A stretch of 64,000 nt of DNA, from the NCBI RefSeq assembly GCF_001458215.1, contig NZ_CYTW01000001.1, forward strand, positions 682,001 through 746,000, written 5' to 3'. The stretch comes from Shimia thalassica. Lineage in GTDB: Bacteria; Pseudomonadota; Alphaproteobacteria; Rhodobacterales; Rhodobacteraceae. A program made the translations under genes and the position numbers. Position 1 is the stretch's first letter; the number at the start of each line of letters is the position of its first letter. Positions 1 to 64,000 of this stretch are shown piece after piece. The notes beneath the pieces were generated by a model, which was not told the DNA's origin, did no database searches, and was given only the letters and a program-made list of their open reading frames with translations.

Positions 1-1146
1 GTTCTCCAAAAGGGCAGGGCGCTTGCGCATATAGGCCCCGTGCACGGGGGCAACATCTGTGGCTTCCATTGAATTGGTCAGGACTCGCGTTGCCACGCCA
101 TTTTCCGAAAGCTGATCAAAAATGTTCAGTGCATTTTTCGACGGCACGAAATAGGCCGACACCAGATCAACGCTCGTCTCGGCCTCAAGCGCAAAAGACG
201 CCAGATCATGTGCGAGAAATCCTTCGGTTGATTTGCCTTTTAGCCCTTTTGTCGGCGGGTCCGAAAACAACCGGACATTTGTCCACTCAAGCGGCAGGTG
301 CTTTTCCTGAATCCCCTGGGCCAGGGGCGAATGCAGGATCGCATTGTGGTACCCCGACCCGCGCGCGGTCTGTCGCGCGGCATCGGCGCTATCGGAAATT
401 GAGGGCTCGTCCGGCAGGTGTGCGGGCAATACATAATCTGCGGCATAGACAGAGCCACTGTTCCAGTAGGCATCAAAGTTGTCCGAGATCTGATCGACGA
501 TTTCGCCCAAGGCCAGCACATCCACATCAACATAATGAAAGCCCTTGCCGAACTCGAAATAGATGTCCCCAATATTGCGCCCGCCAACGATCGAGGCAAA
601 CCCGTCGAACGTGATCGATTTGTTGTGCATGCGCCGGTTCAGACGCGGAAAGTCAAAAAGGTACGAGGCCAATTTGGGCTTGCGCAACGTGAACGGGTTG
701 AAAATCCTGACTTCTGCGCTGGGCATGTTGTCCAGTTCAGCAAGCATGTTGTCGAGCCCGGAAATGCCATTGTCGTCCAACAGCAAACGAACGCGCACAC
801 CGCGCTTTGCTGCGGCTCGTAACTCGTCCAGAAGCATCACGCCGGTCGTGTCATCTTGCCAGATATAATACTGAGCATCGATCGAGGTTTGCGCTTCCTG
901 GATCAACAGCGCGCGCGCCGTAAACGCATCGCGGCCATTGGAGAGTGGCAGAACGCCTGTTTTGCCTTCATGACGCGCAACAGCGTTTTCAACAATCTGC
1001 CCCAAACTCGACGTCCATGACGCAGAGGTATGGGTTGTGGCCTCGTTGAAATTCTTGTCCGGCAAAGGAAAGACCGCACGACACACAAAAATCGCGGCGG
1101 CGATCATCAGTCCAATCGAGAGTAGGGCACGCAGCAATCTTTTCAT
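1..1146 (-). CDS. Phospholipase D-family protein (ClsC/YmdC-like), 3' end outside window
   Basis: The visible 382 residues start at an ATG (1144-1146) and run off the left edge without a stop. A hydrophobic N-terminal segment (about residues 5-25) suggests a membrane anchor or signal peptide. An HxKx4D phosphatidyl-transfer motif is complete at about H174, K176 and D181, followed by GGRN near 188-191. A second HKD motif should lie beyond the window. The order of features fits the cardiolipin synthase C type of PLD proteins, which act on phospholipids at the inner membrane; the exact substrate is inference. The gene points away from the pcm-like gene, with 266 bp between them. Confidence 0.85.
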   Translation of the reverse strand, partial: MKRLLRALLSIGLMIAAAIFVCRAVFPLPDKNFNEATTHTSASWTSSLGQIVENAVARHEGKTGVLPLSNGRDAFTARALLIQEAQTSIDAQYYIWQDDTTGVMLLDELRAAAKRGVRVRLLLDDNGISGLDNMLAELDNMPSAEVRIFNPFTLRKPKLASYLFDFPRLNRRMHNKSITFDGFASIVGGRNIGDIYFEFGKGFHYVDVDVLALGEIVDQISDNFDAYWNSGSVYAADYVLPAHLPDEPSISDSADAARQTARGSGYHNAILHSPLAQGIQEKHLPLEWTNVRLFSDPPTKGLKGKSTEGFLAHDLASFALEAETSVDLVSAYFVPSKNALNIFDQLSENGVATRVLTNSMEATDVAPVHGAYMRKRPALLEN

Positions 1147-1412
1147 ACCCAAACTATAGCAATCCAAATCCGTGACTGCATAGCGGTGCTGTTCAAGATT
1201 TTTGCGCACCGCACGTGGCTTGATTCCGTCCAGTGCTTTCAGCGCTGGAATTTGACCAGTGTGCATTCATGTGGTGGTGCACGAAGACTGCACTGATCCG
1301 CGAAAACAGCGGCAAATAGACCTCAGGCGAGGATTTAGCCGTATCAGCGTTGCCGAGCCTTTCGATCTGTGGCAAGACGAACTGAACCCGAGTCTGAACG
1401 AACGAGTTTAGT

Positions 1413-2066
1413 ATGGCTGACTATGACGCATTGCGCGAAACCATGGTGGATACCCAGATCCGCCCCTCGGATGTTACCAAGTACACAGTGATCGATGCGA
1501 TGCTGTCTGTGCCCCGCGAGGCCTATGTGCCGCGCGAAAGACGTCAGGTGGCCTATGTTGGCGACCATGTGGCGTTGGACACCGGACGTGTTGTGATGGA
1601 CCCTCGGGTTCTTGCAAAGATGCTGGATCTGGTCGACATCCAAAACGATGAACTGGTGCTGGATATTGGATCCGGCCTTGGCTATTCGGCGGCAGTGATC
1701 GCCCGCATGGCCGAAGCGGTTGTTGCTGTCGAAGACGACGAAGACCGCGTGAGCGAAGCCCAGACCATTTTGTCCGAGCAGGGCGCAGACAATGTGATCC
1801 TGCATCAGGGCGAACTGAGCGACGGCGCAAGCGCGCACGGCCCTTACGATGTCATCACCATCCAAGGCGCAGTTGAAACCTTGCCCGAGTCCATTCTGGC
1901 CCAGCTGAAAGAAGGCGGTCGTATCGTCTGTCTGTTTCAGGAAGGCGCCCTTGGAATTGTGCGGATCGGGTATCTGATCGACGGGCAGATCAACTGGCGG
2001 TTTGCCTTTAATGCGGGCGCTCCGGTTCTACCGGGATTTGAAAAGCACCGCGTTTTCAAATTGTAA
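1413..2066 (+). CDS. Protein-L-isoaspartate O-methyltransferase-like protein
   Basis: This 217-residue class I SAM-dependent methyltransferase has SAM motif I at about residues 82-91 (LVLDIGSGLG) and an acidic post-I loop (VAVEDDE). It is what automatic pipelines call Pcm, the enzyme that methylates L-isoaspartyl residues to start protein repair. However, the family's substrate-binding TISQP segment just before motif I is absent: the equivalent stretch, about residues 57-70, reads TGRVVMDPRVLAKM. Isoaspartate repair is therefore doubtful. It sits just upstream of tolC; a pcm-like gene beside tolC recurs in alphaproteobacteria. Confidence in the fold is high, in the activity low. Confidence 0.8.
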   Translation: MADYDALRETMVDTQIRPSDVTKYTVIDAMLSVPREAYVPRERRQVAYVGDHVALDTGRVVMDPRVLAKMLDLVDIQNDELVLDIGSGLGYSAAVIARMAEAVVAVEDDEDRVSEAQTILSEQGADNVILHQGELSDGASAHGPYDVITIQGAVETLPESILAQLKEGGRIVCLFQEGALGIVRIGYLIDGQINWRFAFNAGAPVLPGFEKHRVFKL

Positions 2067-2077
2067 TTTAAAAAATA

Positions 2078-2102
2078 TCAGCGCAAGGTCACATTGCGCT
2101 GA
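2078..2102. repeat. Perfect inverted repeat between pcm-like gene and tolC
   Basis: TCAGCGCAA and TTGCGCTGA form 9-bp arms around a 7-bp spacer, starting 11 bases after the pcm-like stop codon and ending 22 bases before the tolC start. An A-rich run precedes it on the plus strand, and no T-run follows, so it is not a convincing plus-strand terminator. It may be a regulator site or an mRNA processing/attenuation hairpin. Confidence 0.5.
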
Positions 2103-2124
2103 AACACGACAGGTCGGGGGTCAC

Positions 2125-3543
2125 ATGGCTCGAGGAATTCTGAACTCGGTGAAGGCCGGGTTTTTTGCAGTATCGGCAGCGGTGATCGTACCGGTTGCTT
2201 CTCACGCTGAAACTTTGGCGGATGCGCTAGCCAGCGCATACACACACAGTGGTCTTCTGCAGCAAAACCGCGCTCTGTTGCGTGCTGCTGACGAAGATGT
2301 GGCGGCCACCTATGCCCTGCTGCGTCCCGTTCTGAACTGGTCAAGCACCGTAACACAGGATTTCGGGACCTACTCGTCGTCCTCGACAAGCGGTCTTGAT
2401 GTGAGCCTTGATTCGACCGAAGCGTTCTTTGGTCTCGGCTTCGAGCTGCTCCTTTATGATAACGGCGCGACACGCTTTGCGGTGGATGCTGCCAAAGAAA
2501 CGGTTCTGTCGACTCGTCAAACGCTGGTGAATGTTGAACAGGCAATCCTGTTCGAAGCCGTTCAGGGCTTCATGGACGTTGTGCGGGATGCACAAATTGT
2601 TCAGCTTCAGCAAAACAACCTTCGCCTTGTGGCCCGCGAATTGCAGGCTGCCAAAGACCGTTTTGAAGTTGGTGAAGTCACCCGAACCGATGTCGCCCTT
2701 GCCGAAGCCCGCCTTGCTGGCGGTCGTGCGGATCTTGCCGTGGCACAAGGAAACCTGATGCAGGCACGCGAACGTTTCGCAGCCGCCACAGGTCACCAGC
2801 CGGGTGCCTTGGTGGCACCTTCGGTTGCACCGAAAACACCTGCGTCGCTCGATGACGCCAAAGCCGTCGCCATCCGGTCTCACCCGTTGATGATCAAGGC
2901 ACAGCACGACATCACCACTGCCGAAATCGGCGTCATGCGTGCCCGCGCCCTCATGGGGCCGTCGGTCAAGCTGCAGGGCTCCTACGGCCTTACCGAAGAT
3001 TTTAGCGACCCCTACAGCACCCACGCCGGAAGCGTCGGTATCAGTGCCACAGGCATCATCTATCAAGGTGGCCGCCAGTCCGCGCTCTATCGTCAGGCCA
3101 TGGCCAACCGCGACGCGACACGTGCGGGTCTGCACGACACGCGCCACGCGATTCGCCAACAAGCCGGTAACGCATGGGCCATCCTGTCCGCAGCGACTGC
3201 ACAGCTTGCCGCCAGCGGCGAACAGATCGAAGCCTCGCAAATCGCATTTGACGGTATTCGTGAAGAAGCCAAACTCGGGTCGCGTACAACACTTGATGTG
3301 TTGATCGCGGAACAAGACCTGCTGGATGCAAAATCCAACCGGATCACCGCGCAAGCGGCGCAATACTCTGCCGCATATGGCGTTTTGTCTTCGATGGGCC
3401 TTTTGACGGCGGACCATCTCAACCTGAATGTCGAGAAATACGACCCTGTTGCTTATTACAACCTGGTTGAAGATGCGCCCACGATCAGCTCGAAGCGCGG
3501 CAAGCAACTCGACAAGGTTTTGCGCGCAATCGGCAAAGAGTAA
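2125..3543 (+). CDS. tolC: TolC family outer membrane efflux protein
   Basis: This 472-residue protein starts with a charged segment and a hydrophobic core ending in SHAE near residue 28, a typical Sec signal peptide. The mature part opens with TLADALASAY, the usual start of TolC proteins, and shows the two internally similar halves of alternating helical and strand segments expected of the family. It should form the trimeric outer-membrane exit duct for type I secretion and tripartite efflux pumps. I chose the ATG at 2125 because it gives a clean signal peptide; an in-frame codon at 2002 would overlap the upstream gene. Confidence 0.9.
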   Translation: MARGILNSVKAGFFAVSAAVIVPVASHAETLADALASAYTHSGLLQQNRALLRAADEDVAATYALLRPVLNWSSTVTQDFGTYSSSSTSGLDVSLDSTEAFFGLGFELLLYDNGATRFAVDAAKETVLSTRQTLVNVEQAILFEAVQGFMDVVRDAQIVQLQQNNLRLVARELQAAKDRFEVGEVTRTDVALAEARLAGGRADLAVAQGNLMQARERFAAATGHQPGALVAPSVAPKTPASLDDAKAVAIRSHPLMIKAQHDITTAEIGVMRARALMGPSVKLQGSYGLTEDFSDPYSTHAGSVGISATGIIYQGGRQSALYRQAMANRDATRAGLHDTRHAIRQQAGNAWAILSAATAQLAASGEQIEASQIAFDGIREEAKLGSRTTLDVLIAEQDLLDAKSNRITAQAAQYSAAYGVLSSMGLLTADHLNLNVEKYDPVAYYNLVEDAPTISSKRGKQLDKVLRAIGKE

Positions 3544-3603
3544 CAATTTTCGCTATCTGTTGTGCGAAAATTCCCGAGGGGCTAAACTCTTTCGGAGGCT
3601 AGA

Positions 3604-4527
3604 GTGGTATGTGCAATGTCTGATCCAGTAAGCAATGCGGAAATCGAAGACGTGCTGTCGTCAATTCGGCGGCTTGTCTCCGAAGGGGGACGTCCGGTTG
3701 AAGCGGGGCTTGTGAAATCGCATGTGCATAAAGCGGAAACCCCTGTTGCCGACACGCCCGAGCCTGCTGACCGTCTGGTTCTGACCCCCGCGTTGCGGAT
3801 CGCCGACGAAGAGGAACTCCCCTCTGAGGATACCTCTGAAGAGGTCGAAATCATCAGTGAAATAAGCGCTGATGCGCTGGCTGACGAGGCGGACGAAGAC
3901 GTGTCAGACGAGGCGCAGGAAGACGCATCCGAACTGGTGTTTACACATGTGGACTATGACGCCGAAGACGACAGCGAAACCTGGGTTGAAGACGCCGAAG
4001 ACACCATCGAAGAGGTCTATGACGAAGACCAGCCCGGCGACGAAGTTTACGACATCGAAGCCGAATCCGAGGACGCGCTAGAGGCCGAAGACGGCTTTGC
4101 GCTGCCGGACCCCGATTCGCGGATTTTGCGTTGGGAGAGTGTCTCCAACCCGAAGATCGAACCATACGAGCCGGATGAACCGGGTGACAGCGATTATGCT
4201 GGCACAAATATTGAGCCGCTCCAGTGGCATGGTCGTGATTACCAGGACACGACATCCGCTGATCTGGCTGACACAATGGCAGAAAGCATCGAGGCCGAAG
4301 CCGTGGCCTATGCCGAAGAAGAGATTGAACACAGCATCGCGCCGGAACTGAGCGAAACAGACGGCGATGAGTCCATCACTTTGGATGAGGCAATGCTGCG
4401 CGAGATGGTGGCTGATATCGTGCGTCAGGAATTGCAGGGCACATTGGGCGAACGTATTACGCGCAATGTGCGCAAACTGGTCCGCCGGGAAATCCACCGG
4501 GCGCTGGCCGCTCACGATTTGGGCTAG
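3604..4527 (+). CDS. DUF2497 domain protein, PopZ-like polar organiser
   Basis: This 307-residue protein has three zones: a short N-terminal helix (SNAEIEDVLSSIRRLVSE), a long very acidic Pro/Asp/Glu-rich middle (about 45-240), and a basic C-terminal helical region (about 255-305, with LREMVADIVRQELQGTLGER). This is the architecture of PopZ/DUF2497, which in Caulobacter self-assembles at the cell pole and anchors the chromosome origin. GGAGG at 3594-3598 sits 5 bases before the GTG at 3604; the ATG at 3616 (MSDPVS...) is the alternative and resembles family N-termini. The gene follows tolC by about 60 bases. The function is inferred from architecture. Confidence 0.8.
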   Translation: MVCAMSDPVSNAEIEDVLSSIRRLVSEGGRPVEAGLVKSHVHKAETPVADTPEPADRLVLTPALRIADEEELPSEDTSEEVEIISEISADALADEADEDVSDEAQEDASELVFTHVDYDAEDDSETWVEDAEDTIEEVYDEDQPGDEVYDIEAESEDALEAEDGFALPDPDSRILRWESVSNPKIEPYEPDEPGDSDYAGTNIEPLQWHGRDYQDTTSADLADTMAESIEAEAVAYAEEEIEHSIAPELSETDGDESITLDEAMLREMVADIVRQELQGTLGERITRNVRKLVRREIHRALAAHDLG

Positions 4528-4618
4528 GGCATTTCTGCCCGCTCAGCGGGATAACGTCCAAGCGCGGCTCGCAGCGGACCTAATCTGATCAACAAGCCTA
4601 TCGATTTTGCACAAAAGA

Positions 4619-4650
4619 AAAGCGCGCCTATGTGGCGCGCTTGTTCTTAA
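4619..4650. terminator. Bidirectional intrinsic terminator between PopZ-like and DUF6280-like genes
   Basis: AAGCGCGCC and GGCGCGCTT (4620-4628 and 4634-4642) form a 9-bp stem with a 5-base loop. Read on the minus strand it is followed by TTTCTTTTG, which suits the minus-strand gene ending at 4670. On the plus strand the tail GTTCTT is weaker. Confidence 0.7.
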
Positions 4651-4669
4651 AAGTGCTTAGGTGATGTGA

Positions 4670-4990
4670 TCAGGCGGCTTCTGCCTGTTGTGCAGCATTG
4701 CGACGTTCGCTTTCTTCGCGCGACAGCGCAACCGAGGTGCGAACACCTTTTGCCACAAAATCCATCAAGCCCGAAACAACACGTTCATTCGGGTCAATTC
4801 CTGCACAGCTCAACACTTCGCGACCATCGCGCGAACGTGCCCAGCGGGCAATTTGTTCTGGGCCATTACCGTATTTTTTGTCATCGGCAATGGCATCGTC
4901 CAAAGCGGCCAGCACCACGGCAGCAAAAAGTTTGCGTGCGCGGTTACCTTGTTCATTATTGAAAGCCGTTCCATCAACGAAATCTCGCAT
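4670..4990 (-). CDS. DUF6280-like small protein
   Basis: This 106-residue soluble protein begins MRDFVDGTAFNNEQGNRA and ends in an Ala/Glu-rich tail. It has no signal peptide or membrane segment. From memory it matches a small, very strongly conserved Rhodobacterales family (DUF6280) of unknown function; I am fairly but not fully sure of the family number. The composition suggests a compact helical protein, and two cysteine-free halves give no enzyme motif. It is divergent from efp across 218 bp. Confidence 0.65.
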   Translation of the reverse strand: MRDFVDGTAFNNEQGNRARKLFAAVVLAALDDAIADDKKYGNGPEQIARWARSRDGREVLSCAGIDPNERVVSGLMDFVAKGVRTSVALSREESERRNAAQQAEAA

Positions 4991-5208
4991 CTCGTCGTCC
5001 TTGTATTATTGCTCTTGCGTTTTCGGCGTGGCGCCCGTTATGGCGTACTCTTGTCGATTCGGATAGGGCGTTTATGCATAACATCTATGCAAAATACGCA
5101 TGGCTTGATGAAAGCTATCTACGAGATAGGTTGCCTTGCCTCCTGTCAACGGGCCAGATATAGGTGCTGGCAATCTCATATCAACCCTTTTGACACGGTT
5201 TTGTCACA

Positions 5209-5772
5209 ATGCCCAAGATCAACGGAAATGAAATTCGCCCCGGCGCTGTGCTGGAACATAACGGTGGCCTTTGGGCTGCGGTAAAGGTCGATCACGTGAA
5301 GCCCGGCAAAGGCGGCGCCTTCGCTCAGGTCGAAATGCGCAACCTGCGCAACGGTTCGAAACTGAACGAACGCTTCCGCAGTGCCGACAAGGTCGAGCGC
5401 GTGCGCCTGGAGCAAAAAGATCAACAATTTCTGTATGAAGACGACGGAATGCTGATCTTTATGGACACCGAAACCTACGAGCAAATCCAGCTTCCTGCTG
5501 ACTTGCTCGGAGAGCGTCGCCCCTTCCTGCAGGACGGTATGACCATCGTTGTCGAGTTCTACGAAAGCGAAGCGTTGAACGCGAGCCTGCCTCAGAAAGT
5601 GACCTGCAAGATCGTCGAAACCGAGCCTGTTGTAAAAGGTCAGACCGCTGCAAATTCATTTAAACCTGCGGTTCTCGACAACGGTGTGCGCGTCATGGTG
5701 CCGCCTTTTGTCGGCCAGGACGAAGACATCGTGGTGAACACAGAGACCATGGAATACGTTGAACGCGCCTAA
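5209..5772 (+). CDS. efp: Elongation factor P
   Basis: The protein has 187 residues, the normal length for EF-P, with the three beta-barrel domains recognisable from [12 protein letters not shown] through the C-terminal [15 protein letters not shown] binds between the ribosomal P and E sites and relieves stalling at polyproline. The tip residue of domain I is a lysine at position 34 (PGKGG), the type modified by EpmA/EpmB beta-lysylation rather than by rhamnosylation of arginine. The modifying enzymes are not in this window. An intrinsic terminator follows directly. Confidence 0.97.
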
Positions 5773-5793
5773 ATGACGTCGCGTCTTTTTTTG

Positions 5794-5824
5794 AAAGGCC
5801 TGCCTTTTGGGCGGGCCTTTTGCA
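5794..5824 (+). terminator. Intrinsic terminator after efp
   Basis: AAAGGCCTGCC (5794-5804) pairs with GGCGGGCCTTT (5810-5820) with one G-U pair, followed by TTTGC. It lies 22 bases after the efp stop. Confidence 0.8.
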
Positions 5825-5901
5825 TTTTTGGGCAGAGCGCGGTGGAAATTTGAGCGAAAAAATCACAGATTCCGGTGTCGCGGGGGCCGGATTTGACAGA
5901 A

Positions 5902-6708
5902 TCAGACCCCCAAAGAGGTCAGCCTGCTGTCGACCATCCCGACATATCCCGCACCAAACAGACGCAGGTGGACCAGTGCGGGCCAAAGTTGATAGACCGG
6001 CATCCGTTGCTGCCATCCGGTCGCGGGCGTGCCATAGCCCTCCCAGAAGGCATCCGGCGGGGTGGCGAACAGATGAAGCATGGCAAGATCCACTTCGGGA
6101 TCGCCAAAATAGCACGCAGGATCGATCAAAAAGGCATGGCGCGGTGTAAACACGGCGTTCCCAACCCAGAGGTCCCCGTGCAGCAGTGCTTTCGGAGGAT
6201 CCGGAAGCAGCTCGGGAAGCCTCTCGATCAAAACATCCAGTCGCTTGCGCAGGTCAACGGGCACGCCTTTCGATAAGGCGCGCAGGCGATTTTCGCCCCA
6301 AAATGCAAACCAGCTGGTTTCGGGTGTGTTGCGAATGGGGACCGACCCAAAGGCATAGTCCTCCTGCCATCCGAAATGCGCGCCTGTGGTGCGGTGCAAC
6401 TGTCCAAGGCTCTGCCCAAGGTCCCGCCAACCGGCGGGCGTCGGTGCGGCTTCTGGCAGGGCTTCCAGAAACAGATGCGGGCCATAGCTGCCAAGAACTT
6501 GCGGGCTGCGGGCGCCTGTCTGTGCAATAGCCAACAACATACGGGATTCCACAGCCGTCAAAGGGCCGGATTTCGACACAAGGCTTTGGCCGTCTTCCAA
6601 GGTCAGGAAGGAGACATCCGACAGGTCCCCGCCATGCAGCCGTTGTGCGGCGACAACCGGTTGCCCGAAAACATGCCTGATAGCAGTTCTCAGGTCGTCC
6701 GGGATCAT
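5902..6708 (-). CDS. Fructosamine kinase family protein
   Basis: This 268-residue kinase carries the catalytic loop LLHGDLWVGN and the metal-binding segment LIDPACYFGDPEVDLAML, both diagnostic of the fructosamine kinase/ketosamine-3-kinase family. These enzymes phosphorylate sugar adducts on lysines (ribulosamines or fructosamines) so that they fall off, repairing glycated proteins. The start ATG overlaps the stop of ygfZ by four bases (ATGA), so the two are translationally coupled. The bacterial substrate is usually not established; only the family assignment is secure. Confidence 0.9.
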   Translation of the reverse strand: MIPDDLRTAIRHVFGQPVVAAQRLHGGDLSDVSFLTLEDGQSLVSKSGPLTAVESRMLLAIAQTGARSPQVLGSYGPHLFLEALPEAAPTPAGWRDLGQSLGQLHRTTGAHFGWQEDYAFGSVPIRNTPETSWFAFWGENRLRALSKGVPVDLRKRLDVLIERLPELLPDPPKALLHGDLWVGNAVFTPRHAFLIDPACYFGDPEVDLAMLHLFATPPDAFWEGYGTPATGWQQRMPVYQLWPALVHLRLFGAGYVGMVDSRLTSLGV

Positions 6709-7445
6709 TTGGTCCAGGAAACCTTTGCCGTGCCGGCTTCCATGTCCGGACCCGCGCGATCAAACCGCAGATAGGCAATGGCGCTGTCGCCGGATCGTGT
6801 CAGAAGGGTGCCAACCGCCTTGCCGCCCGAGGTGATTTCTGTGCCGGTTTCCGCAGGGCCAGTGACCGAAACCACAGACAACCCTTTGCGCAACTCGGTT
6901 TTGTGTTTCATGCGCGCGGTGACTTCCTGACCCACATAACAGCCTTTGCGGAAATCAACGCCGTTGAGCCGCTCGAAACCGGATTCAAGGATATAGCTGT
7001 CGCCGGTCAATTCGATGCCGGTTTCCGGCACACAATGGGCCACACGCAAGGCATCCCAATCCGTGGTGTCATCTGATTGTTCGGTTTCGCGATAGGCGCG
7101 CCATCCCAGTTCGGGAAGACGTGGGTCTGTCATGGCGTCTTCGGGCGCTTCACCAAGGCCACGATGCACGAACAGCGCGCTTTCCGCGATATCGACCTGC
7201 GCGCGCAGCTTGTACATGGTCAGGCGCGGCACAAGCGTTTGTGCCAGTTCGGACTCCACATCAAGAAGGATGCTGTCCCCGCGGCGCGACAAGAAGAAAT
7301 CCGCGAGGTATTTCCCCTGAGGCGTGAGGATGGCGGCATAAACCAACCCCTGATCAAGGTGGCTGACGTCATTGGTCACCAATCCCTGCAAGAAATGCTC
7401 GGCATCGGGTCCTTTGATTTCGAAAACGCTACGTTTGCGGGTCAT
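6705..7445 (-). CDS. ygfZ: YgfZ/GcvT-like folate-binding protein
   Basis: This 246-residue protein contains the signature KGCYVGQE with its essential cysteine, and an N-terminal GcvT-like folate-binding fold (FLQGLVTNDV, LTPQGKYLADFFL). YgfZ works with tetrahydrofolate to maintain certain iron-sulfur enzymes such as the tRNA methylthiotransferase MiaB. Two in-frame ATGs occur at 7451 and 7445; AGGA lies directly against the first but 6 bases before the second, so I prefer 7445. It is the first gene of a two-gene unit with the fructosamine kinase. Confidence 0.9.
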   Translation of the reverse strand: MTRKRSVFEIKGPDAEHFLQGLVTNDVSHLDQGLVYAAILTPQGKYLADFFLSRRGDSILLDVESELAQTLVPRLTMYKLRAQVDIAESALFVHRGLGEAPEDAMTDPRLPELGWRAYRETEQSDDTTDWDALRVAHCVPETGIELTGDSYILESGFERLNGVDFRKGCYVGQEVTARMKHKTELRKGLSVVSVTGPAETGTEITSGGKAVGTLLTRSGDSAIAYLRFDRAGPDMEAGTAKVSWTK

Positions 7446-7516
7446 GGTCATTCCTGTTCTTACGGCTTCCAGTCATATAGACAGAAAAATGCCATGCAAC
7501 AGGGCAGGAGACAGAA

Positions 7517-8200
7517 ATGCGCGCACCGGTATCCGTCGTGATCCCAACCTTGAACGCTGCGGCGCCCCTTCCGGCCTGTCTTGCGGCGCTCTATGAGGGC
7601 GTTCAGGCAGGCATCATTCGCGAGCTGATCGTGGTGGATGGCGGCTCTGACGATGATACCAGAACCATCGCCGACGAGGCAGGTGCGACGCTGGTGTCCT
7701 CTGCGCCGTCGCGGGGCGGGCAATTGCGGGCCGGTGTGGCGGCCTCAAAAGGTGGCTGGGTGCTTGTCGTGCATGCCGATACCTGTCTCGAAGAGGGCTG
7801 GAGCGACGTTGCAGAAGCCCATTTTGCCACCTCTCGAAAAGCAGGGTATTTCCACCTGTCGTTTGATCAGGGCGGCATGGCTGCCCGCTTTGTTGCCGGT
7901 TGGGCCAATCTGCGGTCACGTCTGTTTGGGCTGCCCTACGGGGATCAGGGTCTGTTGATCGCGCGGGATGTCTACGATGCGCACGGCGGGTTCGAGGATA
8001 TCCCCCTGATGGAAGATGTCGCGATGGCACGCGCCTTGAAGGGACAGCTTGCGCCGTTGCAGGCAAAGGCCATCACCAGCGCCGACAAATACCAACGTCA
8101 AGGGTGGCTGCGTCGCGGCGCGCGCAACCTGTCAACGCTGGTGAGATACCTCGTTGGGGTCTCTCCGCAAACGCTTGCCGAAAGCTATCGACGCCCCTGA
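7517..8200 (+). CDS. TIGR04283-like family 2 glycosyltransferase
   Basis: This 227-residue GT-A fold enzyme shows SVVIPTLNAA at the N-terminus, the DGGSDDDT nucleotide-sugar motif near residue 42 and HADT as the metal-binding DXD-type site. SRGGQLRAG and YGDQGLLI are typical of the TIGR04283 group, which pipelines name arsenosugar biosynthesis glycosyltransferase. No arsenic genes (ArsS, ArsM) lie nearby, so the arsenosugar label should not be taken over. GGAG sits 8 bases before the ATG. It is divergent from ygfZ. Confidence 0.8.
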   Translation: MRAPVSVVIPTLNAAAPLPACLAALYEGVQAGIIRELIVVDGGSDDDTRTIADEAGATLVSSAPSRGGQLRAGVAASKGGWVLVVHADTCLEEGWSDVAEAHFATSRKAGYFHLSFDQGGMAARFVAGWANLRSRLFGLPYGDQGLLIARDVYDAHGGFEDIPLMEDVAMARALKGQLAPLQAKAITSADKYQRQGWLRRGARNLSTLVRYLVGVSPQTLAESYRRP

Positions 8201-8202
8201 CC

Positions 8203-10077
8203 CTAAAATCCCGGCAGACGCGACAGCAACCGCCCAAGCCAACCCTGTTGGGGCGTGGGCTCGTTCATATCGGGTGTGATACCAGCGTCCCTGAGCGCCT
8301 TTTCTTCGGCTGTTTGCCCGTCAGTGTTGAATTGAAGATTGTGCAGGTCGGCATAGATGCCACCACGTTCTAGAAGCTCTTCATGGGTGCCCTGATCCAC
8401 AACAACGCCCTGATCCATCACTACGATCTTGTCCGCTTCGCGCACGGTGCTCAAACGGTGCGCAATGACAAGTGTTGTGCGGCCTTTGGCAAGACGGTCC
8501 AGCGCTTCCTGAACCACGGTCTCGGATTGTGCATCAAGCGCGCTGGTTGCTTCGTCAAGCAGCAGGATAGGGGTGTTGCGCAAAAGAGCACGCGCAATCA
8601 CCACACGCTGGCGCTGGCCCCCTGACAGGGCCGTGCCCCGTGGGCCGACACGCGTCTCGAGGCCATCTGGCAGCGCTTTTACAAAGTCGCTGACATGCGC
8701 CGCATCCAGCACCTGTTTCAACCGCTCTTCGGAAACATCCGTACGCCCCAGCAAAACGTTCTCACGCAGGGTCTCGTCGAACAGCAACGCCTCTTGCGAC
8801 ACGACCGAAAACATATCGCGCAGGTCCGAGATCGACATTTCGTCGGTGGGCACATCGCCAATAAGAACCTGACCTTTGTTTGGGTCCACAAGACGGGTGA
8901 GCAGATTGAACACGGTGGACTTGCCAGCGCCCGAGGCACCGACAATCGCCGTGGTCTTTCCGGGGTCTGCCGTGAAACTCGTGCCGCGCAGAACCTGTGT
9001 GTCGCCATAGGTCAGTGCCACATCGTCAAGCGTGACCTCAGGCACACCTTCGGGGGCCGGTTTCGGGTTTTCGGGGGAAACCAGCATGGGACGTGTTTCG
9101 ACGATATCTTTAATGCGCTCGATGCTTGCGGCTGCGACCTGCCACATACCACTCAGGGCACCAAGACGGCGCAGGGGTTCAAACGCAATCGACAAAGACG
9201 TGAAAAAGCTCATGAACTGACCGGTCGTCTTTTCACCGGCAATGATTTCTCCACCGCCATAAATCAGAACAGCAAGGAACCCGAAGCCCGCCATAATATC
9301 CACAAGGGATGTCAGGGACGCCGACCCGATCCGCACGCGGACTTCGGTGCGAACCAGCTGATTAGTCAGCTTTCCAAAACGGCCGGATTGATATTCTTCA
9401 AGCCGGTTCAGCTTGACCGGCGTAATGCCGTGGAAAACTTCATCAAGCCGTGTCGCCATATCGGCGCCCAGATCGCGGGCTTCACGTGCCCGACGGCGCA
9501 CAAAACGCTGTGCAATCAGCGAAGGCAACACCAACAACGGAATGCCGACCAAGGCCACGGCCGTCCAGCGCCAATCAACGTAGATCGCAACAGAGAACAG
9601 CGAAATCAGGGCGAACATATCCCGCCCCGCACCTGTGATAATGGCAGTCCAGACACCGTTGATCGATTGAACATCGCTTTGAACGCGCTGGATCAGGAAT
9701 CCGGGGGGATGGGTCTGGTGATAGGAATTGTCCTGCACCATGAGCCTGCTCAGCATCAGCTGGCGCAGGTCCGCAGACGAACGTTGCTGGATATAACTTA
9801 GCGTGACCTTGTGCACCATGCCTGCAACAGCACGCACCAGAAAGATCCCGAACATGGTCAGACCGACACGCCACAATGCTTCGGGGTCACCCGCCGTAAA
9901 GACATCGTCAAACATGGGCATCATCATATAGCTGATGGCGCCCATCATCGCGCCTTCCATCGCCATGAACACCATCGCCAGCATAAGCAGCGGCGTGTGG
10001 CGTTTCAGGAAGTTGGACCAAAGCCACAAAAACAAACCGCGGTTGTTCTTGCGCGTGGCGGCGTCGGTTTTGCTCAT
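8203..10077 (-). CDS. ABC exporter, fused permease and ATPase (MsbA-like)
   Basis: The 624-residue half-transporter has a six-helix transmembrane domain (about 20-320) and a nucleotide-binding domain with Walker A GASGAGKST, signature LSGGQRQRV and Walker B ILLLDEATSALD. Two copies would make a homodimeric exporter of the MsbA/lipid or multidrug type. The substrate cannot be read from sequence. I chose the ATG at 10077 (MSKTDAATRKNNRG) because the 20 extra residues possible upstream look unlike a domain. It is convergent with the glycosyltransferase, with two bases between stops. Confidence 0.9.
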   Translation of the reverse strand: MSKTDAATRKNNRGLFLWLWSNFLKRHTPLLMLAMVFMAMEGAMMGAISYMMMPMFDDVFTAGDPEALWRVGLTMFGIFLVRAVAGMVHKVTLSYIQQRSSADLRQLMLSRLMVQDNSYHQTHPPGFLIQRVQSDVQSINGVWTAIITGAGRDMFALISLFSVAIYVDWRWTAVALVGIPLLVLPSLIAQRFVRRRAREARDLGADMATRLDEVFHGITPVKLNRLEEYQSGRFGKLTNQLVRTEVRVRIGSASLTSLVDIMAGFGFLAVLIYGGGEIIAGEKTTGQFMSFFTSLSIAFEPLRRLGALSGMWQVAAASIERIKDIVETRPMLVSPENPKPAPEGVPEVTLDDVALTYGDTQVLRGTSFTADPGKTTAIVGASGAGKSTVFNLLTRLVDPNKGQVLIGDVPTDEMSISDLRDMFSVVSQEALLFDETLRENVLLGRTDVSEERLKQVLDAAHVSDFVKALPDGLETRVGPRGTALSGGQRQRVVIARALLRNTPILLLDEATSALDAQSETVVQEALDRLAKGRTTLVIAHRLSTVREADKIVVMDQGVVVDQGTHEELLERGGIYADLHNLQFNTDGQTAEEKALRDAGITPDMNEPTPQQGWLGRLLSRLPGF

Positions 10078-10297
10078 ATTAAAGGCACCTTGTTGTTGCA
10101 CCCTTTCAGAGGTGACGTAACCACAGTCGCAAGGCATTTCTGCCCGTTTTGGTGACGGATACTCTATGCATGAAGCGCAAGAGATGTCCAGATTTCCCGC
10201 ACGAAATCAAATTGACCCGATGCAAAGCCATGCGCGGGATTGACGGCGGCCAACGGCGCGATAGGGTTCGCCTGATTTCTTGTTGGAGTTTCGCGCC

Positions 10298-11494
10298 ATG
10301 ACCCTATCCAAAGGTCGTCCCTATCTTGCCATTCCTGGCCCGTCGGTTATGCCCGAAGAGGTCTTGCGGGCCATGCACCGCAGTGCGCCCAATATCTATG
10401 AAGGCGAGCTGATCGACATGACTCACGGGCTGGTGCCTGATCTGAAACATGTTGCGGGCACCCGACACAATGCTGCGATCTACATTGGCAACGGCCACGC
10501 CGCATGGGAAGCTGCCCTGTCCAACGTGATTGCACCCGGTGACCGCGTTCTTGTACCTGCGACGGGCCGTTTCGGATTTGGCTGGGGCGAAATGGCCGAA
10601 GGGCTTGGCGCCGAAGTCGAGGTTCTGGATTTTGGCCGGCAACACGCAATGGACATGACCAAGGTTGCCGAAAGCCTTGCCGCCGACAAAGACCACCGGA
10701 TCAAGGCTGTGCTGGGCGTTCATGTCGACACGTCCACATCCGTGCGAAATGATATCGCCGCCTTGCGCGCAACCATGGATGAGGTCGGGCATCCCGCTCT
10801 TTTGATGGCGGATTGCATCGCGTCGTTGGGGTGTGACCGGTTTGAAATGGACAACTGGGGCGTAGACGTCATGGTCTCTGCGTCGCAAAAGGGGCTGATG
10901 GTGCCGCCGGGTCTTGGTTTTGTGTTCTTCAATGACAAGGCCGCAGCGGTCCGGTCGGATATGCCACGTGTCAGCCGGTATTGGGACTGGACGGATCGCG
11001 CCAACCCTGAGTTTTATTACCAGCTGTTCTGCGGCACGGCGCCGACGCATCACCTTTATGGGCTGCGAACTGCGCTGGACATGATTCTTGATGAAGGTCT
11101 CGAAAACATCTGGGCGCGTCATGCGACACTGGCTCGGGCGATTTGGGCCGCAGTCGAGGCTTGGGGGCAGGCGGGCCCGATCGCTCTCAACATTCAGGAC
11201 ACCGCATTGCGCAGCCATGCGGTGACCTCGCTGCGGATCGGGGCGCCTCATGGCACCGCGCTTCGTCGCTGGACCCAACACGAGGCAGGGCTGACCTTGG
11301 GGATTGGTCTGGGCATGTCGACGGAACAGGATCCGGGCGGTGATGGTTTCTTCCGGTTCGGCCATATGGGACATGTCAACGCCCAGATGATCCTCGGCAT
11401 GCTTTCAACGGTTCAGGCCGGTATGACAGCGCTTGATATCCCGTTTGGAGATGGCGGACTGGACGCCGCCACCGCAGTCATCGCCAAAGGTTAA
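10298..11494 (+). CDS. Class V aminotransferase (alanine/serine-glyoxylate aminotransferase family)
   Basis: This 398-residue PLP enzyme has the fold I class V signature VSASQKGLMVPPGLGF, in which the lysine forms the internal aldimine, and the N-terminal PGPSVMPEEVL typical of alanine-glyoxylate and serine-glyoxylate aminotransferases. Such enzymes convert glyoxylate to glycine and feed photorespiration-like or serine-cycle pathways. The donor amino acid cannot be decided here. GGAG at 10285-10288 precedes the ATG by 9 bases. Confidence 0.9.
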   Translation: MTLSKGRPYLAIPGPSVMPEEVLRAMHRSAPNIYEGELIDMTHGLVPDLKHVAGTRHNAAIYIGNGHAAWEAALSNVIAPGDRVLVPATGRFGFGWGEMAEGLGAEVEVLDFGRQHAMDMTKVAESLAADKDHRIKAVLGVHVDTSTSVRNDIAALRATMDEVGHPALLMADCIASLGCDRFEMDNWGVDVMVSASQKGLMVPPGLGFVFFNDKAAAVRSDMPRVSRYWDWTDRANPEFYYQLFCGTAPTHHLYGLRTALDMILDEGLENIWARHATLARAIWAAVEAWGQAGPIALNIQDTALRSHAVTSLRIGAPHGTALRRWTQHEAGLTLGIGLGMSTEQDPGGDGFFRFGHMGHVNAQMILGMLSTVQAGMTALDIPFGDGGLDAATAVIAKG

Positions 11495-11685
11495 GGATAC
11501 CGGCCCTGAGCGCGGAAACGCCGCTCGAGACGTGTGATTGCATGGTTCAATATCCAGCCCGCCAATACCACGGCGGGCAGGCCCCAAATCGCGAGCAAAA
11601 CGCCGAACAACCACAACAGGTTCACAAAAATCATGACCAAAGCGGGCTTGGTGTAATTCTCGACACGTTTGATTGGTTGGGCCAT
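11491..11685 (-). CDS. Small single- or two-pass membrane protein, 64 aa
   Basis: I do not recognise this protein. A GAAAGGA ribosome-binding site lies 6 bases before the ATG (11685). The 64 residues hold a hydrophobic region from about 15 to 47 (LVMIFVNLLWLFGVLLAIWG, then PAVVLAGWIL), enough for one long or two short membrane helices, with a basic C-terminal tail (RLERRFRAQGRYP). It follows the hisC-like gene on the same strand by 73 bases, and its 3' end overlaps the convergent aminotransferase gene by 4 bases. Confidence 0.65.
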   Translation of the reverse strand: MAQPIKRVENYTKPALVMIFVNLLWLFGVLLAIWGLPAVVLAGWILNHAITRLERRFRAQGRYP

Positions 11686-11758
11686 TGCACGTCCTTTCAA
11701 CAGAAAGGATATCGCAAATTTCCGGTCTGGCCAGCCACGCTTGCGTGAGGCGAGGCGA

Positions 11759-12862
11759 TCAGCCGAGTTCTGCCAAAACCAAAGGAAGCGCCTCGGCCAG
11801 AATGGCCATTTCCGCCCGAGGGCCACAGCTGACGCGGATACAGCGGTTCTGTGGCACGACAAAAGGCATGCGCACGAATACGCCGCGCGCGACCAGCCCG
11901 TCCAGAACAGCCTTGGCATAAGCCCCGTCGCGACCACAGTCGATTGCAACAAAGTTGGTCGCAGAGGGCAGCGCCACAAGCCCGTTTTCGGCGGCAATAC
12001 GTGTGATTTCAGCGCGGGCCCCGACGACTTTTTCACAGGTGGCGTTCAGCCATTCATCATCATGCAACGCGGCCAGCGCACCCGCCTGTGCCGCACGGTT
12101 CATGCCAAAGTGGTTGCGGATTTTTTCGAAGTTGCGGATCAGATCGGCGGCCCCCATGGCATATCCGACACGGGCACCTGCCATGCCATAAGCCTTGGAA
12201 AAGGTGCGCATGCGGATCACGCGCGGGTCTTCGATATCGATCACAGGGGCGGTGCCTTCGGGGGCAAACTCGACATAGGCTTCGTCCAGCACCAAAAGGG
12301 CGCCCTCTGGCAGCGCCTCAAGCGCGGCAACAATCGCCTCGCCGGAAATCCATGTTCCCATGGGATTATCGGGATTCGCGAAATACACCAGCTTGGCATC
12401 AACCTCTGCCGCCTTCGCCAGTAGCGCAGGCAGATCCTCATGATCGTCGCGATAAAGAACCTTGTGCAATTCACCGCCAAAACCGGCCACATGGTAATTA
12501 AAGGTCGGATAGGCGCCTTCGGATGTGACCACCGTATCTCCTTGTTCGACCAGCAGGCGCACAAGATACCCCAGAAGACCGTCAATGCCTTCGCCCACCA
12601 CGATGTTTTCCGCAGCAACCCCGTGAAGTTCGGCCAAAGCATGGCGCAACTCGAAGCTTTCGGGATCGGCGTACATCCAGATACCGTCACTTGCCTGTTT
12701 CATCGCATCGATGGCACGCGGTGACGGGCCAAAGATGTTTTCGTTCGCCCCAAGTCGGGCGCGAAACTCTTTGGCCATGGCGCGTTCCTGCGCTTCGGGG
12801 CCGACAAAGGGCACGGTTGCGGGCAGGGTCTGGGCGAGGGCGGTATAGCGAGGTCCGGTCAT
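11759..12862 (-). CDS. HisC-like class I/II aminotransferase
   Basis: This 367-residue PLP enzyme resembles histidinol-phosphate aminotransferase: LGANENIFGPSP near the N-terminus, FANPDNPMGTW, LDEAYVEFAP, and the PLP lysine in RTFSKAYGMAGARVGYAMG. HisC makes L-histidinol phosphate in histidine synthesis; paralogues act on aromatic amino acids or cobalamin precursors. No his operon surrounds it, although a HisN-like phosphatase occurs at 46.2 kb. Starts at 12862 or 12880 are both possible and neither has a clear ribosome-binding site. Confidence 0.8.
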   Translation of the reverse strand: MTGPRYTALAQTLPATVPFVGPEAQERAMAKEFRARLGANENIFGPSPRAIDAMKQASDGIWMYADPESFELRHALAELHGVAAENIVVGEGIDGLLGYLVRLLVEQGDTVVTSEGAYPTFNYHVAGFGGELHKVLYRDDHEDLPALLAKAAEVDAKLVYFANPDNPMGTWISGEAIVAALEALPEGALLVLDEAYVEFAPEGTAPVIDIEDPRVIRMRTFSKAYGMAGARVGYAMGAADLIRNFEKIRNHFGMNRAAQAGALAALHDDEWLNATCEKVVGARAEITRIAAENGLVALPSATNFVAIDCGRDGAYAKAVLDGLVARGVFVRMPFVVPQNRCIRVSCGPRAEMAILAEALPLVLAELG

Positions 12863-12955
12863 GAGCGCAGATAACCGCATGCCATTGCCGTGGGCAAGGC
12901 TTGTGTGAACATGAAAACACCGTCAGGTTGCACCAGAGGAACGAGGGAGACGGAA

Positions 12956-14026
12956 ATGCGCATCATCTTAATCTTGCTGTTGATCGGGCTTGGGTATCTG
13001 GCCTTCTGGCCAGTGCCGGTGGAACCGGTTGCTTATGAACCGCCCAAAGATGCGGGCTTTACGGACGATTTCGCACCGAATGACGTGTTGGACAAGGCCG
13101 TGACCGTTTCATTGCCAGACGGCGATTTCGGGCCCGAGGATATCGCGGTCATGAAAGACGGAACCGTTTATACAACGTCGCACACCGGTGTCTTGTACCG
13201 CATTGATGGCGCAACCCCGGTCGAGGTCGACCGGTTGAACGGGCGCCCGCTCGGGCTCAAGGCCGGGCCGGACGATGCTTTGTATATCTCGGACAGCTTT
13301 CGCGGCGTCATGCGCTGGTCAGGGCCCGGAACACTGGAAACGGTTGCGGATGAAATCGACGGGGCGCCGATTGTCTATGCCAACCAACTGGATGTGGCGC
13401 GCGATGGCACGATCTTCTTTTCCAACTCCTCTGACCGGTTTGACCCCGAAACCATGGGCGGCACCAAGCCGACATCGGTTCTGACGATCTGGGAGCAGTC
13501 GGACACAGGGTATGTGGCGCGCCGGACGCCGGACGGCCAGATCTCCAAGATTGCCCAAGGCTTTGTGTATACAAACGGCGTTGCCCTGTCGCCGGATGAA
13601 GATTTCCTGCTGATCGCCGAAACCGGCCGCGCGCGTATTCACCGGCTGTGGCTGCAGGGGCCAAAGGCCGGAACCCAAGAGGTGTTTCTGGACAACCTGC
13701 CGGGCTATCCCGACAACATCGAGGCACAGGGCGACGGCACCTACTGGTTGGCATTTGCCAGCCCGCGCGTCCCGTCAGAGGCGTTGATGCCCTATCCCTT
13801 CCTGCGCAAGGTTCTGTGGCGTCTGGGGCCAAAAGTGCGCCCCGCACCAATCCATCGCGGCATGCTGATCCAGTTTGATGGCGACGGGGCCATTCTGCGC
13901 ACGGTTCAGGACCCCGATGGCCGGCTTGGCATCACCACTGGCGGCAAGGTTGTGGGCGATCATCTCTACATCACCACCCTCGATTCGCCGTGGTTTGCAC
14001 GCCTGCCTATCGCGGAAATGCCCTGA
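12956..14026 (+). CDS. SMP-30/strictosidine synthase-like beta-propeller protein, membrane-anchored
   Basis: This 356-residue protein begins with an uncleaved hydrophobic helix (MRIILILLLIGLGYLAFW) followed by a Pro-rich linker and a six-bladed propeller typical of SMP-30/gluconolactonase and strictosidine synthase-like proteins (GPEDIAV, YANQLDVARDGTIFFSN, YPDNIEAQGDGTYWLAFA). Such proteins hydrolyse lactones or esters; a true substrate is unknown. GGGAGA precedes the ATG by 5 bases. It probably faces the periplasm, anchored in the inner membrane. Confidence 0.8.
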   Translation: MRIILILLLIGLGYLAFWPVPVEPVAYEPPKDAGFTDDFAPNDVLDKAVTVSLPDGDFGPEDIAVMKDGTVYTTSHTGVLYRIDGATPVEVDRLNGRPLGLKAGPDDALYISDSFRGVMRWSGPGTLETVADEIDGAPIVYANQLDVARDGTIFFSNSSDRFDPETMGGTKPTSVLTIWEQSDTGYVARRTPDGQISKIAQGFVYTNGVALSPDEDFLLIAETGRARIHRLWLQGPKAGTQEVFLDNLPGYPDNIEAQGDGTYWLAFASPRVPSEALMPYPFLRKVLWRLGPKVRPAPIHRGMLIQFDGDGAILRTVQDPDGRLGITTGGKVVGDHLYITTLDSPWFARLPIAEMP

Positions 14027-14090
14027 CGTTCTTGTGGAAAGACACGCGCTTTGGCGGCACAGTACGCCAAAGCGATTAAGGGAGGCCGCA

Positions 14091-14885
14091 ATGTCGCGCG
14101 TATCAGTAGAAGTTGAAAATCACATTGCCCGCGTCACGCTCACCCGTGGCGACAAAATGAATGCTCTGGATCCGGCAATGTTCGACGGCATTATCGAGGC
14201 CGGCGAGGGGCTTCTTGATCGAACAGACGTCCGCGCGGTTGTTCTGGCCGGCGAGGGCGAGGCCTTTTGTGCCGGTCTGGATGTGATGAGCTTTGGCGCT
14301 CTGGCCAGCGGCGATCCAAAAGACATCCTGATGCCGCGCAGCCATGGTGACAGCAACCGGTTTCAACAGGTGTGCATGGTCTGGCAAAAGGTTCCGGTGC
14401 CGGTGATCGCTGCCCTCAAAGGCGTATGTCTGGGCGGCGGGATGCAGATTGCTCTGGGCGCCGACATCCGGATTGCTGCACCGGGCACGCGCCTGTCGAT
14501 TCTGGAAATGAAATGGGGTCTGGTGCCGGATATGGGCGGCATGGCCATCCTGCCGCGCCTGTTGCGGTCTGATGTCTTGCGCAAGCTGATCTATACCAAT
14601 GACCTGATTGATGCGGCTCAGGCCGAAGCATGGGGGCTTGTGACCGAATTGGCCGACGATCCCGAAGCCGCGGCTCTGGCCCTGGCCGAACAGATCGCAG
14701 GCAAAAGCCCCTCGGCGGTTCGCTCAGCCAAGGCGCTGATCGGATATGCCGAAACCCATTTGGCGGATATCGAGGCTGTCTTGCTGGAAGAAAGCCGCGC
14801 GCAGGCCGAATTGATTGGCAAACCCCACCAGATGGAAGTTGTCATGGCGAATATGCAAAAACGTGCGCCCGTCTTCAAAGACTGA
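14091..14885 (+). CDS. Enoyl-CoA hydratase/isomerase (crotonase) family protein
   Basis: This 264-residue crotonase has the two oxyanion-hole segments, GEGEAFCAGLDVMSFG and GVCLGGGMQIALGADI. The glutamates typical of classical hydratases are not obvious: the second helix reads LSILEMKWGLVPDMGGMAILPR, with one glutamate. It probably acts on an acyl-CoA in beta-oxidation or a related route. GGAGG (14081-14085) precedes the ATG by 5 bases, which fixes the start. It follows the SMP-30-like gene by 64 bases and is closed by a strong terminator. Confidence 0.88.
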   Translation: MSRVSVEVENHIARVTLTRGDKMNALDPAMFDGIIEAGEGLLDRTDVRAVVLAGEGEAFCAGLDVMSFGALASGDPKDILMPRSHGDSNRFQQVCMVWQKVPVPVIAALKGVCLGGGMQIALGADIRIAAPGTRLSILEMKWGLVPDMGGMAILPRLLRSDVLRKLIYTNDLIDAAQAEAWGLVTELADDPEAAALALAEQIAGKSPSAVRSAKALIGYAETHLADIEAVLLEESRAQAELIGKPHQMEVVMANMQKRAPVFKD

Positions 14886-14899
14886 CGCCCCCAAGACCG

Positions 14900-14940
14900 A
14901 AAAACGCCTGTCGCGAGAGGTCGCGACAGGCGTTTTTTTA
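14900..14940 (+). terminator. Strong intrinsic terminator after crotonase gene
   Basis: AAAACGCCTGTCGCGA (14901-14916) pairs perfectly with TCGCGACAGGCGTTTT (14921-14936) around a 4-base loop and runs into T7. It can also serve the convergent MFS gene. Confidence 0.9.
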
Positions 14941-14967
14941 TTTCTGTCTCTTTCCAAAAAGCGCGGT

Positions 14968-16158
14968 CTATGACGCCTTCATGGCTTTGCGCCCAAGGAC
15001 AAGCGTCGCAACGGTGAGCAGACCAAACGCTGCCATCGACATGGGAATTGCACGGTGCGAGCCGTCAAACAGGAACGTGGCCAAAGCGGCCCCTGCGGCC
15101 CCGAAACTCATCTGGATTGCCCCGACAAGCGACGTGGCAAAGCCGGGCATGTCCCCTGCGGGCTCCAGCGACAAGGCAACCGAGGTGGGCAGCAGCGTGC
15201 CAAAGGCAAAAACATAAAGACAGATCGCCCCCCAGAAGACCGGTAAAACCGGATCGGCCAGCGTGACGGCAAAGCACGCAACAGAACCGACCCCGATACA
15301 GACCACGGCAAAGGTGTTCACCTTCATCAGGCCATGCGTCTTGAGAAGATGGCGCACCGTCATGGCCCCGGCGGTATTCGCGGCCGCGGCAAGGGCGAAC
15401 AGCGACCCAAAGGCCTGTGGTGACACGTCATAAACCGTTTCAGTCAGCACCGCCCCGACAGAGAGCATGGCGGCATAGCCCGCAAAGGTCAGGCCGCCCA
15501 TAACCATGGGAATCAGAAAAGTCTTGAGCGAGAACAGATGCCGCGACGCTGTCGAAACGAACCCGAACGAGAACCGTTCCGGGCGGCGTTTCCCGCCCGT
15601 TTCCTCAAGCAAAAACACCGTATAGACCAGAAAGATAAGCCCGAGCCCCGCAAGCGCCCAGAAAATCGCGCGCCATTCAAACAACACCAGCAGACCCGAT
15701 CCAAAGACGGGCGCGATCAAGGTGGCGATGGTCAGAATGGCGGTCAACATGGCCAGAATGCGCGCGGCCTCGTTCCCGGAACTGACGTCCCGCACCATCG
15801 CGCGGGCAATAACAGGTGTGCCTCCGGTAAGGCCCTGTAGGGCGCGCATCCAGATCAGAAACTCAAAGCTGGGCGCCATCGCACATGCAACCGTCGCAGC
15901 GGTAAAGCCGACCAAAGACAGGATCAGCGCCAGACGCCGCCCGAAGGCATCCGAAAACAGCCCCCAGAACAGCTGACCAATGGCATAGGCGATGAAGTAT
16001 GCGCCAATCAGCAACGACCCCATGGCATCCGGCACGCCAAAGTCGCGGGCGATCAGGCCGGTTGCTGGAAGAACAATGTCGATTGAAATCGCGGTAAGAC
16101 CCGTGATTCCACCGAAAAAAATCATAGCGTCAGAGCGATCGAATGCAGATTTGCTCAT
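14968..16158 (-). CDS. Bcr/CflA family drug-resistance MFS transporter
   Basis: This 396-residue protein has 12 predicted membrane helices. The loop between helices 2 and 3 holds the MFS motif A variant GLFSDAFGRRLAL, and LTAISIDIVLPA in helix 1 with WMRALQGLTGGTPVIARAMVRD in helix 4 are characteristic of the Bcr/CflA (bicyclomycin/chloramphenicol) group of proton-driven exporters. The actual substrate is unknown. It lies downstream of valS on the same strand, separated by a terminator hairpin. Confidence 0.9.
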   Translation of the reverse strand: MSKSAFDRSDAMIFFGGITGLTAISIDIVLPATGLIARDFGVPDAMGSLLIGAYFIAYAIGQLFWGLFSDAFGRRLALILSLVGFTAATVACAMAPSFEFLIWMRALQGLTGGTPVIARAMVRDVSSGNEAARILAMLTAILTIATLIAPVFGSGLLVLFEWRAIFWALAGLGLIFLVYTVFLLEETGGKRRPERFSFGFVSTASRHLFSLKTFLIPMVMGGLTFAGYAAMLSVGAVLTETVYDVSPQAFGSLFALAAAANTAGAMTVRHLLKTHGLMKVNTFAVVCIGVGSVACFAVTLADPVLPVFWGAICLYVFAFGTLLPTSVALSLEPAGDMPGFATSLVGAIQMSFGAAGAALATFLFDGSHRAIPMSMAAFGLLTVATLVLGRKAMKAS

Positions 16159-16180
16159 GAGAAAACCTCAGGAATGGAAA

Positions 16181-16206
16181 GAGGCGCCCGAAATAACGGG
16201 CGCCTC
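16181..16206 (-). terminator. Hairpin terminator between valS and the MFS gene
   Basis: GAGGCGCCCG and CGGGCGCCTC form perfect 10-bp arms around a 6-base loop. Reading the minus strand, TTTCC follows. It lies 26 bases after the valS stop and before the MFS ribosome-binding site, so it can separate the two transcripts. Confidence 0.7.
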
Positions 16207-16232
16207 GAAAGGTCAATGATATGCTAAGAGGA

Positions 16233-19200
16233 TCAGTCCAGTTCAGCAAGCCGCGCAAGAGCGGCATTGAGTTTGGCTTCTTCCTCTTCCCGCGCGGCGA
16301 GGTTTTCGCGCGCTTCTTCCACCACTTCGGCAGGGGCCGATGCGACAAATTTCGGGTTGTTCAGGCGGCCGCGTAGACCCCCCAGTTCTTTGGCCAGCTT
16401 GCCGAGGGTTTTCTCCAGACGGGCCTTTTCTTCGTCCACGTCGATGATATCCGCCAACGGCAGGCCAAACGTCCCCCCGTCAACGGCGACGGTGACACAG
16501 CCTTTGGGGAAATCCGCAACATCCGTCAGGCTGTCGATACGGGCGATCTTTTTGATCAGGGCTTCGTTGCGGGCCCAGGCACCTTTGCCTGCGTCATCCA
16601 GTTCCGTGACCAGCATCGGCACTTTCAAACCGGCAGGGACATGCATCTGCGAGCGTGCCGAGCGCACGTTGTCGATGACCGAAATGACCCAGTTCATCTC
16701 GCGGTCGGCATCTGCGTCAACCAGATCACTACCATAGGTCGGCCAATCGGCGTGCACCAGCATCCCGCCGCGTTTGGCGGTTTCGCCCCACAGCTCTTCG
16801 GTGATGAACGGCATGATTGGGTGCAACAGGATCAGACACTGGTCCAGAACCCAGCCCATCGTGGCGCGGGTTTCGGCCTTGACCGCCTCGTCCTCGCTAC
16901 CAAGCAGAGGCTTGGCGAATTCCACGTACCAGTCGCAAACCTTGCCCCAGACAAAGGCATAGAGCCCCAAAGCCGCATCATTGAAACGATAGGCATCCAG
17001 CGCCTCGTCCACCAGCTCGCGCACCTTGGCAGTCTCGCCAATGATCCATTTGTTCACCGTGGCGCTGGCCTGTGGCACCTCCGAAGACGGCGCTCCGTTG
17101 AGATAAACTTCGTTCATCTCGGCAAAACGCACCGCGTTCCAGATTTTTGTGCCAAAGTTCCGATAGCCGGCGATGCGCTGCATATCCAGCTTCAGAACGC
17201 CGCCCATGGCCGCCATCGCCGCAGACGAGAACCGCAGCGCATCGGCACCGTATTCGTCGATGATTTCCAGCGGATCGATCACGTTGCCGGTCGACTTGGA
17301 CATCTTCTTGCCTTTGGCATCGCGCACGAGGCCATGCAAATAAACGGTGTCGAACGGAATGTCGCCCACCACGGCCAGCTGCATCATCATCATCCGGGCA
17401 ACCCAGAAGAACAGGATGTCCTGTCCGGTGATCAGGGTCGACGTGGGGAAATACTTTTGCATTTCCGTGGTGTCTTCCGGCCAGCCGAGTGTGCCGATGG
17501 GCCAGAGGCCGGACGAGAACCATGTATCCAGCACATCTGCGTCACGCCAAACCGGATACACCAGCTTGGTCGGGTCCTGAGACACTTCGTATGCGGCAAG
17601 GCCAGCCGCAAATGTGGAAATTGCTTCGGACCGGTCGGCAACCTCGATGACGGTCGCATGGTTCAATGGCGTCGGCAGGCGGGCTTCGTCGTCTTTGAAC
17701 TGGGATTTAACCTCGTCAAAGGACGCTGCACAGTGATGCGTCTCGTCGCCGATCAACAGCTGCTGGTCCGACAGAAGACGCCCCATTTCAACCAGGTCCA
17801 GAACGCCATCGCCTTCGTCGTCATAAACGCCTTTGGCCGTAAGGTTGAGACCATACCAAACCGGAATTTGGTGCCCCCACCAAAGCTGACGCGAGATACA
17901 CCAGGGCTCGATATTCTCGAGCCAGTGATAGTATACCTTTTCGCCGCTGTCGGGCATGATTTTCACGTCGCCATTGCGCACGGCGTCCAGCGCCGGACCA
18001 ACAACTTTTTCCGCGTCGACAAACCACTGGTCGGTCAGCATCGGCTCGATCACAACTTTCGAGCGGTCCCCGAACGGCTGCATGATGGGTTTGTTTTCAA
18101 CCATCGGCACAACAACCGTGATGTCATTGCCCTCGTCGTCTTTCTGAACGGCGGTTGTCATCACCGCGAGACCTTCGTCGGTGATCTGCTGAACAACGAT
18201 TTTACGCGCTTCAAAGCGGTCCAGACCCCGAATGTCATCGGGCACGAGGTTGATGGCATCAACTTCGTTTTCGGTAAAGCTGTCGCCTTTTGCGTGACCT
18301 TGCGCCTTGGCGGCTTCGTCCGCATAGGGCGCGCCATCTGCCCGCATGTGACCCTTCATGTCCATCAGACGGTACATCGGGATGCCGCCACGTTTGGCAA
18401 CCTGATAGTCGTTAAAGTCATGCGCACCGGTGATTTTCACCGCACCCGACCCAAAGTCCTTGTCGGGGTATTCATCGGTGATGATCGGGATCAGACGGCG
18501 ATGCTCTTTCGGGCCAACCGGAATTTCAACCAGCTTGCCAACAATCGGCGCATAGCGCTCGTCTGACGGGTGCACGGCAACGGCGCCGTCACCCAGCATG
18601 GTTTCGGGGCGGGTGGTGGCAATCGAGATATAATCGCGCTCTTCCTCAAGCGTGACATTCCCGTCTTCGTCTTTTTCAACGTAGGTATAGGTCGCACCAC
18701 CGGCCAGCGGGTATTTGAAGTGCCACATGTGGCCCGCGACTTCGATGTTCTCGACCTCAAGGTCCGAGATCGCGGTTTCGAAATGCGGGTCCCAGTTGAC
18801 CAGACGCTTGCCGCGATAGATGAAGCCTTTGTTGTACATATCAACAAAGACCTTGATGACGGCATCATGGAAGTTGCCGCTGGCTTCGTCTTCGGGGGCA
18901 CCGGGAGCGCCGGACATGGTAAAGGCCGTGCGCGAGAAGTCGCAGGATGCGCCAAGACGTTTCAGCTGGTTGATGATTGTGCCGCCGCTTTCGGCTTTCC
19001 AGTCCCAGACCTTTTCAAGGAAGGCATCCCGACCCAATTCGCGACGCGAGGGCTGGTTGGTTTCGGCAAGCTTGCGTTCCACAACCATTTGCGTGGCAAT
19101 GCCCGCGTGGTCCGTACCTGGTTGCCAAAGGGTGTCAAACCCCTGCATGCGCTTCCAGCGGATCAGGATATCCTGAAGCGTGTTGTTGAACGCATGGCCC

Positions 19201-19361
19201 ATGTGCAAAACGCCTGTGACGTTCGGCGGCGGGATCATGATGCAATAGGTGCTGGCATCCGGTTTTGCATTTGCACCAGCCGTAAAACAGCCAGCTTTTT
19301 CCCACGCCTCGAACAGACGTGTTTCGGCTTCGGCCGCATTGAATGTCTTTTCCATCGCCAT
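16233..19361 (-). CDS. valS: Valyl-tRNA synthetase
   Basis: This 1042-residue class I synthetase has the HIGH-type motif within [16 protein letters not shown] (about 46-58), a large editing domain, and KMSKS within [14 protein letters not shown] (about residue 687). The C-terminus (about 970-1042) is a charged coiled coil, [18 protein letters not shown], that binds tRNA in this family. It is longer than the 951-residue E. coli enzyme, partly through insertions in the editing and catalytic domains such as the acidic stretch around [15 protein letters not shown]. It charges tRNA-Val in the cytoplasm. Confidence 0.97.
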
Positions 19362-19527
19362 GGGTCATGATCCTGCGTGATTGGGAGTTTCCAGATCACT
19401 TACCGAATGGCGCGCCAAAGGGGAAGCGGGCGCAACCAAATTGTGCGCTTCTGCCTCTAATTAGACGGGTTTCGAAACATATTGCGGGGCAGGCGGGGGA
19501 TGCCCTGCCAAAGCAAGGCATCAAAAG

Positions 19528-20154
19528 TCACATCTGTGCGCGCTCTGCCGCAACAGCAGAATCCGTCAAAGGCAGGCGTTCGCCGCTGCGGATCACACTG
19601 GCCGCATAGGGCTCGCGCGCAAAAACCTCTTCGACCATCGGCGCAAAGAACGAAAGCGGCAGGTCGTCGTATTCCGGATCAAAAGACGCCTGATCCCAGC
19701 GTTCACAGAATTCCGCGCAGTCATCGAAATAGGCATGGCCGACATGGCGGTCCCGCTTGTGCTGGTCAAACCCGTCGAGGTGATGGCCGTAATACAGCAT
19801 CTGAAAATCACCATGGGTCTGAACGCACCATGTGCATTGTTCGCGCACAAAAGGCTTCAGGATCGTGGCGGCGTATTCGTCATGGTTATAGGGCGCATAA
19901 ATGTCGCCGATGTCATGCAGCAGGGCCGCGACAACCCAATCTGTATCGGCGCCATCCCGCCAAGCGCGGGTTGCGGATTGCACGGAATGCCCCAGACGGG
20001 TGATCTGATATCCGGACAATCCCTCGTCCAGATCCACCAAGGCCTTCAAAAGGCGTCGGGCCGTGTGTTTGGTGTGATCGATTTCATGGGCTGTCAGGAA
20101 TTCGTATTCTTCCTTGGTGCCATCTTTCATCTGCGTGAAACGAACCTTGTCCAT
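19528..20154 (-). CDS. HD-domain protein, PhnZ/inositol-oxygenase-like
   Basis: This 208-residue protein has the HD metal-site pattern: H56 in LGHSVQ, H80-D81 in AALLHDIGD, H91 in NHDEYAA, H114 in VQTHGD. The LxHSxQ...AALLHDxG arrangement resembles the mixed-valent di-iron oxygenases PhnZ and myo-inositol oxygenase more than HD phosphohydrolases, so it could be an oxygenase. PhnZ's Tyr/Glu lid is not clearly conserved, and no phosphonate genes are near. GGAG lies 7 bases before the ATG. A 10-bp-arm palindrome lies upstream at 20323-20361. Confidence 0.7.
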   Translation of the reverse strand: MDKVRFTQMKDGTKEEYEFLTAHEIDHTKHTARRLLKALVDLDEGLSGYQITRLGHSVQSATRAWRDGADTDWVVAALLHDIGDIYAPYNHDEYAATILKPFVREQCTWCVQTHGDFQMLYYGHHLDGFDQHKRDRHVGHAYFDDCAEFCERWDQASFDPEYDDLPLSFFAPMVEEVFAREPYAASVIRSGERLPLTDSAVAAERAQM

Positions 20155-20322
20155 CTTCTGGCTCCTTCGAACATGTTTGCGCCGCGCCGGCCAACAGGAC
20201 CGTGGATTGATCAGTGCGGATTTTGGCGCGCAAGGCAAGCGTTTCCGGCATGGTCTGGCTCGTCGTCAAAACACGCCAATCGGCCTGTTGCACGTGTCCG
20301 CCTTAAAGGTCTCGTAACAGTT

Positions 20323-20361
20323 TGTTTTGTACATTTTGGGTCCGCCAGATGGTACAAAACA
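20323..20361. promoter_or_regulatory. Palindrome upstream of HD-domain gene, candidate operator
   Basis: TGTTTTGTAC (20323-20332) and GTACAAAACA (20352-20361) are perfect 10-bp inverted arms separated by 19 bp. They lie in the 230-bp gap between the lrp-like stop and the HD-domain gene start, about 170-200 bases upstream of the latter. The AT-rich arms with a GTAC end resemble a dimeric or paired regulator site. The regulator is unknown. Confidence 0.45.
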
Positions 20362-20371
20362 TAAGATTTGC

Positions 20372-20396
20372 CAAAAAAGGCCCGCTAAGCGCGGGC
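20372..20396 (-). terminator. Intrinsic terminator overlapping the Lrp-like stop codon
   Basis: On the minus strand GCCCGC-GCTTA-GCGGGC is followed by CTTTTTTGG. The loop contains the TAG stop of the Lrp-family gene, so coding end and terminator overlap. Confidence 0.8.
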
Positions 20397-20822
20397 GCGG
20401 TCCAGCTTTGTCGCCAGATGAATCAGGCTTTCCGACCCCTTCACACCACGCGTTTCCCCGATGAGATCAAGCGTTTCATCCAGTTCCGACGTGCTGTCCG
20501 CCGCCACCTGAACAATCAGATCAACCCTGCCAGAGCAGGTATGCACGGTTTCAACGGCGGACAGTGTTTTGAGTCGTTGCAAAACAGCCGGTCCAGACCG
20601 CAATTCAATCGAAACCAGCACGGTTGCACGGATGCGTGGGCGCACGACCTCACCCAGCCGAAGCGTATACCCCGCAATTGCGCCGCTTTCCTCCAAACGC
20701 TCTAGCCGGGCCTGAACGGTGGTACGCGCCAGGCCCAGTTTTCGGGCAAGCGTTGCAACAGGTGCACGCGCGTTGTCCGTCAGCAGGGTTAATAGTTTGC
20801 GATCTGTTTCGTCTAATTGCAT
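20385..20822 (-). CDS. Lrp/AsnC family transcriptional regulator
   Basis: This 145-residue regulator has an N-terminal winged helix (LDETDRKLLTLLTDNARAPVATLARKLGLARTTVQ, in parts) and a C-terminal RAM/AsnC effector domain. Such proteins sense amino acids and form octamers on DNA. It is divergent from the ornithine decarboxylase gene across 109 bp, so that gene is a likely target. The intergenic DNA carries GATATG at 20835-20840 and 20847-20852, 12 bp apart. I chose the MQLDETDRKLL start at 20822 because it matches family N-termini. Confidence 0.85.
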   Translation of the reverse strand: MQLDETDRKLLTLLTDNARAPVATLARKLGLARTTVQARLERLEESGAIAGYTLRLGEVVRPRIRATVLVSIELRSGPAVLQRLKTLSAVETVHTCSGRVDLIVQVAADSTSELDETLDLIGETRGVKGSESLIHLATKLDRARA

Positions 20823-20931
20823 CCAGGTCTCGGCGATATGACGTTCGATATGTTCATAATAACCAAAGTGCCGCATGAAATCGACGGGAAAGCTGCGCAA
20901 ACTTAAAAGAAACAGGACGTGAGGTAGAGTT

Positions 20932-22065
20932 ATGCGCAATCAACCGGCCCTTTGGCCGTCACCAGAATGGCACCTTAAAAAGTTCACACCGGATTTGCCG
21001 GTTTTGTATTTCTCGCCGGATGTGCTGCAATCAACAGCGAAGCGGTTTCTGGGCGGTTTTGATGGTCTGGTGACCTATGCGGTCAAAGCCAACGATGATG
21101 CCGAAGTGCTGGCCAACCTCGTCGCCGCAGGCATTGCCGCGTTTGATGTTGCGTCGCCGCCGGAAATGCGGCGCGTGCGCGATGCCAAACCGGATGCCGT
21201 TTTGCACTATCACAACCCTGTCCGCTCACCTGACGAGATCGCACAGGCGGTGGGGCATGGCATCGCAAGCTGGTCCATCGATTCCGTAACCGAGCTGGAC
21301 AAACTGGCGGATGTACCCCGCCAAGGCACTGAAATCGCAGTGCGTCTTCGCTTGCCCGTTGCGGGGGCGGCCTATGATTTTGGAGAGAAATTCGGGGCCG
21401 ATCCTGACCTTGCCGTGACCCTCTTGCAAAAAGTGGTCGAGATGGGGTTCGTGCCATCACTTACCTTTCATCCCGGAACACAATGCGGCGACCCTCAGGC
21501 GTGGGCTGTGTATATCGTCGAAGCGGCGGATGTTGCGAAACGGGCCGGTGTGCGGCTGGCTCGGTTAAACGTCGGAGGCGGATTTGCCGCCCACCGCAGC
21601 GGAGCGGCCCCGGATCTCGAAGCCATATTCGACCGTATCTCTCAAGAGACGCACCGTGCCTTTGGCCTTGATGCTCCACAGCTTGTTTGCGAACCGGGCC
21701 GCGCGATGGTGGCCGAGGCCTTTACTCTTGGCTTGCGCATCAAAGCCATCCGGGGAGAAGACGCCGTATTTTTGAACGATGGCGTCTACGGAGCGTTGAC
21801 AGAATTGCGTGATATCGGTGTTCCGGATCGCATTCAGGTGATGCGTGCAACCGGAGAACCGGTAGAGGGCGCCCTGCGATCCCGCGTGATATTCGGGCCT
21901 ACGTGTGACTCGTTGGATCGTCTGCCGGATCCGCTGCCTCTACCCACGAATATTGCTGAAGGAGACTATGTTCTGTTTCGCGCGATGGGCGCCTATTCTG
22001 CTTCGATTTCAACGGGCTTTAACGGGTATGGCCTGCAGGATGTGGTGACTGTCGCCGCGCTTTAG
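20932..22065 (+). CDS. Type III PLP-dependent ornithine/lysine decarboxylase
   Basis: This 377-residue alanine-racemase-fold decarboxylase has the PLP lysine in YAVKAND (about residues 46-52), the phosphate-binding GGGFAAHRS, and the active-site cysteine in FGPTCDSLD. These mark the eukaryotic-like ornithine decarboxylases that make putrescine; many alphaproteobacterial members also accept lysine. The length is normal. GAGGT lies 6 bases before the ATG. The adjacent divergent Lrp-type gene is a plausible regulator. Confidence 0.9.
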   Translation: MRNQPALWPSPEWHLKKFTPDLPVLYFSPDVLQSTAKRFLGGFDGLVTYAVKANDDAEVLANLVAAGIAAFDVASPPEMRRVRDAKPDAVLHYHNPVRSPDEIAQAVGHGIASWSIDSVTELDKLADVPRQGTEIAVRLRLPVAGAAYDFGEKFGADPDLAVTLLQKVVEMGFVPSLTFHPGTQCGDPQAWAVYIVEAADVAKRAGVRLARLNVGGGFAAHRSGAAPDLEAIFDRISQETHRAFGLDAPQLVCEPGRAMVAEAFTLGLRIKAIRGEDAVFLNDGVYGALTELRDIGVPDRIQVMRATGEPVEGALRSRVIFGPTCDSLDRLPDPLPLPTNIAEGDYVLFRAMGAYSASISTGFNGYGLQDVVTVAAL

Positions 22066-22169
22066 GAAAAGGACATTGAACAACGACGTGGCGTAGGGGC
22101 TGTTGGGGCTGGACTGCAAAGGCCTGCTGGTTAAAGTTAACCTCTTATGGACCAGCAAAGGGCGCCTTC

Positions 22170-24467
22170 ATGGACAAGTTCGGTAAAAGCCAATCGGTAA
22201 GACGCGTGGAAGATCTGCGGTTTCTGCGCGGCGAAGGCAAATATGTCGACGACATCACCCCCGAAAACGCACTGTTTGGCGTGTTTTTGCGGTCTCCGGT
22301 GGCGCATGCGACCATCACTGAACTGGACGTCAGTGATGCCAAGGAAGCCGACGGTGTCCACAGCGTTCTGACTGTGGAGGATCTCAAGCGTGCCGGAATG
22401 CAGGTCGCGATGCAGGCCATGACGCTGGACAATCGGGATGGCAGCACGTCGGTGAACCCTTACCGGCCGATGCTGGCAGACGGAAAGGTGCGGTTTGTTG
22501 GTGAACCGGTTGCGCTGGTTGTGGCCGAATCGCTCGATCAGGCGCGGGATGCTGTTGAAATGATCCTGTTCGATTATGAGGAATTGCCGGCCCATATGCT
22601 GCGGGAACGCGGCGGAGAACCGCTGCATGACAATGTACCCGACAACCTTGGGTTCGACTGGGGCATGGGCGACGAGGCCGCGGTTGCCACCTTGTTTGAG
22701 AGCGCCGCACATGTTGTCTCTCTCGAAATTGATGACAATCGCGTCATCGTCAACCCGCTTGAGCCGCGTGGCTGTTTTGCCGAATGGGAAGACGGACGAC
22801 TGCATGTTTCTGTCAATGCCCAAGGCGTTTGGGTGCCGCGCGATCATCTGGCTGCCGGTTTTGATCTGCCCAAAGAACAGGTGCGCGTCACCAATCCGGA
22901 TGTCGGGGGCGGCTTTGGCCTCAAGGGGATGGTGCATCCCGAAATGTTCTCGGTCGCACAGGCCGCGCGTTTGTTGGACAAGCCCGTGCGCTGGATGTCC
23001 GAGCGGACCGAGGCGATGCTGGGCGACAATGGCGCGCGCGATCTGATCTCGACCGCAGAAATGGCTTTTGATGAAAACAACAAGGCGGTGGCCTATCGTG
23101 TAATCTCTCGCTGCAATTTGGGAGCCTACAGCTCGCAATTCGGCCAACTTATTCAAACGCGTCTGTTTAGCCGGGTTTTGATGGGCGTGTACGATGTGCA
23201 GGCAACATGGCTGAATGCGGAAGGTATCTATACCAACACTTCACCTGTTGATGCCTATCGCGGTGCTGGACGTCCCGAAGCCATTTATGTGCTTGAACGG
23301 TTGATGGACCGCGCTGCCAGAGAATTGGGGGTCGACCCGTGGGAATTACGCCGCAAAAACTTCATTGCTCCTGATGCCTTCCCCTATGCAGCGTCGACCG
23401 GAGAGACTTATGACGTTGGCGATTTCCCCAAGGTCTTGTCACGGGTGGCCGAATTCGCGGATGTCGCAGGCTATGAGGCGCGCAAAGCGGCAAGCGCCGC
23501 GAATGGCAAACTTCGCGGTCAGGGCCTGTGTTACTATATCGAAAGTATTTTGGGCGATCCTTCCGAAGGCGCAAAAGTCGAATTCAGAGAGGATGGCACC
23601 GTCGCAATCTATGTCGGCACACAAAGCAACGGACAGGGCCACGAAACGGTCTATGCCCAGTTCCTGTCGGATCAGACGGGCATCCCTGCTGAGCTGATCG
23701 AAGTCGTTCAAGGCGACAGTGACCGGATCGCCCGGGGTGGCGGGACAGGCGGCTCGCGGTCGGTCACGGTACAGACCTCGGCGACACTGGCGACGGTTGA
23801 TGTTATGATGGCAGCCTTTCTGCCGTTCCTGTCGGAAAAGATGGGCGTGGATGAGAGCGATATTCGCTTTGACGACGAACGGTTCCGCGCGGACGGGTCC
23901 AACCTGACACCAACGGTTCTGGATGTGGCGGACATGGCACGCGAGGACGGGCGAACTGACCTGCTGACCCACGAAGCCCGCATGACATTGCCGGCACGGT
24001 CGTTCCCCAACGGGGCGCATGTGTGCGAAGTCGAAATCGACCCCGAAACCGGTCAAACCGTGGTGGACCGCTATACCGTGGTGGATGACTTTGGAAACCT
24101 GATCAACCCGATGCTCGCCGAAGGGCAGGTTCACGGGGGGGTTGCCCAAGGGGTCGGGCAGGCGTTGATGGAACACGTCGGCTATGACGAAGACGGTCAA
24201 CTGCTCACGGCAACGTTTATGGACTATGCCATGCCAAGAGCGAATGATCTGCCTATGTATATGTTTGATACGGAACCTGTTCCGTCAACGGCGAATATCA
24301 TGGGCATGAAGGGATGCGGTGAGGCCGGAACCGTCGGTGCGATGGCGGCAACCGCGAACGCGGTACAGGATGCCCTTTGGGATCTGGGTGTGCGTCAGGC
24401 GGACATGCCCTTTACACCAGTGAAAGTTTGGGAATTGCTCAAGGATGTCTCTCACACGGCTCGGTAA
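22170..24467 (+). CDS. Xanthine dehydrogenase-family molybdopterin-binding subunit (form II CoxL-like)
   Basis: This 765-residue protein has the large-subunit architecture of the xanthine oxidase/CO dehydrogenase family: an a/b hammerhead (about 20-130), GGGFGLKG, and the C-terminal catalytic glutamate in KGCGEAGTVG (E718). The active-site loop is AYRGAGR (about 362-368), the form II type, not the AYxCSFR of true CO dehydrogenase, so CO oxidation is unlikely and an unknown N-heterocycle or aldehyde is more likely. No FAD or 2Fe-2S subunit gene is adjacent, so its partners must be elsewhere. Its stop overlaps the next gene by 23 bases. Confidence 0.88.
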   Translation: MDKFGKSQSVRRVEDLRFLRGEGKYVDDITPENALFGVFLRSPVAHATITELDVSDAKEADGVHSVLTVEDLKRAGMQVAMQAMTLDNRDGSTSVNPYRPMLADGKVRFVGEPVALVVAESLDQARDAVEMILFDYEELPAHMLRERGGEPLHDNVPDNLGFDWGMGDEAAVATLFESAAHVVSLEIDDNRVIVNPLEPRGCFAEWEDGRLHVSVNAQGVWVPRDHLAAGFDLPKEQVRVTNPDVGGGFGLKGMVHPEMFSVAQAARLLDKPVRWMSERTEAMLGDNGARDLISTAEMAFDENNKAVAYRVISRCNLGAYSSQFGQLIQTRLFSRVLMGVYDVQATWLNAEGIYTNTSPVDAYRGAGRPEAIYVLERLMDRAARELGVDPWELRRKNFIAPDAFPYAASTGETYDVGDFPKVLSRVAEFADVAGYEARKAASAANGKLRGQGLCYYIESILGDPSEGAKVEFREDGTVAIYVGTQSNGQGHETVYAQFLSDQTGIPAELIEVVQGDSDRIARGGGTGGSRSVTVQTSATLATVDVMMAAFLPFLSEKMGVDESDIRFDDERFRADGSNLTPTVLDVADMAREDGRTDLLTHEARMTLPARSFPNGAHVCEVEIDPETGQTVVDRYTVVDDFGNLINPMLAEGQVHGGVAQGVGQALMEHVGYDEDGQLLTATFMDYAMPRANDLPMYMFDTEPVPSTANIMGMKGCGEAGTVGAMAATANAVQDALWDLGVRQADMPFTPVKVWELLKDVSHTAR

Positions 24468-25509
24468 GAAACTTTTTGGATGGCTCGGGCGCCCCCTGCG
24501 CTCGGACCACACGAAAACACGCAAGCGTGGGCCACAAATCCATGTGATCATTCTGGATGGCACGATGTCCACGCTTGAGCCGGGACATGAAACAAACGCC
24601 GGACAGACCTATCGTCTATTGCAGGAAATGAACGGCGAGCTGACGCTTTACTACGAAGCAGGCGTTCAATGGCACACATGGCGCAGCTCCGCAGACGTTC
24701 TGATGGGGCGCGGTTTAAACCGACAGATCAGGCGGGCCTACGGGTTCCTTGCGTCCCGCTACCGTCCCGGCGACAGGATTTTCCTCATGGGGTACTCGCG
24801 TGGCGCATTTGCAGTGCGGTCGCTGGCGGGCGTAATTGACCGCGTGGGTCTGATCAGGGCCAATTGCGCAACCGAGCGGAACGTGCGCCAAATCTACCGC
24901 CTTTATGAGAAAAATCCTGACGGTGAAGCATCCAGAGCCTTTGCTCGGGAATATTGTCACGATCACGTCGAGATCGAAATGATCGGGGTCTGGGACACGG
25001 TAAAAGCGCTTGGTCTTCGCCTTCCTGTGTTGTGGCGCCTGACCGAAGAACAGCATGCGTTTCACAACCATCACTTGGGCCAGAGCGTGAAACACGGGTT
25101 TCATGCGCTTGCGCTGGACGAAACCCGCGAAGTGTTCGAGCCGGTTCTGTGGGAATGTCCTGACGACTGGCAAGGGCAGCGCGCGGAACAAATGTGGTTT
25201 CGGGGCGCGCATGGCGATATTGGCGGGCAACTTGGCGGGTTCGAGGCCGCCCGCCCGCTCGCAAACGTGCCACTGGTCTGGATGCTGGAATGCGCCGAGA
25301 CCTGCGGTCTTCCCTTACCGCCGGATTGGCAAAGCAGATTCCCGATGGATCCGCAGGCCCCGTCGGTTGGCACATGGCAAAGCTGGGGCAAAATGTTCCT
25401 GCTTCGCAAAGCCCGCGTTGTGGGGCTGGATCGCTCTGAAAAAATACACCCCACCGCCCGGGCCCATGTCGAAGCCGGCGCCCTCAAAGCGATTCAGGTC
25501 GCTGAGTAA
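24445..25509 (+). CDS. DUF2235 domain alpha/beta hydrolase
   Basis: This 354-residue protein is a DUF2235 hydrolase. The nucleophile elbow is MGYSRGAF (S118), with a likely acid at D184 in GVWDTVKALG and a histidine at H256 in FRGAHGDIGG. Members of this family include phospholipase toxins of type VI secretion (Tle1 type), but many are housekeeping hydrolases and no secretion genes lie here. The ATG overlaps the end of the molybdoenzyme gene by 23 bases, so the two are probably cotranscribed. Three to four basic residues (KTRKRG) precede the catalytic domain. Confidence 0.85.
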   Translation: MSLTRLGKKLFGWLGRPLRSDHTKTRKRGPQIHVIILDGTMSTLEPGHETNAGQTYRLLQEMNGELTLYYEAGVQWHTWRSSADVLMGRGLNRQIRRAYGFLASRYRPGDRIFLMGYSRGAFAVRSLAGVIDRVGLIRANCATERNVRQIYRLYEKNPDGEASRAFAREYCHDHVEIEMIGVWDTVKALGLRLPVLWRLTEEQHAFHNHHLGQSVKHGFHALALDETREVFEPVLWECPDDWQGQRAEQMWFRGAHGDIGGQLGGFEAARPLANVPLVWMLECAETCGLPLPPDWQSRFPMDPQAPSVGTWQSWGKMFLLRKARVVGLDRSEKIHPTARAHVEAGALKAIQVAE

Positions 25510-25524
25510 CCGATCCAAGGCGCG

Positions 25525-25572
25525 CCTTCTTCTGGCTCAAAATATCCCGGGGGTTCGGGGGCTGGCCCCCGA
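25525..25572. repeat. Intergenic repeat element, copy A
   Basis: A 25-base core, CTTCTTCTGGCTCAA then AATATCCCGG, is followed by a hairpin (TCGGGGGC-TG-GCCCCCGA, 25555-25572). A second copy with the same core and a different hairpin lies at 56568-56615. Both sit between convergent stop codons. It looks like a REP-type element. Confidence 0.7.
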
Positions 25573-25584
25573 TCGTTGCGAATG

Positions 25585-26256
25585 TTAGTCCCGCCAGTCC
25601 ACCATGTCATCCAACCGCGCACGGTCGGTGCGAAACCCGTTGGCCGGATGTGTGTCGTCCCGATACCCGAATGAAATTGCAGCAAGGATCAGCTGTTCTT
25701 TGGGAATCCCGAAATGGGCGCGCACCGTATCAGCATAAAACGCCAAAGCGGCTTGGGGGATGGTGGCAATTCCTTGGGCTTGCGCACTCAGACAAAACGC
25801 AGTGATAAAGCCTCCGCAATCCAGCGCGCCATAGGCCCCCAGTTCGGCCGCGGTTGTAATCACCGCAACATGGGGGGCTCCAAAAAACGCGTAGTTCTCG
25901 CGCATCTGTGCGACGCGCCCCGCTTTGTCGCCGCGTCCGATCCCGACCGCTTCGTACAACTGCAAACCACATGTCTGACGGCGGGTTTTGCGTGCACCGC
26001 TATAGCCTGACGGGGGGGCAAAATCGGTCGACGCCGCTTCTGTATCAAAGGCGTCGAGCATGACCTTCCGAAAGGCGTCGGTTGCCACGCCCGATGTGAG
26101 CGTCACCTGCCATGGCTGTGCGTTGCACCATGATGGCACGCGACCCGCATCGGACAATATGGTCTCGATCACATCGCGTGGTACGGGTTTGTCTTGAAAC
26201 CCGCGACAGGAATGGCGTTCAGCGAGCAGGTCTTGAAGGGCAGAATGATGTGTCAT
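25585..26256 (-). CDS. Nitroreductase family protein
   Basis: This 223-residue flavoprotein has the nitroreductase-fold FMN-binding N-terminus (ERHSCRGFQDKPVPRDVIE, in parts), the PSWCNAQPWQV helix and the C-terminal SFGYRDDTHPANGFRTDRA. Members reduce quinones, nitro compounds or cofactors with NAD(P)H as FMN-bound dimers. The physiological substrate is unknown. It is the last gene of the long minus-strand set that begins near 32340, 5 bases after the zinc-ribbon gene. Confidence 0.88.
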   Translation of the reverse strand: MTHHSALQDLLAERHSCRGFQDKPVPRDVIETILSDAGRVPSWCNAQPWQVTLTSGVATDAFRKVMLDAFDTEAASTDFAPPSGYSGARKTRRQTCGLQLYEAVGIGRGDKAGRVAQMRENYAFFGAPHVAVITTAAELGAYGALDCGGFITAFCLSAQAQGIATIPQAALAFYADTVRAHFGIPKEQLILAAISFGYRDDTHPANGFRTDRARLDDMVDWRD

Positions 26257-26261
26257 TGTCT

Positions 26262-27371
26262 CTATTGGTTCTGTGCCATGATATAGCCGACTGCAGCCGC
26301 GGCACAGAGCCCCAGCACGACGGCAATTGCAATTTTCCAGCTTGAATAGGGGCGTTCGCCCTGCACCCGTCCGGTTTGGCCGTTGACGACAAACCGATAG
26401 GTCTTTCCACGATATTTATAGGCCGCCAGCCAAACAGGCAGAAGAATGTGTTTGAAGGTTACGTCGCTGACTTTGGTGTCGACCTGATGGATCATTTGGC
26501 GATCTCCACCGATGTCAAAACGCACATCCCGTTCGATGGTCCGGTCCATCAGGGCACGTGCCTCGTCATATCCTTCGGGCAAATCAACGGCGTATCCTTC
26601 GGCGCGAAACCCCGCGAGGTATTCGGGTGCATAGGGTTGCAAATCCCGCAGATCCCAAGGTTGCAACGCATCGGTATAGCTTTTGGGAAGGGATCGAGAC
26701 GCCAGAACCAGCACATCGTCAAAAAAACGTGCAACCCGACCAGAGACCGGTGTCCAGCGGATCTTTTGAACCTGTTGTTGTTGGCGTTTGCCATCAACCA
26801 TCACCGTGCGGGTCTCGTAATAGACAATACCGCGCTGGCCGGAATACCGCGAGGCCGTTTGCGCGTCATAGGTCCAGAAAGGCACATAGATGCCGTCCAT
26901 CCTGCGACCCTTTCGGGCATAGTCTTTCAACCCGTTCGGGGCAAACCAGAGCCGCCCCAGCCAGTCGCTCATGGCTTTGTGTGCTTCGCGTTCCGTCCAT
27001 TTGAAGGGCAGCACGGCACGTGGTTTTATGTGGCGGTGGGTGCCTGTGTCCGTCACGACGGGTGTGGCACAGAACGGGCATTCCAGACTGTGATTAAGGG
27101 CATCAAACTCGACCTGAGCCGCGCAGTTCGGACAGGTCGATACGCGCGTTTCTTCTATTTCTTGCTGTGGCAGTTGATTGTTCAGCGCGTCGCGAAAGTC
27201 CAGTTCACGGATGACAGGGGCCTCTTGACCAACCAGCATGGTGGTGTGCCCGCAGTGGTCGCAGGTCAGCGTTCCTTTGGTGGGATCAAACCGATAGTCC
27301 GCGCCGCATTGTTCACACGGAAACCGGTGAAGTTCTTCGGGTGTGGGGGGCAGCGGCGGAGTTTGTGTCAT
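26262..27371 (-). CDS. Double zinc-ribbon, tail-anchored membrane protein (YdjG-like)
   Basis: This 369-residue protein has two TFIIB-type zinc ribbons in its first 100 residues (CEQCG...CDHCG and CPNCA...CPFC). A middle beta-rich region with Trp/Tyr-rich PFWTYDAQTASRYSGQRG follows, and a single C-terminal membrane helix (KIAIAVVLGLCAAAAVGYIM). Pipelines often call such proteins primosomal-like, which is misleading; it has no helicase motifs. The architecture resembles Bacillus YdjG of the PspA-YdjGHI membrane-stress set. I chose ATG 27371 over a TTG at 27392. The helix would place the ribbons in the cytoplasm. Confidence 0.75.
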   Translation of the reverse strand: MTQTPPLPPTPEELHRFPCEQCGADYRFDPTKGTLTCDHCGHTTMLVGQEAPVIRELDFRDALNNQLPQQEIEETRVSTCPNCAAQVEFDALNHSLECPFCATPVVTDTGTHRHIKPRAVLPFKWTEREAHKAMSDWLGRLWFAPNGLKDYARKGRRMDGIYVPFWTYDAQTASRYSGQRGIVYYETRTVMVDGKRQQQQVQKIRWTPVSGRVARFFDDVLVLASRSLPKSYTDALQPWDLRDLQPYAPEYLAGFRAEGYAVDLPEGYDEARALMDRTIERDVRFDIGGDRQMIHQVDTKVSDVTFKHILLPVWLAAYKYRGKTYRFVVNGQTGRVQGERPYSSWKIAIAVVLGLCAAAAVGYIMAQNQ

Positions 27372-27419
27372 TGCAAGTGCGGTCTCGGTCAAAAGGGGAA
27401 AGAAAACAGGCGTGCCGGA

Positions 27420-27956
27420 TCAGAGGTATTTATGAAGGACGCGTGGAACCATGATCCGCAGCGCATTGTCTTTTAACAGAAAATGTCGGCCAACATGAAA
27501 GATGATATGGGCCGCTATGACAATCAAAAGGCCATTAAAGACAATTTCATGCACCTCTTCGGCGAAGTTGTGCAGCCCCTTGCCGCCGATTCCGGGGGTG
27601 ATCTGAAACCAGTCAAACGCCCGAATGGCAAAGGGGGCCGCAAGACCGGCAAATGCGCCTGTGGCGACCATTATTGGCACGCCGATTTGCAACACCTTGT
27701 GCGAGAGTTCATGAAAGCGTTTGCCCCAAGCGGGAAGTTTCGGACCGGGACGCCCTGCCAAACCTTTGCGCACATACATGCCCAGCCAGAGGGCCGTGAC
27801 CAGCGCCAGCAAAACGCCCATACCGGCGTGCGTCGACAGGGCATCCGCTTTGGCAAGAGCGCCCTGCACGTCGTCTTCCGGTTCAACAAGGAAAAAATAA
27901 AGGATCAGCCCAGCAGAGAGCCAATGCAACCATTTCAGGAAAGAGCGACGGTTCAC
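27420..27956 (-). CDS. Cytochrome b561-type di-haem membrane protein
   Basis: This 178-residue protein has four membrane helices with paired histidines typical of bacterial cytochrome b561 (KWLHWLSAG, STHAGMG, FHELSHKVLQ, EEVHEIVFNG, AAHIIFHVGRHF). It should bind two b haems and move electrons across the inner membrane, commonly from quinol or to superoxide in this family (CybB). The start is GTG, with GGAG 6 bases upstream. It stands inside the minus-strand stress-like gene set, 97 bases after the SPFH gene and 48 bases before the zinc-ribbon gene. Confidence 0.85.
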   Translation of the reverse strand: MNRRSFLKWLHWLSAGLILYFFLVEPEDDVQGALAKADALSTHAGMGVLLALVTALWLGMYVRKGLAGRPGPKLPAWGKRFHELSHKVLQIGVPIMVATGAFAGLAAPFAIRAFDWFQITPGIGGKGLHNFAEEVHEIVFNGLLIVIAAHIIFHVGRHFLLKDNALRIMVPRVLHKYL

Positions 27957-28052
27957 AGCAATTCTCCGTTTTGGTGGCCTTGTTGCCTATTCATACGCGC
28001 CTTCGGTCGAAAAGGAACGACCTCTCGCGCAAAGCGTCGGAACTTTCGCCTG

Positions 28053-29195
28053 TCAGGTGCCGGGGGGCGGTGGCGGAAGGATGGTAAAAAGCTGCGCCAG
28101 TTCGATCACATCTTCTGCGCGTTTCCAGCCGTCCTGACCCGCGGTCCAGACATAGGTTTCGCGCGTGACCTCGCCAGCGGTGGCCATGCGACCAAGTGCG
28201 GCCTTTGAAAACGGACCTTTGGTGGCCCCGTTTTCGGCGATGTGCCAGACATGTTCGACCGGAGGGGGCGGGGGCGGCGCGTTATACGCAGCGGAGGCTT
28301 GAGGGGCAGGGGCGGCAGCGGGCTGTGCCGGACGCGCGCCCCAAGGGCCCTGATTGGCCATTTGCTGGGCCATGGCCATACCAACGCCCATGCCCATTCC
28401 TGCACCCATGCCGGAATTCGGGGTCTGGGCGGCGGCAGTCATGGCTTCTGCTGCCGAAAACTGGGTGTATCTGCCCAGATCGCCGACGATGCCCATTGAC
28501 GTGCGCTTGTCCATGGCGGCTTCGACAGCGGGGGGAAGCGAGATGTTTTCGATATAGAACTCTGGCATCGACAGGCCGTATTCTGCCAGCGTGCCCGAAA
28601 TCTCGGCTGTGATCAGTTTGGACAGATCAGCGGTGTTTGCGGCCATGTCCAGCACCGGAATACCCGATCCAGCAATGACGCGGCTGAATTCCTGAACGAT
28701 GATATTGCGGATCTGAAAGCTGATTTCATCCATGGTGAATTCGCCATCGGTCCCCACAATCTCGGTCAGGAAACGGGCGGGATCCACAACGCGGATCGCA
28801 TAGGTCCCAAAGGCACGCAACCGCACAGGGCCAAATTCGGGATCACGACAGATGATCGGGTTTTTTGTCCCCCACTTGAGATTGCCAAAGCGGGTTGTAC
28901 TGACAAAGTAGATTTCGGATTTGAACGGCGACTTAAAGCCGTGATCCCAATGCTGAAGGGTTGTCATCACCGGCATGTTGTTTGTCTCGAGCATATAAAG
29001 GCCGGGTGTGAACACATCCGCAAGTTGGCCTTCATGCACGAACACGGCTGACTGGCTTTCGCGAACCGTCAACTTGGCACCGTATTTGATTTCGTGGCCC
29101 TCGCGTTCGAACCGCCAGACCAACGTGTCGCGCGTGTCATCAACCCAATGGATGACGTCGATGAATTCACCGGTCAGAAAATCGAAAATACCCAT
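28053..29195 (-). CDS. SPFH-domain protein with C-terminal GYF_2 domain (YdjI-like)
   Basis: This 380-residue protein begins MGIFDFLTGEFIDVIHW, has an SPFH (virion-core/YdjI type) domain to about residue 240, a Met/Gly-rich low-complexity stretch (about 250-275), a Pro/Ala linker and a GYF_2-like domain (VWHIAENGATKGPFSKAALG, about 312-370). No membrane helix is seen, so it is probably recruited to the membrane by a partner, as YdjI is by YdjG/YdjH in Bacillus. The ATG at 29195 fits the conserved N-terminus. It lies 22 bases after the DUF2927 gene. Confidence 0.85.
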   Translation of the reverse strand: MGIFDFLTGEFIDVIHWVDDTRDTLVWRFEREGHEIKYGAKLTVRESQSAVFVHEGQLADVFTPGLYMLETNNMPVMTTLQHWDHGFKSPFKSEIYFVSTTRFGNLKWGTKNPIICRDPEFGPVRLRAFGTYAIRVVDPARFLTEIVGTDGEFTMDEISFQIRNIIVQEFSRVIAGSGIPVLDMAANTADLSKLITAEISGTLAEYGLSMPEFYIENISLPPAVEAAMDKRTSMGIVGDLGRYTQFSAAEAMTAAAQTPNSGMGAGMGMGVGMAMAQQMANQGPWGARPAQPAAAPAPQASAAYNAPPPPPPVEHVWHIAENGATKGPFSKAALGRMATAGEVTRETYVWTAGQDGWKRAEDVIELAQLFTILPPPPPGT

Positions 29196-29217
29196 CAGGC
29201 GTGTCTCCTTGCGACGG

Positions 29218-30141
29218 TCAGTAAATGCGGCCCGCCTGTTCGCGAGCCAGAATGTGGACGACGGGGCGTGCCTGCTCCAGTGACATGCCCAGCTGAAGGC
29301 GCGGGTCATACAGGATCGCAAGCAGCGACTCGTCATGAGTTGTCAAAAGCGCGAATTCATCATCATCGTTAAAGATGGACGGCCGCGCAGTGGGGCTGTC
29401 GTTGGCAAGGCCCAGCCCTTGTGCAATTTCTTCGTGATAGCACGACTTGCGCATCAGGTCCGGATGTTCGCTGCGCACCAGAGCAACAGCCTTTTTGTAG
29501 TCATGATCATTGCCTTCGGAAGAGAAGGCCACAACCAGACAATCGATGGAACGTTGCACGTTCAAAAAGAGCGACATGGTAGCCGTGCTGGCACCGGGGA
29601 TGATCTGGCGCAGGCGTCGGGCCAGCTGATCTTTGTCATCTTCCCCCATTACCAGAACGTGGAAATTGGGCCGTCCGGAATTATAGCTGATGGCGTGATT
29701 TGTGACGCTCGCCAGCCGCCCGACATACCCCTGAACAAGCGCGGTATCCTGAGCGCGCATGTCCGACGAGACCGAAGCGCCATACTCTACGCTGACGCGC
29801 ACAGGGCCGGACCACCGGCGCAATTTCCCCGCGGTTCCGTTTGCAGGCTCGAGCCCACCGCCGCTTGCATATTCGTCATAAAAGGCAATCTGTTCGAAAT
29901 TGCGGGCCATCATATCCGGCGTATAGGGCGTGTCCGGACCGCCGCCATCGGTGCGCAAAAGACCGCGCGCCAAAAGATCGGCCTGTACCCGACCATAATA
30001 GATCTGAAGATCCCTGCTGGCATCCGACTGCACCTGTGGTGCGGGTTTGGGCGCAGGCGGGGGGCTTGTTGTGGGCACGACTTCGCAGGCTGCCACAAGT
30101 GACAGCCCCAACATCAAGATGGATTTGCGAAACCGTCCCAC
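29218..30141 (-). CDS. DUF2927 lipoprotein, putative zinc-protease fold
   Basis: This 307-residue exported protein has a lipoprotein signal, KSILMLGLSLVAAC, with the lipobox cysteine at about residue 19, then a Pro-rich linker. The C-terminal half is DUF2927; CYHEEIAQGLGL (about 237-248) resembles an HExxx metal-binding helix and is followed by a downstream DDDEFALLT segment. Peptidase activity is unproven. The start is a GTG giving RFRK before the hydrophobic core. It lies 6 bases after telA, so it is the envelope-facing member of this gene set. Confidence 0.75.
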   Translation of the reverse strand: MGRFRKSILMLGLSLVAACEVVPTTSPPPAPKPAPQVQSDASRDLQIYYGRVQADLLARGLLRTDGGGPDTPYTPDMMARNFEQIAFYDEYASGGGLEPANGTAGKLRRWSGPVRVSVEYGASVSSDMRAQDTALVQGYVGRLASVTNHAISYNSGRPNFHVLVMGEDDKDQLARRLRQIIPGASTATMSLFLNVQRSIDCLVVAFSSEGNDHDYKKAVALVRSEHPDLMRKSCYHEEIAQGLGLANDSPTARPSIFNDDDEFALLTTHDESLLAILYDPRLQLGMSLEQARPVVHILAREQAGRIY

Positions 30142-30147
30142 AGTGGT

Positions 30148-31347
30148 TCAGCTTGCAGGAAGCGACGCCGAGGCCGAGTCACCCAGACCGGATGTGCGCG
30201 CCTTGGCCGCCGCGAGGGTGTCGCGCAAATCCGCTTCCATTTTCTGGAGATCCGCTTCGGCGGCGCTGCGTTTTGCTTTGCCTTCATCCGCAATCTCGAG
30301 AGATTCCTGAATGGTGCCGATCAAGTCCGCATTTGCCTGTTTCACGGCCTCGATGTCAAAGACACCGCGCTCCATTTCCTGACGGATGACCTTGTTGCTT
30401 TCGCGCAGGTTGGCAGCGTTCGAGGTCAGCAATTCATTGGTCAGATCATTGGCTTCGCGCACTGCCCCCGCAGCTTCTGCGCTGCGTTGAATGGTGACGG
30501 CTTGGGCCAGCTGGTTTTCCCAAAGGGGGACAGTGTTGACCAGCGTAGAATTGATCTTGGTGATCAGGCTTTTGTCGTTTTCCTGAACAAGCCGGATCGA
30601 CGGCAAGGACTGCATGGTGACCTGACGGGTCAGTTTGAGGTCATGCACACGGCGTTCCAGATCATCCCGTGCGGCGCGAAGATCACGCAGTTCCTGCGCT
30701 TTCATCACCTGTTCATCTTCGGGTGCGGCTTGGACCTCAGCCTCTTTGGCAGGAATGTCCGTTGTATCCAAAGCGGTGATCTTTGCTTCGCCCGCCGCAA
30801 TATAAAGTGCCAGCTCATCATAGAAGGCGAGTGTTTTTTCATAGAGAAGATCAAGCGATTTGATGTCTTTCAACAACGTGTGCTCGTGGCGCAAAAGCTC
30901 TTCCGTGATCCGGTCGATCTGTCCCTGAACCTGCTCGTACTGGGCAGTGAACTTGGCAAACGGGGCCGCACGCCCCATCAGTTTTTCCCAAAAAGACCGC
31001 TCGCGGCGCACATCCAGTTCAGAAACCGAAAATCCGCGGATGGTGGTAACGATGTCGCGCAGGCTGTCACCGGCCGGGCCTACATCTTTGTTGCGCACAT
31101 CGGCGAGCATGGCCTGGCTGATCTCTTGCAGTTCGGCCTGTGCCTTGGATCCGAAATGTACGATGGAACCGGTGTCGCGCATGTCCAGCTCATCCATGCG
31201 ACGCGTGATTTCGGCACTCAGAGGTGCATCAGCCTCGGCAAGCGGAACAACGGCACTGGCCTCGGATGGTTCGGCCAATTCGACGGCTGTTACATCTTCA
31301 AGCTCTTTCAATGCGGCTTGGGCCTCTAGCGCGGTCTTCTCGGACAT
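30148..31347 (-). CDS. Toxic anion resistance protein, TelA/KlaA family
   Basis: This 399-residue TelA-family protein is almost wholly helical. LSAEITRRMDELDMRDTGSI, FSVSELDVRRERSFWEKLMG and RLVQENDKSLITKINSTLVNTVPLWENQLA are stretches typical of the family. Plasmid TelA contributes to tellurite resistance, but chromosomal members such as Bacillus YaaN sit beside xpaC and respond to envelope stress. GAGGTG lies 5 bases before the ATG. It follows the XpaC-like gene by 4 bases, which matches the xpaC-yaaN pair. Confidence 0.88.
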   Translation of the reverse strand: MSEKTALEAQAALKELEDVTAVELAEPSEASAVVPLAEADAPLSAEITRRMDELDMRDTGSIVHFGSKAQAELQEISQAMLADVRNKDVGPAGDSLRDIVTTIRGFSVSELDVRRERSFWEKLMGRAAPFAKFTAQYEQVQGQIDRITEELLRHEHTLLKDIKSLDLLYEKTLAFYDELALYIAAGEAKITALDTTDIPAKEAEVQAAPEDEQVMKAQELRDLRAARDDLERRVHDLKLTRQVTMQSLPSIRLVQENDKSLITKINSTLVNTVPLWENQLAQAVTIQRSAEAAGAVREANDLTNELLTSNAANLRESNKVIRQEMERGVFDIEAVKQANADLIGTIQESLEIADEGKAKRSAAEADLQKMEADLRDTLAAAKARTSGLGDSASASLPAS

Positions 31348-31351
31348 GGAC

Positions 31352-32257
31352 TCACCTCTCATAGGTTTGGGTGCCAGTGACACCCTCGCGCTGCAGCCTG
31401 TCGCGCAGCACTTCGATTTCAATTGTCAGGTCGCTTTTGTCATCCAACAAGAGCCTTTCTGTACGGGCGGCGAAATTCTGCTCTAGGTCGTCGAGCAGGG
31501 CCTCGTAGTCTTTCCGCGCTTCGGGGTCCCGATTGCGGGCATAAACGTCCGAGAACTTGATGGTCGCGTCGCGGGCACCCATCAAGTAAACGCCGAGATA
31601 TTTTCGTGCAGCCGTCAGATCGCGCGGATCTTCTTCAACGGTGCGGAACAACCGGCGCGCGGCCGTCTGGAACTGGGCAACGCGGGCCTCGAGGCCGCGA
31701 TCGCCGCAACGTTTGATGGCGTCGCCCATGGCCTCAAGGTGGCTTTCGGCCCCTTCAATGGCGCGGGCCACACGGTCGTTCTGAAAGTGATCGACACCTT
31801 CCATCCCCTTATCGCTCAGAGGATCAGGCCCAAAGGCCATCATGTGCAAAACGGCGCCAACCACGGCATAGATGATCGGAGCGGCGATACCACCAGTGGC
31901 GGCCCATCCCGCAAGCGCGAGACCGCCCCCGGTCAAAAGCGATCCCAGAATTTTGCGTGGCAGCGCCGGACGTCTTGCGACCTTGCGGGCCTCATAGGCT
32001 TCTTGCGCCAACAACCCTTCGCGGGTCAGCCACGCGGCAAGAAGCAAAGTACCAAGAGCCAGCAGGTTTAGCGCCATCGCAACCGGACCATCGCCAAAGG
32101 CCTGCCAAATCAGGGGGAAGGGGGCGAAAAACAAAAGGTTGGCGCGTCCGCCGGCACGACTGCGCCGCGCGCCCTCGAACGGGGCGGGCTGCGGCGGTCG
32201 GTTTTGTGATTGGGGGGTGCCGGTCGGGCTATGCTCTCCGCCGTATCGCTGTGCCAT
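31352..32257 (-). CDS. XpaC-like 5-bromo-4-chloroindolyl phosphate hydrolysis family protein
   Basis: This 301-residue protein has a Pro/Gln/Arg-rich cytoplasmic N-terminus, three or four hydrophobic segments (about 40-145, including LLFFAPFPLIWQAF and GGIAAPIIYAVVGAVLHMMAFG), and a helical C-terminal domain. This is the layout of XpaC. The family name comes from a colony phenotype and does not establish phosphatase activity. Its ATG shares one base with the stop of the 27-aa upstream peptide (TGATG), indicating translational coupling. Telomeric in the set, it is followed by telA. Confidence 0.8.
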   Translation of the reverse strand: MAQRYGGEHSPTGTPQSQNRPPQPAPFEGARRSRAGGRANLLFFAPFPLIWQAFGDGPVAMALNLLALGTLLLAAWLTREGLLAQEAYEARKVARRPALPRKILGSLLTGGGLALAGWAATGGIAAPIIYAVVGAVLHMMAFGPDPLSDKGMEGVDHFQNDRVARAIEGAESHLEAMGDAIKRCGDRGLEARVAQFQTAARRLFRTVEEDPRDLTAARKYLGVYLMGARDATIKFSDVYARNRDPEARKDYEALLDDLEQNFAARTERLLLDDKSDLTIEIEVLRDRLQREGVTGTQTYER

Positions 32258-32340
32258 CAGACGCCCCCGGAAATTGAAACATACAGGATCAATACGAGCA
32301 GCAGCACATAGGCCAATTTTTGCAAAGCGGTGCCCGACAT
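32257..32340 (-). CDS. 27-aa single-helix membrane peptide coupled to xpaC-like gene
   Basis: An ATG at 32340 is preceded 8 bases upstream by AGAGGAAC. The 27-residue frame has a short polar start (MSGTALQK) and then one hydrophobic helix (LAYVLLLVLILYVSI), ending SGGV. Its TGA overlaps the ATG of the next gene as TGATG. Start signal, composition and coupling suggest a real membrane micropeptide and leader of the xpaC-telA set. I know no named family for it. Confidence 0.6.
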   Translation of the reverse strand: MSGTALQKLAYVLLLVLILYVSISGGV

Positions 32341-32428
32341 CTGGCATGTTCCTCTGAATACCTGCTGTAAACTTAAGCAGTCCAGCATGATCTTGCTAGG
32401 GGGAACATAGCACAGTGTACGTCAGAAA

Positions 32429-32498
32429 ATCCGGCAATTTTCCTTTGTTCATAATTTCTTGGCATCGAGGCGCAAAGTTTGAACAAAGTCTGCCGGAT
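32429..32498 (-). terminator. Compound inverted repeat after rluB
   Basis: Two nested pairs of perfect arms occur: ATCCGGCA/TGCCGGAT (32429-32436 and 32491-32498) and CTTTGTTC/GAACAAAG (32443-32450 and 32481-32488), around a 30-base loop. On the minus strand it starts at the rluB stop and is followed by TTTTC. It probably ends rluB transcription and lies upstream of the 27-aa peptide operon; a regulatory role is also possible. Confidence 0.5.
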
Positions 32499-33334
32499 CA
32501 TTTCCGCTTTGTCGGCTTCGCACGAGAGGTCGGGCCGGGCTTGGGCGCGTTGGGGTTGCGGCGCTTGCGTTCCGGTTTCCGGCGGGTTTCCGGCGGTGTC
32601 GCACCGTCCAGGCCCAATTGATCCCGCATGACGCGGCGACGGATTTCTTCGACTTCACCCGACTTCAGATTACCAAGCTGGAATGGCCCGTAAGATACAC
32701 GGATCAACCGGTTCACACCCATTCCGACGGCTTCCATGGCGCGGCGAATTTCGCGGTTGCGCCCCTCGCGAATGCCAACGGTCAGCCAGGCATTCGCCCC
32801 CTGTTGGCGATCCAGCGTCACTTGCATGGGCTGGAATTTTTCGCCTTCGATCACGATGCCCTTGCGCAAAGGATCAAACGTCCCGTCGGTGGGGCGACCG
32901 TTGACGCGGACCCGGTATTTCCGAAGCCAGCCTGTCGAGGGCAATTCAAGCTGACGCTTGAGCCCGCCATCGTTGGTCAACAACAGCAGACCTTCAGAGT
33001 TGAGATCGAGGCGCCCAACGGTCATGACCCTAGGCAGCGTCTCGGGCAGTTCGTCAAAGATGGTCTTGCGTCCCTGTTCATCTTTGTGGCTGGTCACCAG
33101 CCCCGTGGGCTTGTGATACAGCCACAGACGTTCGGGCTCAGGTTCGGACAAAGGCTTGCCGTCGACGGTGATCTTGTCCTCAGCCGTGACATTCAATGCC
33201 GGGCTTTGGATTTTGCGACCATTGACGGTCACACGACCGGCTTCGATCATGCGCTCGGCCTCGCGGCGGCTGGCGACGCCTGCGCGGGCCAGAACTTTGG
33301 CGATGCGGTCGCCTTTGGGTGTTTCTTGGGTCAT
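32498..33334 (-). CDS. rluB: 23S rRNA pseudouridine synthase RluB-type
   Basis: This 278-residue enzyme has an N-terminal S4 RNA-binding domain (RIAKVLARAGVASRREAERMI, in parts) and the RsuA/RluB catalytic core with the aspartate in VGRLDLNSEGLLLLTNDG. The GIREGRNREIRRAMEAVG segment and a very basic C-terminal tail (RRKPERKRRNPNAPKPGP) are typical of RluB over RsuA or RluE. It converts a uridine of helix 80-93 region in 23S rRNA to pseudouridine. It is divergent from tadA. Confidence 0.88.
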   Translation of the reverse strand: MTQETPKGDRIAKVLARAGVASRREAERMIEAGRVTVNGRKIQSPALNVTAEDKITVDGKPLSEPEPERLWLYHKPTGLVTSHKDEQGRKTIFDELPETLPRVMTVGRLDLNSEGLLLLTNDGGLKRQLELPSTGWLRKYRVRVNGRPTDGTFDPLRKGIVIEGEKFQPMQVTLDRQQGANAWLTVGIREGRNREIRRAMEAVGMGVNRLIRVSYGPFQLGNLKSGEVEEIRRRVMRDQLGLDGATPPETRRKPERKRRNPNAPKPGPTSRAKPTKRK

Positions 33335-33397
33335 GGAGGTGTCCTAACCCGCTTTGGGGGATTGCGAAAGGGGGCTTGGCAGGGCACATCAACAACT

Positions 33398-33850
33398 ATG
33401 GTGTTCACAAGTTATATGGAACAAGCGCTGGAAGAGGCGCGAGCGGCGGCGAAACGGGGAGAAGTGCCCGTGGGCGCTGTGATCGTGTCGCCAGAGGGCA
33501 AGGTGGTTGCGCGCGCCGGAAACCGTACGCGCGAGTTGCATGACCCCACCGCCCATGCCGAAATCCTTGCCATGCGTCATGCCTGTGCAAAATTGGGCAG
33601 CGAACGGCTTGTTTCGCATGATCTTTATGTGACGCTTGAACCCTGTCCGATGTGCGCCAGCGCAATTAGTCAGGCACGGATCGCGCGGGTGTATTATGGG
33701 GCGGCCGATCCGAAATCCGGAGGTGTGGCACAGGGGCCGCGCGTGTTTTCACATGCACAAAGCCATCATGTGCCGGAAGTCTATGATGGGATTGCCGCCG
33801 CCGAAGCCGAAACCCTTTTGAAAGACTTCTTTGCGCTTCGGCGGGAATAG
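33398..33850 (+). CDS. tadA: tRNA-specific adenosine deaminase
   Basis: This 150-residue cytidine-deaminase-fold enzyme has the zinc and proton-shuttle motif HAE (53-55) and PCPMC (82-86), with GAVIV and YYGAADPKSGG typical of TadA. It deaminates A34 of tRNA-Arg(ACG) to inosine and is normally essential. I chose the ATG at 33398, with AGGG 14 bases upstream; an ATG at 33416 is the alternative. A long in-frame upstream extension antisense to rluB was rejected as non-coding. Confidence 0.95.
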   Translation: MVFTSYMEQALEEARAAAKRGEVPVGAVIVSPEGKVVARAGNRTRELHDPTAHAEILAMRHACAKLGSERLVSHDLYVTLEPCPMCASAISQARIARVYYGAADPKSGGVAQGPRVFSHAQSHHVPEVYDGIAAAEAETLLKDFFALRRE

Positions 33851-33882
33851 GAAACGGGGCCGTTTTGCCAGCCCCGCCTTAA

Positions 33883-35058
33883 TTAGGCGTCGATCACAAA
33901 AATCTCTCGCGGGATGTCCGCAAGCGGTTTGCCGCCTTCGGGTGTGATGACAAAGCTTTCGGTGATCGCAAGACCCCATTCTGGTGTCCAAAGGCCGGGC
34001 ATCAGGTGAAACGTCATGTTTTCCTCGATCCGCGAGGTGTCGCCGGGCCGCAAGCTCATCGTGCGTTCGCCCCAATCCGGGGGATAGCTGAGACCAATCG
34101 GATAGCCGGTGCGGTTGCCTTTGGTATATCCGGCTTTGGCAAAGCTCTCATAAACACATGCGGCGACCTCTTCGCAGGTGACGCCGGGGCGTGCCGCTGC
34201 AAAGGTGTCTTCAATCGCCCGCAGAACGGCACCTTCTGCGCGCCGGATGTCCTCGGGAGGAGAGCCGAGAAACAGGGTGCGGCTGATGGGACAGTGGTAA
34301 CGGTGATAGCATCCCGAAATCTCGAAATATGTGGCCTCTCCTTTGGTAAGAGGGCGGTCGTTCCATGTGATATGTGACGCCGAGGCCTCGAGCCCCGAGG
34401 GCGCAATGGGGGCGATCGCAGGATAATCACCCGCCAGTCCGGGAAGTCCCGCAACACCGGCGGCCTGCACCTCGGCGACCAGTTCGTGCTTCGGGCGTCC
34501 TTCCCGAAAACCTGTGCGCAGGGTCGCGTGCATATGCGCGCTCAATTGTCCGGCTTTGCGCATCAGGGCCAGTTCTGTGTCGCTTTTCACGGCACGTTGC
34601 CAGTTCACAAGACCCGTTGCATCCTCAATCACATCGCGCCCAAAGGCGGTTTCGAGAACACGGTGCGATGCCGCCGAATAGTAGTAATTGTCCATCTCAA
34701 CCCCAAGGCCTGATGTCCAGTCGCGCTCTCTCAGCAAGGTCACAAGAGAATCATAAGGGTGATGCACGGGGTGCTGAACATGCTCCTCGGGCCAGTCGAA
34801 CAGATTTGACGGATCAAGCCAGGACGTCTGGGCCGCGCCGGGTTTGTCCTGTGTGCGCCCCCACCAAAGCGGTGATCCACTGGAATGCAGAATGACGGCT
34901 TGCGGGACATAAAAGCTCCAACCGTCATAACCTGTCAGCCATGCCATGTTGGACGGGTCGGTGACGATCAGGGTCTCGATCCCCTGTTGTGACATAGCAT
35001 TTCTGGTGCGTGACAGCCGGTCATCGTATTCGGCCTTTGTGAAATCTGATGATGCCAT
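33883..35058 (-). CDS. M24-family ectoine hydrolase-like protein (DoeA-like)
   Basis: This 391-residue pita-bread-fold protein closely recalls DoeA, the ectoine hydrolase that opens ectoine to N-alpha-acetyl-diaminobutyrate: LIVTDPSNMAWLTGYDGWSF, GVEMDNYYYSA, CYHRYHCPISRT, RTGYPIGLSYPPDWGERTMS. Other ectoine or hydroxyectoine genes (doeB, eutD partners, uehABC) are absent here, so the substrate could differ. I took the ATG at 35058, one base after the stop of the MBL-fold gene; a start at 35094 overlapping that gene is possible. Confidence 0.8.
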   Translation of the reverse strand: MASSDFTKAEYDDRLSRTRNAMSQQGIETLIVTDPSNMAWLTGYDGWSFYVPQAVILHSSGSPLWWGRTQDKPGAAQTSWLDPSNLFDWPEEHVQHPVHHPYDSLVTLLRERDWTSGLGVEMDNYYYSAASHRVLETAFGRDVIEDATGLVNWQRAVKSDTELALMRKAGQLSAHMHATLRTGFREGRPKHELVAEVQAAGVAGLPGLAGDYPAIAPIAPSGLEASASHITWNDRPLTKGEATYFEISGCYHRYHCPISRTLFLGSPPEDIRRAEGAVLRAIEDTFAAARPGVTCEEVAACVYESFAKAGYTKGNRTGYPIGLSYPPDWGERTMSLRPGDTSRIEENMTFHLMPGLWTPEWGLAITESFVITPEGGKPLADIPREIFVIDA

Positions 35059-35059
35059 G

Positions 35060-35752
35060 TCAGAGATCCAATGCTTGCATGACTTCGGGTTCAATCACAT
35101 CCACGCCGGGCAGGCCCTTGGCCAGTTTTTCGGCGGATTGCTCGAGAATCGGGAAGGTGCGGTAATGGCAGGGGATCACGGTTTTGAAGTCGAAATACCG
35201 TTTGGCGGCATAGGCCGCGCCCTTCATGTCCATCGTAAAGTGGCCGCCGGCACAAAGAATGCCAATGTCCGGTTTATAATAGTCGCCGATCCAATCCATG
35301 TCGGCCATGATGTCGGTATCTCCCGAGATATAGACCGTTTTGCCTTCGGCGCGCAGGATATACCCGCATTCCGAACCGGCGGCCTTGGGGCCGTCGTCCG
35401 ATCCGAAGGTCGACGAGTGTACCGCGTTCACCATGGTGAGCGTGACCCCGCCCAGATCGACCGTGCCGCCTTTGTTGAAACCGACGGTTTCCATGCTTTC
35501 CTGTTCACTCCAGAACGACATCAAGTCGTACTGGCCGACAATCGGGATCGAAAGCTTGCGGGCCAGTGGCAACATGTCTGCGACATGATCAAAATGTGCA
35601 TGCGTAAGGATCAGGTGCGTCGCGCCGCTGATTGCGGCCTCGTGCTGGTCTTCAGGCAGCATCGGGTTGCCGGTCAGCCAGGGGTCTACCAACAGGACCT
35701 TGTCACCGGTTTCAATTCTGAACGAGGCATGTCCCAGCCATATGATTTTCAT
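35060..35752 (-). CDS. UPF0173 metal-dependent hydrolase, MBL fold
   Basis: This 230-residue metallo-beta-lactamase-fold protein has the zinc motif THAHFDHV (about 50-57), the start KIIWLGHASFRIE, and the downstream ligands SGDTDIMADM and IPCHYRTFP, all as in the UPF0173 group. The substrate is unknown. GGGAG lies 7 bases before the ATG. It is the first gene of a two-gene unit; its stop is one base from the DoeA-like start, so the two are translationally coupled. Confidence 0.88.
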   Translation of the reverse strand: MKIIWLGHASFRIETGDKVLLVDPWLTGNPMLPEDQHEAAISGATHLILTHAHFDHVADMLPLARKLSIPIVGQYDLMSFWSEQESMETVGFNKGGTVDLGGVTLTMVNAVHSSTFGSDDGPKAAGSECGYILRAEGKTVYISGDTDIMADMDWIGDYYKPDIGILCAGGHFTMDMKGAAYAAKRYFDFKTVIPCHYRTFPILEQSAEKLAKGLPGVDVIEPEVMQALDL

Positions 35753-36035
35753 CTCAAAACTCCCTGTGTTTCGAAATCAGCCTAGCACCTTTCATCAAGG
35801 AAGAAAGACACCTTGAGCGGGCTGCGATACTTCCTCTGAAATTAAGGTCCGACAGGGGCCGTGATTTGGTTCCGCCGCGCCGTCAGGCGCGGCCCGGCCC
35901 AACGCTGTACCTGCAGGTCTGCTGCTGGTAAAAGGGGCGGGAGAGCCGCTTTCCACGATCAAAACCGGCTCAGTGCTTGCACCGCCGTAGCGGGAAGGCT
36001 AAAGGCTGTTTCCAAGTTTTAACTGGAGTTTTGGC
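35753..36035. other. Intergenic region upstream of gatC with GC-rich hairpin
   Basis: This divergent 283-bp gap carries the promoters of the MBL gene and gatCA. GCCGCGCC-GTCA-GGCGCGGC (35874-35893) is a perfect 8-bp hairpin without a T-run. I see no small gene or recognised riboswitch here. Confidence 0.4.
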
Positions 36036-36323
36036 ATGTCGATTGACAAGGACACAGCCGCACGTGTGGCCAAGTTGGCGCGCATCAAGGTGGAAGATGA
36101 CGCGCTGCCCGCACTGGCACAGGAATTCAACACCATTCTCGGCTTTATCGAACAGCTGAATGAAGTGGATGTGGAAGGTGTCGAGCCGATGACATCGGTA
36201 ACCCCGATGCGTCTGAAACGTCGCGAAGATGTGGTGACGGATGGCAATCAACAAGAAAAAGTTCTGGCCAATGCGCCTGACGCCCGCGAGGGCTTTTTCG
36301 CCGTGCCGAAGGTGGTGGAATAA
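36036..36323 (+). CDS. gatC: Asp/Glu-tRNA(Asn/Gln) amidotransferase subunit C
   Basis: This 95-residue protein has the GatC pattern: [19 protein letters not shown], then [18 protein letters not shown] and the C-terminal [15 protein letters not shown]. GatC wraps GatA and GatB in the GatCAB complex that converts Glu-tRNA(Gln) and Asp-tRNA(Asn) to their amidated forms. GGAG lies 7 bases before the ATG. The stop overlaps the gatA start by one base (TAATG). Confidence 0.95.
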
Positions 36324-37810
36324 TGACTGATCTCAACACTCTGACCCTCGCCGAAGCGCGCGACAAGCTGCGCTCCAAAGATGTGACCTCGGTCGAACTG
36401 ACCCAAGCCTGCCTGTCTGCAATCGAGACATCCGGTTCGCTGAACGCCTTTGTGCACAATACGCCTGAAATCGCATTGGAGCAGGCCAAGGCCGCTGATG
36501 CGCGTCTGGCGGCGGGTGATGCATCGGCAATGTGTGGTCTGCCATTGGGGATCAAGGACCTGTTCTGCACCAAGGGCGTTCCTTCTCAGGCCGCATCAGG
36601 GATTCTGGAAGGGTTCACCCCCGAGTACGAATCCACCGTGACACAAAACCTGTTCGATGCGGGTTCGGTCATGCTGGGCAAGTTGAACATGGACGAATTC
36701 GCGATGGGCTCGTCGAACGAGACATCGGTATATGGCAACGCAGTCAGCCCATGGCGTCGTGGTAACGAAGACACCCCGCTGACGCCGGGTGGATCTTCTG
36801 GCGGGTCGGCCTCTGCTGTTGCTGCTGATCTTTGCCTTGCCGCGACCGGTACGGATACAGGCGGCTCGATCCGCCAGCCCGCGGCCTTTACGGGCATCGT
36901 CGGGATCAAGCCGACCTATGGCCGTTGTTCGCGCTGGGGCGTCGTCGCTTTTGCGTCCTCGCTGGATCAGGCGGGTCCGATGACCAAAACCGTGCGCGAT
37001 GCAGCGATGATGCTGGAAGCCATGTGTGGCCATGACCCCAAAGACAGCACCAGCGTTGACCTTCCCGTGCCGAATTTCGAGGCGATGCTGACCGGCGACA
37101 TCAAGGGCAAAAAGATTGGTATTCCAAAAGAGTACCACATGGACGGTATGCCCGATGAAATCGAGGCCCTGTGGGCCGAGGGCCGCGAGATGCTCAAAGC
37201 TGCGGGTGCCGAGATCGTTGATATCAGCCTGCCGCACACCAAATACGCGCTGCCGGCCTATTACGTGATTGCGCCAGCCGAAGCGTCGTCGAACCTTGCA
37301 CGCTATGACGGCGTGCGGTTCGGGCATCGTGCGTCTTTGGCTGCGGGTGACGGTATCACCGAAATGTATGAAAAGACCCGCGCCGAAGGCTTTGGACACG
37401 AAGTTCAGCGTCGCGTGATGGTCGGCACCTATGTGTTGTCGGCAGGTTTTTATGACGCGTACTATAACCGTGCGCGCCGTGTTCGCGCCTTGATCAAGAA
37501 AGACTTTGACGATGCTTTCGCTGCCGGGATCGATGCGATCCTGACACCGGCAACACCGTCGGCGGCATTTGGTCTGGGCGAGATGACCGACGAAGATCCA
37601 GTGAAAATGTATCTCAACGATGTGTTCACCGTGACAGTGAACCTCGCTGGGCTGCCCGGCATTTCGGTTCCGACAGGTCTGGATCATCAAGGGTTGCCTT
37701 TGGGGCTTCAGTTGATCGGGCGTCCATGGGAAGAGGGTGATCTGCTGAACACCGCTTATGCACTGGAAAGCGCGGCAGGATTTGTAGCCAAACCCGGCAA
37801 ATGGTGGTAA
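36323..37810 (+). CDS. gatA: Asp/Glu-tRNA(Asn/Gln) amidotransferase subunit A
   Basis: This 495-residue amidase-signature enzyme has the Ser-cisSer-Lys triad: lysine in [12 protein letters not shown], and serines in [12 protein letters not shown] and [13 protein letters not shown]. GatA releases ammonia from glutamine and channels it to GatB. It is cotranslated with gatC. gatB is not downstream; a lipoprotein gene follows instead, so gatB must be elsewhere in the genome, which is common in Rhodobacterales. Confidence 0.96.
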
Positions 37811-37850
37811 AACTGCTCAAAACCAAAAAGTAAGAGCAGGTTCTGACATT

Positions 37851-38690
37851 ATGCGAGTGTTTCTGACGGGCTGTGCCCTCGTGGCTTTGGCCGCGTGCCA
37901 ACCGGCGATTCCGGATAGCGCTGCGGGGGTTGGCTTTGACAATCCCGTAAACTCTCCTCAGGTGCAAAAGCAGCGGGACGAGGCGATAACGGCAGGGACA
38001 ACTGCCGCTATTCCTCCTGCCCAGACCGTGTCTGAAGAGACCTTGGCGACGTTGCAGCGCACGTCGGTGCCTGCCGCGACGCCCGCGCCACAACCGGCGC
38101 CGGTTCCGGTCGCAGCGGCCCCCAAGCCGCAACCGCAACCTGTTCCTGTCGCGACTGCTGCAGTGGCGACCGCTGCTGTGGCAAGCACACCTGAGCCGCC
38201 CGCACCGTCCAGCAGTTCCGCAAGCACGCCTTTGACCACACCGGATGGGGTCGTGCATGCAAGCCCGTCCAATCCAGCGCCTGTTTTGATGAATAATCCG
38301 GGCCTGTCGGATGAGAACAACTTTGAAGCCGTCGGCGCACGTCGCTCCATTGATGCGGACGCCGAACGTCTTGCAAATGCACGTGCCAACTACAAAGTTA
38401 TTGAGCCAACTGCCGTGCCAAAGCGCTCGGGCAGCGGAGGCCCCAATATCGTCTCTTATGCCCTCGTTTCCAAAAATGCAGTGGGCACCAAGGTCTATTC
38501 GCGCGTGGGTCTCAAAAACGCCGCCCGTTATCAAAAGGCCTGTGCAGGGTATCCTTCCGACAACGAGGCACAAGCCGCGTTTCTCTCCAAAGGGGGGCCT
38601 AAGCGCGACAGGCTTGGACTGGACCCTGACGGGGATGGCTTTGCATGTGGATGGGATCCGTCCCCCTATCGCAAAGCCGCTGGCGGCTAG
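37851..38690 (+). CDS. Pro/Ala-rich lipoprotein with Excalibur-like C-terminus
   Basis: This 279-residue protein starts with a lipoprotein signal (MRVFLTGCALVALAAC, lipobox cysteine near residue 16). A long Ala/Pro/Val-rich linker (about 65-125) could span the periplasm. The C-terminus holds LGLDPDGDGFACGWDPSPYR, an Excalibur-type DxDxDG calcium loop with the typical cysteine, paired with the cysteine in YQKACAGYP. The role is unknown; cell-wall association is plausible because an amidase gene follows 7 bases later. Confidence 0.7.
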   Translation: MRVFLTGCALVALAACQPAIPDSAAGVGFDNPVNSPQVQKQRDEAITAGTTAAIPPAQTVSEETLATLQRTSVPAATPAPQPAPVPVAAAPKPQPQPVPVATAAVATAAVASTPEPPAPSSSSASTPLTTPDGVVHASPSNPAPVLMNNPGLSDENNFEAVGARRSIDADAERLANARANYKVIEPTAVPKRSGSGGPNIVSYALVSKNAVGTKVYSRVGLKNAARYQKACAGYPSDNEAQAAFLSKGGPKRDRLGLDPDGDGFACGWDPSPYRKAAGG

Positions 38691-38697
38691 GTCCTGA

Positions 38698-39375
38698 ATG
38701 CCGGATTTATCCGCACCCGTTATCCAAGCGCCCTGCGAAAGCTTTGGCCCGCGCCGGAACAATGCGCGGCCTGATCTGGTCGTCGTTCACTATACTGCGA
38801 TGGATACCGCAGAGGATGCGCTTGAACGGCTGTGTGACCCAGAAGTCGAAGTCTCCGCCCATTACCTGATCGCCGAGAACGGTCGCCTTTGGCAGATGGT
38901 TCCCGAAGAGATGCGTGCGTGGCATGCCGGTGCCGGAGCATGGGGGGATATCGCCGACGTCAATTCACGTTCGATCGGTATCGAGTTGGCAAATACGGGG
39001 CAGCATCCGTTTCCGGAACTTCAAATGCGGGTGCTCGAAAGTTTGCTGCGAGACATATCTGCTCGTTGGGGAATATTGCCAGAAGGGGTGATAGGTCACT
39101 CGGATATGGCGCCGGGGCGAAAATGTGATCCGGGACCGCGATTCGATTGGACAAGGCTGGCCTTGCAGGGGCTTGCGTTGCGCCTGCCCGAGGGGGCAGC
39201 CAAAGCGCCGAACTGGGATGTGTTTCGCAACACCGTGAAGGCCTTCGGCTTTCCCGACGTGCCGGACGAAACGCTTCTTGAGGCAGTGCGACTGCGGTTT
39301 CGCCCTTGGGGGCGGGGGGCGCTGGATGCTGAGGACATGCGTGTCTGTGACGGGCTTGCTCGCCTTTTGCCATGA
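38698..39375 (+). CDS. N-acetylmuramoyl-L-alanine amidase, AmpD/amidase_2 family
   Basis: This 225-residue zinc amidase has the ligand histidines in VVVHYTAM and VIGHSDMAPGRKCDPG, with SAHYLIAENG and IGIELANTG between. These mark the AmpD/AmiD amidase_2 fold, which cleaves the bond between muramic acid and L-alanine in peptidoglycan. No signal peptide is visible, so it more probably acts on cytoplasmic anhydromuropeptides (AmpD type). It lies 7 bases after the lipoprotein gene. Confidence 0.88.
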   Translation: MPDLSAPVIQAPCESFGPRRNNARPDLVVVHYTAMDTAEDALERLCDPEVEVSAHYLIAENGRLWQMVPEEMRAWHAGAGAWGDIADVNSRSIGIELANTGQHPFPELQMRVLESLLRDISARWGILPEGVIGHSDMAPGRKCDPGPRFDWTRLALQGLALRLPEGAAKAPNWDVFRNTVKAFGFPDVPDETLLEAVRLRFRPWGRGALDAEDMRVCDGLARLLP

Positions 39376-39453
39376 TCTTTGCGGAAAAGCGCAAAAACCT
39401 TTTCGGATCACAACGTGCTGTGATTGACCTGCCGTGCCTGAGGGCCTAAGTCG

Positions 39454-39843
39454 GCAAGGCACAGAGGGCTGGATGGCCGCGGGGGCGCAAGCCCGCGAGG
39501 AAAGTCCGGACTCCACAAGGCAACGGTGCCGGGTAACGCCCGGCCGGGGAAACCCGAGGGAAAGCGCCACAGAGAACAGACCGCCACTGCTTGCAGGGGT
39601 AAGGGTGAAACGGTGGAGTAAGAGACCACCGCGCTGATGGTAACATCGGCGGCACGGCAAGCCCCACCGGGAGCAATGCCAAATAGGGATCGCGCGTGGC
39701 CTTGGCCACAGGGGTGTCTTGCCCCGAGCAGATCCGGGTTGGCAGCTAGAGGGGTTTCGGTAACGGAATCCCAAGATGAATGGTCATCCAGGAGAGGGAA
39801 CTCTCTGGACAGAATCCGGCTTATAGGCCCTCTGTGCATATAC
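39454..39843 (+). ncRNA. rnpB: RNase P RNA component, bacterial type A
   Basis: The P1 strands GCACAGAGGGC (39459-39469) and GCCCTCTGTGC (39827-39837) pair perfectly. Between them are the conserved core pieces GAGGAAAGTCCGGACTCCAC, ACAGA, GGGTAAGGGTGAAACGG, GAGTAAGAGACCACC and, near the 3' end, the AGAATCCGGCTTATAG segment. The length of about 390 nt fits alphaproteobacterial RNase P RNA, which matures the 5' ends of tRNAs. Ends are approximate to a few bases. Confidence 0.97.
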
Positions 39844-39984
39844 GACCCAACACCAGCGTATCAGCGCCCCGATGGGGCCCACAGGGATGAGGGATGGCCC
39901 GACTGAACGGCCCATCCCCCTCGTTTTAAGATCACATAGCGGCCAGCGTAGTGGCCTTCCCGTTGTCCGGGAAGCAGGCCCCGA

Positions 39985-41070
39985 TCATAGTCTTCGCTTT
40001 TTCTTTTCCTTCAGGACTTGGCGAATTGTTTTTCCAAAGGCTTTGTCCTTGGAGCGTCTCTCGGCAAGGCTGGCAGAGTTATAGGCATCCTCGGCCAGCA
40101 GCTTGCGCCATCTTTCAAGCCGATCCCGACTGATCTCGCCCTTTTCAAGCGCATTCAGGACGGCGCAGCCGGGTTCGCTCTGGTGTTGGCAATCGTTGAA
40201 CTTGCACTGAGTGGACAGCTCCTGCAGGTCTGCAAAAACGCTCTCGATACCAGCGGTCGCATCCGCCAGTTGCAATTCGCGCATGCCGGGCGTGTCTAGA
40301 ACCAGACAGCCCCCCCGCACGAGATGCAATTGCCGCCGTGTGGTCGTGTGTCTGCCCTTGGCATCGTCTTCCCGAATCGATTGCGTTTCAATCGACGTGT
40401 TTCCGGCCAGCGCATTGGTCAGAGTGGACTTGCCCACACCGGATGATCCCAGAAACGCGACGGTTTTTCCGGCGCCGCACCATCGCGCCAGCTTCTGTGC
40501 GGGTTCTTCGCCTCTGGCATCCAGCGCAACCACGGTCGCATGGTCCGAGATGGCACGGGCCTGTTCGACAAACTCTTCGTGGGACGGGGCAAGATCGGTT
40601 TTGGTCAGGACAATCACAGGTGTGATGTCCGAGTCCAAGGCCAGCGCGATATAGCGTTCAAGACGCGCCACGTTGAAATCCTGATTGCACGAGGTCACGA
40701 TAAAGGCGGTATCGATGTTGGCCGCAATCAGCTGGACCTGACGGTCAGATCCTGGCGCCTTGCGTTTGACAAGGCTTTTGCGCTCAAGGACCCGGCTGTG
40801 CTTTTGTGTGTCCGGATCGAACAGCACCCAATCACCCACCGTTACGTCCTGATCCGGAGGTAGGGTCAGGTCAAGATCGTTGCCAACGGCATGAAGCCCG
40901 CTGCGGTGCACTTCAATGATCCTGACAGGCGGATTCTGTGTGAGTTCGTCAATGCTGATCTGGCGGGCAAAAAAGGGCTGCCAGCCCAGCGTGTCGATTT
41001 TAGATTTCTGAATTTCTGTGGCCTCGCTCTTGGTCGAGGTCGGCAGAAAACTGGAATAGTCCCGTGTCAT
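39985..41070 (-). CDS. rsgA: Ribosome small subunit-dependent GTPase A
   Basis: This 361-residue circularly permuted GTPase shows G4 (TKTD, 156-159) before G1 (GSSGVGKST, 208-216) and G3 (DTPGMRE, 259-265). A C-terminal zinc finger, CKFNDCQHQSEPGC, and a lysine-rich tail follow. RsgA checks and releases factors from maturing 30S subunits. The sequence is somewhat divergent from E. coli RsgA, so a paralogue with the same architecture is possible. An in-frame ATG 42 codons upstream exists, but the ATG at 41070 fits the family length. Confidence 0.93.
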   Translation of the reverse strand: MTRDYSSFLPTSTKSEATEIQKSKIDTLGWQPFFARQISIDELTQNPPVRIIEVHRSGLHAVGNDLDLTLPPDQDVTVGDWVLFDPDTQKHSRVLERKSLVKRKAPGSDRQVQLIAANIDTAFIVTSCNQDFNVARLERYIALALDSDITPVIVLTKTDLAPSHEEFVEQARAISDHATVVALDARGEEPAQKLARWCGAGKTVAFLGSSGVGKSTLTNALAGNTSIETQSIREDDAKGRHTTTRRQLHLVRGGCLVLDTPGMRELQLADATAGIESVFADLQELSTQCKFNDCQHQSEPGCAVLNALEKGEISRDRLERWRKLLAEDAYNSASLAERRSKDKAFGKTIRQVLKEKKKRRL

Positions 41071-41487
41071 CGTGGGAATACTTTCATATGTCGTCCGAAA
41101 GGGGCTTTCGGATTTGTAAGGCTTTGTGTGTATTGAGGTCGCAAACAAGCCTGCCGTCAAATCAAAGATGACGGGCGCTTCGTGATTTGTTTGCATCGGA
41201 AGGCTTTGCGCCTCCCAGCCTTACCGGGACATAAAATCTCCATTGTCTTCATGCTTTTAATATTCGTGGCATGTGTGGTATTCAAGACCAAGCCACCAGA
41301 TGCGGGATTTTCCCGTGCTTTGTGCGGCCAGACGTTGCCGGTTTGCCTTAAATCGGTCTGACCCACGAGAAAAATTGAGATTGCTCAAGTTTCTTTGGGA
41401 AACGCCATTGACTCGGGCGCGCGCATCATTAAAAGGCAGGCTTCATGAGAATTTCACGGGCGCTGCCGCCCGCGCAGGAGAAGAACA
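41071..41487. other. 417-bp divergent intergenic region between rsgA and rpmG
   Basis: I see no convincing gene. AAGGCT (41200-41205) and AGCCTT (41217-41222) form a hairpin that extends by three more pairs past a one-base bulge. TTGACT near 41409 could be part of an rpmG promoter, but no matching -10 is clear. A 26-codon frame at 41271 lacks a ribosome-binding site and was rejected. Confidence 0.4.
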
Positions 41488-41655
41488 ATGGCGAAGCCGA
41501 CGACCATCAAGATCCGTCTGAACTCGACCGCGGGCACGGGCCATTTCTACGTGACCAAGAAAAATGCGCGAACCATGACCGAAAAGATGGTCGTACGCAA
41601 GTACGACCCGGTGGTGCGCAAGCATGTCGAGTACAAGGAAGGCAAGATCAAGTAA
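41488..41655 (+). CDS. rpmG: 50S ribosomal protein L33
   Basis: This 55-residue protein reads [20 protein letters not shown], then [21 protein letters not shown] in two pieces, and ends [11 protein letters not shown], the L33 pattern. It has no CxxC pairs, so it is the zinc-independent (C-minus) form found in most alphaproteobacteria. GGAG (41477-41480) lies 7 bases before the ATG. A strong intrinsic terminator follows 23 bases after the stop. Confidence 0.95.
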
Positions 41656-41678
41656 GATCGCCCCTTGAGACTAAATGC

Positions 41679-41708
41679 AAAAGCCGCACCCTAGGGTGCG
41701 GCTTTTTG
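41679..41708 (+). terminator. Intrinsic terminator after rpmG
   Basis: AAAAGCCGCACCC and GGGTGCGGCTTTT form a 13-bp stem with a 2-base centre (CCCTAGGG core), ending in T5. Confidence 0.9.
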
Positions 41709-41767
41709 CTTTTCCTAGCATGGACCGCGCCCTGAATTCAGACTCTTTTGATTTCAGAGAGGTCGCC

Positions 41768-42274
41768 ATGAGACCACCAATACACATTCGCCGCGCCATG
41801 CCCGGAGACCGCAGTGCGGTAACCCAGTTGTTTCGCAAATCCTATCCGCAGCTTTTGCCGGACGAATATTCCGCGCCCACGCTGCGTGCGGTTCTGCCCC
41901 ATATTACAACGGCGCAACCTGGCCTGCTGGCCTGTGGGACCTATTACCTTGCGCAGGATGATCAGGGCGCTGTCATCGGGGCAGGAGGGTGGACCGACGT
42001 TAGCCCTGCGCGCGGTGTAAGCCGCGAAGGGGAAGGGCACATCAGGCATGTAGCAACCCATCCCAGCCATCTGCGTCGGGGAATCGCACGGGACCTGATC
42101 GAGCATTCGCTGTCAGCGGCCCGTGACTTTGGTTTGAGCCGCATGCATTGCATGAGCACGCTGACAGCAAGACCGTTCTATGAGGAAATGGGATTCGAAG
42201 CGGTGGGCGAAATCGAACTAACGCTGGCGCCGGGGGTTCATTTTCCGGCGGTTCAGATGATTAGCGAAATCTGA
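41768..42274 (+). CDS. GNAT family N-acetyltransferase
   Basis: This 168-residue protein has the GNAT acetyl-CoA motif A: HIRHVATHPSHLRRGIARDLIEH (in parts; the RRGIAR turn binds the pyrophosphate) and motif B SRMHCMSTLTARPFYEEMGF. It should acetylate an amine; the substrate is not predictable. GAGAGG lies 6 bases before the ATG. A bidirectional terminator separates it from the convergent BI-1/YccA gene. Confidence 0.85.
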   Translation: MRPPIHIRRAMPGDRSAVTQLFRKSYPQLLPDEYSAPTLRAVLPHITTAQPGLLACGTYYLAQDDQGAVIGAGGWTDVSPARGVSREGEGHIRHVATHPSHLRRGIARDLIEHSLSAARDFGLSRMHCMSTLTARPFYEEMGFEAVGEIELTLAPGVHFPAVQMISEI

Positions 42275-42288
42275 TCCTTGAAATGCAA

Positions 42289-42317
42289 AAGGGCCGGTCA
42301 CATGGACCGGCCCTTGG
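42289..42317. terminator. Bidirectional terminator between GNAT and BI-1 genes
   Basis: AAGGGCCGGTC (42289-42299) pairs with GACCGGCCCTT (42305-42315) over 11 bp around a 5-base loop. On the minus strand it is followed by TTGCATTT, and on the plus strand by GGCGTT. Confidence 0.75.
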
Positions 42318-42338
42318 CGTTCTAAACGACTGTGCTGC

Positions 42339-43115
42339 TTACTCGCGGTTGCCGAACAGCGACAAGAGCATCATGAACATGTTGATAAAGTCCAGATACA
42401 GGCTCAACGCGCCCATGATCGCGGCTTTGCCCAGCCACTCTTGATCGCCCGAATGGGCCATCTGCAGGTAAGTTGTTTTGATCTTCTGTGTGTCATATGC
42501 GGTCAGACCAGCAAAGATCAGCACGCCAAGGATCGACACCGCAAAAGCGATTGCAGGCGAGCCAAGGAAGATGTTCACGATCGACGCAACAACGATCCCG
42601 ATCAAACCCATGATGAGGAACGAACCCCAACCCGAGATGTCTTTCTTGGTGGTGTAGCCCCAGAGAGACAGACCGGCAAAAGCGATCGAAGTGATCAGGA
42701 ACACCTGCGCGATTGAATATCCGGTGAACACGATAAAGATCGAGCTCATCGAGACACCCATTACGGTGGCGAACACGTAGAAGAACAGTTGTGCGCCAGC
42801 AGCCGACAGGCGGTTGATTGCGGCACCAAATGCAAAGACCATCAGAAGAGGCGCGAACATGATCACCCACTTCAGAGGTGACGCGTAGATCGCATAACCC
42901 AGCGATGTCAGATAGGTATCTGCATTCAGCTGGCCGCTTGCTGCGGTTGGATCTGTGGTGGTTGCCAGACCTGCAAGAGCCCAGGCTGCGACGAAAGTGA
43001 TCAAGGTGCCTACGGACATTGTGCCGTAGACTTTGTTCATGTGGGCGCGAAGCCCTTCGTCAATCTGGGCCGTGCGGACGCCCGCAGAGCTCCGGATTGT
43101 GTCAAATTCAGCCAT
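42339..43115 (-). CDS. Bax inhibitor-1/YccA family membrane protein
   Basis: This 258-residue protein has seven predicted membrane helices in the BI-1 layout, with GLSLWGYTTKKDISGWGSFL and the C-terminal ALSLYLDFINMFMMLLSLFG as in YccA/YbhL proteins. E. coli YccA binds FtsH and modulates its membrane proteolysis; related proteins leak calcium or protons. GGAGG lies 7 bases before the ATG. It stands alone as a transcription unit. Confidence 0.92.
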   Translation of the reverse strand: MAEFDTIRSSAGVRTAQIDEGLRAHMNKVYGTMSVGTLITFVAAWALAGLATTTDPTAASGQLNADTYLTSLGYAIYASPLKWVIMFAPLLMVFAFGAAINRLSAAGAQLFFYVFATVMGVSMSSIFIVFTGYSIAQVFLITSIAFAGLSLWGYTTKKDISGWGSFLIMGLIGIVVASIVNIFLGSPAIAFAVSILGVLIFAGLTAYDTQKIKTTYLQMAHSGDQEWLGKAAIMGALSLYLDFINMFMMLLSLFGNRE

Positions 43116-43235
43116 TAAAGCCTCCGAGATTAAACTAGTTGTGCCGCCGGATCGCTCCGGCAGCCGTCTTGGTAAATATCGGTCAGCTTTCAGTCTTTTT
43201 CAAGGCGTTTAGCCCCGAAAATACTGTTGATTGGG

Positions 43236-43445
43236 TTATCCGCGCCAGTTGGCCGGAACATCCCACGCAAAACGTTTTGCTTCTGCCGAGGCTTCTTCGC
43301 GTGTCAGGCCCATATCAAGGAGGGCCGCATCGTCCAGACCGGACAGTGCGCGACGTTGACGATACAACGCCATCAGGCCGCCAAGAGTGGCTTTGTTAGA
43401 GGAGGAGAGGCCGGCGTAGCGACCGAGTGTTGCGATGAAGGTCAT
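43236..43445 (-). CDS. DUF1127 small protein, 69 aa
   Basis: This 69-residue protein has the DUF1127 arginine-rich motif YRQRRALSGLDDAALLDMGL followed by TREEASAEAKRFAWDVPANW. Short DUF1127 proteins of Rhodobacterales are RNA-interacting or stress-related; RSP_6037 (CcaF1) of Rhodobacter is the best-known. AAAGGA lies about 10 bases before the ATG. It is divergent from a LysR gene across 127 bp that carries a T-N11-A palindrome. No CCUCCUCCC hairpin follows this copy. Confidence 0.88.
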   Translation of the reverse strand: MTFIATLGRYAGLSSSNKATLGGLMALYRQRRALSGLDDAALLDMGLTREEASAEAKRFAWDVPANWRG

Positions 43446-43486
43446 AGTCCTGTCCTTTCTAGAATGAAGATGGTTTCGTGCGTTTC

Positions 43487-43503
43487 CATCAGATTGCTTG
43501 ATG
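43487..43503. promoter_or_regulatory. Candidate LysR-type operator (T-N11-A palindrome)
   Basis: CATCA-N7-TGATG is a perfect 5-bp-arm palindrome containing the T-N11-A pattern typical of LysR-family binding sites. It lies between the divergent DUF1127 and LysR genes, 70 bases upstream of the LysR start. Confidence 0.4.
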
Positions 43504-43572
43504 TATATGGGGGAGTATGATTTATTTTGAAAACGAATGTTTGTGAGATGAAATATCAATAACGGTGATGTA

Positions 43573-44481
43573 ATGCGGAACCTTGATGTTACTACGTTGC
43601 GTAGTTTTGTTGCAGTTGCCGATCTTGGGGGGGTAACCAAGGCGGCGGGTTTCTTGCATCTCACCCAGTCAGCGGTCTCTATGCAGTTGAAAAGACTTGA
43701 AGAGTTGATCGGGGTCTCTCTTCTCGACCGATCGGGGCGCGGGATCGCTCTTACGCCGGCCGGCGAGCAGCTTTTGGGGTATGCGCGCCGCATGGTGTCC
43801 TTGAATGACGAGGTTATCCGGCGTCTGACACATGAAGAATTCGAGGGTGAAATCACTTTGGGTGTGCCTCACGACATCGTTTATCCGGTGATTCCACGTG
43901 CGATGCAGCAATTTGCGGCCGCTTATCCGCGTGTCAAAGTGCATTTGATTTCATCGTATACGCGGGCCCTGCGGTCACAGTTCGACAAGGGCGAGTGCGA
44001 TTTGATCCTGACCACAGAGGCACAAAGCGCATTCGGGGCTGAGTTGCTATGCACCTTGCCGATGGCTTGGGTCGGTGCACCCGGTGGGGCCACTTGGCGC
44101 CGCAGACCGTTTCGGTTCGCCTCTGGCGCCAATTGCGTGTTCCGTTCAAACGCGATCCGCGCCTTGGATGAGGTCGGCATCGAGTGGGAAATGGCCGTTG
44201 AGACCAATTCGGAACGCACGGTCGAAGCAACGGTAAGTGCCGATCTCGGGGCGATGGCCATGATTGAGGGGACACAGCCGCCCTATCTCGAAGTGATCGA
44301 GCATAATGGCGCGCTGCCTGATCTCGGGGTGCAGAATATCAATCTTTATGGCGCAGAGGCTGGCAAGGGCGATGTGATTGCCTATCTCGCGGATTTGCTG
44401 CGCAAAGGGTTTCATCCGATGCAGGGGCGGTACGATATTCAGTCCGCGCACCGCCGACATGCAAATGCAGGCGCCCGCTAA
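43573..44481 (+). CDS. LysR family transcriptional regulator
   Basis: This 302-residue regulator has the N-terminal winged helix-turn-helix (LRSFVAVADLGGVTKAAGFL, then LTQSAVSMQLKRLEELIGV) and a periplasmic-binding-like effector domain from about residue 90. The effector is unknown. The 3' end overlaps a hairpin (CAGGCGCCC/GGGCGCCTG, 44468-44491) whose loop holds the TAA stop. LysR proteins usually control a divergent neighbour, here the 69-aa DUF1127 gene. Confidence 0.92.
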   Translation: MRNLDVTTLRSFVAVADLGGVTKAAGFLHLTQSAVSMQLKRLEELIGVSLLDRSGRGIALTPAGEQLLGYARRMVSLNDEVIRRLTHEEFEGEITLGVPHDIVYPVIPRAMQQFAAAYPRVKVHLISSYTRALRSQFDKGECDLILTTEAQSAFGAELLCTLPMAWVGAPGGATWRRRPFRFASGANCVFRSNAIRALDEVGIEWEMAVETNSERTVEATVSADLGAMAMIEGTQPPYLEVIEHNGALPDLGVQNINLYGAEAGKGDVIAYLADLLRKGFHPMQGRYDIQSAHRRHANAGAR

Positions 44482-44491
44482 GGGGCGCCTG
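44468..44491 (+). terminator. Hairpin overlapping the LysR stop codon
   Basis: CAGGCGCCC (44468-44476) pairs with GGGCGCCTG (44483-44491). No T-run follows, so termination by this hairpin alone is uncertain; it separates convergent genes. Confidence 0.45.
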
Positions 44492-44500
44492 TGCGGGGGG

Positions 44501-45466
44501 TTAGAGCCCCATTGTAACCACAACTTTGCCGGTGGATTTGCGTTTGCGCAAAAGATCCATGGCCTCGTTGGTTTGTTCCAGTGGTAGCGTGTTGCTGACG
44601 TGCGGTTTGATCCGTCCTTCGCCGTACCATTGGAAAAGAGTGGTCAGGCTGTCGACGACGACTTGGGGTTTGAAGGCGATATATCCCCCCCAATACAAAC
44701 CCATCACAGTGAGGTTCTTCACCAAAAGGTGATTGGTCGGAACCTGAGGGACTTCGCCGCTAGCAAAACCAATAGGCAACAAACGCGCCTCTGGGTTGCA
44801 GGCCCGGAAGGCCGCTTTCCACTGTTCGCCACCAACCGGATCATAGACAACATCCGCCCCGCCAAGCGATTTCACAACCGAGCGGATATCCTCGTTTGTT
44901 GCATCAATGAGGTGATCGGCACCGGCTTTCTTGGCGACCTCGAGCTTGTCCGCGCCGCGCGCACAGGCGATGACGTTTGCGCCCATGAGCTTGCCGATTT
45001 CAACCGCTGTCAGGCCAACACCACCGGCAGCGCCAAGGACCAAAAGCGTCTCGCCGGGTTGAAGGCGGGCGCGATAGTCGAGCGCAACGTGGCTGGTGCC
45101 GTAGGCAATCAAAAACGCAGCGGCGTCTTCAAATGGCATGTCATCGGGCAAAGGAACGGCGCGAGAGGCATCAAAACAGCCATATTCGGCCAATCCGCCC
45201 TGTCCGCCAAAAACGGCAACGCGGGTTCCAACAGCAGGGCCGTTTGTGTCTGGTCCCAAGGCGTCAACAACACCGGCCACTTCCATGCCGCCAATAAAGG
45301 GCAGGGCAGGTGTTTCCTGATAGGTGCCTTTTTGCATGAGCAAATCTGCAAAGTTGAGGCCGCAAGCACCTACTTTAACGCGAATCTCTCCGGGGCCAGG
45401 TTCAGGCATGGGCAAGTCCAAAACCTCGGGACGGGTCTCGTGAGATGTGATCTGATAGGCGCGCAT
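44501..45466 (-). CDS. NADPH:quinone oxidoreductase family protein (zeta-crystallin type)
   Basis: This 321-residue medium-chain reductase lacks the zinc ligands of alcohol dehydrogenases and has the Rossmann motif LVLGAAGGVGLTAVEIGKLMGA (in parts) and the N-terminal PGPGEIRVKVGACGLNFAD of the quinone oxidoreductase group. It probably reduces quinones or enones with NADPH. AGGAGA lies 5 bases before the ATG. Confidence 0.9.
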   Translation of the reverse strand: MRAYQITSHETRPEVLDLPMPEPGPGEIRVKVGACGLNFADLLMQKGTYQETPALPFIGGMEVAGVVDALGPDTNGPAVGTRVAVFGGQGGLAEYGCFDASRAVPLPDDMPFEDAAAFLIAYGTSHVALDYRARLQPGETLLVLGAAGGVGLTAVEIGKLMGANVIACARGADKLEVAKKAGADHLIDATNEDIRSVVKSLGGADVVYDPVGGEQWKAAFRACNPEARLLPIGFASGEVPQVPTNHLLVKNLTVMGLYWGGYIAFKPQVVVDSLTTLFQWYGEGRIKPHVSNTLPLEQTNEAMDLLRKRKSTGKVVVTMGL

Positions 45467-45769
45467 TAAGGTCTCCTGATTGATGTGCTGTTTTTAATCG
45501 TTCGGGCGAGCTTGTCAAAAAACATTTGAAAAACAAGATTGTTCGCCTGTTCCGTTGCGTTCGCATTTCTCCTCATGATTGCACGAGTGCGGGCGGGAGT
45601 ATCCGAAGGCTTGTGTCAAAATTCTTGATCTGTTGAGGAAAACTGTTAAAGTGGGGCGATCGCCGTTGGGAAAAGCGGTGACAGGACAACAGGGGCATTT
45701 GCCTGCCCGCCAGGGGATCATGGCAAGCGTGGCATGTCACTTAACAGAGTAATTGTGAGGAGTCGTTTG
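45467..45769. other. 303-bp divergent region upstream of XRE regulator
   Basis: This gap holds the promoters of the quinone oxidoreductase and the XRE-hisN unit. GTTC occurs three times between 45540 and 45563, but with spacings of 4 and 6 instead of the 7 bases of an alphaproteobacterial LexA box. I see no gene, RNA or clear palindrome. Confidence 0.35.
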
Positions 45770-46138
45770 ATGACCCATCCAGTAGACGTACATGTCGGCA
45801 AGCGCATTCGTCAGCGTCGTTGGCTAACAGGCATGACACAACAGCAACTTGCGCAGCAGGTTGGTATCAAGTTTCAGCAGATTCAGAAATATGAAACCGG
45901 TGCGAACCGGGTCAGCGCATCGCGCCTCTGGGATATTGCTGACGCTTTGGATGTTCCGGTGAGTTTCTTCTTTGAGGGGATCGAAGACGCCGAAGCTACC
46001 GAGTCGACTTCAAATGTGCCCGCCGATCTGATGGGAGACAAGGAAGCACTTGATTTGGTGCGGTCCTACTATTCCATCCCCGAAAACCAGCGTCGGCGTT
46101 TGTTCGAACTGGCACGGGTTTTAAGTGACGTAGCTTGA
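45770..46138 (+). CDS. XRE-family helix-turn-helix regulator
   Basis: This 122-residue protein carries a Cro/CI-type DNA-binding domain (about 8-65: VGKRIRQRRWLTGMTQQQLA, IKFQQIQKYETGANRVSASR) and a short C-terminal helical region, DKEALDLVRSYYSIPENQRR, that recurs in a family conserved across Rhizobiales and Rhodobacterales. GAGGAG lies 7 bases before the ATG. Its targets are unknown; hisN follows on the same strand after 62 bases. Confidence 0.9.
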   Translation: MTHPVDVHVGKRIRQRRWLTGMTQQQLAQQVGIKFQQIQKYETGANRVSASRLWDIADALDVPVSFFFEGIEDAEATESTSNVPADLMGDKEALDLVRSYYSIPENQRRRLFELARVLSDVA

Positions 46139-46200
46139 GTTTGAGCCTCTGCTGGGCTAGCGGTGACTGAAACCCATCCGCTCTGCAGAGGCCCAGTCAA

Positions 46201-46995
46201 GTGAACATCACCGAACAAAATGATATTGTCGAAGCGGCGCACGCGATGGCGGATGCCGCTAGATTTGCGATTCTCCCTTTTTTTCGGGCGCAGGGACTTT
46301 CTGCCGACAACAAATTGGCGGGGGGATTTGACCCCGTCACCGAAGCGGACCGCGCCGCAGAGCGTGCAATGCGTGATGTTCTTGCACGGTTGCGGCCGCA
46401 TGATGCCATCTTGGGCGAAGAATACGGCCACAGCGACGGGACGTCCGGTTTGACCTGGGTCTTGGACCCGATTGACGGCACACGCGGATTTATTAGCGGA
46501 ACACCGACATGGGGTGTCTTGATCGCCCTGTCTAACGATGCCGGTCCGGTTTTCGGAATTATTGACCAGCCCTATATTCGTGAACGGTTTGTGGGCGGCT
46601 TTGGTGCATCATTTGTGGATGGCCCGAGCGGGCCCATGGATTTGGCGTGCCGGAAAGAAAGCACCCTCGAAGAGGCGATATTGCTCACCACTTTCCCTGA
46701 GGTGGGGTCTGCGACGGAGGCTGCGGCCTTTGGGGCCGTTTCCGAGAAGGTGCGACTGACGCGCTATGGGATGGATTGTTATGGGTATGCTCTTGTCGCA
46801 ACAGGGCAGGTCGACCTTGTGATTGAGGCGGGTCTGAACGCCTATGACATTCAGGCGCCGATTGCTGTTGTCGAGGCCGCTGGCGGCATTGTCACCGATT
46901 GGCAAGGCGGTCCGGCACATGACGGAGGCCGCGTCATTGCCGCCGCAAATGAAAAAGTACATGCAGAGGCTTTGGCGATATTGAGCCAGTATTGA
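46201..46995 (+). CDS. hisN: Inositol monophosphatase family protein, probable histidinol-phosphatase HisN
   Basis: This 264-residue enzyme has the three metal-binding motifs of the family: GEEYG, DPIDGTRGFISGTP and the C-terminal AYDIQAPIAVVEAAGG. The TRGF and GTPTWGVLIAL segments fit the HisN-type histidinol-phosphatases that make histidinol in alphaproteobacteria and actinobacteria better than SuhB. The start is a GTG with AGAGG 8 bases upstream. Histidinol-phosphatase is my preferred but not proven activity. Confidence 0.8.
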   Translation: MNITEQNDIVEAAHAMADAARFAILPFFRAQGLSADNKLAGGFDPVTEADRAAERAMRDVLARLRPHDAILGEEYGHSDGTSGLTWVLDPIDGTRGFISGTPTWGVLIALSNDAGPVFGIIDQPYIRERFVGGFGASFVDGPSGPMDLACRKESTLEEAILLTTFPEVGSATEAAAFGAVSEKVRLTRYGMDCYGYALVATGQVDLVIEAGLNAYDIQAPIAVVEAAGGIVTDWQGGPAHDGGRVIAAANEKVHAEALAILSQY

Positions 46996-47112
46996 CCTGA
47001 TCGGATTGCTGGGCCAATTTGGCCAAGCTTCGAGTCCTTTGCCCGTATTCTGTCGGAGCGCTTCACACTTCACTCACCGAAACGGGCCAGATGAAGTGTG
47101 AAAGGACTCTTG

Positions 47113-48447
47113 ATGGCTGAAATTCTCATAAAAAATGCATCCCATGTTTTGACCATGGATGATGCGCGCCGTGAAATGGCCGGTATTGATATCCGTATCA
47201 AAGACGGGGTGATTGCCGAAATCGGGCATGGGCTTGCTGGTGGTGCGGAAACGGTTCTGGCCTCTGGCTGTGTTGTGACGCCGGGGGTGGTCAACACGCA
47301 CCACCACCTTTACCAAACCCTGACGCGCGCGGTTCCGGGGGGGCAAGACGCGCTTTTGTTTGGATGGTTGCAGACGCTCTATCCGATCTGGAGCAGGTTT
47401 GGCCCGGACGAAATGTTCATCTCGGCGCAGGTGGGATTGGCGGAATTGATGCTGTCGGGATGTACGCTGACATCAGATCATTTGTACCTGTTTCCAAACG
47501 GCGCACGTCTGGAAGACACGATTGATGCCGCGGCAGAGATCGGCATGCGATTCCATCCCACTCGCGGCGCGATGAGCATCGGTGAAAGCGACGGGGGCTT
47601 GCCACCGGACATGCTGGTTGAGCGGGAAGAAGACATTCTGAACGATGCGATCCGGTTGGTCGACCGGTTCCACGATGCTTCGGAGGGATCGATGTGTCGT
47701 GTTGGCGTGGCGCCGTGCTCGCCCTTTTCGGTCAGCCGCGACCTGATGCGCGATGCTGCTATTCTCGCGCGGGATAAAGGGGTGATGTTGCACACCCATC
47801 TTGCCGAAAATGATGAAGACATTGCCTATAGTCTTGAAAAGTTTGGCTGTCGTCCGGGCCAGTACGCCGAAGATCTGGGCTGGACAGGTGATGATGTGTG
47901 GCATGCCCATTGCGTCAAGCTTGATGGTCAGGAAATTGATCTGTTTGCACGGTCCAAAACAGGTGTCGCGCATTGTCCTTGCTCGAACTGTCGTTTGGGC
48001 AGCGGTATCGCGCCCGTGCGGGCAATGCGAGACGCAGGGGTGCCTGTCGGGCTGGGTGTGGATGGCTCGGCCAGCAACGATGCGGGAAACCTTGTTCTGG
48101 AAGCGCGGCAATCCATGTTGCTACAGCGGGTCAGCCAGGGGGCGGATGCCATGAGCGCCCGCGAAGCGCTCGAGATCGCAACGCGCGGCGGGGCCGAGGT
48201 TCTGGGCCGCTCTGATTGCGGACAGATTGCCGTTGGCAAGCGCGCCGATCTTGCGATCTGGGATGTCACCGGAATTGAAAGCGCAGGAAGCTGGGATCCC
48301 GCAGCGATTCTTCTGGCTGGTCCAACGCAGGTGAGAGACCTGTTCATCGAAGGGCGTCAGGTCGTGCGTGATGGAATCGTGACAACGCTGGATCTGCCAA
48401 AGGTGATCGAACGTCAAAACGCGATGGCGCAAAAACTGGCCTCTTGA
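47113..48447 (+). CDS. 8-oxoguanine deaminase
   Basis: This 444-residue amidohydrolase has the N-terminal metal motif VNTHHHLYQT (about 60-69), the mid histidines HTHLAEN and AHCVKLD, and GVDGSASND near the C-terminus. CPCSNCRLGSGIAPVR is the sequence I associate with the 8-oxoguanine deaminase group within the TRZ/ATZ family; these enzymes convert 8-oxoguanine to urate. Isoguanine or other purines are possible alternatives. It is followed by a strong terminator. AAAGGA lies 7 bases before the ATG. Confidence 0.85.
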   Translation: MAEILIKNASHVLTMDDARREMAGIDIRIKDGVIAEIGHGLAGGAETVLASGCVVTPGVVNTHHHLYQTLTRAVPGGQDALLFGWLQTLYPIWSRFGPDEMFISAQVGLAELMLSGCTLTSDHLYLFPNGARLEDTIDAAAEIGMRFHPTRGAMSIGESDGGLPPDMLVEREEDILNDAIRLVDRFHDASEGSMCRVGVAPCSPFSVSRDLMRDAAILARDKGVMLHTHLAENDEDIAYSLEKFGCRPGQYAEDLGWTGDDVWHAHCVKLDGQEIDLFARSKTGVAHCPCSNCRLGSGIAPVRAMRDAGVPVGLGVDGSASNDAGNLVLEARQSMLLQRVSQGADAMSAREALEIATRGGAEVLGRSDCGQIAVGKRADLAIWDVTGIESAGSWDPAAILLAGPTQVRDLFIEGRQVVRDGIVTTLDLPKVIERQNAMAQKLAS

Positions 48448-48453
48448 AACGCG

Positions 48454-48484
48454 AAAAGCGCAGGGCGAACCCTGCGCTTTTTCG
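48454..48484 (+). terminator. Intrinsic terminator after 8-oxoguanine deaminase gene
   Basis: AAAAGCGCAGGG (48454-48465) pairs with CCCTGCGCTTTT (48470-48481) around CGAA, followed by TTCGTTT. Confidence 0.88.
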
Positions 48485-48494
48485 TTTGACCTTT

Positions 48495-48569
48495 TGGAGC
48501 GGGCGAGGCGATTCGAACGCCCGACCCTAACCTTGGCAAGGTTATGCTCTACCCCTGAGCTACGCCCGC
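48495..48569 (-). tRNA. tRNA-Gly (anticodon GCC)
   Basis: Read on the minus strand this folds as a complete cloverleaf: acceptor GCGGGCG/CGCCCGC, D-stem GCTC/GAGC, anticodon stem TAACC/GGTTA around TTGCCAA, and T-arm GGGCG-TTCGAAT-CGCCT. Discriminator T and an encoded CCA end the gene. It has 72 nt plus CCA and reads GGC and GGU glycine codons. Confidence 0.97.
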
Positions 48570-48703
48570 ATCATTGAGTGAGGCGTGAGATATAAAGAGT
48601 TGGGCTGAGCCGCAAGAGGAAAATCGACCAGAGTGCAAAAAAATGTCACTGAGGCGACGGGATTTCTTCTCGAATACGTTTAACCCGCATGAGGACACGA
48701 AAA

Positions 48704-49066
48704 ATGCACCAGATGACCCGTCGATCTGCACTTGCTTTGCTCTTTGGGGCGCCTGTTATGGCGTTGGCCCATGGCGGGCACAGCACCGCAAAGATTCGCG
48801 CAACGGCGAAAGTGCTGAAAAACAGGAATCGGGTTGTGACGCTTAAGCTGACCGTTCTCAACACGGCAAGCACGGCATTGATTCTGGAAGATGTTTCTGT
48901 CGCGGGGGCCGAAGTCCTTTCAACAAAAGGGGCGGCCAAGGCTGCAGGCTTTGACGTGATTGAAATGGTGGTGCGACTGAGGTTCTCAAACGACGTGCCG
49001 GATGAATTTACGGTGGTGTTGGATTTTGGAGAGCAAGGGCAGGCCCATGTTTCGGCAAGCCCCTAA
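48704..49066 (+). CDS. Small exported protein, 120 aa, possible Tat signal
   Basis: I do not recognise this protein. MTRRSALALLFGAPVMALAHGG is a signal peptide in which two arginines precede the hydrophobic core, allowing Tat or Sec export. The mature part is beta-rich (VVTLKLTVLNTASTALILED), suggesting an Ig-like or PCu(A)C-like copper-chaperone fold, though no His/Met copper motif is clear besides HGGH at the mature N-terminus. GAGG (48691-48694) is 9 bases before the ATG at 48704. The 52-aa exported peptide gene follows 28 bases later. Confidence 0.65.
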   Translation: MHQMTRRSALALLFGAPVMALAHGGHSTAKIRATAKVLKNRNRVVTLKLTVLNTASTALILEDVSVAGAEVLSTKGAAKAAGFDVIEMVVRLRFSNDVPDEFTVVLDFGEQGQAHVSASP

Positions 49067-49094
49067 GGGGGGCCGCCCGAGGAGGAAGAAAGAG

Positions 49095-49253
49095 ATGAAG
49101 ATACTGGAAAATATGCGCCTTGGAGCATTGTCACTGGCAATTGTTCTTGGCATCGCGGCCGAGGGCCATGCGGCCTTTGACACTTTGGCAGTCCAACATT
49201 TTGTTCAGAGCGATCAAGTTGTTGCCGCCTGCGTGGATGCAAAGACCAGCTAA
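49095..49253 (+). CDS. Short exported peptide, 52 aa
   Basis: A strong ribosome-binding site, GAGGAGGAAG, lies about 7 bases before the ATG. The 52-residue product has a signal peptide (MKILENMRLGALSLAIVLGI, cut near GHA-A, about residue 26) and leaves a mature peptide of about 26 residues, FDTLAVQHFVQSDQVVAACV then DAKTS, with one cysteine. It probably forms one unit with the 120-aa exported protein upstream. I know no family for it. Confidence 0.55.
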   Translation: MKILENMRLGALSLAIVLGIAAEGHAAFDTLAVQHFVQSDQVVAACVDAKTS

Positions 49254-49270
49254 GGCGGCTTGGCCCTGAC

Positions 49271-50002
49271 CTAGCTCCCTGTCTCGAGTTTGGTCAGCCC
49301 CTCATTGAGGGTCGCGCCCGTTCCTGCGGCCTCCATGTGTTGGCGCAGACGTTGATTATATCCCCCCGGGGTGTTCAGGGCCTCGATCAGGCTGGCTGCG
49401 GTTGATGCCTCGAGGCCGGAGGTCACGAGGTGGCGCAAAAACATCTCTCCCTGCGCCTGATCCTCGACCCGCGCAGCCAGCCAGCGCGCTGCGTCGTCGA
49501 CCATTCGAGCAACAGGCGACAAAACGGCCTGAGCGCAAAGATATGCTGACATTTCTTCCGCAGAACGAAGCTTGAAAATTTGATTTCTGGCACCAAACAG
49601 GGTTTCGATCAGATCCGCGTCCCCCTGCATCATGATCGCTGAACCGCCGGTCGCAATTGACGGGAACGGCATCATGATCGCAGCGGCAGTTGCGGGTGAC
49701 ACCATGTCGTCCGCTTCCTCCAGTGTAGCGCCGGCCATAACGGTGATGATGCGCTGATCAGAGCGAAAGGTCAGGGCAGACAAAATGGCAGGTGCCGCCT
49801 CTGCCATGAGGCCCAGAAACACGATATCAGTGTTGTCCAGAACGGTTTGGTTGTCAGCAACGGTGACGTTTTCATAAGTCTTGGCCAATGCCGCAGATTT
49901 GTCCGTGCCGCGTTCAGAGACCGTGATTTGATGGCCGTCTGCTGCGATGCCATGCACAACGGCGGATGTGATCGTTCCAGTTCCTAAAATACCAATACGC
50001 AT
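49271..50002 (-). CDS. proC: Pyrroline-5-carboxylate reductase-like protein (ProC)
   Basis: This 243-residue NAD(P)-dependent reductase has the Rossmann start MRIGILGTGTITSAVVHGI and the ProC dimer-domain segments AAAIMMPFPSIATGGSAIMM and LVTSGLEASTAASLIEALNTPGGYN (in parts). ProC makes L-proline from pyrroline-5-carboxylate. The classic PGGTT motif near the end appears as PGGYN, so a divergent paralogue with another imine substrate is possible. The ATG at 50002 matches the conserved N-terminus. Confidence 0.75.
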   Translation of the reverse strand: MRIGILGTGTITSAVVHGIAADGHQITVSERGTDKSAALAKTYENVTVADNQTVLDNTDIVFLGLMAEAAPAILSALTFRSDQRIITVMAGATLEEADDMVSPATAAAIMMPFPSIATGGSAIMMQGDADLIETLFGARNQIFKLRSAEEMSAYLCAQAVLSPVARMVDDAARWLAARVEDQAQGEMFLRHLVTSGLEASTAASLIEALNTPGGYNQRLRQHMEAAGTGATLNEGLTKLETGS

Positions 50003-50108
50003 TGAGAAACCCTGTGTTGATGTTTCAAGAGAGTGCAGCACACAGGTGCGCGGGTGACACTCGGATGACGACGTCGTTGTGGACGTTTCCGTCACCTTAC
50101 CTCAAAGC

Positions 50109-51023
50109 CTAGGCCTTTGGGTGGGTCCGGTTATAGACGTCCATCAGGCGTGCGGTGTCCACCGCAGTATAGGCCTGTGTGGTCGACAGCGAGGCGTGGC
50201 CCAGAAGTTCCTGAATCGCGCGCAGATCGCCGCCAGCCTCAAGCAGATGCGTTGCAAAACTGTGGCGCATGGCGTGGGGCGTTGCCGTCGAGGGCAAACC
50301 CAGCTGCATCCGTGTTTTTTCCATAACACCCGACACGATACGGGGCGACAGGCGTCCCCCACGTACCCCGCGAAACAAAGGCCCGTCGTCTTCTTTGGGA
50401 TGGGGGCACAGGTCCAGATAGACCTGCACCGCGTCGCGCGCGGCATCAAGCACGGGCACGACACGTTCTTTGCCGCCTTTGCCAAGGATGCGCAGAACCG
50501 CCGGAAGGGGCGCATCCCGACCATCAAGGCCAAGGGCCTCGGAAATGCGCAGGCCGCATCCATAAAGAAGCGTGACAACCGCCATATCGCGCGCACCTAC
50601 CCACGGGGTTTCGGATTGAAGCTCGACTGTATCAATCACCGCGCGCGCTGCGTCTTGATCCAGAGGGCGGGGCAGTTTCTTTTGGAATTTCGGGGCCCGC
50701 GTCGACAAAACGGCGGTTGGGTCAAAGCTCTCTCGTTCCGCCAGCCAGCGATAAAAGCTTTTGACGGCAGACAGCTTTCTGGCAAGCGACCTTGCCCCGA
50801 CGCCATTGCCACGCGTAAAGGCCATCCATGCGCGCATATCGGTGACACTTATGCGGGTGAGGGGGCCAAGCCCCTGCGATTCCCCTTTGTGCAGGGTCAT
50901 GAACGACAGGAATTCTGTCAGATCCCCATGATACGCCGTGAGGGTGTTTTGTGCGGCGCCACCAAGCGCCGACTGGCTGGCCAGCCACGTTTCAAGAGCG
51001 TCCGCTGCTGCGGGCGAGATCAC
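50109..51023 (-). CDS. xerC: Tyrosine recombinase XerC
   Basis: This 304-residue recombinase has the SAM-like core-binding domain (about 1-95) and the catalytic residues R in YGCGLRISEALGL, K in GKGGKERVVPV, HxxR in HAMRHSFATHLL, H in LLGHASLSTTQ and Y in QAYTAVD. With XerD it resolves chromosome dimers at dif. The GTG start overlaps the DUF484 gene stop by four bases (GTGA). The DUF484-xerC pair is common in proteobacteria, which supports XerC over other integrases. Confidence 0.93.
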   Translation of the reverse strand: MISPAAADALETWLASQSALGGAAQNTLTAYHGDLTEFLSFMTLHKGESQGLGPLTRISVTDMRAWMAFTRGNGVGARSLARKLSAVKSFYRWLAERESFDPTAVLSTRAPKFQKKLPRPLDQDAARAVIDTVELQSETPWVGARDMAVVTLLYGCGLRISEALGLDGRDAPLPAVLRILGKGGKERVVPVLDAARDAVQVYLDLCPHPKEDDGPLFRGVRGGRLSPRIVSGVMEKTRMQLGLPSTATPHAMRHSFATHLLEAGGDLRAIQELLGHASLSTTQAYTAVDTARLMDVYNRTHPKA

Positions 51024-51727
51024 GACAGCCAGCGCCGCATGGCGCGTTCAAACACCCCTGCAAAGAAAGCAAGCAAATCTGTGCCTTGTTGCGGGGTGAA
51101 CTGGTGCGGGTCTTCTGCCCCCATCACGAGCATCCCCGGCAGACGACCGTCGCCAAAGTCCAGCTTGAGACAGGCTTCGGACCGGATCCAGTCGGAATCC
51201 TCGCCGTAAATCTGCTCGGACCCGGAATGCAATTGGCGCAAAGTCACCTGCCGCAGCGGTACATTACGCCCGCCGTTCAGATAGTCATCAATGAAACCGG
51301 GTTCGGCAACGGACAGAACATCGCCCAGTTTCTTGATGGCGGGATCATCTTCGGACTGAACCGATTCCAGAACAAGCCGCACCGAATCGACGCGCAGAAT
51401 GTCGGCCACTTCACCACCGAGATCATGAAGGAAAGGTTCGAATTCGACAGGATCCAACATGCGCAGGATAGCGCGATGCACCTGATTGGTGCCGGCAAGG
51501 TTTTCATAAGCGGCGGCGATCACGCTGCGATGGGTGTCTTCCAGCCGGTCAAGCCGGGCTTCCAGACGCTCCATCGCGATGCCGCGAAGGTCGACAATGT
51601 TTCCGCCCATGGTCTTTTCATTGGCGGCGATCAGGGCGCGCATCAGATCCTGATCATCCAGAACCATATCAGGTTGCGAAATGATCTTTTCACGCAATGA
51701 ATCGTCGATTTTTGCCGTGCTGCTCAT
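51020..51727 (-). CDS. DUF484 family protein
   Basis: This 235-residue protein has a coiled-coil N-terminal half (ERLEARLDRLEDTHRSVIAA) and a GAF-like C-terminal domain, as DUF484 proteins do. The function is unknown, but in many proteobacteria the gene is fixed upstream of xerC, as it is here with a 4-base overlap, so a link to chromosome dimer resolution is plausible. No signal peptide or membrane helix is seen. Confidence 0.88.
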   Translation of the reverse strand: MSSTAKIDDSLREKIISQPDMVLDDQDLMRALIAANEKTMGGNIVDLRGIAMERLEARLDRLEDTHRSVIAAAYENLAGTNQVHRAILRMLDPVEFEPFLHDLGGEVADILRVDSVRLVLESVQSEDDPAIKKLGDVLSVAEPGFIDDYLNGGRNVPLRQVTLRQLHSGSEQIYGEDSDWIRSEACLKLDFGDGRLPGMLVMGAEDPHQFTPQQGTDLLAFFAGVFERAMRRWLS

Positions 51728-51815
51728 GTCTGTCTCGTTCTTGTTTTTCGCGACTTTATCAGAGACCAAGGTGAAATGCCTCACCTTTTTTATGGCAAAA
51801 CGAGACAGGCGGACT

Positions 51816-51905
51816 TTAGCTGTGTGGCTTCAAATAAAGCCACAACAACAACCCGATAAAGGCAAACACCTCGATATTCATTAGGGTATCAACGAAATTC
51901 GTCAT
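51816..51905 (-). CDS. 29-aa single-helix membrane peptide coupled to BCCT transporter
   Basis: The ATG (51903-51905) overlaps the TGA of the BCCT gene as ATGA. The 29 residues are a short polar start (MTNFVDTLMN), one hydrophobic helix (IEVFAFIGLLLWLYL) and KPHS. Placement and composition suggest a micro-subunit of the transporter. The peptide is not one I recognise, and no independent promoter is visible. Confidence 0.55.
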   Translation of the reverse strand: MTNFVDTLMNIEVFAFIGLLLWLYLKPHS

Positions 51906-53395
51906 GTCCGGTGCCCCCGCTCTTCTTTCAAGGTGCGTAACAGGCAAACCACCAGAACAAGCACGATAAAGACAAAGGGCAGGGCCCCAAGGGCGATAAT
52001 GCTTTTCACCGCTTCGATGCTTCCGGACAGGATCATCACAAGGCCCAAAGCCCCGAGAACCGCCCCCCACGCCAGTTTGACTTTGGCCGGGGGATTAAGG
52101 TCGCCACCTGTTGAAAACATGCCCAGCACAAATGCCGCGCTTACCACGCTGGTTATCACGAACAGAAACGCCGCGATCACGACAACGGCGCTGGTCAGCA
52201 TCGGCAGCGGAAACAGGTCCAATACGGCATAGGTCACACCATCCAGATTTGTCTCAACGACGTCGAGCAGGTGAGAATGGTCTTCAAGGATGCTGTGAAA
52301 TCCAATGCCGCCAAAAATTCCAAACCAGAGGATTGAGAAAACTGTCGGGCCGATAATCACACCGGTCAAAAACTCGCGAATTGTGCGGCCACGCGAGATG
52401 CGTGCAATAAATACGCCCACAAAAGGGGCCCAGGACAGCCACCAGACCATATAGGTCAGGGTCCAGTCCGCGAACCAGTTGTGCACCTGCGTGTCCATGA
52501 ACGTATAGGTCTGAAACCCCTGTGGAAGGACTCTCGCGATATAGTTCCCAAACCCTTCGACGATACCGCTCATGAGATAGGCTGTAGGGCCGATCAAAAG
52601 AAGATAGCCCAAAAGCAGTCCAGCCAGAACCATCGCGGTGTTCGACAAAAGGGCCATGCCTTTGTCCAGTTCAACCATCAACGGCAGAATGTAACATGCG
52701 ACCAGAACACCAAAAACGATCAGGGTGAGCCGCAAGCCGCTATCCTCGAAACCGAACAGCACGTCGAGGCCGTCTTTGACTTGGAAAACCCCCATCGCGA
52801 CCGAGCCGCCAAGGCCAATCGCAATGGCCACAATGGCCAACAGGTTCGAGATCCACGCAAAGCCGCTGGCAAACAAGCCGTCTCCGAATGTGTCGGTGAT
52901 AGGGGCGCCAATCAGGCTCGGTGTGCCGCGTCGAAATGAGAAATAGGCGATCACCAGACCGGTGAGCCCGTAAATGGCCCACGCATGAAACCCCCAATGA
53001 AAATAGGTCGCAAGCAAGGCTTCCCCTGCAGCAACCCGTTCGCCGGCATAGCTTTTGACCAAGGAATAGTGTGTCAGGGGTTCCGCCGTACCCCAATATA
53101 ACAGGCCCACGCCCATCCCCGCGGAGAACAGCATGCTCAACCAGGAGGCCGTTGAAAATTCGGGCAGTTCATCCTCTCGCCCAAGACGAATATTTCCATA
53201 AGGCGAAAGCGCGAGATAGAGGCTGGTCAGCAACAAAAAGCTCACCGTGAGCATGATGAACCATGCGCGGCTGCTGAACTGCAAGGCGACGGCCTGTTGG
53301 GCAAAGGCCGTCAAGCTTGCCGTGTCCACGATGCCCCAAACAGCGATAAAGCTGGTGATGGACAGCGCGATCAACAAAAGGGGATTGCGAAACAT
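51902..53395 (-). CDS. BCCT family betaine/choline/carnitine transporter
   Basis: This 497-residue transporter has twelve membrane helices and the family signature around TLTYMVWWLSWAPFVGVFIA followed by RISRGRTIREF. GMGVGLLYWGTAEP is the helix 3 substrate-binding stretch. It should import a trimethylammonium or sulfonium compound (betaine, choline, DMSP) with sodium or protons. The substrate is not settled from sequence. No long osmosensing C-terminal tail is present (LVVCLLRTLKEERGHRT ends it). Confidence 0.92.
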   Translation of the reverse strand: MFRNPLLLIALSITSFIAVWGIVDTASLTAFAQQAVALQFSSRAWFIMLTVSFLLLTSLYLALSPYGNIRLGREDELPEFSTASWLSMLFSAGMGVGLLYWGTAEPLTHYSLVKSYAGERVAAGEALLATYFHWGFHAWAIYGLTGLVIAYFSFRRGTPSLIGAPITDTFGDGLFASGFAWISNLLAIVAIAIGLGGSVAMGVFQVKDGLDVLFGFEDSGLRLTLIVFGVLVACYILPLMVELDKGMALLSNTAMVLAGLLLGYLLLIGPTAYLMSGIVEGFGNYIARVLPQGFQTYTFMDTQVHNWFADWTLTYMVWWLSWAPFVGVFIARISRGRTIREFLTGVIIGPTVFSILWFGIFGGIGFHSILEDHSHLLDVVETNLDGVTYAVLDLFPLPMLTSAVVVIAAFLFVITSVVSAAFVLGMFSTGGDLNPPAKVKLAWGAVLGALGLVMILSGSIEAVKSIIALGALPFVFIVLVLVVCLLRTLKEERGHRT

Positions 53396-53488
53396 TGGGC
53401 CGCTTTCGGTTCAGGGACACTGGGAATAGGTCATATCATAGGTGGCGCGTGTGATTGAGCGATACAATAGACTTGCAGCCCACAAATG

Positions 53489-53517
53489 AAAAAGGCGCAG
53501 GGGACCCTGCGCCTTTG
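53489..53517 (-). terminator. Intrinsic terminator after fsa
   Basis: On the minus strand AAAGGCGCAGGG-TC-CCCTGCGCCTTT is a 12-bp perfect stem followed by T-C-A-T, with T5 in the descending arm and tail. It lies 28 bases after the fsa stop. Confidence 0.85.
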
Positions 53518-53543
53518 AAACATTTTTTCCGCTTGAAGTGCCC

Positions 53544-54197
53544 TCAGAGGATTTTGATGCCCGCCGCTTTGATGTCGGCCAGGAATGTATCAAGACCTTT
53601 GTCGGTCAAGGGGTGGTTCACCATCGATTTGATCACGCCGGGAGGGGCCGTCATCACGTCCGCACCCAAAAGCGCGCTTTGTGTCACGTGGTTCACGGTG
53701 CGAATCGATGCGGCAAGGATCTGTGTATCAAAACCGTAGTTGTCATAGATCGTGCGAATATCCGCGATCAGATCCATGCCATCGATGTTGATGTCATCCA
53801 GACGGCCGATAAAGGGCGAGATGAAAGTGGCGCCAGCTTTTGCAGCGAGCAGTGCCTGATTTGCCGAGAAGCACAGGGTCACGTTGACCATATGTCCGTC
53901 ATCGCTCAGCGCTTTACAGGCTTTCAAACCATCCCAGGTCAGCGGGACTTTGACAGCAATATTCTGGGCGATCTCAACAAGCTTGCGGCCTTCGGCGATC
54001 ATTTCGTCTGCGTCGGTGGCGGTCACTTCGGCCGAAACCGGCCCGTCGACCAATGCGCAGATTTCCTTCGTGACTTCGATGATGTCACGGCCGGATTTTT
54101 TGATCAGCGACGGGTTGGTGGTCACGCCGTCAACCATGCCTAGATCGTTGAGTTCAGCGATGGCATCGATTTCGGCGGTATCAACGAAGAATTTCAT
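53544..54197 (-). CDS. fsa: Fructose-6-phosphate aldolase / type 3B transaldolase
   Basis: This 217-residue TIM-barrel enzyme has the short-form transaldolase pattern: [29 protein letters not shown], and the Schiff-base lysine in [10 protein letters not shown] (about 84-93). The length fits FSA/TalC instead of the 315-residue transaldolase B. It either cleaves fructose 6-phosphate or transfers dihydroxyacetone in the pentose phosphate pathway; sequence alone does not decide. AAAGGA lies 8 bases before the ATG. Confidence 0.9.
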
Positions 54198-54326
54198 TGC
54201 GCGTGTCCTTTGATGGGTTGGCCTTTGTTCAGCTTGCCTTTAGCGCAAGTTTTGAGATGCTGGAAGCCCCAAGCGCAGAAGCCTTGGGGGAAGAGGCCAC
54301 AGGCAGGGCCGGAAACCGAGGCAAAA

Positions 54327-56522
54327 GTGGACGAACAGGATTTCTTTGGAGAGGGCGAACTGGTCGCGGTGTTAACGACACAACCGCTGGATCGAAAGCT
54401 TGACTACAAGGCCCCCGAGGGCGGGTGTTTTCGGGGTGCTTTTGTCGAGGTGCCGCTTGGCCCTCGCAAGGTTCTGGGTGTGGTTTGGGCAAAAGGGCGC
54501 GGCGATTTCGATTATTCCAAAGTGCGCCCGGTCAACCGGGTTCTGGAAGTTGCGCCAATGCGGGACGAGATGCGCGGATTTCTGGAACGTGTCTCGGAAT
54601 ATACGCTGACACCGATGCATGCGATGCTGCGTCTGGCCACGCGCGCGCCCGGTCTGTCCGATCCGCCGTCGATGCGCAAAATCTATCGCCTTGGCGAAGG
54701 CGAGCCGTCACGCCAGACAGATGCTCGTAAACGTGTTGTCGAAACCCTGACAGAATATGGCGGGCTGGCGTTCACTCTCAAGGAACTGAGTGACATGGCC
54801 GGCGTCACATCTTCCGTGGTCAAGGGATTGGTCAAACAAGGCGTGGTGCGCGAAGAAGACACGCCGCGCGATGTGCCTTTCTTCCGCCTCGATCCTGAAC
54901 ATGCAGGCAAAGACCTGACGGCGGATCAGGCCGTCGGCGCAGATGCCCTGCGGGCTGGCGTGCGGTCCGGAAAGTATGGGACAACGCTTCTGCGTGGGGT
55001 CACAGGGTCCGGGAAAACCGAGGTTTACCTCGAAGCCGTTGCCGAATGTCTGCGCATGGGGCGACAGGCGCTTGTCCTCTTGCCCGAAATCGCGCTGACC
55101 GCCGAATTTCTGACGCGTGTCGAAGCGCGCTTTGGATCAAAGCCTGCGGAATGGCATTCGGGCGTGACGATGACCGAACGCCGCCGGATATGGAAAATGG
55201 TCGGGCAGGGCGGGGCACAGGTTGTCATCGGGGCGCGGTCCGCACTGTTTCTGCCCTATCAGAATTTGGGATTGATCGTTGTCGATGAAGAACACGACAC
55301 CTCTTACAAGCAAGACGATGGTGTTCTGTACAACGCCCGTGACATGGCTGTTTTGCGTGCCAGCATTTGTGGGGCAAGGGTGGTTCTGGCCTCCGCAACG
55401 CCCAGTCTGGAAAGCTGGGCCAACGCAGAGGCGGGCAAATACGAAAAGCTCGAGCTGACTTCGCGGTTTGGCGAGGCTGTTCTGCCAGAGATGAAGGCGA
55501 TCGACATGCGCGTCGAAGACCTGCCGGGCAGCTGCTGGATTTCGCCGTCGTTGCAAAGGGCCGTGAACACGCGGTTGGAGAAAGGCGAACAGTCACTGTT
55601 GTTCATCAACCGACGTGGCTATGCGCCGGTGACGATTTGTCGGGCCTGCGGTCACCAGATTGGATGTGACCATTGTGATGCGCGGATGGTGGAACACCGT
55701 TTCCTGAAACGCCTTGTGTGCCACCAGTGCGGTGAAACCAAGCCCATGCCTGAAGAGTGCCCTTCTTGTCATGTCGAAGGCAAGCTTGCCCCGGTGGGGC
55801 CGGGTGTCGAGCGCCTCGCGGAAGAGGCCGAAACACTTTGGCCAGAGGCAAGACTGGCCGTGCTATCGTCGGATCTTTTCGGATCTGCACGCGCCCTCAA
55901 GGAAGGGATCAACACCATTGCGGAAGGCGGGGCAGATATCATTATCGGCACTCAACTTGTTGCCAAAGGTCACAACTTCCCGCTGCTCACGCTGGTTGGT
56001 GTGATCGATGCCGACCTTGGCTTGCAAGGCTCGGATCTACGCGCGGCTGAGCGTACCTTTCAATTGATGCGTCAGGTGGCAGGGCGCGCTGGGCGCTCCG
56101 AGAAAAAGGGACAGGCCCTGCTTCAGACGTTTCAACCGGAACACCCTGTCATCAGGGCCATCCTCTCCGGAGATGAACTGGGTTTCTGGAAAACAGAAGC
56201 CGACGAACGCCGTCACGCCGGGGTGCCGCCTTTTGGACGGATGGCCGGGATCATCCTGTCCTCGCCAGATGTCCAGCAAGTGTTTGACCTCGGCAATGCT
56301 CTGGCCCGATCCGATGGCCCGATGCGCGCCATCGGTGCACAGGTCTTTGGACCCGCGCCTGCCCCCATCGCACGCGTGCGGGGACGACATCGCGTAAGGC
56401 TTCTGGTCAAGGCAGAAAAAAGCGCCCCCATTCAGGCTGCATTGGCGCAATGGGTTGGACAGTTCAAACTGAAAGGCGACATTCGCCTGTCCGTCGACAT
56501 CGACCCGCAAAGCTTCTATTGA
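54327..56522 (+). CDS. priA: Primosomal protein N' (replication restart helicase PriA)
   Basis: This 731-residue helicase has an N-terminal 3'-DNA-binding domain (LTTQPLDRKLDYKAPEGG), Walker A GVTGSGKTEV (about 223), DEEH in VDEEHDTSYKQ (about 318), and the eight zinc cysteines in CRACGHQIGCDHCDARM through CHQCGETKPMPEECPSCH (about 437-480). PriA reloads DnaB at stalled forks. I took the GTG at 54327 with GAGG 6 bases upstream, because the length then equals the 732-residue E. coli protein; upstream in-frame codons overlap the fsa promoter. Confidence 0.95.
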   Translation: MDEQDFFGEGELVAVLTTQPLDRKLDYKAPEGGCFRGAFVEVPLGPRKVLGVVWAKGRGDFDYSKVRPVNRVLEVAPMRDEMRGFLERVSEYTLTPMHAMLRLATRAPGLSDPPSMRKIYRLGEGEPSRQTDARKRVVETLTEYGGLAFTLKELSDMAGVTSSVVKGLVKQGVVREEDTPRDVPFFRLDPEHAGKDLTADQAVGADALRAGVRSGKYGTTLLRGVTGSGKTEVYLEAVAECLRMGRQALVLLPEIALTAEFLTRVEARFGSKPAEWHSGVTMTERRRIWKMVGQGGAQVVIGARSALFLPYQNLGLIVVDEEHDTSYKQDDGVLYNARDMAVLRASICGARVVLASATPSLESWANAEAGKYEKLELTSRFGEAVLPEMKAIDMRVEDLPGSCWISPSLQRAVNTRLEKGEQSLLFINRRGYAPVTICRACGHQIGCDHCDARMVEHRFLKRLVCHQCGETKPMPEECPSCHVEGKLAPVGPGVERLAEEAETLWPEARLAVLSSDLFGSARALKEGINTIAEGGADIIIGTQLVAKGHNFPLLTLVGVIDADLGLQGSDLRAAERTFQLMRQVAGRAGRSEKKGQALLQTFQPEHPVIRAILSGDELGFWKTEADERRHAGVPPFGRMAGIILSSPDVQQVFDLGNALARSDGPMRAIGAQVFGPAPAPIARVRGRHRVRLLVKAEKSAPIQAALAQWVGQFKLKGDIRLSVDIDPQSFY

Positions 56523-56567
56523 TCTTTAGGTAACGCCTTGCCCGCAGGCCACGCGCGCGAGCAAGAT

Positions 56568-56615
56568 CTTCTTCTGGCCTCAAATATCCCGGAGCGCGAG
56601 GCAGAGCCTCGCTCC
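56568..56615. repeat. Intergenic repeat element, copy B
   Basis: The core CTTCTTCTGGCCTCAA-ATATCCCGG matches copy A (25525) apart from one-base shifts. It is followed by an imperfect hairpin (GGAGCGCGAGGC against GCCTCGCTCC). Like copy A it lies between convergent genes, priA and yeeE. Confidence 0.7.
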
Positions 56616-56625
56616 TACACTGGAA

Positions 56626-57690
56626 TTAGGCAGTGGCCGTTTTGGGGCCACGCTGGTCGATCAGAATATCTGTCGCCATCGCGCCTATCCACATACAGAA
56701 CAAAGCGGCCCAGGCTGTACCGGCAAAGATCGACCCGCCAGTCACACCGGCCCCAATCGCGCAGCCACCAGCCAACATAGCACCAAACCCCATCAGCACC
56801 GCCCCAGTCATCGAACGGCGCATATTGCTCTCGCCCTCAAATCCCTGAAACTTGAATTCGCGTGTCACAATGGCGGCCAGAAACGATCCTATGACCACGC
56901 CGGGCACCAGACCGATGTCAAACTCAAGCACCGCATCGCGATCCAGAAAGAACATCAAAGTGTGTGCGGACGGTCCCGAGAATGTCGCGCTTTCGATCTG
57001 AACGGGTTCGAACGCCACTTGGGCCAGCCCGTATGTCAGCACCCAGCCGACAGCGACCGAAAAACCGACTCCCGACGCAAACACAAGCCGTTTCGCGCCA
57101 ATCCGGTTTTTTCGCGCCAGAACAAGCGCAAGGCCAGCCATGACAGCGCCGAACACCAGACCGGACAGATCGGGCAGACCAAAGGCCGCGATCAGGTCGA
57201 CATTGCGGCCCCCGTCCGTGATCCAGAGACCTGCGATTTTGTCCCGCCACCCCGACAGAACACCGGACAGACACATCTGGGCGACAACCGCAAAAATCAG
57301 GCCGGAAACCACCGAACGCAGGTTTCCATTGGCAGCCAGCACCAAAAGCCGGCCGGAACAGCCCCGCGCCAGCACCATGCCGACGCCAAACAGAAGGCCG
57401 CCGATAATCGCACCGGACCATGACCCCGGCACGGCCATCATCCGTGCGTCAGCGGTATGCATCAAACCCAGAGCCTGAGCACCCTGCACCCAGACGATTG
57501 CGGTTGAGATGGTCAATAGCCAAACGGCAACCTTGTCGCCCAACTCGCCACGGGCAAATTCCACCGTTGCCGCGCGCAGACAGAATTTGGACCGCTGCGC
57601 CGCGACACCAAAAATGATGCCTGTGATCAATCCCAAAACCGCCGCAGTGGGCGCTTCCCCAATTCTTTCAACAAGAGTAAGAATGTCCAT
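56626..57690 (-). CDS. YeeE/YedE family membrane protein, putative thiosulfate or sulfur transporter
   Basis: This 354-residue protein has about ten membrane helices and three cysteine motifs of the YeeE/TsuA family, KFCLRA (near residue 35), RGCSGRLL and GGCAIGAGVTGGS. In the characterised TsuA, such cysteines relay thiosulfate across the membrane. AAGGGG lies 6 bases before the ATG. An ATTC-N8-GAAT-like site (57699-57714) overlaps the leader, suggesting control by a sulfide-responsive ArsR/SqrR-type repressor. Confidence 0.87.
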   Translation of the reverse strand: MDILTLVERIGEAPTAAVLGLITGIIFGVAAQRSKFCLRAATVEFARGELGDKVAVWLLTISTAIVWVQGAQALGLMHTADARMMAVPGSWSGAIIGGLLFGVGMVLARGCSGRLLVLAANGNLRSVVSGLIFAVVAQMCLSGVLSGWRDKIAGLWITDGGRNVDLIAAFGLPDLSGLVFGAVMAGLALVLARKNRIGAKRLVFASGVGFSVAVGWVLTYGLAQVAFEPVQIESATFSGPSAHTLMFFLDRDAVLEFDIGLVPGVVIGSFLAAIVTREFKFQGFEGESNMRRSMTGAVLMGFGAMLAGGCAIGAGVTGGSIFAGTAWAALFCMWIGAMATDILIDQRGPKTATA

Positions 57691-57698
57691 GGAAACCC

Positions 57699-57714
57699 CT
57701 TCAAGAATATGAAT
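57699..57714. promoter_or_regulatory. Candidate SqrR/BigR-type operator upstream of yeeE
   Basis: CTTC-N8-GAAT lies 9-24 bases upstream of the yeeE start and matches the Rhodobacter SqrR consensus ATTC-N8-GAAT at 7 of 8 fixed positions. The consensus is from memory and the site is short, so chance is possible. Confidence 0.3.
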
Positions 57715-57815
57715 GAGTGGATGTATGCCTGCTATACCGGCTTTGACCTTGATTCAGATCAGAGAAGGACGTGAAACTGCTCGCCTTACCTTTGCAAAAG
57801 GCGTAGGTGCGAAGC

Positions 57816-59045
57816 ATGTTAAGTAAAATCTCTACCGATGACGCGCAGCACCTTCCGCTGTGGCGTAGGCCAGTGTCACTGTTGTTCGTGATGGCTTTTG
57901 GCATGCCGATCGCCTTTTACGCGTGGTATGCTCTGCTCAACAATTTTGTGATTGAGGCTGCCGATTTTGATGGCCGTGATATCGGGCTTTTGCATGCCGT
58001 GCGCGAGATACCGGGATTTCTGGCGGTTGGTGTGATCTTCATCATCCTGTTTGTGCGTGAACAGGTTCTGGGGATGGTGTCGCTTGCATTGCTCGGGGTG
58101 GCCACCGCATTCACGGCCTGGTTCCCATCGCTGGGTGGTCTCTTGACGCTGACATTTCTCAGTTCTGTCGGCTTTCACTATTACGAGACCGTCAACCAGT
58201 CCCTTCAGTTGCAGTGGATTTCCAAAGAGCGTGCCCCGCAGACATTGGGGTGGCTCCTGGCGACCGGATCGGCCAGTACGCTGATTGTGTTCGTTCTGAT
58301 CGTGTTGATGTGGGATACGCTGAACCTGACATACAACATTGTCTTTATGACGGCCGGATTTACCACTGCGGCCATCGCTTTGTTTTGCCTGTTTGCCTAT
58401 CCACAGTTCGAAACTGGCACGCCGCAATCCAAGAAAATGGTGCTTAAGAAACGCTATTGGCTGTATTACGCGCTGCAATTCATGTCCGGCGCGCGGCGTC
58501 AGATTTTCATGATTTTCGCAGGCTTCATGATGGTCGAAAAATTCGGCTTTGAAGTGCACGAACTCACCGGCCTCTATCTCATCAACCTTGTGATCAACAT
58601 CATCGCGGCCCCTTTGCTCGGCAAGGCAGTGTCACGGTTTGGCGAACGCGCCACGCTGATCTTTGAATATGCAGGGCTGGTCATCGTGTTTCTGGCCTAT
58701 GGCGGGGTCTATTGGTTTGGCTGGGGCGTGTTTGTTGCGGCCTTCCTGTATGTGGTCGACCACATCCTGTTTGGGCTGGCATTGGCGCTCAAGACCTATT
58801 TCCAGAAGATCGCCGATACCGAAGATATCGCCCCGACGGCGGCTGTTGCCTTTACGATCAATCATATTGCTGCCGTGGCACTTCCTGTACCTTTGGGGCT
58901 TTTGTGGGTCTTCTCGCCGGGGGCGGTGTTCTTTCTTGCGGCCGGAATGGCGTTGATTTCACTGTCGTTGGCATTGCTCGTGCCGCGCCACCCCGAAAAG
59001 GGCAACGAAACCCGTCTCAATCGATACTTTGGCGTTTTGGGGTAA
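57816..59045 (+). CDS. MFS-type transporter
   Basis: This 409-residue protein has twelve membrane helices and belongs to the major facilitator superfamily, in a group without clear motif A. LLHAVREIPGFLAVG and LQLQWISKERAPQTLGWLLATG are loop regions I recognise only as conserved among Rhodobacterales relatives. The substrate is unknown. AGG and the ATG at 57816 are 8 bases apart; a GTG at 57807 is the alternative. A MATE exporter gene starts three bases after the stop. Confidence 0.8.
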   Translation: MLSKISTDDAQHLPLWRRPVSLLFVMAFGMPIAFYAWYALLNNFVIEAADFDGRDIGLLHAVREIPGFLAVGVIFIILFVREQVLGMVSLALLGVATAFTAWFPSLGGLLTLTFLSSVGFHYYETVNQSLQLQWISKERAPQTLGWLLATGSASTLIVFVLIVLMWDTLNLTYNIVFMTAGFTTAAIALFCLFAYPQFETGTPQSKKMVLKKRYWLYYALQFMSGARRQIFMIFAGFMMVEKFGFEVHELTGLYLINLVINIIAAPLLGKAVSRFGERATLIFEYAGLVIVFLAYGGVYWFGWGVFVAAFLYVVDHILFGLALALKTYFQKIADTEDIAPTAAVAFTINHIAAVALPVPLGLLWVFSPGAVFFLAAGMALISLSLALLVPRHPEKGNETRLNRYFGVLG

Positions 59046-59048
59046 GCG

Positions 59049-60380
59049 ATGTCAGCGCGCGGAAGGTTTCTCGACGGGTCTACGATGGGGCATGTGGTAC
59101 GCATGACCCTGACGGGGGCGACGGGGATTACCTTTGTGTTTCTCGTTGATCTTGCAAACCTGTTCTGGCTGTCGCAACTGGGCGATCCCCAGATCGTCGC
59201 CGCCATCGGATACGCCTTTGCGGTTCAGTTTTTCTCGGTCAGCACCGGCATTGGCCTGATGATTGCGTCCACCGTTATGGTGTCCAAGCGGATCGGCATG
59301 GGACAGCGCGGTCGCGCCCGACGCGAAGCCACAAGTTCGATGTTGATCACCGTGGCGTTTCAGGCCCTTGTTGCGGCGTTGATCGTGATCTTCCGACACA
59401 AGTTGCTCGGGCTGGTGGGCGCCCAAGGGGAAACCGCCGAACTGGCCGCGCGCTATCTTGCCATGACCGTTCCGTCCCTGACCATTATGGCGGTTGGCCT
59501 GGTCGGGTCTGCGGTGTTGCGGGCAGAAGGTGACGGCAAACGCGCGATGTTTGTGACACTGACCTCCGGAAGCGTGTCTATGGCCGTTGATCCGTTTCTG
59601 ATCATCTATCTTGATCTGGGATTGGATGGTGCGGCCATTGCGCTGAATATTTCTCGGGTGATTTTGGCGATTATGGCGCTGCGCTTTGCCATCGGAACCC
59701 ATAACCTGTTGGCGATTCCGCGTTGGCGTACAATCAAACGCGTGTTCATTCCCTATTTCGCCATTGCGTTGCCAGCAATCCTGACCCAGATTTCGACACC
59801 CTTCGGGAACTATCTGCTGACAGGCGTGATCGCCAGCTTTGGCGATGATGCGGTCGCGGCGTGGGCCGTGGTGAACCGCCTGACGGTGGTGGCCTTTGGC
59901 GGCATCTTCTCGTTGTCGGGGGCAATCGGCGGGATTTATGGGCAAAACTTCGGGGCCAAGCAATATGACCGTCTGATGAGCACATTTCGGGATTCACTGG
60001 TCTTTTGTGCGGGCTACACGGTGGTGGCGTGGATACTACTATCCTTGTCCGCAAACTGGATGATTGGCGTTTTTGGTCTGACTGCGGAAGGGGCCGCGGT
60101 TTACAAGGCTTTTGCATATTACGGATCTGCGGCCTTTGTTCTGGTTGGGGCCCTGTTCGTATCAAATGCGACTTTCAACAGTTTGGGCAAGCCGATCCGG
60201 TCAACCATGGCAAACTGGACGCGGGATGGTCTGTTGATGTTGCCAGCGGCATGGCTGGGTGCGGCGTGGTTTGCCGCCCCGGGTGTTGTCTATGCCCAAG
60301 CCTTGGCGGGCGGTTTGGTCGGGGCACTTGCGGCCCTGTGGAGCTGGCATTTCCTGCGCGGGTTTCACAGCCAGCCTTGA
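59049..60380 (+). CDS. MATE family efflux transporter
   Basis: This 443-residue protein has twelve membrane helices in two MatE halves (about 12-170 and 240-400), with VLRAEGDGKRAMFVTLTSGS and the second-half FGDDAVAAWAVVNRLTVVAF typical of the family. It exports cationic compounds against protons or sodium. The gene is separated from the MFS gene by only three bases, so they are probably one transcript and both might serve a shared detoxification step. Confidence 0.9.
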   Translation: MSARGRFLDGSTMGHVVRMTLTGATGITFVFLVDLANLFWLSQLGDPQIVAAIGYAFAVQFFSVSTGIGLMIASTVMVSKRIGMGQRGRARREATSSMLITVAFQALVAALIVIFRHKLLGLVGAQGETAELAARYLAMTVPSLTIMAVGLVGSAVLRAEGDGKRAMFVTLTSGSVSMAVDPFLIIYLDLGLDGAAIALNISRVILAIMALRFAIGTHNLLAIPRWRTIKRVFIPYFAIALPAILTQISTPFGNYLLTGVIASFGDDAVAAWAVVNRLTVVAFGGIFSLSGAIGGIYGQNFGAKQYDRLMSTFRDSLVFCAGYTVVAWILLSLSANWMIGVFGLTAEGAAVYKAFAYYGSAAFVLVGALFVSNATFNSLGKPIRSTMANWTRDGLLMLPAAWLGAAWFAAPGVVYAQALAGGLVGALAALWSWHFLRGFHSQP

Positions 60381-60432
60381 CGCGCCTGCCGCTTGGGCCT
60401 AGGCCGCTTGCAACCTGATAGGAGTCCGCAAG

Positions 60433-61302
60433 ATGCCCACCTTTACAGCCCTCACGACATTGTCCGGCAAAGAGAACGCCGACAAGCTTGGCGAAGCGAT
60501 GGAACGTCTGGTTCCCGAACCCACAGGTGTCGGCGTTTTCGAGATCGAAGACGGGTCCGGTCTGTGGGAAATTGGCGGCTATTTCATCGAGGCTCCGGAT
60601 GAGGCCGGGCTGGCACTCTTGGCAGTGGCTTTCGGCGCCAAACCTTTTGCGGTGTCGGAACTTCCCGAAACGGATTGGGTCGCCAAGGTGAAACGTGAAC
60701 TGGCCCCTGTCGAGGCCGGACGCTTTTTTGTCTATGGCAGCCACGATGCGGATAAAGTGCCGGAAAACAGCGAGCCTCTTTTGATCGAAGCCGCCATGGC
60801 CTTTGGCACCGGTCACCACGGCACCACTCTTGGATGCCTGAAGGGGCTGGACCGTCTCGCCAATGCGGGGTTTGTTGGGCAAAACGTTGCGGACATTGGC
60901 TGTGGTACAGCTGTTCTGGCGATGGGCGCTGCCCGCATCTGGCCGAACACGGTTTTGGCCAGTGATATTGACGAGGTCGCTGTCGAGGTGGCCCTTGCCA
61001 ATGTGATGGCCAACGGGCTCGAGGGGCGCGTGCATTGCGTCGAGGCCGCAGGTTTCGGCCATCCTGACCTCAAGGCAAAGTCGCCTTACGATCTGATCTT
61101 TGCAAACATCCTCAAGGCGCCGCTGGTTGACCTTGCCCCTGATATGGGCGCCAACATCGCGCAGGGCGGCCATGCCATTCTGTCCGGTATCCTGAACGAG
61201 CAGGCCGACGATGTTGTCGCGGCTTATGATGCGGCAGGGTTCGACGTGCACACCCGTGAAGAAATCGGCGAATGGACCACACTCACGCTGACGCGTCGCT
61301 AA
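60433..61302 (+). CDS. prmA: Ribosomal protein L11 methyltransferase
   Basis: This 289-residue methyltransferase has the PrmA catalytic region with AMAFGTGHHGTTLGCLKGL and SAM motif I NVADIGCGTAVLAMGAARIW, and FANILKAPLVDLAPDM downstream. It trimethylates L11 of the 50S subunit. The first 110 residues are the L11-binding domain, here slightly divergent from E. coli. GGAG lies 8 bases before the ATG. A short terminator follows. Confidence 0.93.
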   Translation: MPTFTALTTLSGKENADKLGEAMERLVPEPTGVGVFEIEDGSGLWEIGGYFIEAPDEAGLALLAVAFGAKPFAVSELPETDWVAKVKRELAPVEAGRFFVYGSHDADKVPENSEPLLIEAAMAFGTGHHGTTLGCLKGLDRLANAGFVGQNVADIGCGTAVLAMGAARIWPNTVLASDIDEVAVEVALANVMANGLEGRVHCVEAAGFGHPDLKAKSPYDLIFANILKAPLVDLAPDMGANIAQGGHAILSGILNEQADDVVAAYDAAGFDVHTREEIGEWTTLTLTRR

Positions 61303-61394
61303 AACGTATAACGCGCGAGTCGAATCGCAACGCAGCATGAGATGGGCAGAGGTCCGGTAAAGAGACCGGAAATTCCCATATGGAAACAATGGCG

Positions 61395-61419
61395 GCACCC
61401 CTTGGGGTGCTGTTTCTAT
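61395..61419 (+). terminator. Intrinsic terminator after prmA
   Basis: GCACCCC-TT-GGGGTGC (61395-61410) followed by TGTTTCTATTT. The stem is 7 bp and the tail is T-rich. Confidence 0.7.
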
Positions 61420-61441
61420 TTGGGATTAATGACTTTGACGG

Positions 61442-61508
61442 TTTCGCCTCATTTGTCTTGAATTTGCCCCATTTTCGCCGTTTTGCCCCATTTTTGCCAC
61501 ATTTTGAG
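61442..61508 (+). repeat. Degenerate TTTGCCCCATTTT repeats upstream of small membrane protein gene
   Basis: Four related units (TTTCGCCTCATTT at 61442, TTTGCCCCATTTT at 61463, TTTGCCCCATTTT at 61482, TTTGCCACATTTT at 61493) occur in 67 bp with spacings of 21, 19 and 11. They lie in the 253-bp gap after prmA, 48 to 114 bases before the next start codon. The function is unknown; regulator binding is possible. Confidence 0.5.
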
Positions 61509-61555
61509 TGGAATTAGGTCATGTTTGGTGGGGGCCAAACTCAGTGAGTGCTGCA

Positions 61556-61909
61556 ATGACCGACTCATATACAGAATTTCAGGCACGTGTTGCTCGCATC
61601 TATGATGGTGAAAAGAGCAAGCGGAGCTTCTTTAAAAAGCGGACGTCACAGACGTTGGATCGCGACGGATACTTTGTAATCCGCGGAGCGGCCCGTCGTC
61701 GGAGTTTCCCGTGGACTGGTCTGTTGCTGGTGGCTGTTGCCTTTTTTGGCACCAAGGGCGCAGTGATGGCCAAAGTTGGCCCCGACTTTTATTCGCAACA
61801 AGTAAACCGTCTGGCACCCGCAAGTGTGATTGAAGAGGCCGGTGCATGGACAATGCGCCCGGATCCGATTTCCCGCTGGGTTGCCATGCAAATCAAATCT
61901 CTCGGCTGA
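61556..61909 (+). CDS. Small membrane protein of unknown function, 117 aa
   Basis: I do not recognise this family. The 117-residue protein has a basic cytoplasmic N-terminus (RIYDGEKSKRSFFKKRTSQ), one membrane helix (about 61-81, WTGLLLVAVAFFGTKGAVM) and a C-terminal domain likely in the periplasm (KVGPDFYSQQVNRLAPASVI). The start at 61556 follows GTGAGTG; an in-frame ATG 16 codons upstream is the alternative. The gene stands alone between repeats and a strong terminator. Confidence 0.7.
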   Translation: MTDSYTEFQARVARIYDGEKSKRSFFKKRTSQTLDRDGYFVIRGAARRRSFPWTGLLLVAVAFFGTKGAVMAKVGPDFYSQQVNRLAPASVIEEAGAWTMRPDPISRWVAMQIKSLG

Positions 61910-61926
61910 TCCCTCCAAGTCAGCTT

Positions 61927-61962
61927 GAAACGGCTCCGGTCTCTCTCCCGGAGCCGTTTTCT
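61927..61962 (+). terminator. Intrinsic terminator after 117-aa membrane protein gene
   Basis: GAAACGGCTCCGG (61927-61939) pairs with CCGGAGCCGTTTT (61948-61960) around an 8-base pyrimidine loop, running into TTTTC. Confidence 0.85.
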
Positions 61963-62000
61963 ATTGGGCAATCGAAATTTGTCTGGCGATTGCACAAAAG

Positions 62001-62033
62001 AAAACCGCAGCCTGGGAGGAGGCTGCGGTTTCC
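62001..62033 (-). ncRNA. CCUCCUCCC-loop hairpin RNA (CcsR/cuckoo type)
   Basis: On the minus strand AACCGCAGCC (62030-62021) pairs with GGCTGCGGTT (62012-62003) around the loop TCCTCCCA, so the conserved motif CCTCCTCCC (62022-62014) is presented in the hairpin head. TTTTCTTTTG follows as a terminator tail. It begins 50 bases after the stop of a DUF1127 gene on the same strand. In Rhodobacter sphaeroides CcsR RNAs of this form are processed from the RSP_6037 (DUF1127) transcript. Only one hairpin is visible here, against four tandem CcsR copies in that species. Confidence 0.75.
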
Positions 62034-62079
62034 TTGATCTAAACGATCTGAAAACGGGTGAAACGAGGTTTCTGTCCCG

Positions 62080-62280
62080 TCAGCGGATGTTTTCGATGTC
62101 GTGGCGTGAAAGACCGATATCGTCCAGTTCGCGGTCGGTCAGACCAGCCAGAGCGCCGCGAGTTACGCGGGTGTCGTTCCATGCAACAACAGTCGCAACC
62201 AAAGCTGCGAAGGATTGGCCAATACGGCCAGCAAAACCAGCAGTTTCATACTGCGCACGGGTGGTGTCATAAGCGGCCAT
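62080..62280 (-). CDS. DUF1127 small protein, 66 aa (CcaF1-type)
   Basis: This 66-residue protein has the DUF1127 motif GALAGLTDRELDDIGLSRHD followed by IENIR, and a hydrophobic amphipathic middle (IGQSFAALVATVVAWNDTR). The CCUCCUCCC hairpin downstream makes it the counterpart of Rhodobacter RSP_6037/CcaF1, an RNA-binding protein that affects stability and processing of the CcsR RNAs in stress. AAAAGGA lies 7 bases before the ATG. A palindrome and a putative promoter lie upstream. Confidence 0.88.
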   Translation of the reverse strand: MAAYDTTRAQYETAGFAGRIGQSFAALVATVVAWNDTRVTRGALAGLTDRELDDIGLSRHDIENIR

Positions 62281-62328
62281 ATCAATTTCCTTTTCTGTGG
62301 TTGATGGTCGTCGTTCTCGTAAAGCGGC

Positions 62329-62356
62329 ATTTAGGTGCGCCCTGCATACAAAACAA
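62329..62356 (-). promoter_or_regulatory. Candidate promoter of DUF1127-cuckoo RNA unit
   Basis: Read on the minus strand, TTGTTT (62356-62351) and CTAAAT (62334-62329) are spaced by 16 bases and sit 49 to 76 bases upstream of the DUF1127 start. In Rhodobacter the equivalent unit uses RpoH-type sigma factors, which tolerate such -10 sequences. Confidence 0.35.
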
Positions 62357-62364
62357 GCGGAATA

Positions 62365-62387
62365 AATCGCATAGGTGATATGCGATT
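62365..62387. promoter_or_regulatory. Perfect palindrome upstream of DUF1127 promoter
   Basis: AATCGCATA-N5-TATGCGATT is a perfect 9-bp-arm palindrome. It lies immediately upstream of the candidate -35 element on the minus strand, and is flanked by direct CCTGCATA copies at 62341 and 62388. Its position fits an activator or dual operator. Confidence 0.5.
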
Positions 62388-62540
62388 CCTGCATAGATCA
62401 AAGGGGGCGAAACCCCCTTAAAAACTTGGCTGAAACGCCCCTGAAAAGTGTCGCGAACAGATGGTAAAGTGGTCGCTTTTTGATCCCGCAATGCAATCGG
62501 AACATAGCTCGGCAGGACCTATGCTTATTGCGCAAAGCTC

Positions 62541-62570
62541 TTGGCGTTTGTTCTGGTTTTGTGCTAATGC
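62541..62570 (+). promoter_or_regulatory. Candidate ruvC promoter with LexA-like box
   Basis: TTGGCG and TAATGC are spaced by 18 bases. Within the spacer GTTC-N7-GTGC (62550-62564) matches the alphaproteobacterial LexA box GTTC-N7-GTTC at 7 of 8 positions. Weak but well placed for SOS control of ruvCAB. Confidence 0.3.
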
Positions 62571-62608
62571 TTCAAAAAAGCAACACTAAATCAACGGGCG
62601 GGCAGAAA

Positions 62609-63115
62609 ATGCGGGTTTTGGGAATTGATCCCGGTTTGCGCAACATGGGGTGGGGGGTGATTGATGCCGATGGCAGCCGACTCAGTCACGTTGCAAACGG
62701 TATTTGCCATTCGGTTGGTACGGAATTGGCCTCGCGGCTTTTGTCTTTGCACGAACAGTTGACGGATGTCTTCGCGCAGTACCAGCCAGATCATGCCGCG
62801 ATCGAGAATACCTTCGTGAACAAAGATGCTGTTGGTACGCTCAAACTGGGGCAGGCGCGAGGTGTCGCCTTGCTGGTGCCCGCACAGTTTGGGCTGGTGA
62901 TTGGCGAATATGCCCCCAACAAAGTAAAGAAAACCGTTGTAGGTGTCGGGCATGCAGAGAAACATCAGGTGGAACACATGGTCAAACTCCAGTTGCCCGG
63001 TGCAAAGATCAACGGGCCGGACGCGGCGGATGCATTGGCGATTGCGATTTGTCATGCACATTATGCCCGTGCTGGAGCGGGCATTGAGGGCGCATTGAAA
63101 AGGGCACGGGCATGA
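62609..63115 (+). CDS. ruvC: Holliday junction endonuclease RuvC
   Basis: This 168-residue nuclease has the RNase H-like fold with the catalytic D7 in [15 protein letters not shown] in [10 protein letters not shown] and the C-terminal acidic pair in [12 protein letters not shown]. It cuts Holliday junctions symmetrically. GGGCGGG lies 6 bases before the ATG at 62609; upstream in-frame codons have no conserved sequence. Its stop overlaps the ruvA start (ATGA). Confidence 0.96.
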
Positions 63116-63795
63116 TTGGCAAACTTTCAGGGCGTATCGAATATCGAACGCTGGATCATATCCTGATCGATGTGCGCGGTGTCGGGTATATCGTGCATGT
63201 TTCAGAACGCACGCTGGCCTCGTTGCCCGCGAACGGAGAGGTCGTCGCGCTTTATACGGATATGCTGGTCCGCGAAGACCTGATGCAGCTTTTTGGGTTT
63301 CAGACCCTTCTGGAAAAAGAATGGCACCGGCTTTTGATGTCGGTTCAGGGCATTGGTGCCAAGGCTTCCCTTGCGATCCTCGGCGCGCTTGGTGCCGAAG
63401 GGGTCGGGCGTGCGGTTTCGCTTGGGGACGTCAACGCCATTAAGGTGGCCAAGGGCGTCGGGCCGAAAACGGCGCAACGGGTTGTGTTGGATCTGAAAGA
63501 CAAGGCGCCCGCCGTAATGGCACTGGGGGGCACGCTGTCCGAGGCGGCTGGCGAGGCCACAGCAGAGGTGGTCGAAGAGATCACGGAAACGGTTGCTGTC
63601 AAAAAGCCGGCTCCGGCGAAACGATCCAATGCGTCGGCGTCGGCACAGGCCGAAGCCCTGTCTGCACTGGGCAACCTTGGATACGCACCCGGAGAGGCCG
63701 CCGCGGCAGTTGCAGAAGCGGCCGGAGATGCACCGGATGCAGATACCGCGATCCTGATCCGAACGGCGCTCAAGCTTTTGGCGCCGAAAGGGTGA
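63112..63795 (+). CDS. ruvA: Holliday junction branch migration protein RuvA
   Basis: This 227-residue protein has an N-terminal OB domain ([20 protein letters not shown], in parts), two helix-hairpin-helix motifs ([20 protein letters not shown] and [20 protein letters not shown]) and a C-terminal RuvB-binding helix ([12 protein letters not shown]). An Ala/Glu/Lys-rich linker (about 142-185) makes it some 24 residues longer than E. coli RuvA. It holds the four-way junction for RuvB. It overlaps ruvC by four bases. Confidence 0.96.
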
Positions 63796-63839
63796 TGGAT
63801 GGAACGAACTCAACTGCTGCGGCTTCCTAGGACATTGAA

Positions 63840-64000
63840 ATGACCGACTCTGACCCGACCTTGCGTCCCGAAGCACAGCCCGGCGATGTTGATCGCGCCT
63901 TGCGTCCTCAGGCGCTTGAAGAATTTGTTGGCCAGGCCGAAGCGCGGGCCAACCTTCGTGTCTTCATTGAATCCGCACGCCAACGCGGCGAAGCGATGGA
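63840..64000 (+). CDS. ruvB: Holliday junction ATP-dependent helicase RuvB, N-terminal part
   Basis: The first 53 codons are present and the rest lies beyond the right edge. [22 protein letters not shown] is the canonical RuvB N-terminus just before the AAA+ core. It follows ruvA by 44 bases, completing the ruvC-ruvA-ruvB order. RuvB hexamers pump DNA during branch migration. Confidence 0.95.

Follow-up and report, generated by a model that had tools for sequence, protein, structure and literature searches.

Proteins of the TelA and XpaC families are widespread, and to our knowledge no mechanism is known for either. Among the closest described systems are two Bacillus subtilis gene sets, xpaC-yaaN and pspA-ydjGHI, which one study places together in the sigmaW regulon (PMC3498285). 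According to an excerpt of a second study, PspA is brought to the membrane by YdjI and YdjG/H (PMC8581546). Excerpts of further reports state that a Listeria lmo1967 (TelA) mutant has a 4-fold increase in sensitivity to nisin and a 2-fold increase for tellurite (cited in PMC12791056), that xpaC is raised together with liaFSR in E. faecium, and that xpaC is cited within CesSR resistance in L. lactis (both PMC10269926). In R. sphaeroides, telA is named as a tellurite locus in the accessible text of PMC6955997, citing O'Gara 1997, and we liken it to the gene studied here by its name and its shared bacterial family. Apart from that naming, the literature covered here gives no phenotype, transcript, interaction or structure for this cluster in Rhodobacteraceae.

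The locus that we describe in Shimia thalassica resembles both B. subtilis sets. As in pspA-ydjGHI, a Band_7_1 SPFH protein is encoded beside a zinc-ribbon membrane protein, and B. subtilis itself matches PF13421 in a control search, so the YdjI-family SPFH feature is present here. In contrast to pspA-ydjGHI, the cluster has no PspA, its SPFH protein carries a GYF domain and a proline tail, and XpaC-TelA and DUF2927 are added. XpaC is followed by TelA, as in B. subtilis xpaC-yaaN and Listeria lmo1966-lmo1967, although neither the SPFH and zinc-ribbon genes nor DUF2927 accompany those pairs. The XpaC-TelA pair of Vescimonas is followed by a TPM-domain gene.

Layout and components of the locus

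The window is a stretch of 64,000 nucleotides, and its positions 26262-32340 hold, as judged by reading frames and Pfam, six genes and a 27-aa peptide, all on the minus strand. In transcriptional order these are the peptide, XpaC, TelA, the DUF2927 lipoprotein, SPFH-GYF, cytochrome b561 and a double zinc-ribbon membrane protein. The features are as follows, with counts referring to 60 family loci unless stated.

32257..32340, minus strand: one-helix micropeptide of 27 aa, MSGTALQKLAYVLLLVLILYVSISGGV, which opens the cluster, its stop overlapping the XpaC start
31352..32257, minus strand: XpaC-like membrane protein, PF10112 'Halogen_Hydrol' (Pfam 3.9e-24), two hydrophobic helices, 59/60 loci
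30148..31347, minus strand: TelA / YaaN-like soluble protein, PF05816 (Pfam 3.2e-106), no hydrophobic helix
29218..30141, minus strand: DUF2927 lipoprotein, PF11150 (Pfam 9.6e-60), lipobox LVAAC, 57/60 loci
29398..29442, minus strand: altered-site segment, DUF2927 codons 234-248, C-x-H-E-E-x-x-Q-x-x-G-x-x-N-D, differing from distant members
28053..29195, minus strand: SPFH (Band_7_1) protein with C-terminal GYF_2, PF13421 (1.8e-100) and PF14237 (5.9e-21), 57/60 loci
28098..28247, minus strand: GYF_2 domain, PF14237, SPFH residues 317-366
28056..28076, minus strand: PPPPPGT C-terminal tail, SPFH residues 374-380, read from the sequence
27420..27956, minus strand: cytochrome b561-type membrane protein, PF01292 (Pfam 1e-12), accessory, 7/60 loci and 23/80 named loci
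26262..27371, minus strand: double zinc-ribbon protein with C-terminal hydrophobic helix, start at ATG 27371 or possibly TTG 27392, 54/60 loci
25585..26256, minus strand: nitroreductase-family protein, PF00881 (Pfam 1.6e-28), 5 bases downstream of the cluster

The proteins named in the earlier note are therefore present on this strand, with XpaC, TelA, DUF2927, Band_7_1 plus GYF_2 and b561 all above curated Pfam cut-offs. Its count of seven genes plus the peptide was too high, as the only possible seventh gene, the nitroreductase, lies beyond the coordinates that it gave.

The genes are closely packed. At 32255-32259 the sequence TGATG joins the peptide stop to the XpaC start, and the gaps that follow are 4 bases (XpaC-TelA), 6 (TelA-DUF2927), 22 (DUF2927-SPFH), 96 (SPFH-b561) and 27 or 48 (b561-zinc ribbon, by TTG or ATG start). 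This spacing and the common strand suggest an operon. A consensus promoter scan returned 6 sigma-70-like sites against 2.8 expected; those within the cluster are weak, no minus-strand site precedes the peptide, and the pattern says little about transcription. Rfam gave no match within 25000-34000, and PADLOC defence models gave only three matches, all to the zinc-ribbon protein at E 0.017 or worse, so an anti-phage defence system was dropped as a candidate.

For the zinc-ribbon protein, Pfam ribbon matches fall below cut-off, and the assignment comes from two CxxC..CxxC pairs and the C-terminal hydrophobic helix (354-372 in the numbering of the TTG form). The eight-cysteine pattern recurs in 129/131 aligned rows, or 126/128 without duplicates, and its likeness to YdjG, in ribbons and helix, is putative. 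At the end of the SPFH protein, PPP occurs among the last 25 residues in 136/143 rows (133/140 without duplicate loci); this proline tail closing SPFH-GYF is counted here as a new observation.

A conserved gene encodes the 27-aa peptide, which is a new addition to the parts of the operon. Because tblastn recovered it in only 11/60 loci, it was searched for by position relative to XpaC, and a short hydrophobic reading frame whose end falls between -5 and +4 nt of the XpaC start was found in 121 of 122 scorable loci (118 rows once 3 duplicate loci are removed), a further 22 loci being unscored where the start pattern was missed. An alternative start rule gave 130/137 loci, and shuffled sequence gave 24/2440. 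The ratio pN/pS was 0.40 (n=40) and 0.43 (n=53). Control scans upstream of other genes returned 1/116 for RluB, 0/116 for DUF2927, 2/141 for SPFH and 0/145 for TelA. Two controls run against the simple reading, namely the zinc-ribbon gene (11/119) and the nitroreductase (30/50), the latter presumably because the zinc-ribbon gene ends in a hydrophobic stretch. Among four loci from outside the family, a similar frame precedes XpaC only in L093; L092 has a weak one further away, and L094 and L096 have none.

Conservation and distribution of the two gene pairs

Elsewhere the two pairs, XpaC-TelA and SPFH-zinc ribbon, occur separately. Among the loci examined, Alphaproteobacteria alone have them joined, and DUF2927 was found between them in no family but Rhodobacteraceae, where the pairs are retained or lost as one. 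The cluster thus unites two cell-envelope stress pairs in a single operon, maintained across the family, with the metalloprotease relative and the small membrane peptide alongside. Outside Rhodobacteraceae, TelA and SPFH are each commonly found on their own, so neither protein generally needs the other.

Within the family, we sampled 60 TelA loci from 60 Rhodobacteraceae genera. XpaC lies beside TelA in 59 of them, with the PF10112 gene directly preceding the PF05816 gene as it does here, and DUF2927, SPFH and the zinc ribbon are nearby in 57, 57 and 54, respectively, with the order and strand of the recurring core genes the same throughout. In 80 named loci, DUF2927, SPFH and TelA are each present in all 80, XpaC in 79 and the zinc ribbon in 72, the 8 gaps for the latter falling mostly where contigs are short. 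The Paracoccus TelA gene (L248) lacks both XpaC and the peptide as neighbours. The rluB gene adjoins the cluster in 48/60 family loci and 68/80 named loci.

Presence and absence follow the same pattern. Across 120 genomes, TelA and SPFH are both present in 104, both absent in 14 and discordant in 2 (Fisher p 3e-16), and TelA and XpaC are both present in 105, both absent in 15 and never discordant. Of the 104 genomes with both TelA and SPFH, 96 have the two genes no more than 6 kb apart; they are unlinked in the other 8, some of which are explained by contig ends. Core genes are kept even where the cluster is split, as in seven concordant genomes whose genes are on separate contigs, both not clearly cut, or 37 kb apart. 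Given that gene order is conserved and the genes co-occur across genomes, the clustering goes beyond chance. The fusion of the two sets described in the earlier note is thus borne out by 60 family and 80 named loci, and a conserved neighbourhood, whose absence would have counted against that note, exists in the family.

The apparently altered metal site of DUF2927

A literature search found no paper on DUF2927. At the site of interest, distant members carry C-x-x-H-E-x-x-H-x-x-G-x(2-3)-H, a metzincin-like zinc motif. In the operon copies, E, Q and D stand where the three zinc-ligand histidines would be, with E-E-x-x-Q in 138/139 operon rows; the HExxHxxGxxH motif is accordingly absent from the protein here. 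The operon and HExxH forms are homologous (hhalign 99.1%, E 1.9e-18). Among 30 rows of the wider family, 7 are HExxH, 19 EExxQ, 1 EExxH and 3 motif-less. The distant members have HExxHxxG and a third histidine in common with metzincins (leishmanolysin, matrixins, astacin, archaemetzincin), although in 6 of the 7 HExxH rows that histidine sits one residue later, at position 12, and a methionine stands at the turn position in 2/7. Metzincins make up 50 of 52 weak PDB matches to the HExxH-member profile, the best at E 0.015 and none significant alone, and the operon protein's own profile gave no metzincin match in PDB. On a tree in which branches are long and 15/37 inner branches unresolved, the HExxH label takes 2 changes against a shuffled mean of 6.7, and two motif-less rows sit among the HExxH rows. 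A lipobox pattern occurs in 104/139 rows, counted on stop-to-stop frames. The operon protein is probably a pseudo-protease of a metzincin-like family. For DUF2927 we accordingly propose a metzincin-like identity, the operon branch having an altered site that is itself conserved.

Proposed function and competing explanations

We propose, at a probability of about 0.5, that the cluster encodes a module or scaffold for inner-membrane integrity, chromosomal and vertically inherited, built of two older pairs. The zinc-ribbon protein, anchored via its C-terminal helix, and XpaC, anchored via its N-terminal helices, would tether TelA and a cytosolic SPFH-GYF oligomer to the inner membrane. Our guess is that the GYF domains clamp the SPFH protein's own proline tails, and in some cases a proline-rich N-terminus on the zinc-ribbon protein, which could cross-link or open the SPFH array. 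In the periplasm, the lipid-anchored pseudo-metzincin would bind exposed peptide or misfolded envelope protein, probably without cutting, and the micropeptide, whose sidedness is likewise a guess, may help couple both sides within the membrane. The output would be protection against membrane-active agents, with tellurite as one read-out. The SPFH/zinc-ribbon half would act like YdjI with YdjG/YdjH, and TelA would be a client or effector rather than a PspA. Such an operon, linking TelA/XpaC to SPFH and the zinc ribbon and kept or lost as a unit, offers a concrete complex for study in tractable marine bacteria.

A more elaborate version is tentative and, as a whole, doubtful. Here the locus would be a Rhodobacteraceae-specific, PspA-free envelope surveillance system, in which the pseudo-metzincin senses damage, the 27-29-aa peptide and XpaC relay it across the membrane, and TelA with the zinc-ribbon-anchored, proline-tail-closed SPFH-GYF array remodels the inner membrane. 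The "sensor chain" of zinc ribbon, SPFH and lipoprotein drawn in the earlier note is likewise an inference.

It is unlikely that this is primarily an operon for resistance to tellurite, a toxic oxyanion, with the envelope link secondary. Pointing that way are the name given to PF05816, the R. sphaeroides locus and 597 plasmid records with TelA, 551 of them predicted conjugative. However, 591 of these 597 plasmid matches are under 60% identical, and a chromosomal place fixed by rluB in a cluster found in 105/120 genomes fits housekeeping more than a response to a rare ion. In addition, the Listeria mutant, in the excerpt available, was affected more by nisin than by tellurite.

Similarly unlikely is the phage-shock equivalent of the earlier note, in which TelA, of which the genome has a single copy, could replace PspA. 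The absence of PspA that this assumed holds for the whole Shimia thalassica genome, where no PspA/IM30 (PF04012) match was found at Pfam level; PspA above cut-off is also missing from 98/120 family genomes, in keeping with substitution, and the PspA-recruiting zinc ribbon and SPFH are kept. The proposed role for TelA fares less well, since hhalign gives its profile a 2% probability of similarity to PspA and TelA occurs in 19 of the 22 PspA-bearing genomes as well (Fisher p = 1.0); on these grounds we rejected it as a PspA homologue. Moreover, 18 SPFH loci elsewhere in the phylum, 17 of them outside the class, have neither PspA nor TelA in the fetched stretch, so the SPFH-zinc ribbon pair needs no adjacent PspA-type partner. 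No solved structure related by sequence to TelA or XpaC was found, and a wide TelA profile gave chance-level matches only.

Very unlikely, in our estimate, is an active DUF2927 enzyme that uses Glu, Gln and Asp as unusual metal ligands, the module then serving periplasmic proteolysis or quality control. Retention of the presumed catalytic Glu speaks for it, as does the near-invariance of the substituted residues, beyond what decay predicts, but operon copies have lost all three His ligands, two of which the intermediate L032 retains.

Finally, conserved clustering without common function, from drift-limited gene order, is highly improbable: the flanking rluB is often retained too, yet TelA and SPFH agree in 118/120 genomes, including the seven with split genes, and neighbours on the other side vary. 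The nitroreductase is such a neighbour, frequent and not constant (11/60 family and 45/80 named loci). The cytochrome, which the earlier note had made part of the module and whose di-haem nature is presumed from its family, is accessory, its rarity (7/60 loci) ruling it out as a core component. In the SPFH-zinc ribbon gap of 54 loci, 8 homologous b561 genes and 4 of another b561 type were found, at 10 different loci; when one of each type was checked against Pfam, one lay above the cut-off and one just below it.

Conservation and retention of the operon

Between 26262 and 32340 the minus strand carries, in tandem, six genes and a reading frame of 27 codons, one gene fewer than the earlier note had counted in proposing a composite envelope-stress module. 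A nitroreductase gene starts 5 bases downstream of the zinc-ribbon gene. The nearest proteins from named organisms belong to Shimia and allied roseobacters, which points to a probable Shimia-like source within the Rhodobacteraceae.

32340 to 26262, minus strand, in the order read from the window: micropeptide, XpaC, TelA, DUF2927 lipoprotein, SPFH-GYF, cytochrome b561, double zinc-ribbon protein

TelA is found in 105 of 120 Rhodobacteraceae genomes (one per genus). The surroundings were fetched for 60 of these 105 and neighbours scored by tblastn, which placed XpaC beside TelA in 59/60, DUF2927 and SPFH each in 57/60, and the zinc ribbon in 54/60, with identical order and strand in every one of the 60 loci where partner genes were found. 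The lack of a conserved neighbourhood, which the earlier note named as a refutation, is thus not what is seen. Other neighbours were RluB (48/60), the nitroreductase (11/60) and b561 (7/60). Part of the missing genes reflect contig ends; the second half is genuinely absent at the TelA place in three loci (L035, L048 and L084), and one (L045) is without DUF2927. A second set, of named genomes, comprised the best 80 of 542 from a separate scan, by title roseobacters, further Rhodobacteraceae genera, alphaproteobacterial metagenome-assembled genomes and one Enemella evansiae record; the last, whose TelA is identical to that of one family genome, may be mislabelled. Among these best 80, three of which duplicate loci of the 60-locus set, DUF2927, SPFH and TelA were each found in 80, XpaC in 79, the zinc ribbon in 72, RluB in 68, the nitroreductase in 45 and b561 in 23. 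In four loci (L037, L058, L075 and L087), the gap between SPFH and zinc ribbon holds a b561-type gene different from that of the window, and b561-type genes have been inserted recurrently at this one place.

The operon is also kept or lost as a unit. TelA, SPFH and XpaC each lie above the cut-off in 105 of the same 120 family genomes. TelA and XpaC are concordant in all 120, and TelA and SPFH in 118 (104 with both, 14 with neither), a comparison in which shared ancestry is uncorrected, so that p-values overstate the association. In the two exceptions, the surviving gene lies about 120 bases or less from a contig end. TelA and SPFH are at most 6 kb apart in 96 of the 104 genomes with both; the remaining eight still keep both, on separate contigs or 37 kb from each other. 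The module is real, conserved and functionally linked.

Joining of two older gene pairs

Strong SPFH matches occur in 9 of 190 alphaproteobacterial genomes (most from other families), and TelA adjoins SPFH in seven: the S. thalassica genome itself, two further family members, and four genomes (G250, G176, G183 and G236) that carry XpaC-TelA-SPFH-zinc ribbon without DUF2927. In G267 and G131, TelA and SPFH are both present, apart. Among 299 Pseudomonadota genomes, those outside the class include 19 with strong SPFH and eight with TelA, and the three with both carry them on different contigs. Fetched SPFH loci, 17 of these 19 plus one within the class, have an adjoining zinc-ribbon gene in 16 of 18 (10 strong and 6 weak matches), and one further locus stops at a contig edge; neither PspA, TelA nor XpaC was found in the fetched stretches of the 18. 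Of three Bacillota records fetched, two have XpaC and TelA annotated side by side, and none has an annotated SPFH. The separate pairs elsewhere and the DUF2927-free composites within the class therefore indicate, by gene presence and order rather than gene trees, that two older pairs, XpaC-TelA and SPFH-zinc ribbon, were joined in Alphaproteobacteria, with DUF2927 inserted on the line to Rhodobacteraceae.

A probably altered metal site in DUF2927 and a micropeptide before XpaC

DUF2927 members around the operon share the motif C-x-H-E-E-x-x-Q-x-x-G-L-x-N-D...P-S-I-F-N-D, with E-E-x-x-Q in 138 of 139 rows (the set falls to 136 rows once duplicates are removed); the sole departure, L032, reads E-E-x-x-H, then N-H. 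A wider set of 30 rows from 25 loci, mostly of other families, contains 19 EExxQ, one EExxH, seven HExxH with a third His, and three motif-less rows. The seven HExxH rows are genuine DUF2927, lying above the Pfam cut-off and matched again in a second search, although one of the two from L221 needs its neighbour in frame to pass the cut-off. A profile of the seven rows and one of the operon proteins align across 187 columns (99.1% probability), motifs in register. Against solved structures the HExxH profile matched 52 sequences up to E 10, of which 50 belong to four metzincin families (leishmanolysin, E 0.015; matrixins; archaemetzincin; astacin), each match being non-significant alone. Judged by the metzincin signature and its Met-turn, six of the seven rows have the third His one position further along than classical metzincins do, and two have a Met at the Met-turn place. 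Together, the HExxH with third His in true members, the profile alignment and the metzincin matches point to DUF2927 as a probable zincin family resembling the metzincins, with operon copies that are probably either pseudo-proteases or proteins whose metal site differs. The S. thalassica genome has a second DUF2927 gene elsewhere (G000:C2:130373-130972, L109:8771-10174) with the EExxQ motif, as do two relatives (G055 and G141). Another alphaproteobacterial genome shows a local expansion of DUF2927 (L219, G278:C1:44000-58000), with seven matches spread over some 20 kb, several of them carrying EExxQ.

In 121 of the 122 loci whose start was recognised, a hydrophobic frame of 20-47 aa lies before XpaC, at -5 to +4 bases from its start, three duplicate rows included and 22 loci unscored; an alternative start rule gives 130/137, and shuffled upstream stretches yield such a frame in 24/2440. 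The peptide usually has 27 or 29 aa and follows the pattern MSGTGLQKLAxVLLxVLxx...GG, with pN/pS of 0.40 and 0.43 at saturated pS. Its one helix is preceded by a Lys, so that the N-terminus is probably inside. In one annotated Paracoccus record, neither the micropeptide nor XpaC adjoins TelA. A second small hydrophobic ORF (MSKxTFYFSxxVLxxVxxxQSGY...-like) lies between rluB and the micropeptide, upstream of XpaC, in L034, L045 and L081.

Possible protein contacts and proposed role

The SPFH protein ends in a proline run, a GYF_2 domain and a tail such as ILPPPPPGA. PPP falls within the last 25 residues in 136 of 143 rows, and GP(F/Y) of the GYF core is present in 135. The same design recurs in the four non-family operons and several SPFH proteins of other classes; in L234 and L239, the SPFH protein adjoining a zinc-ribbon gene ends, by eye, in a helix-turn-helix-like stretch instead of GYF. 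Of the 114 zinc-ribbon rows, 34 have a PP.P motif in their N-terminal part. Proline-rich segments are ligands of GYF domains, and those of the operon proteins may be bound in this way.

The literature gives each older pair an envelope-stress record in Gram-positive bacteria (PMC3498285, PMC12791056, PMC8581546, PMC10269926) and names telA of R. sphaeroides as a tellurite locus (PMC6955997). In the open-licence literature, no paper describing a composite TelA, XpaC and SPFH operon was found among the matches listed, judged partly by title or abstract opening, and none on DUF2927 was found. The module consists of known parts, newly combined, with two new findings within it. We give about an even chance (0.5) to the proposed mechanism, in which it would act as an inner-membrane integrity scaffold. 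In L228 (G315), the SPFH-zinc ribbon pair is preceded by genes that by eye resemble ilvC, psd and pssA, a phospholipid link that would fit a membrane role.
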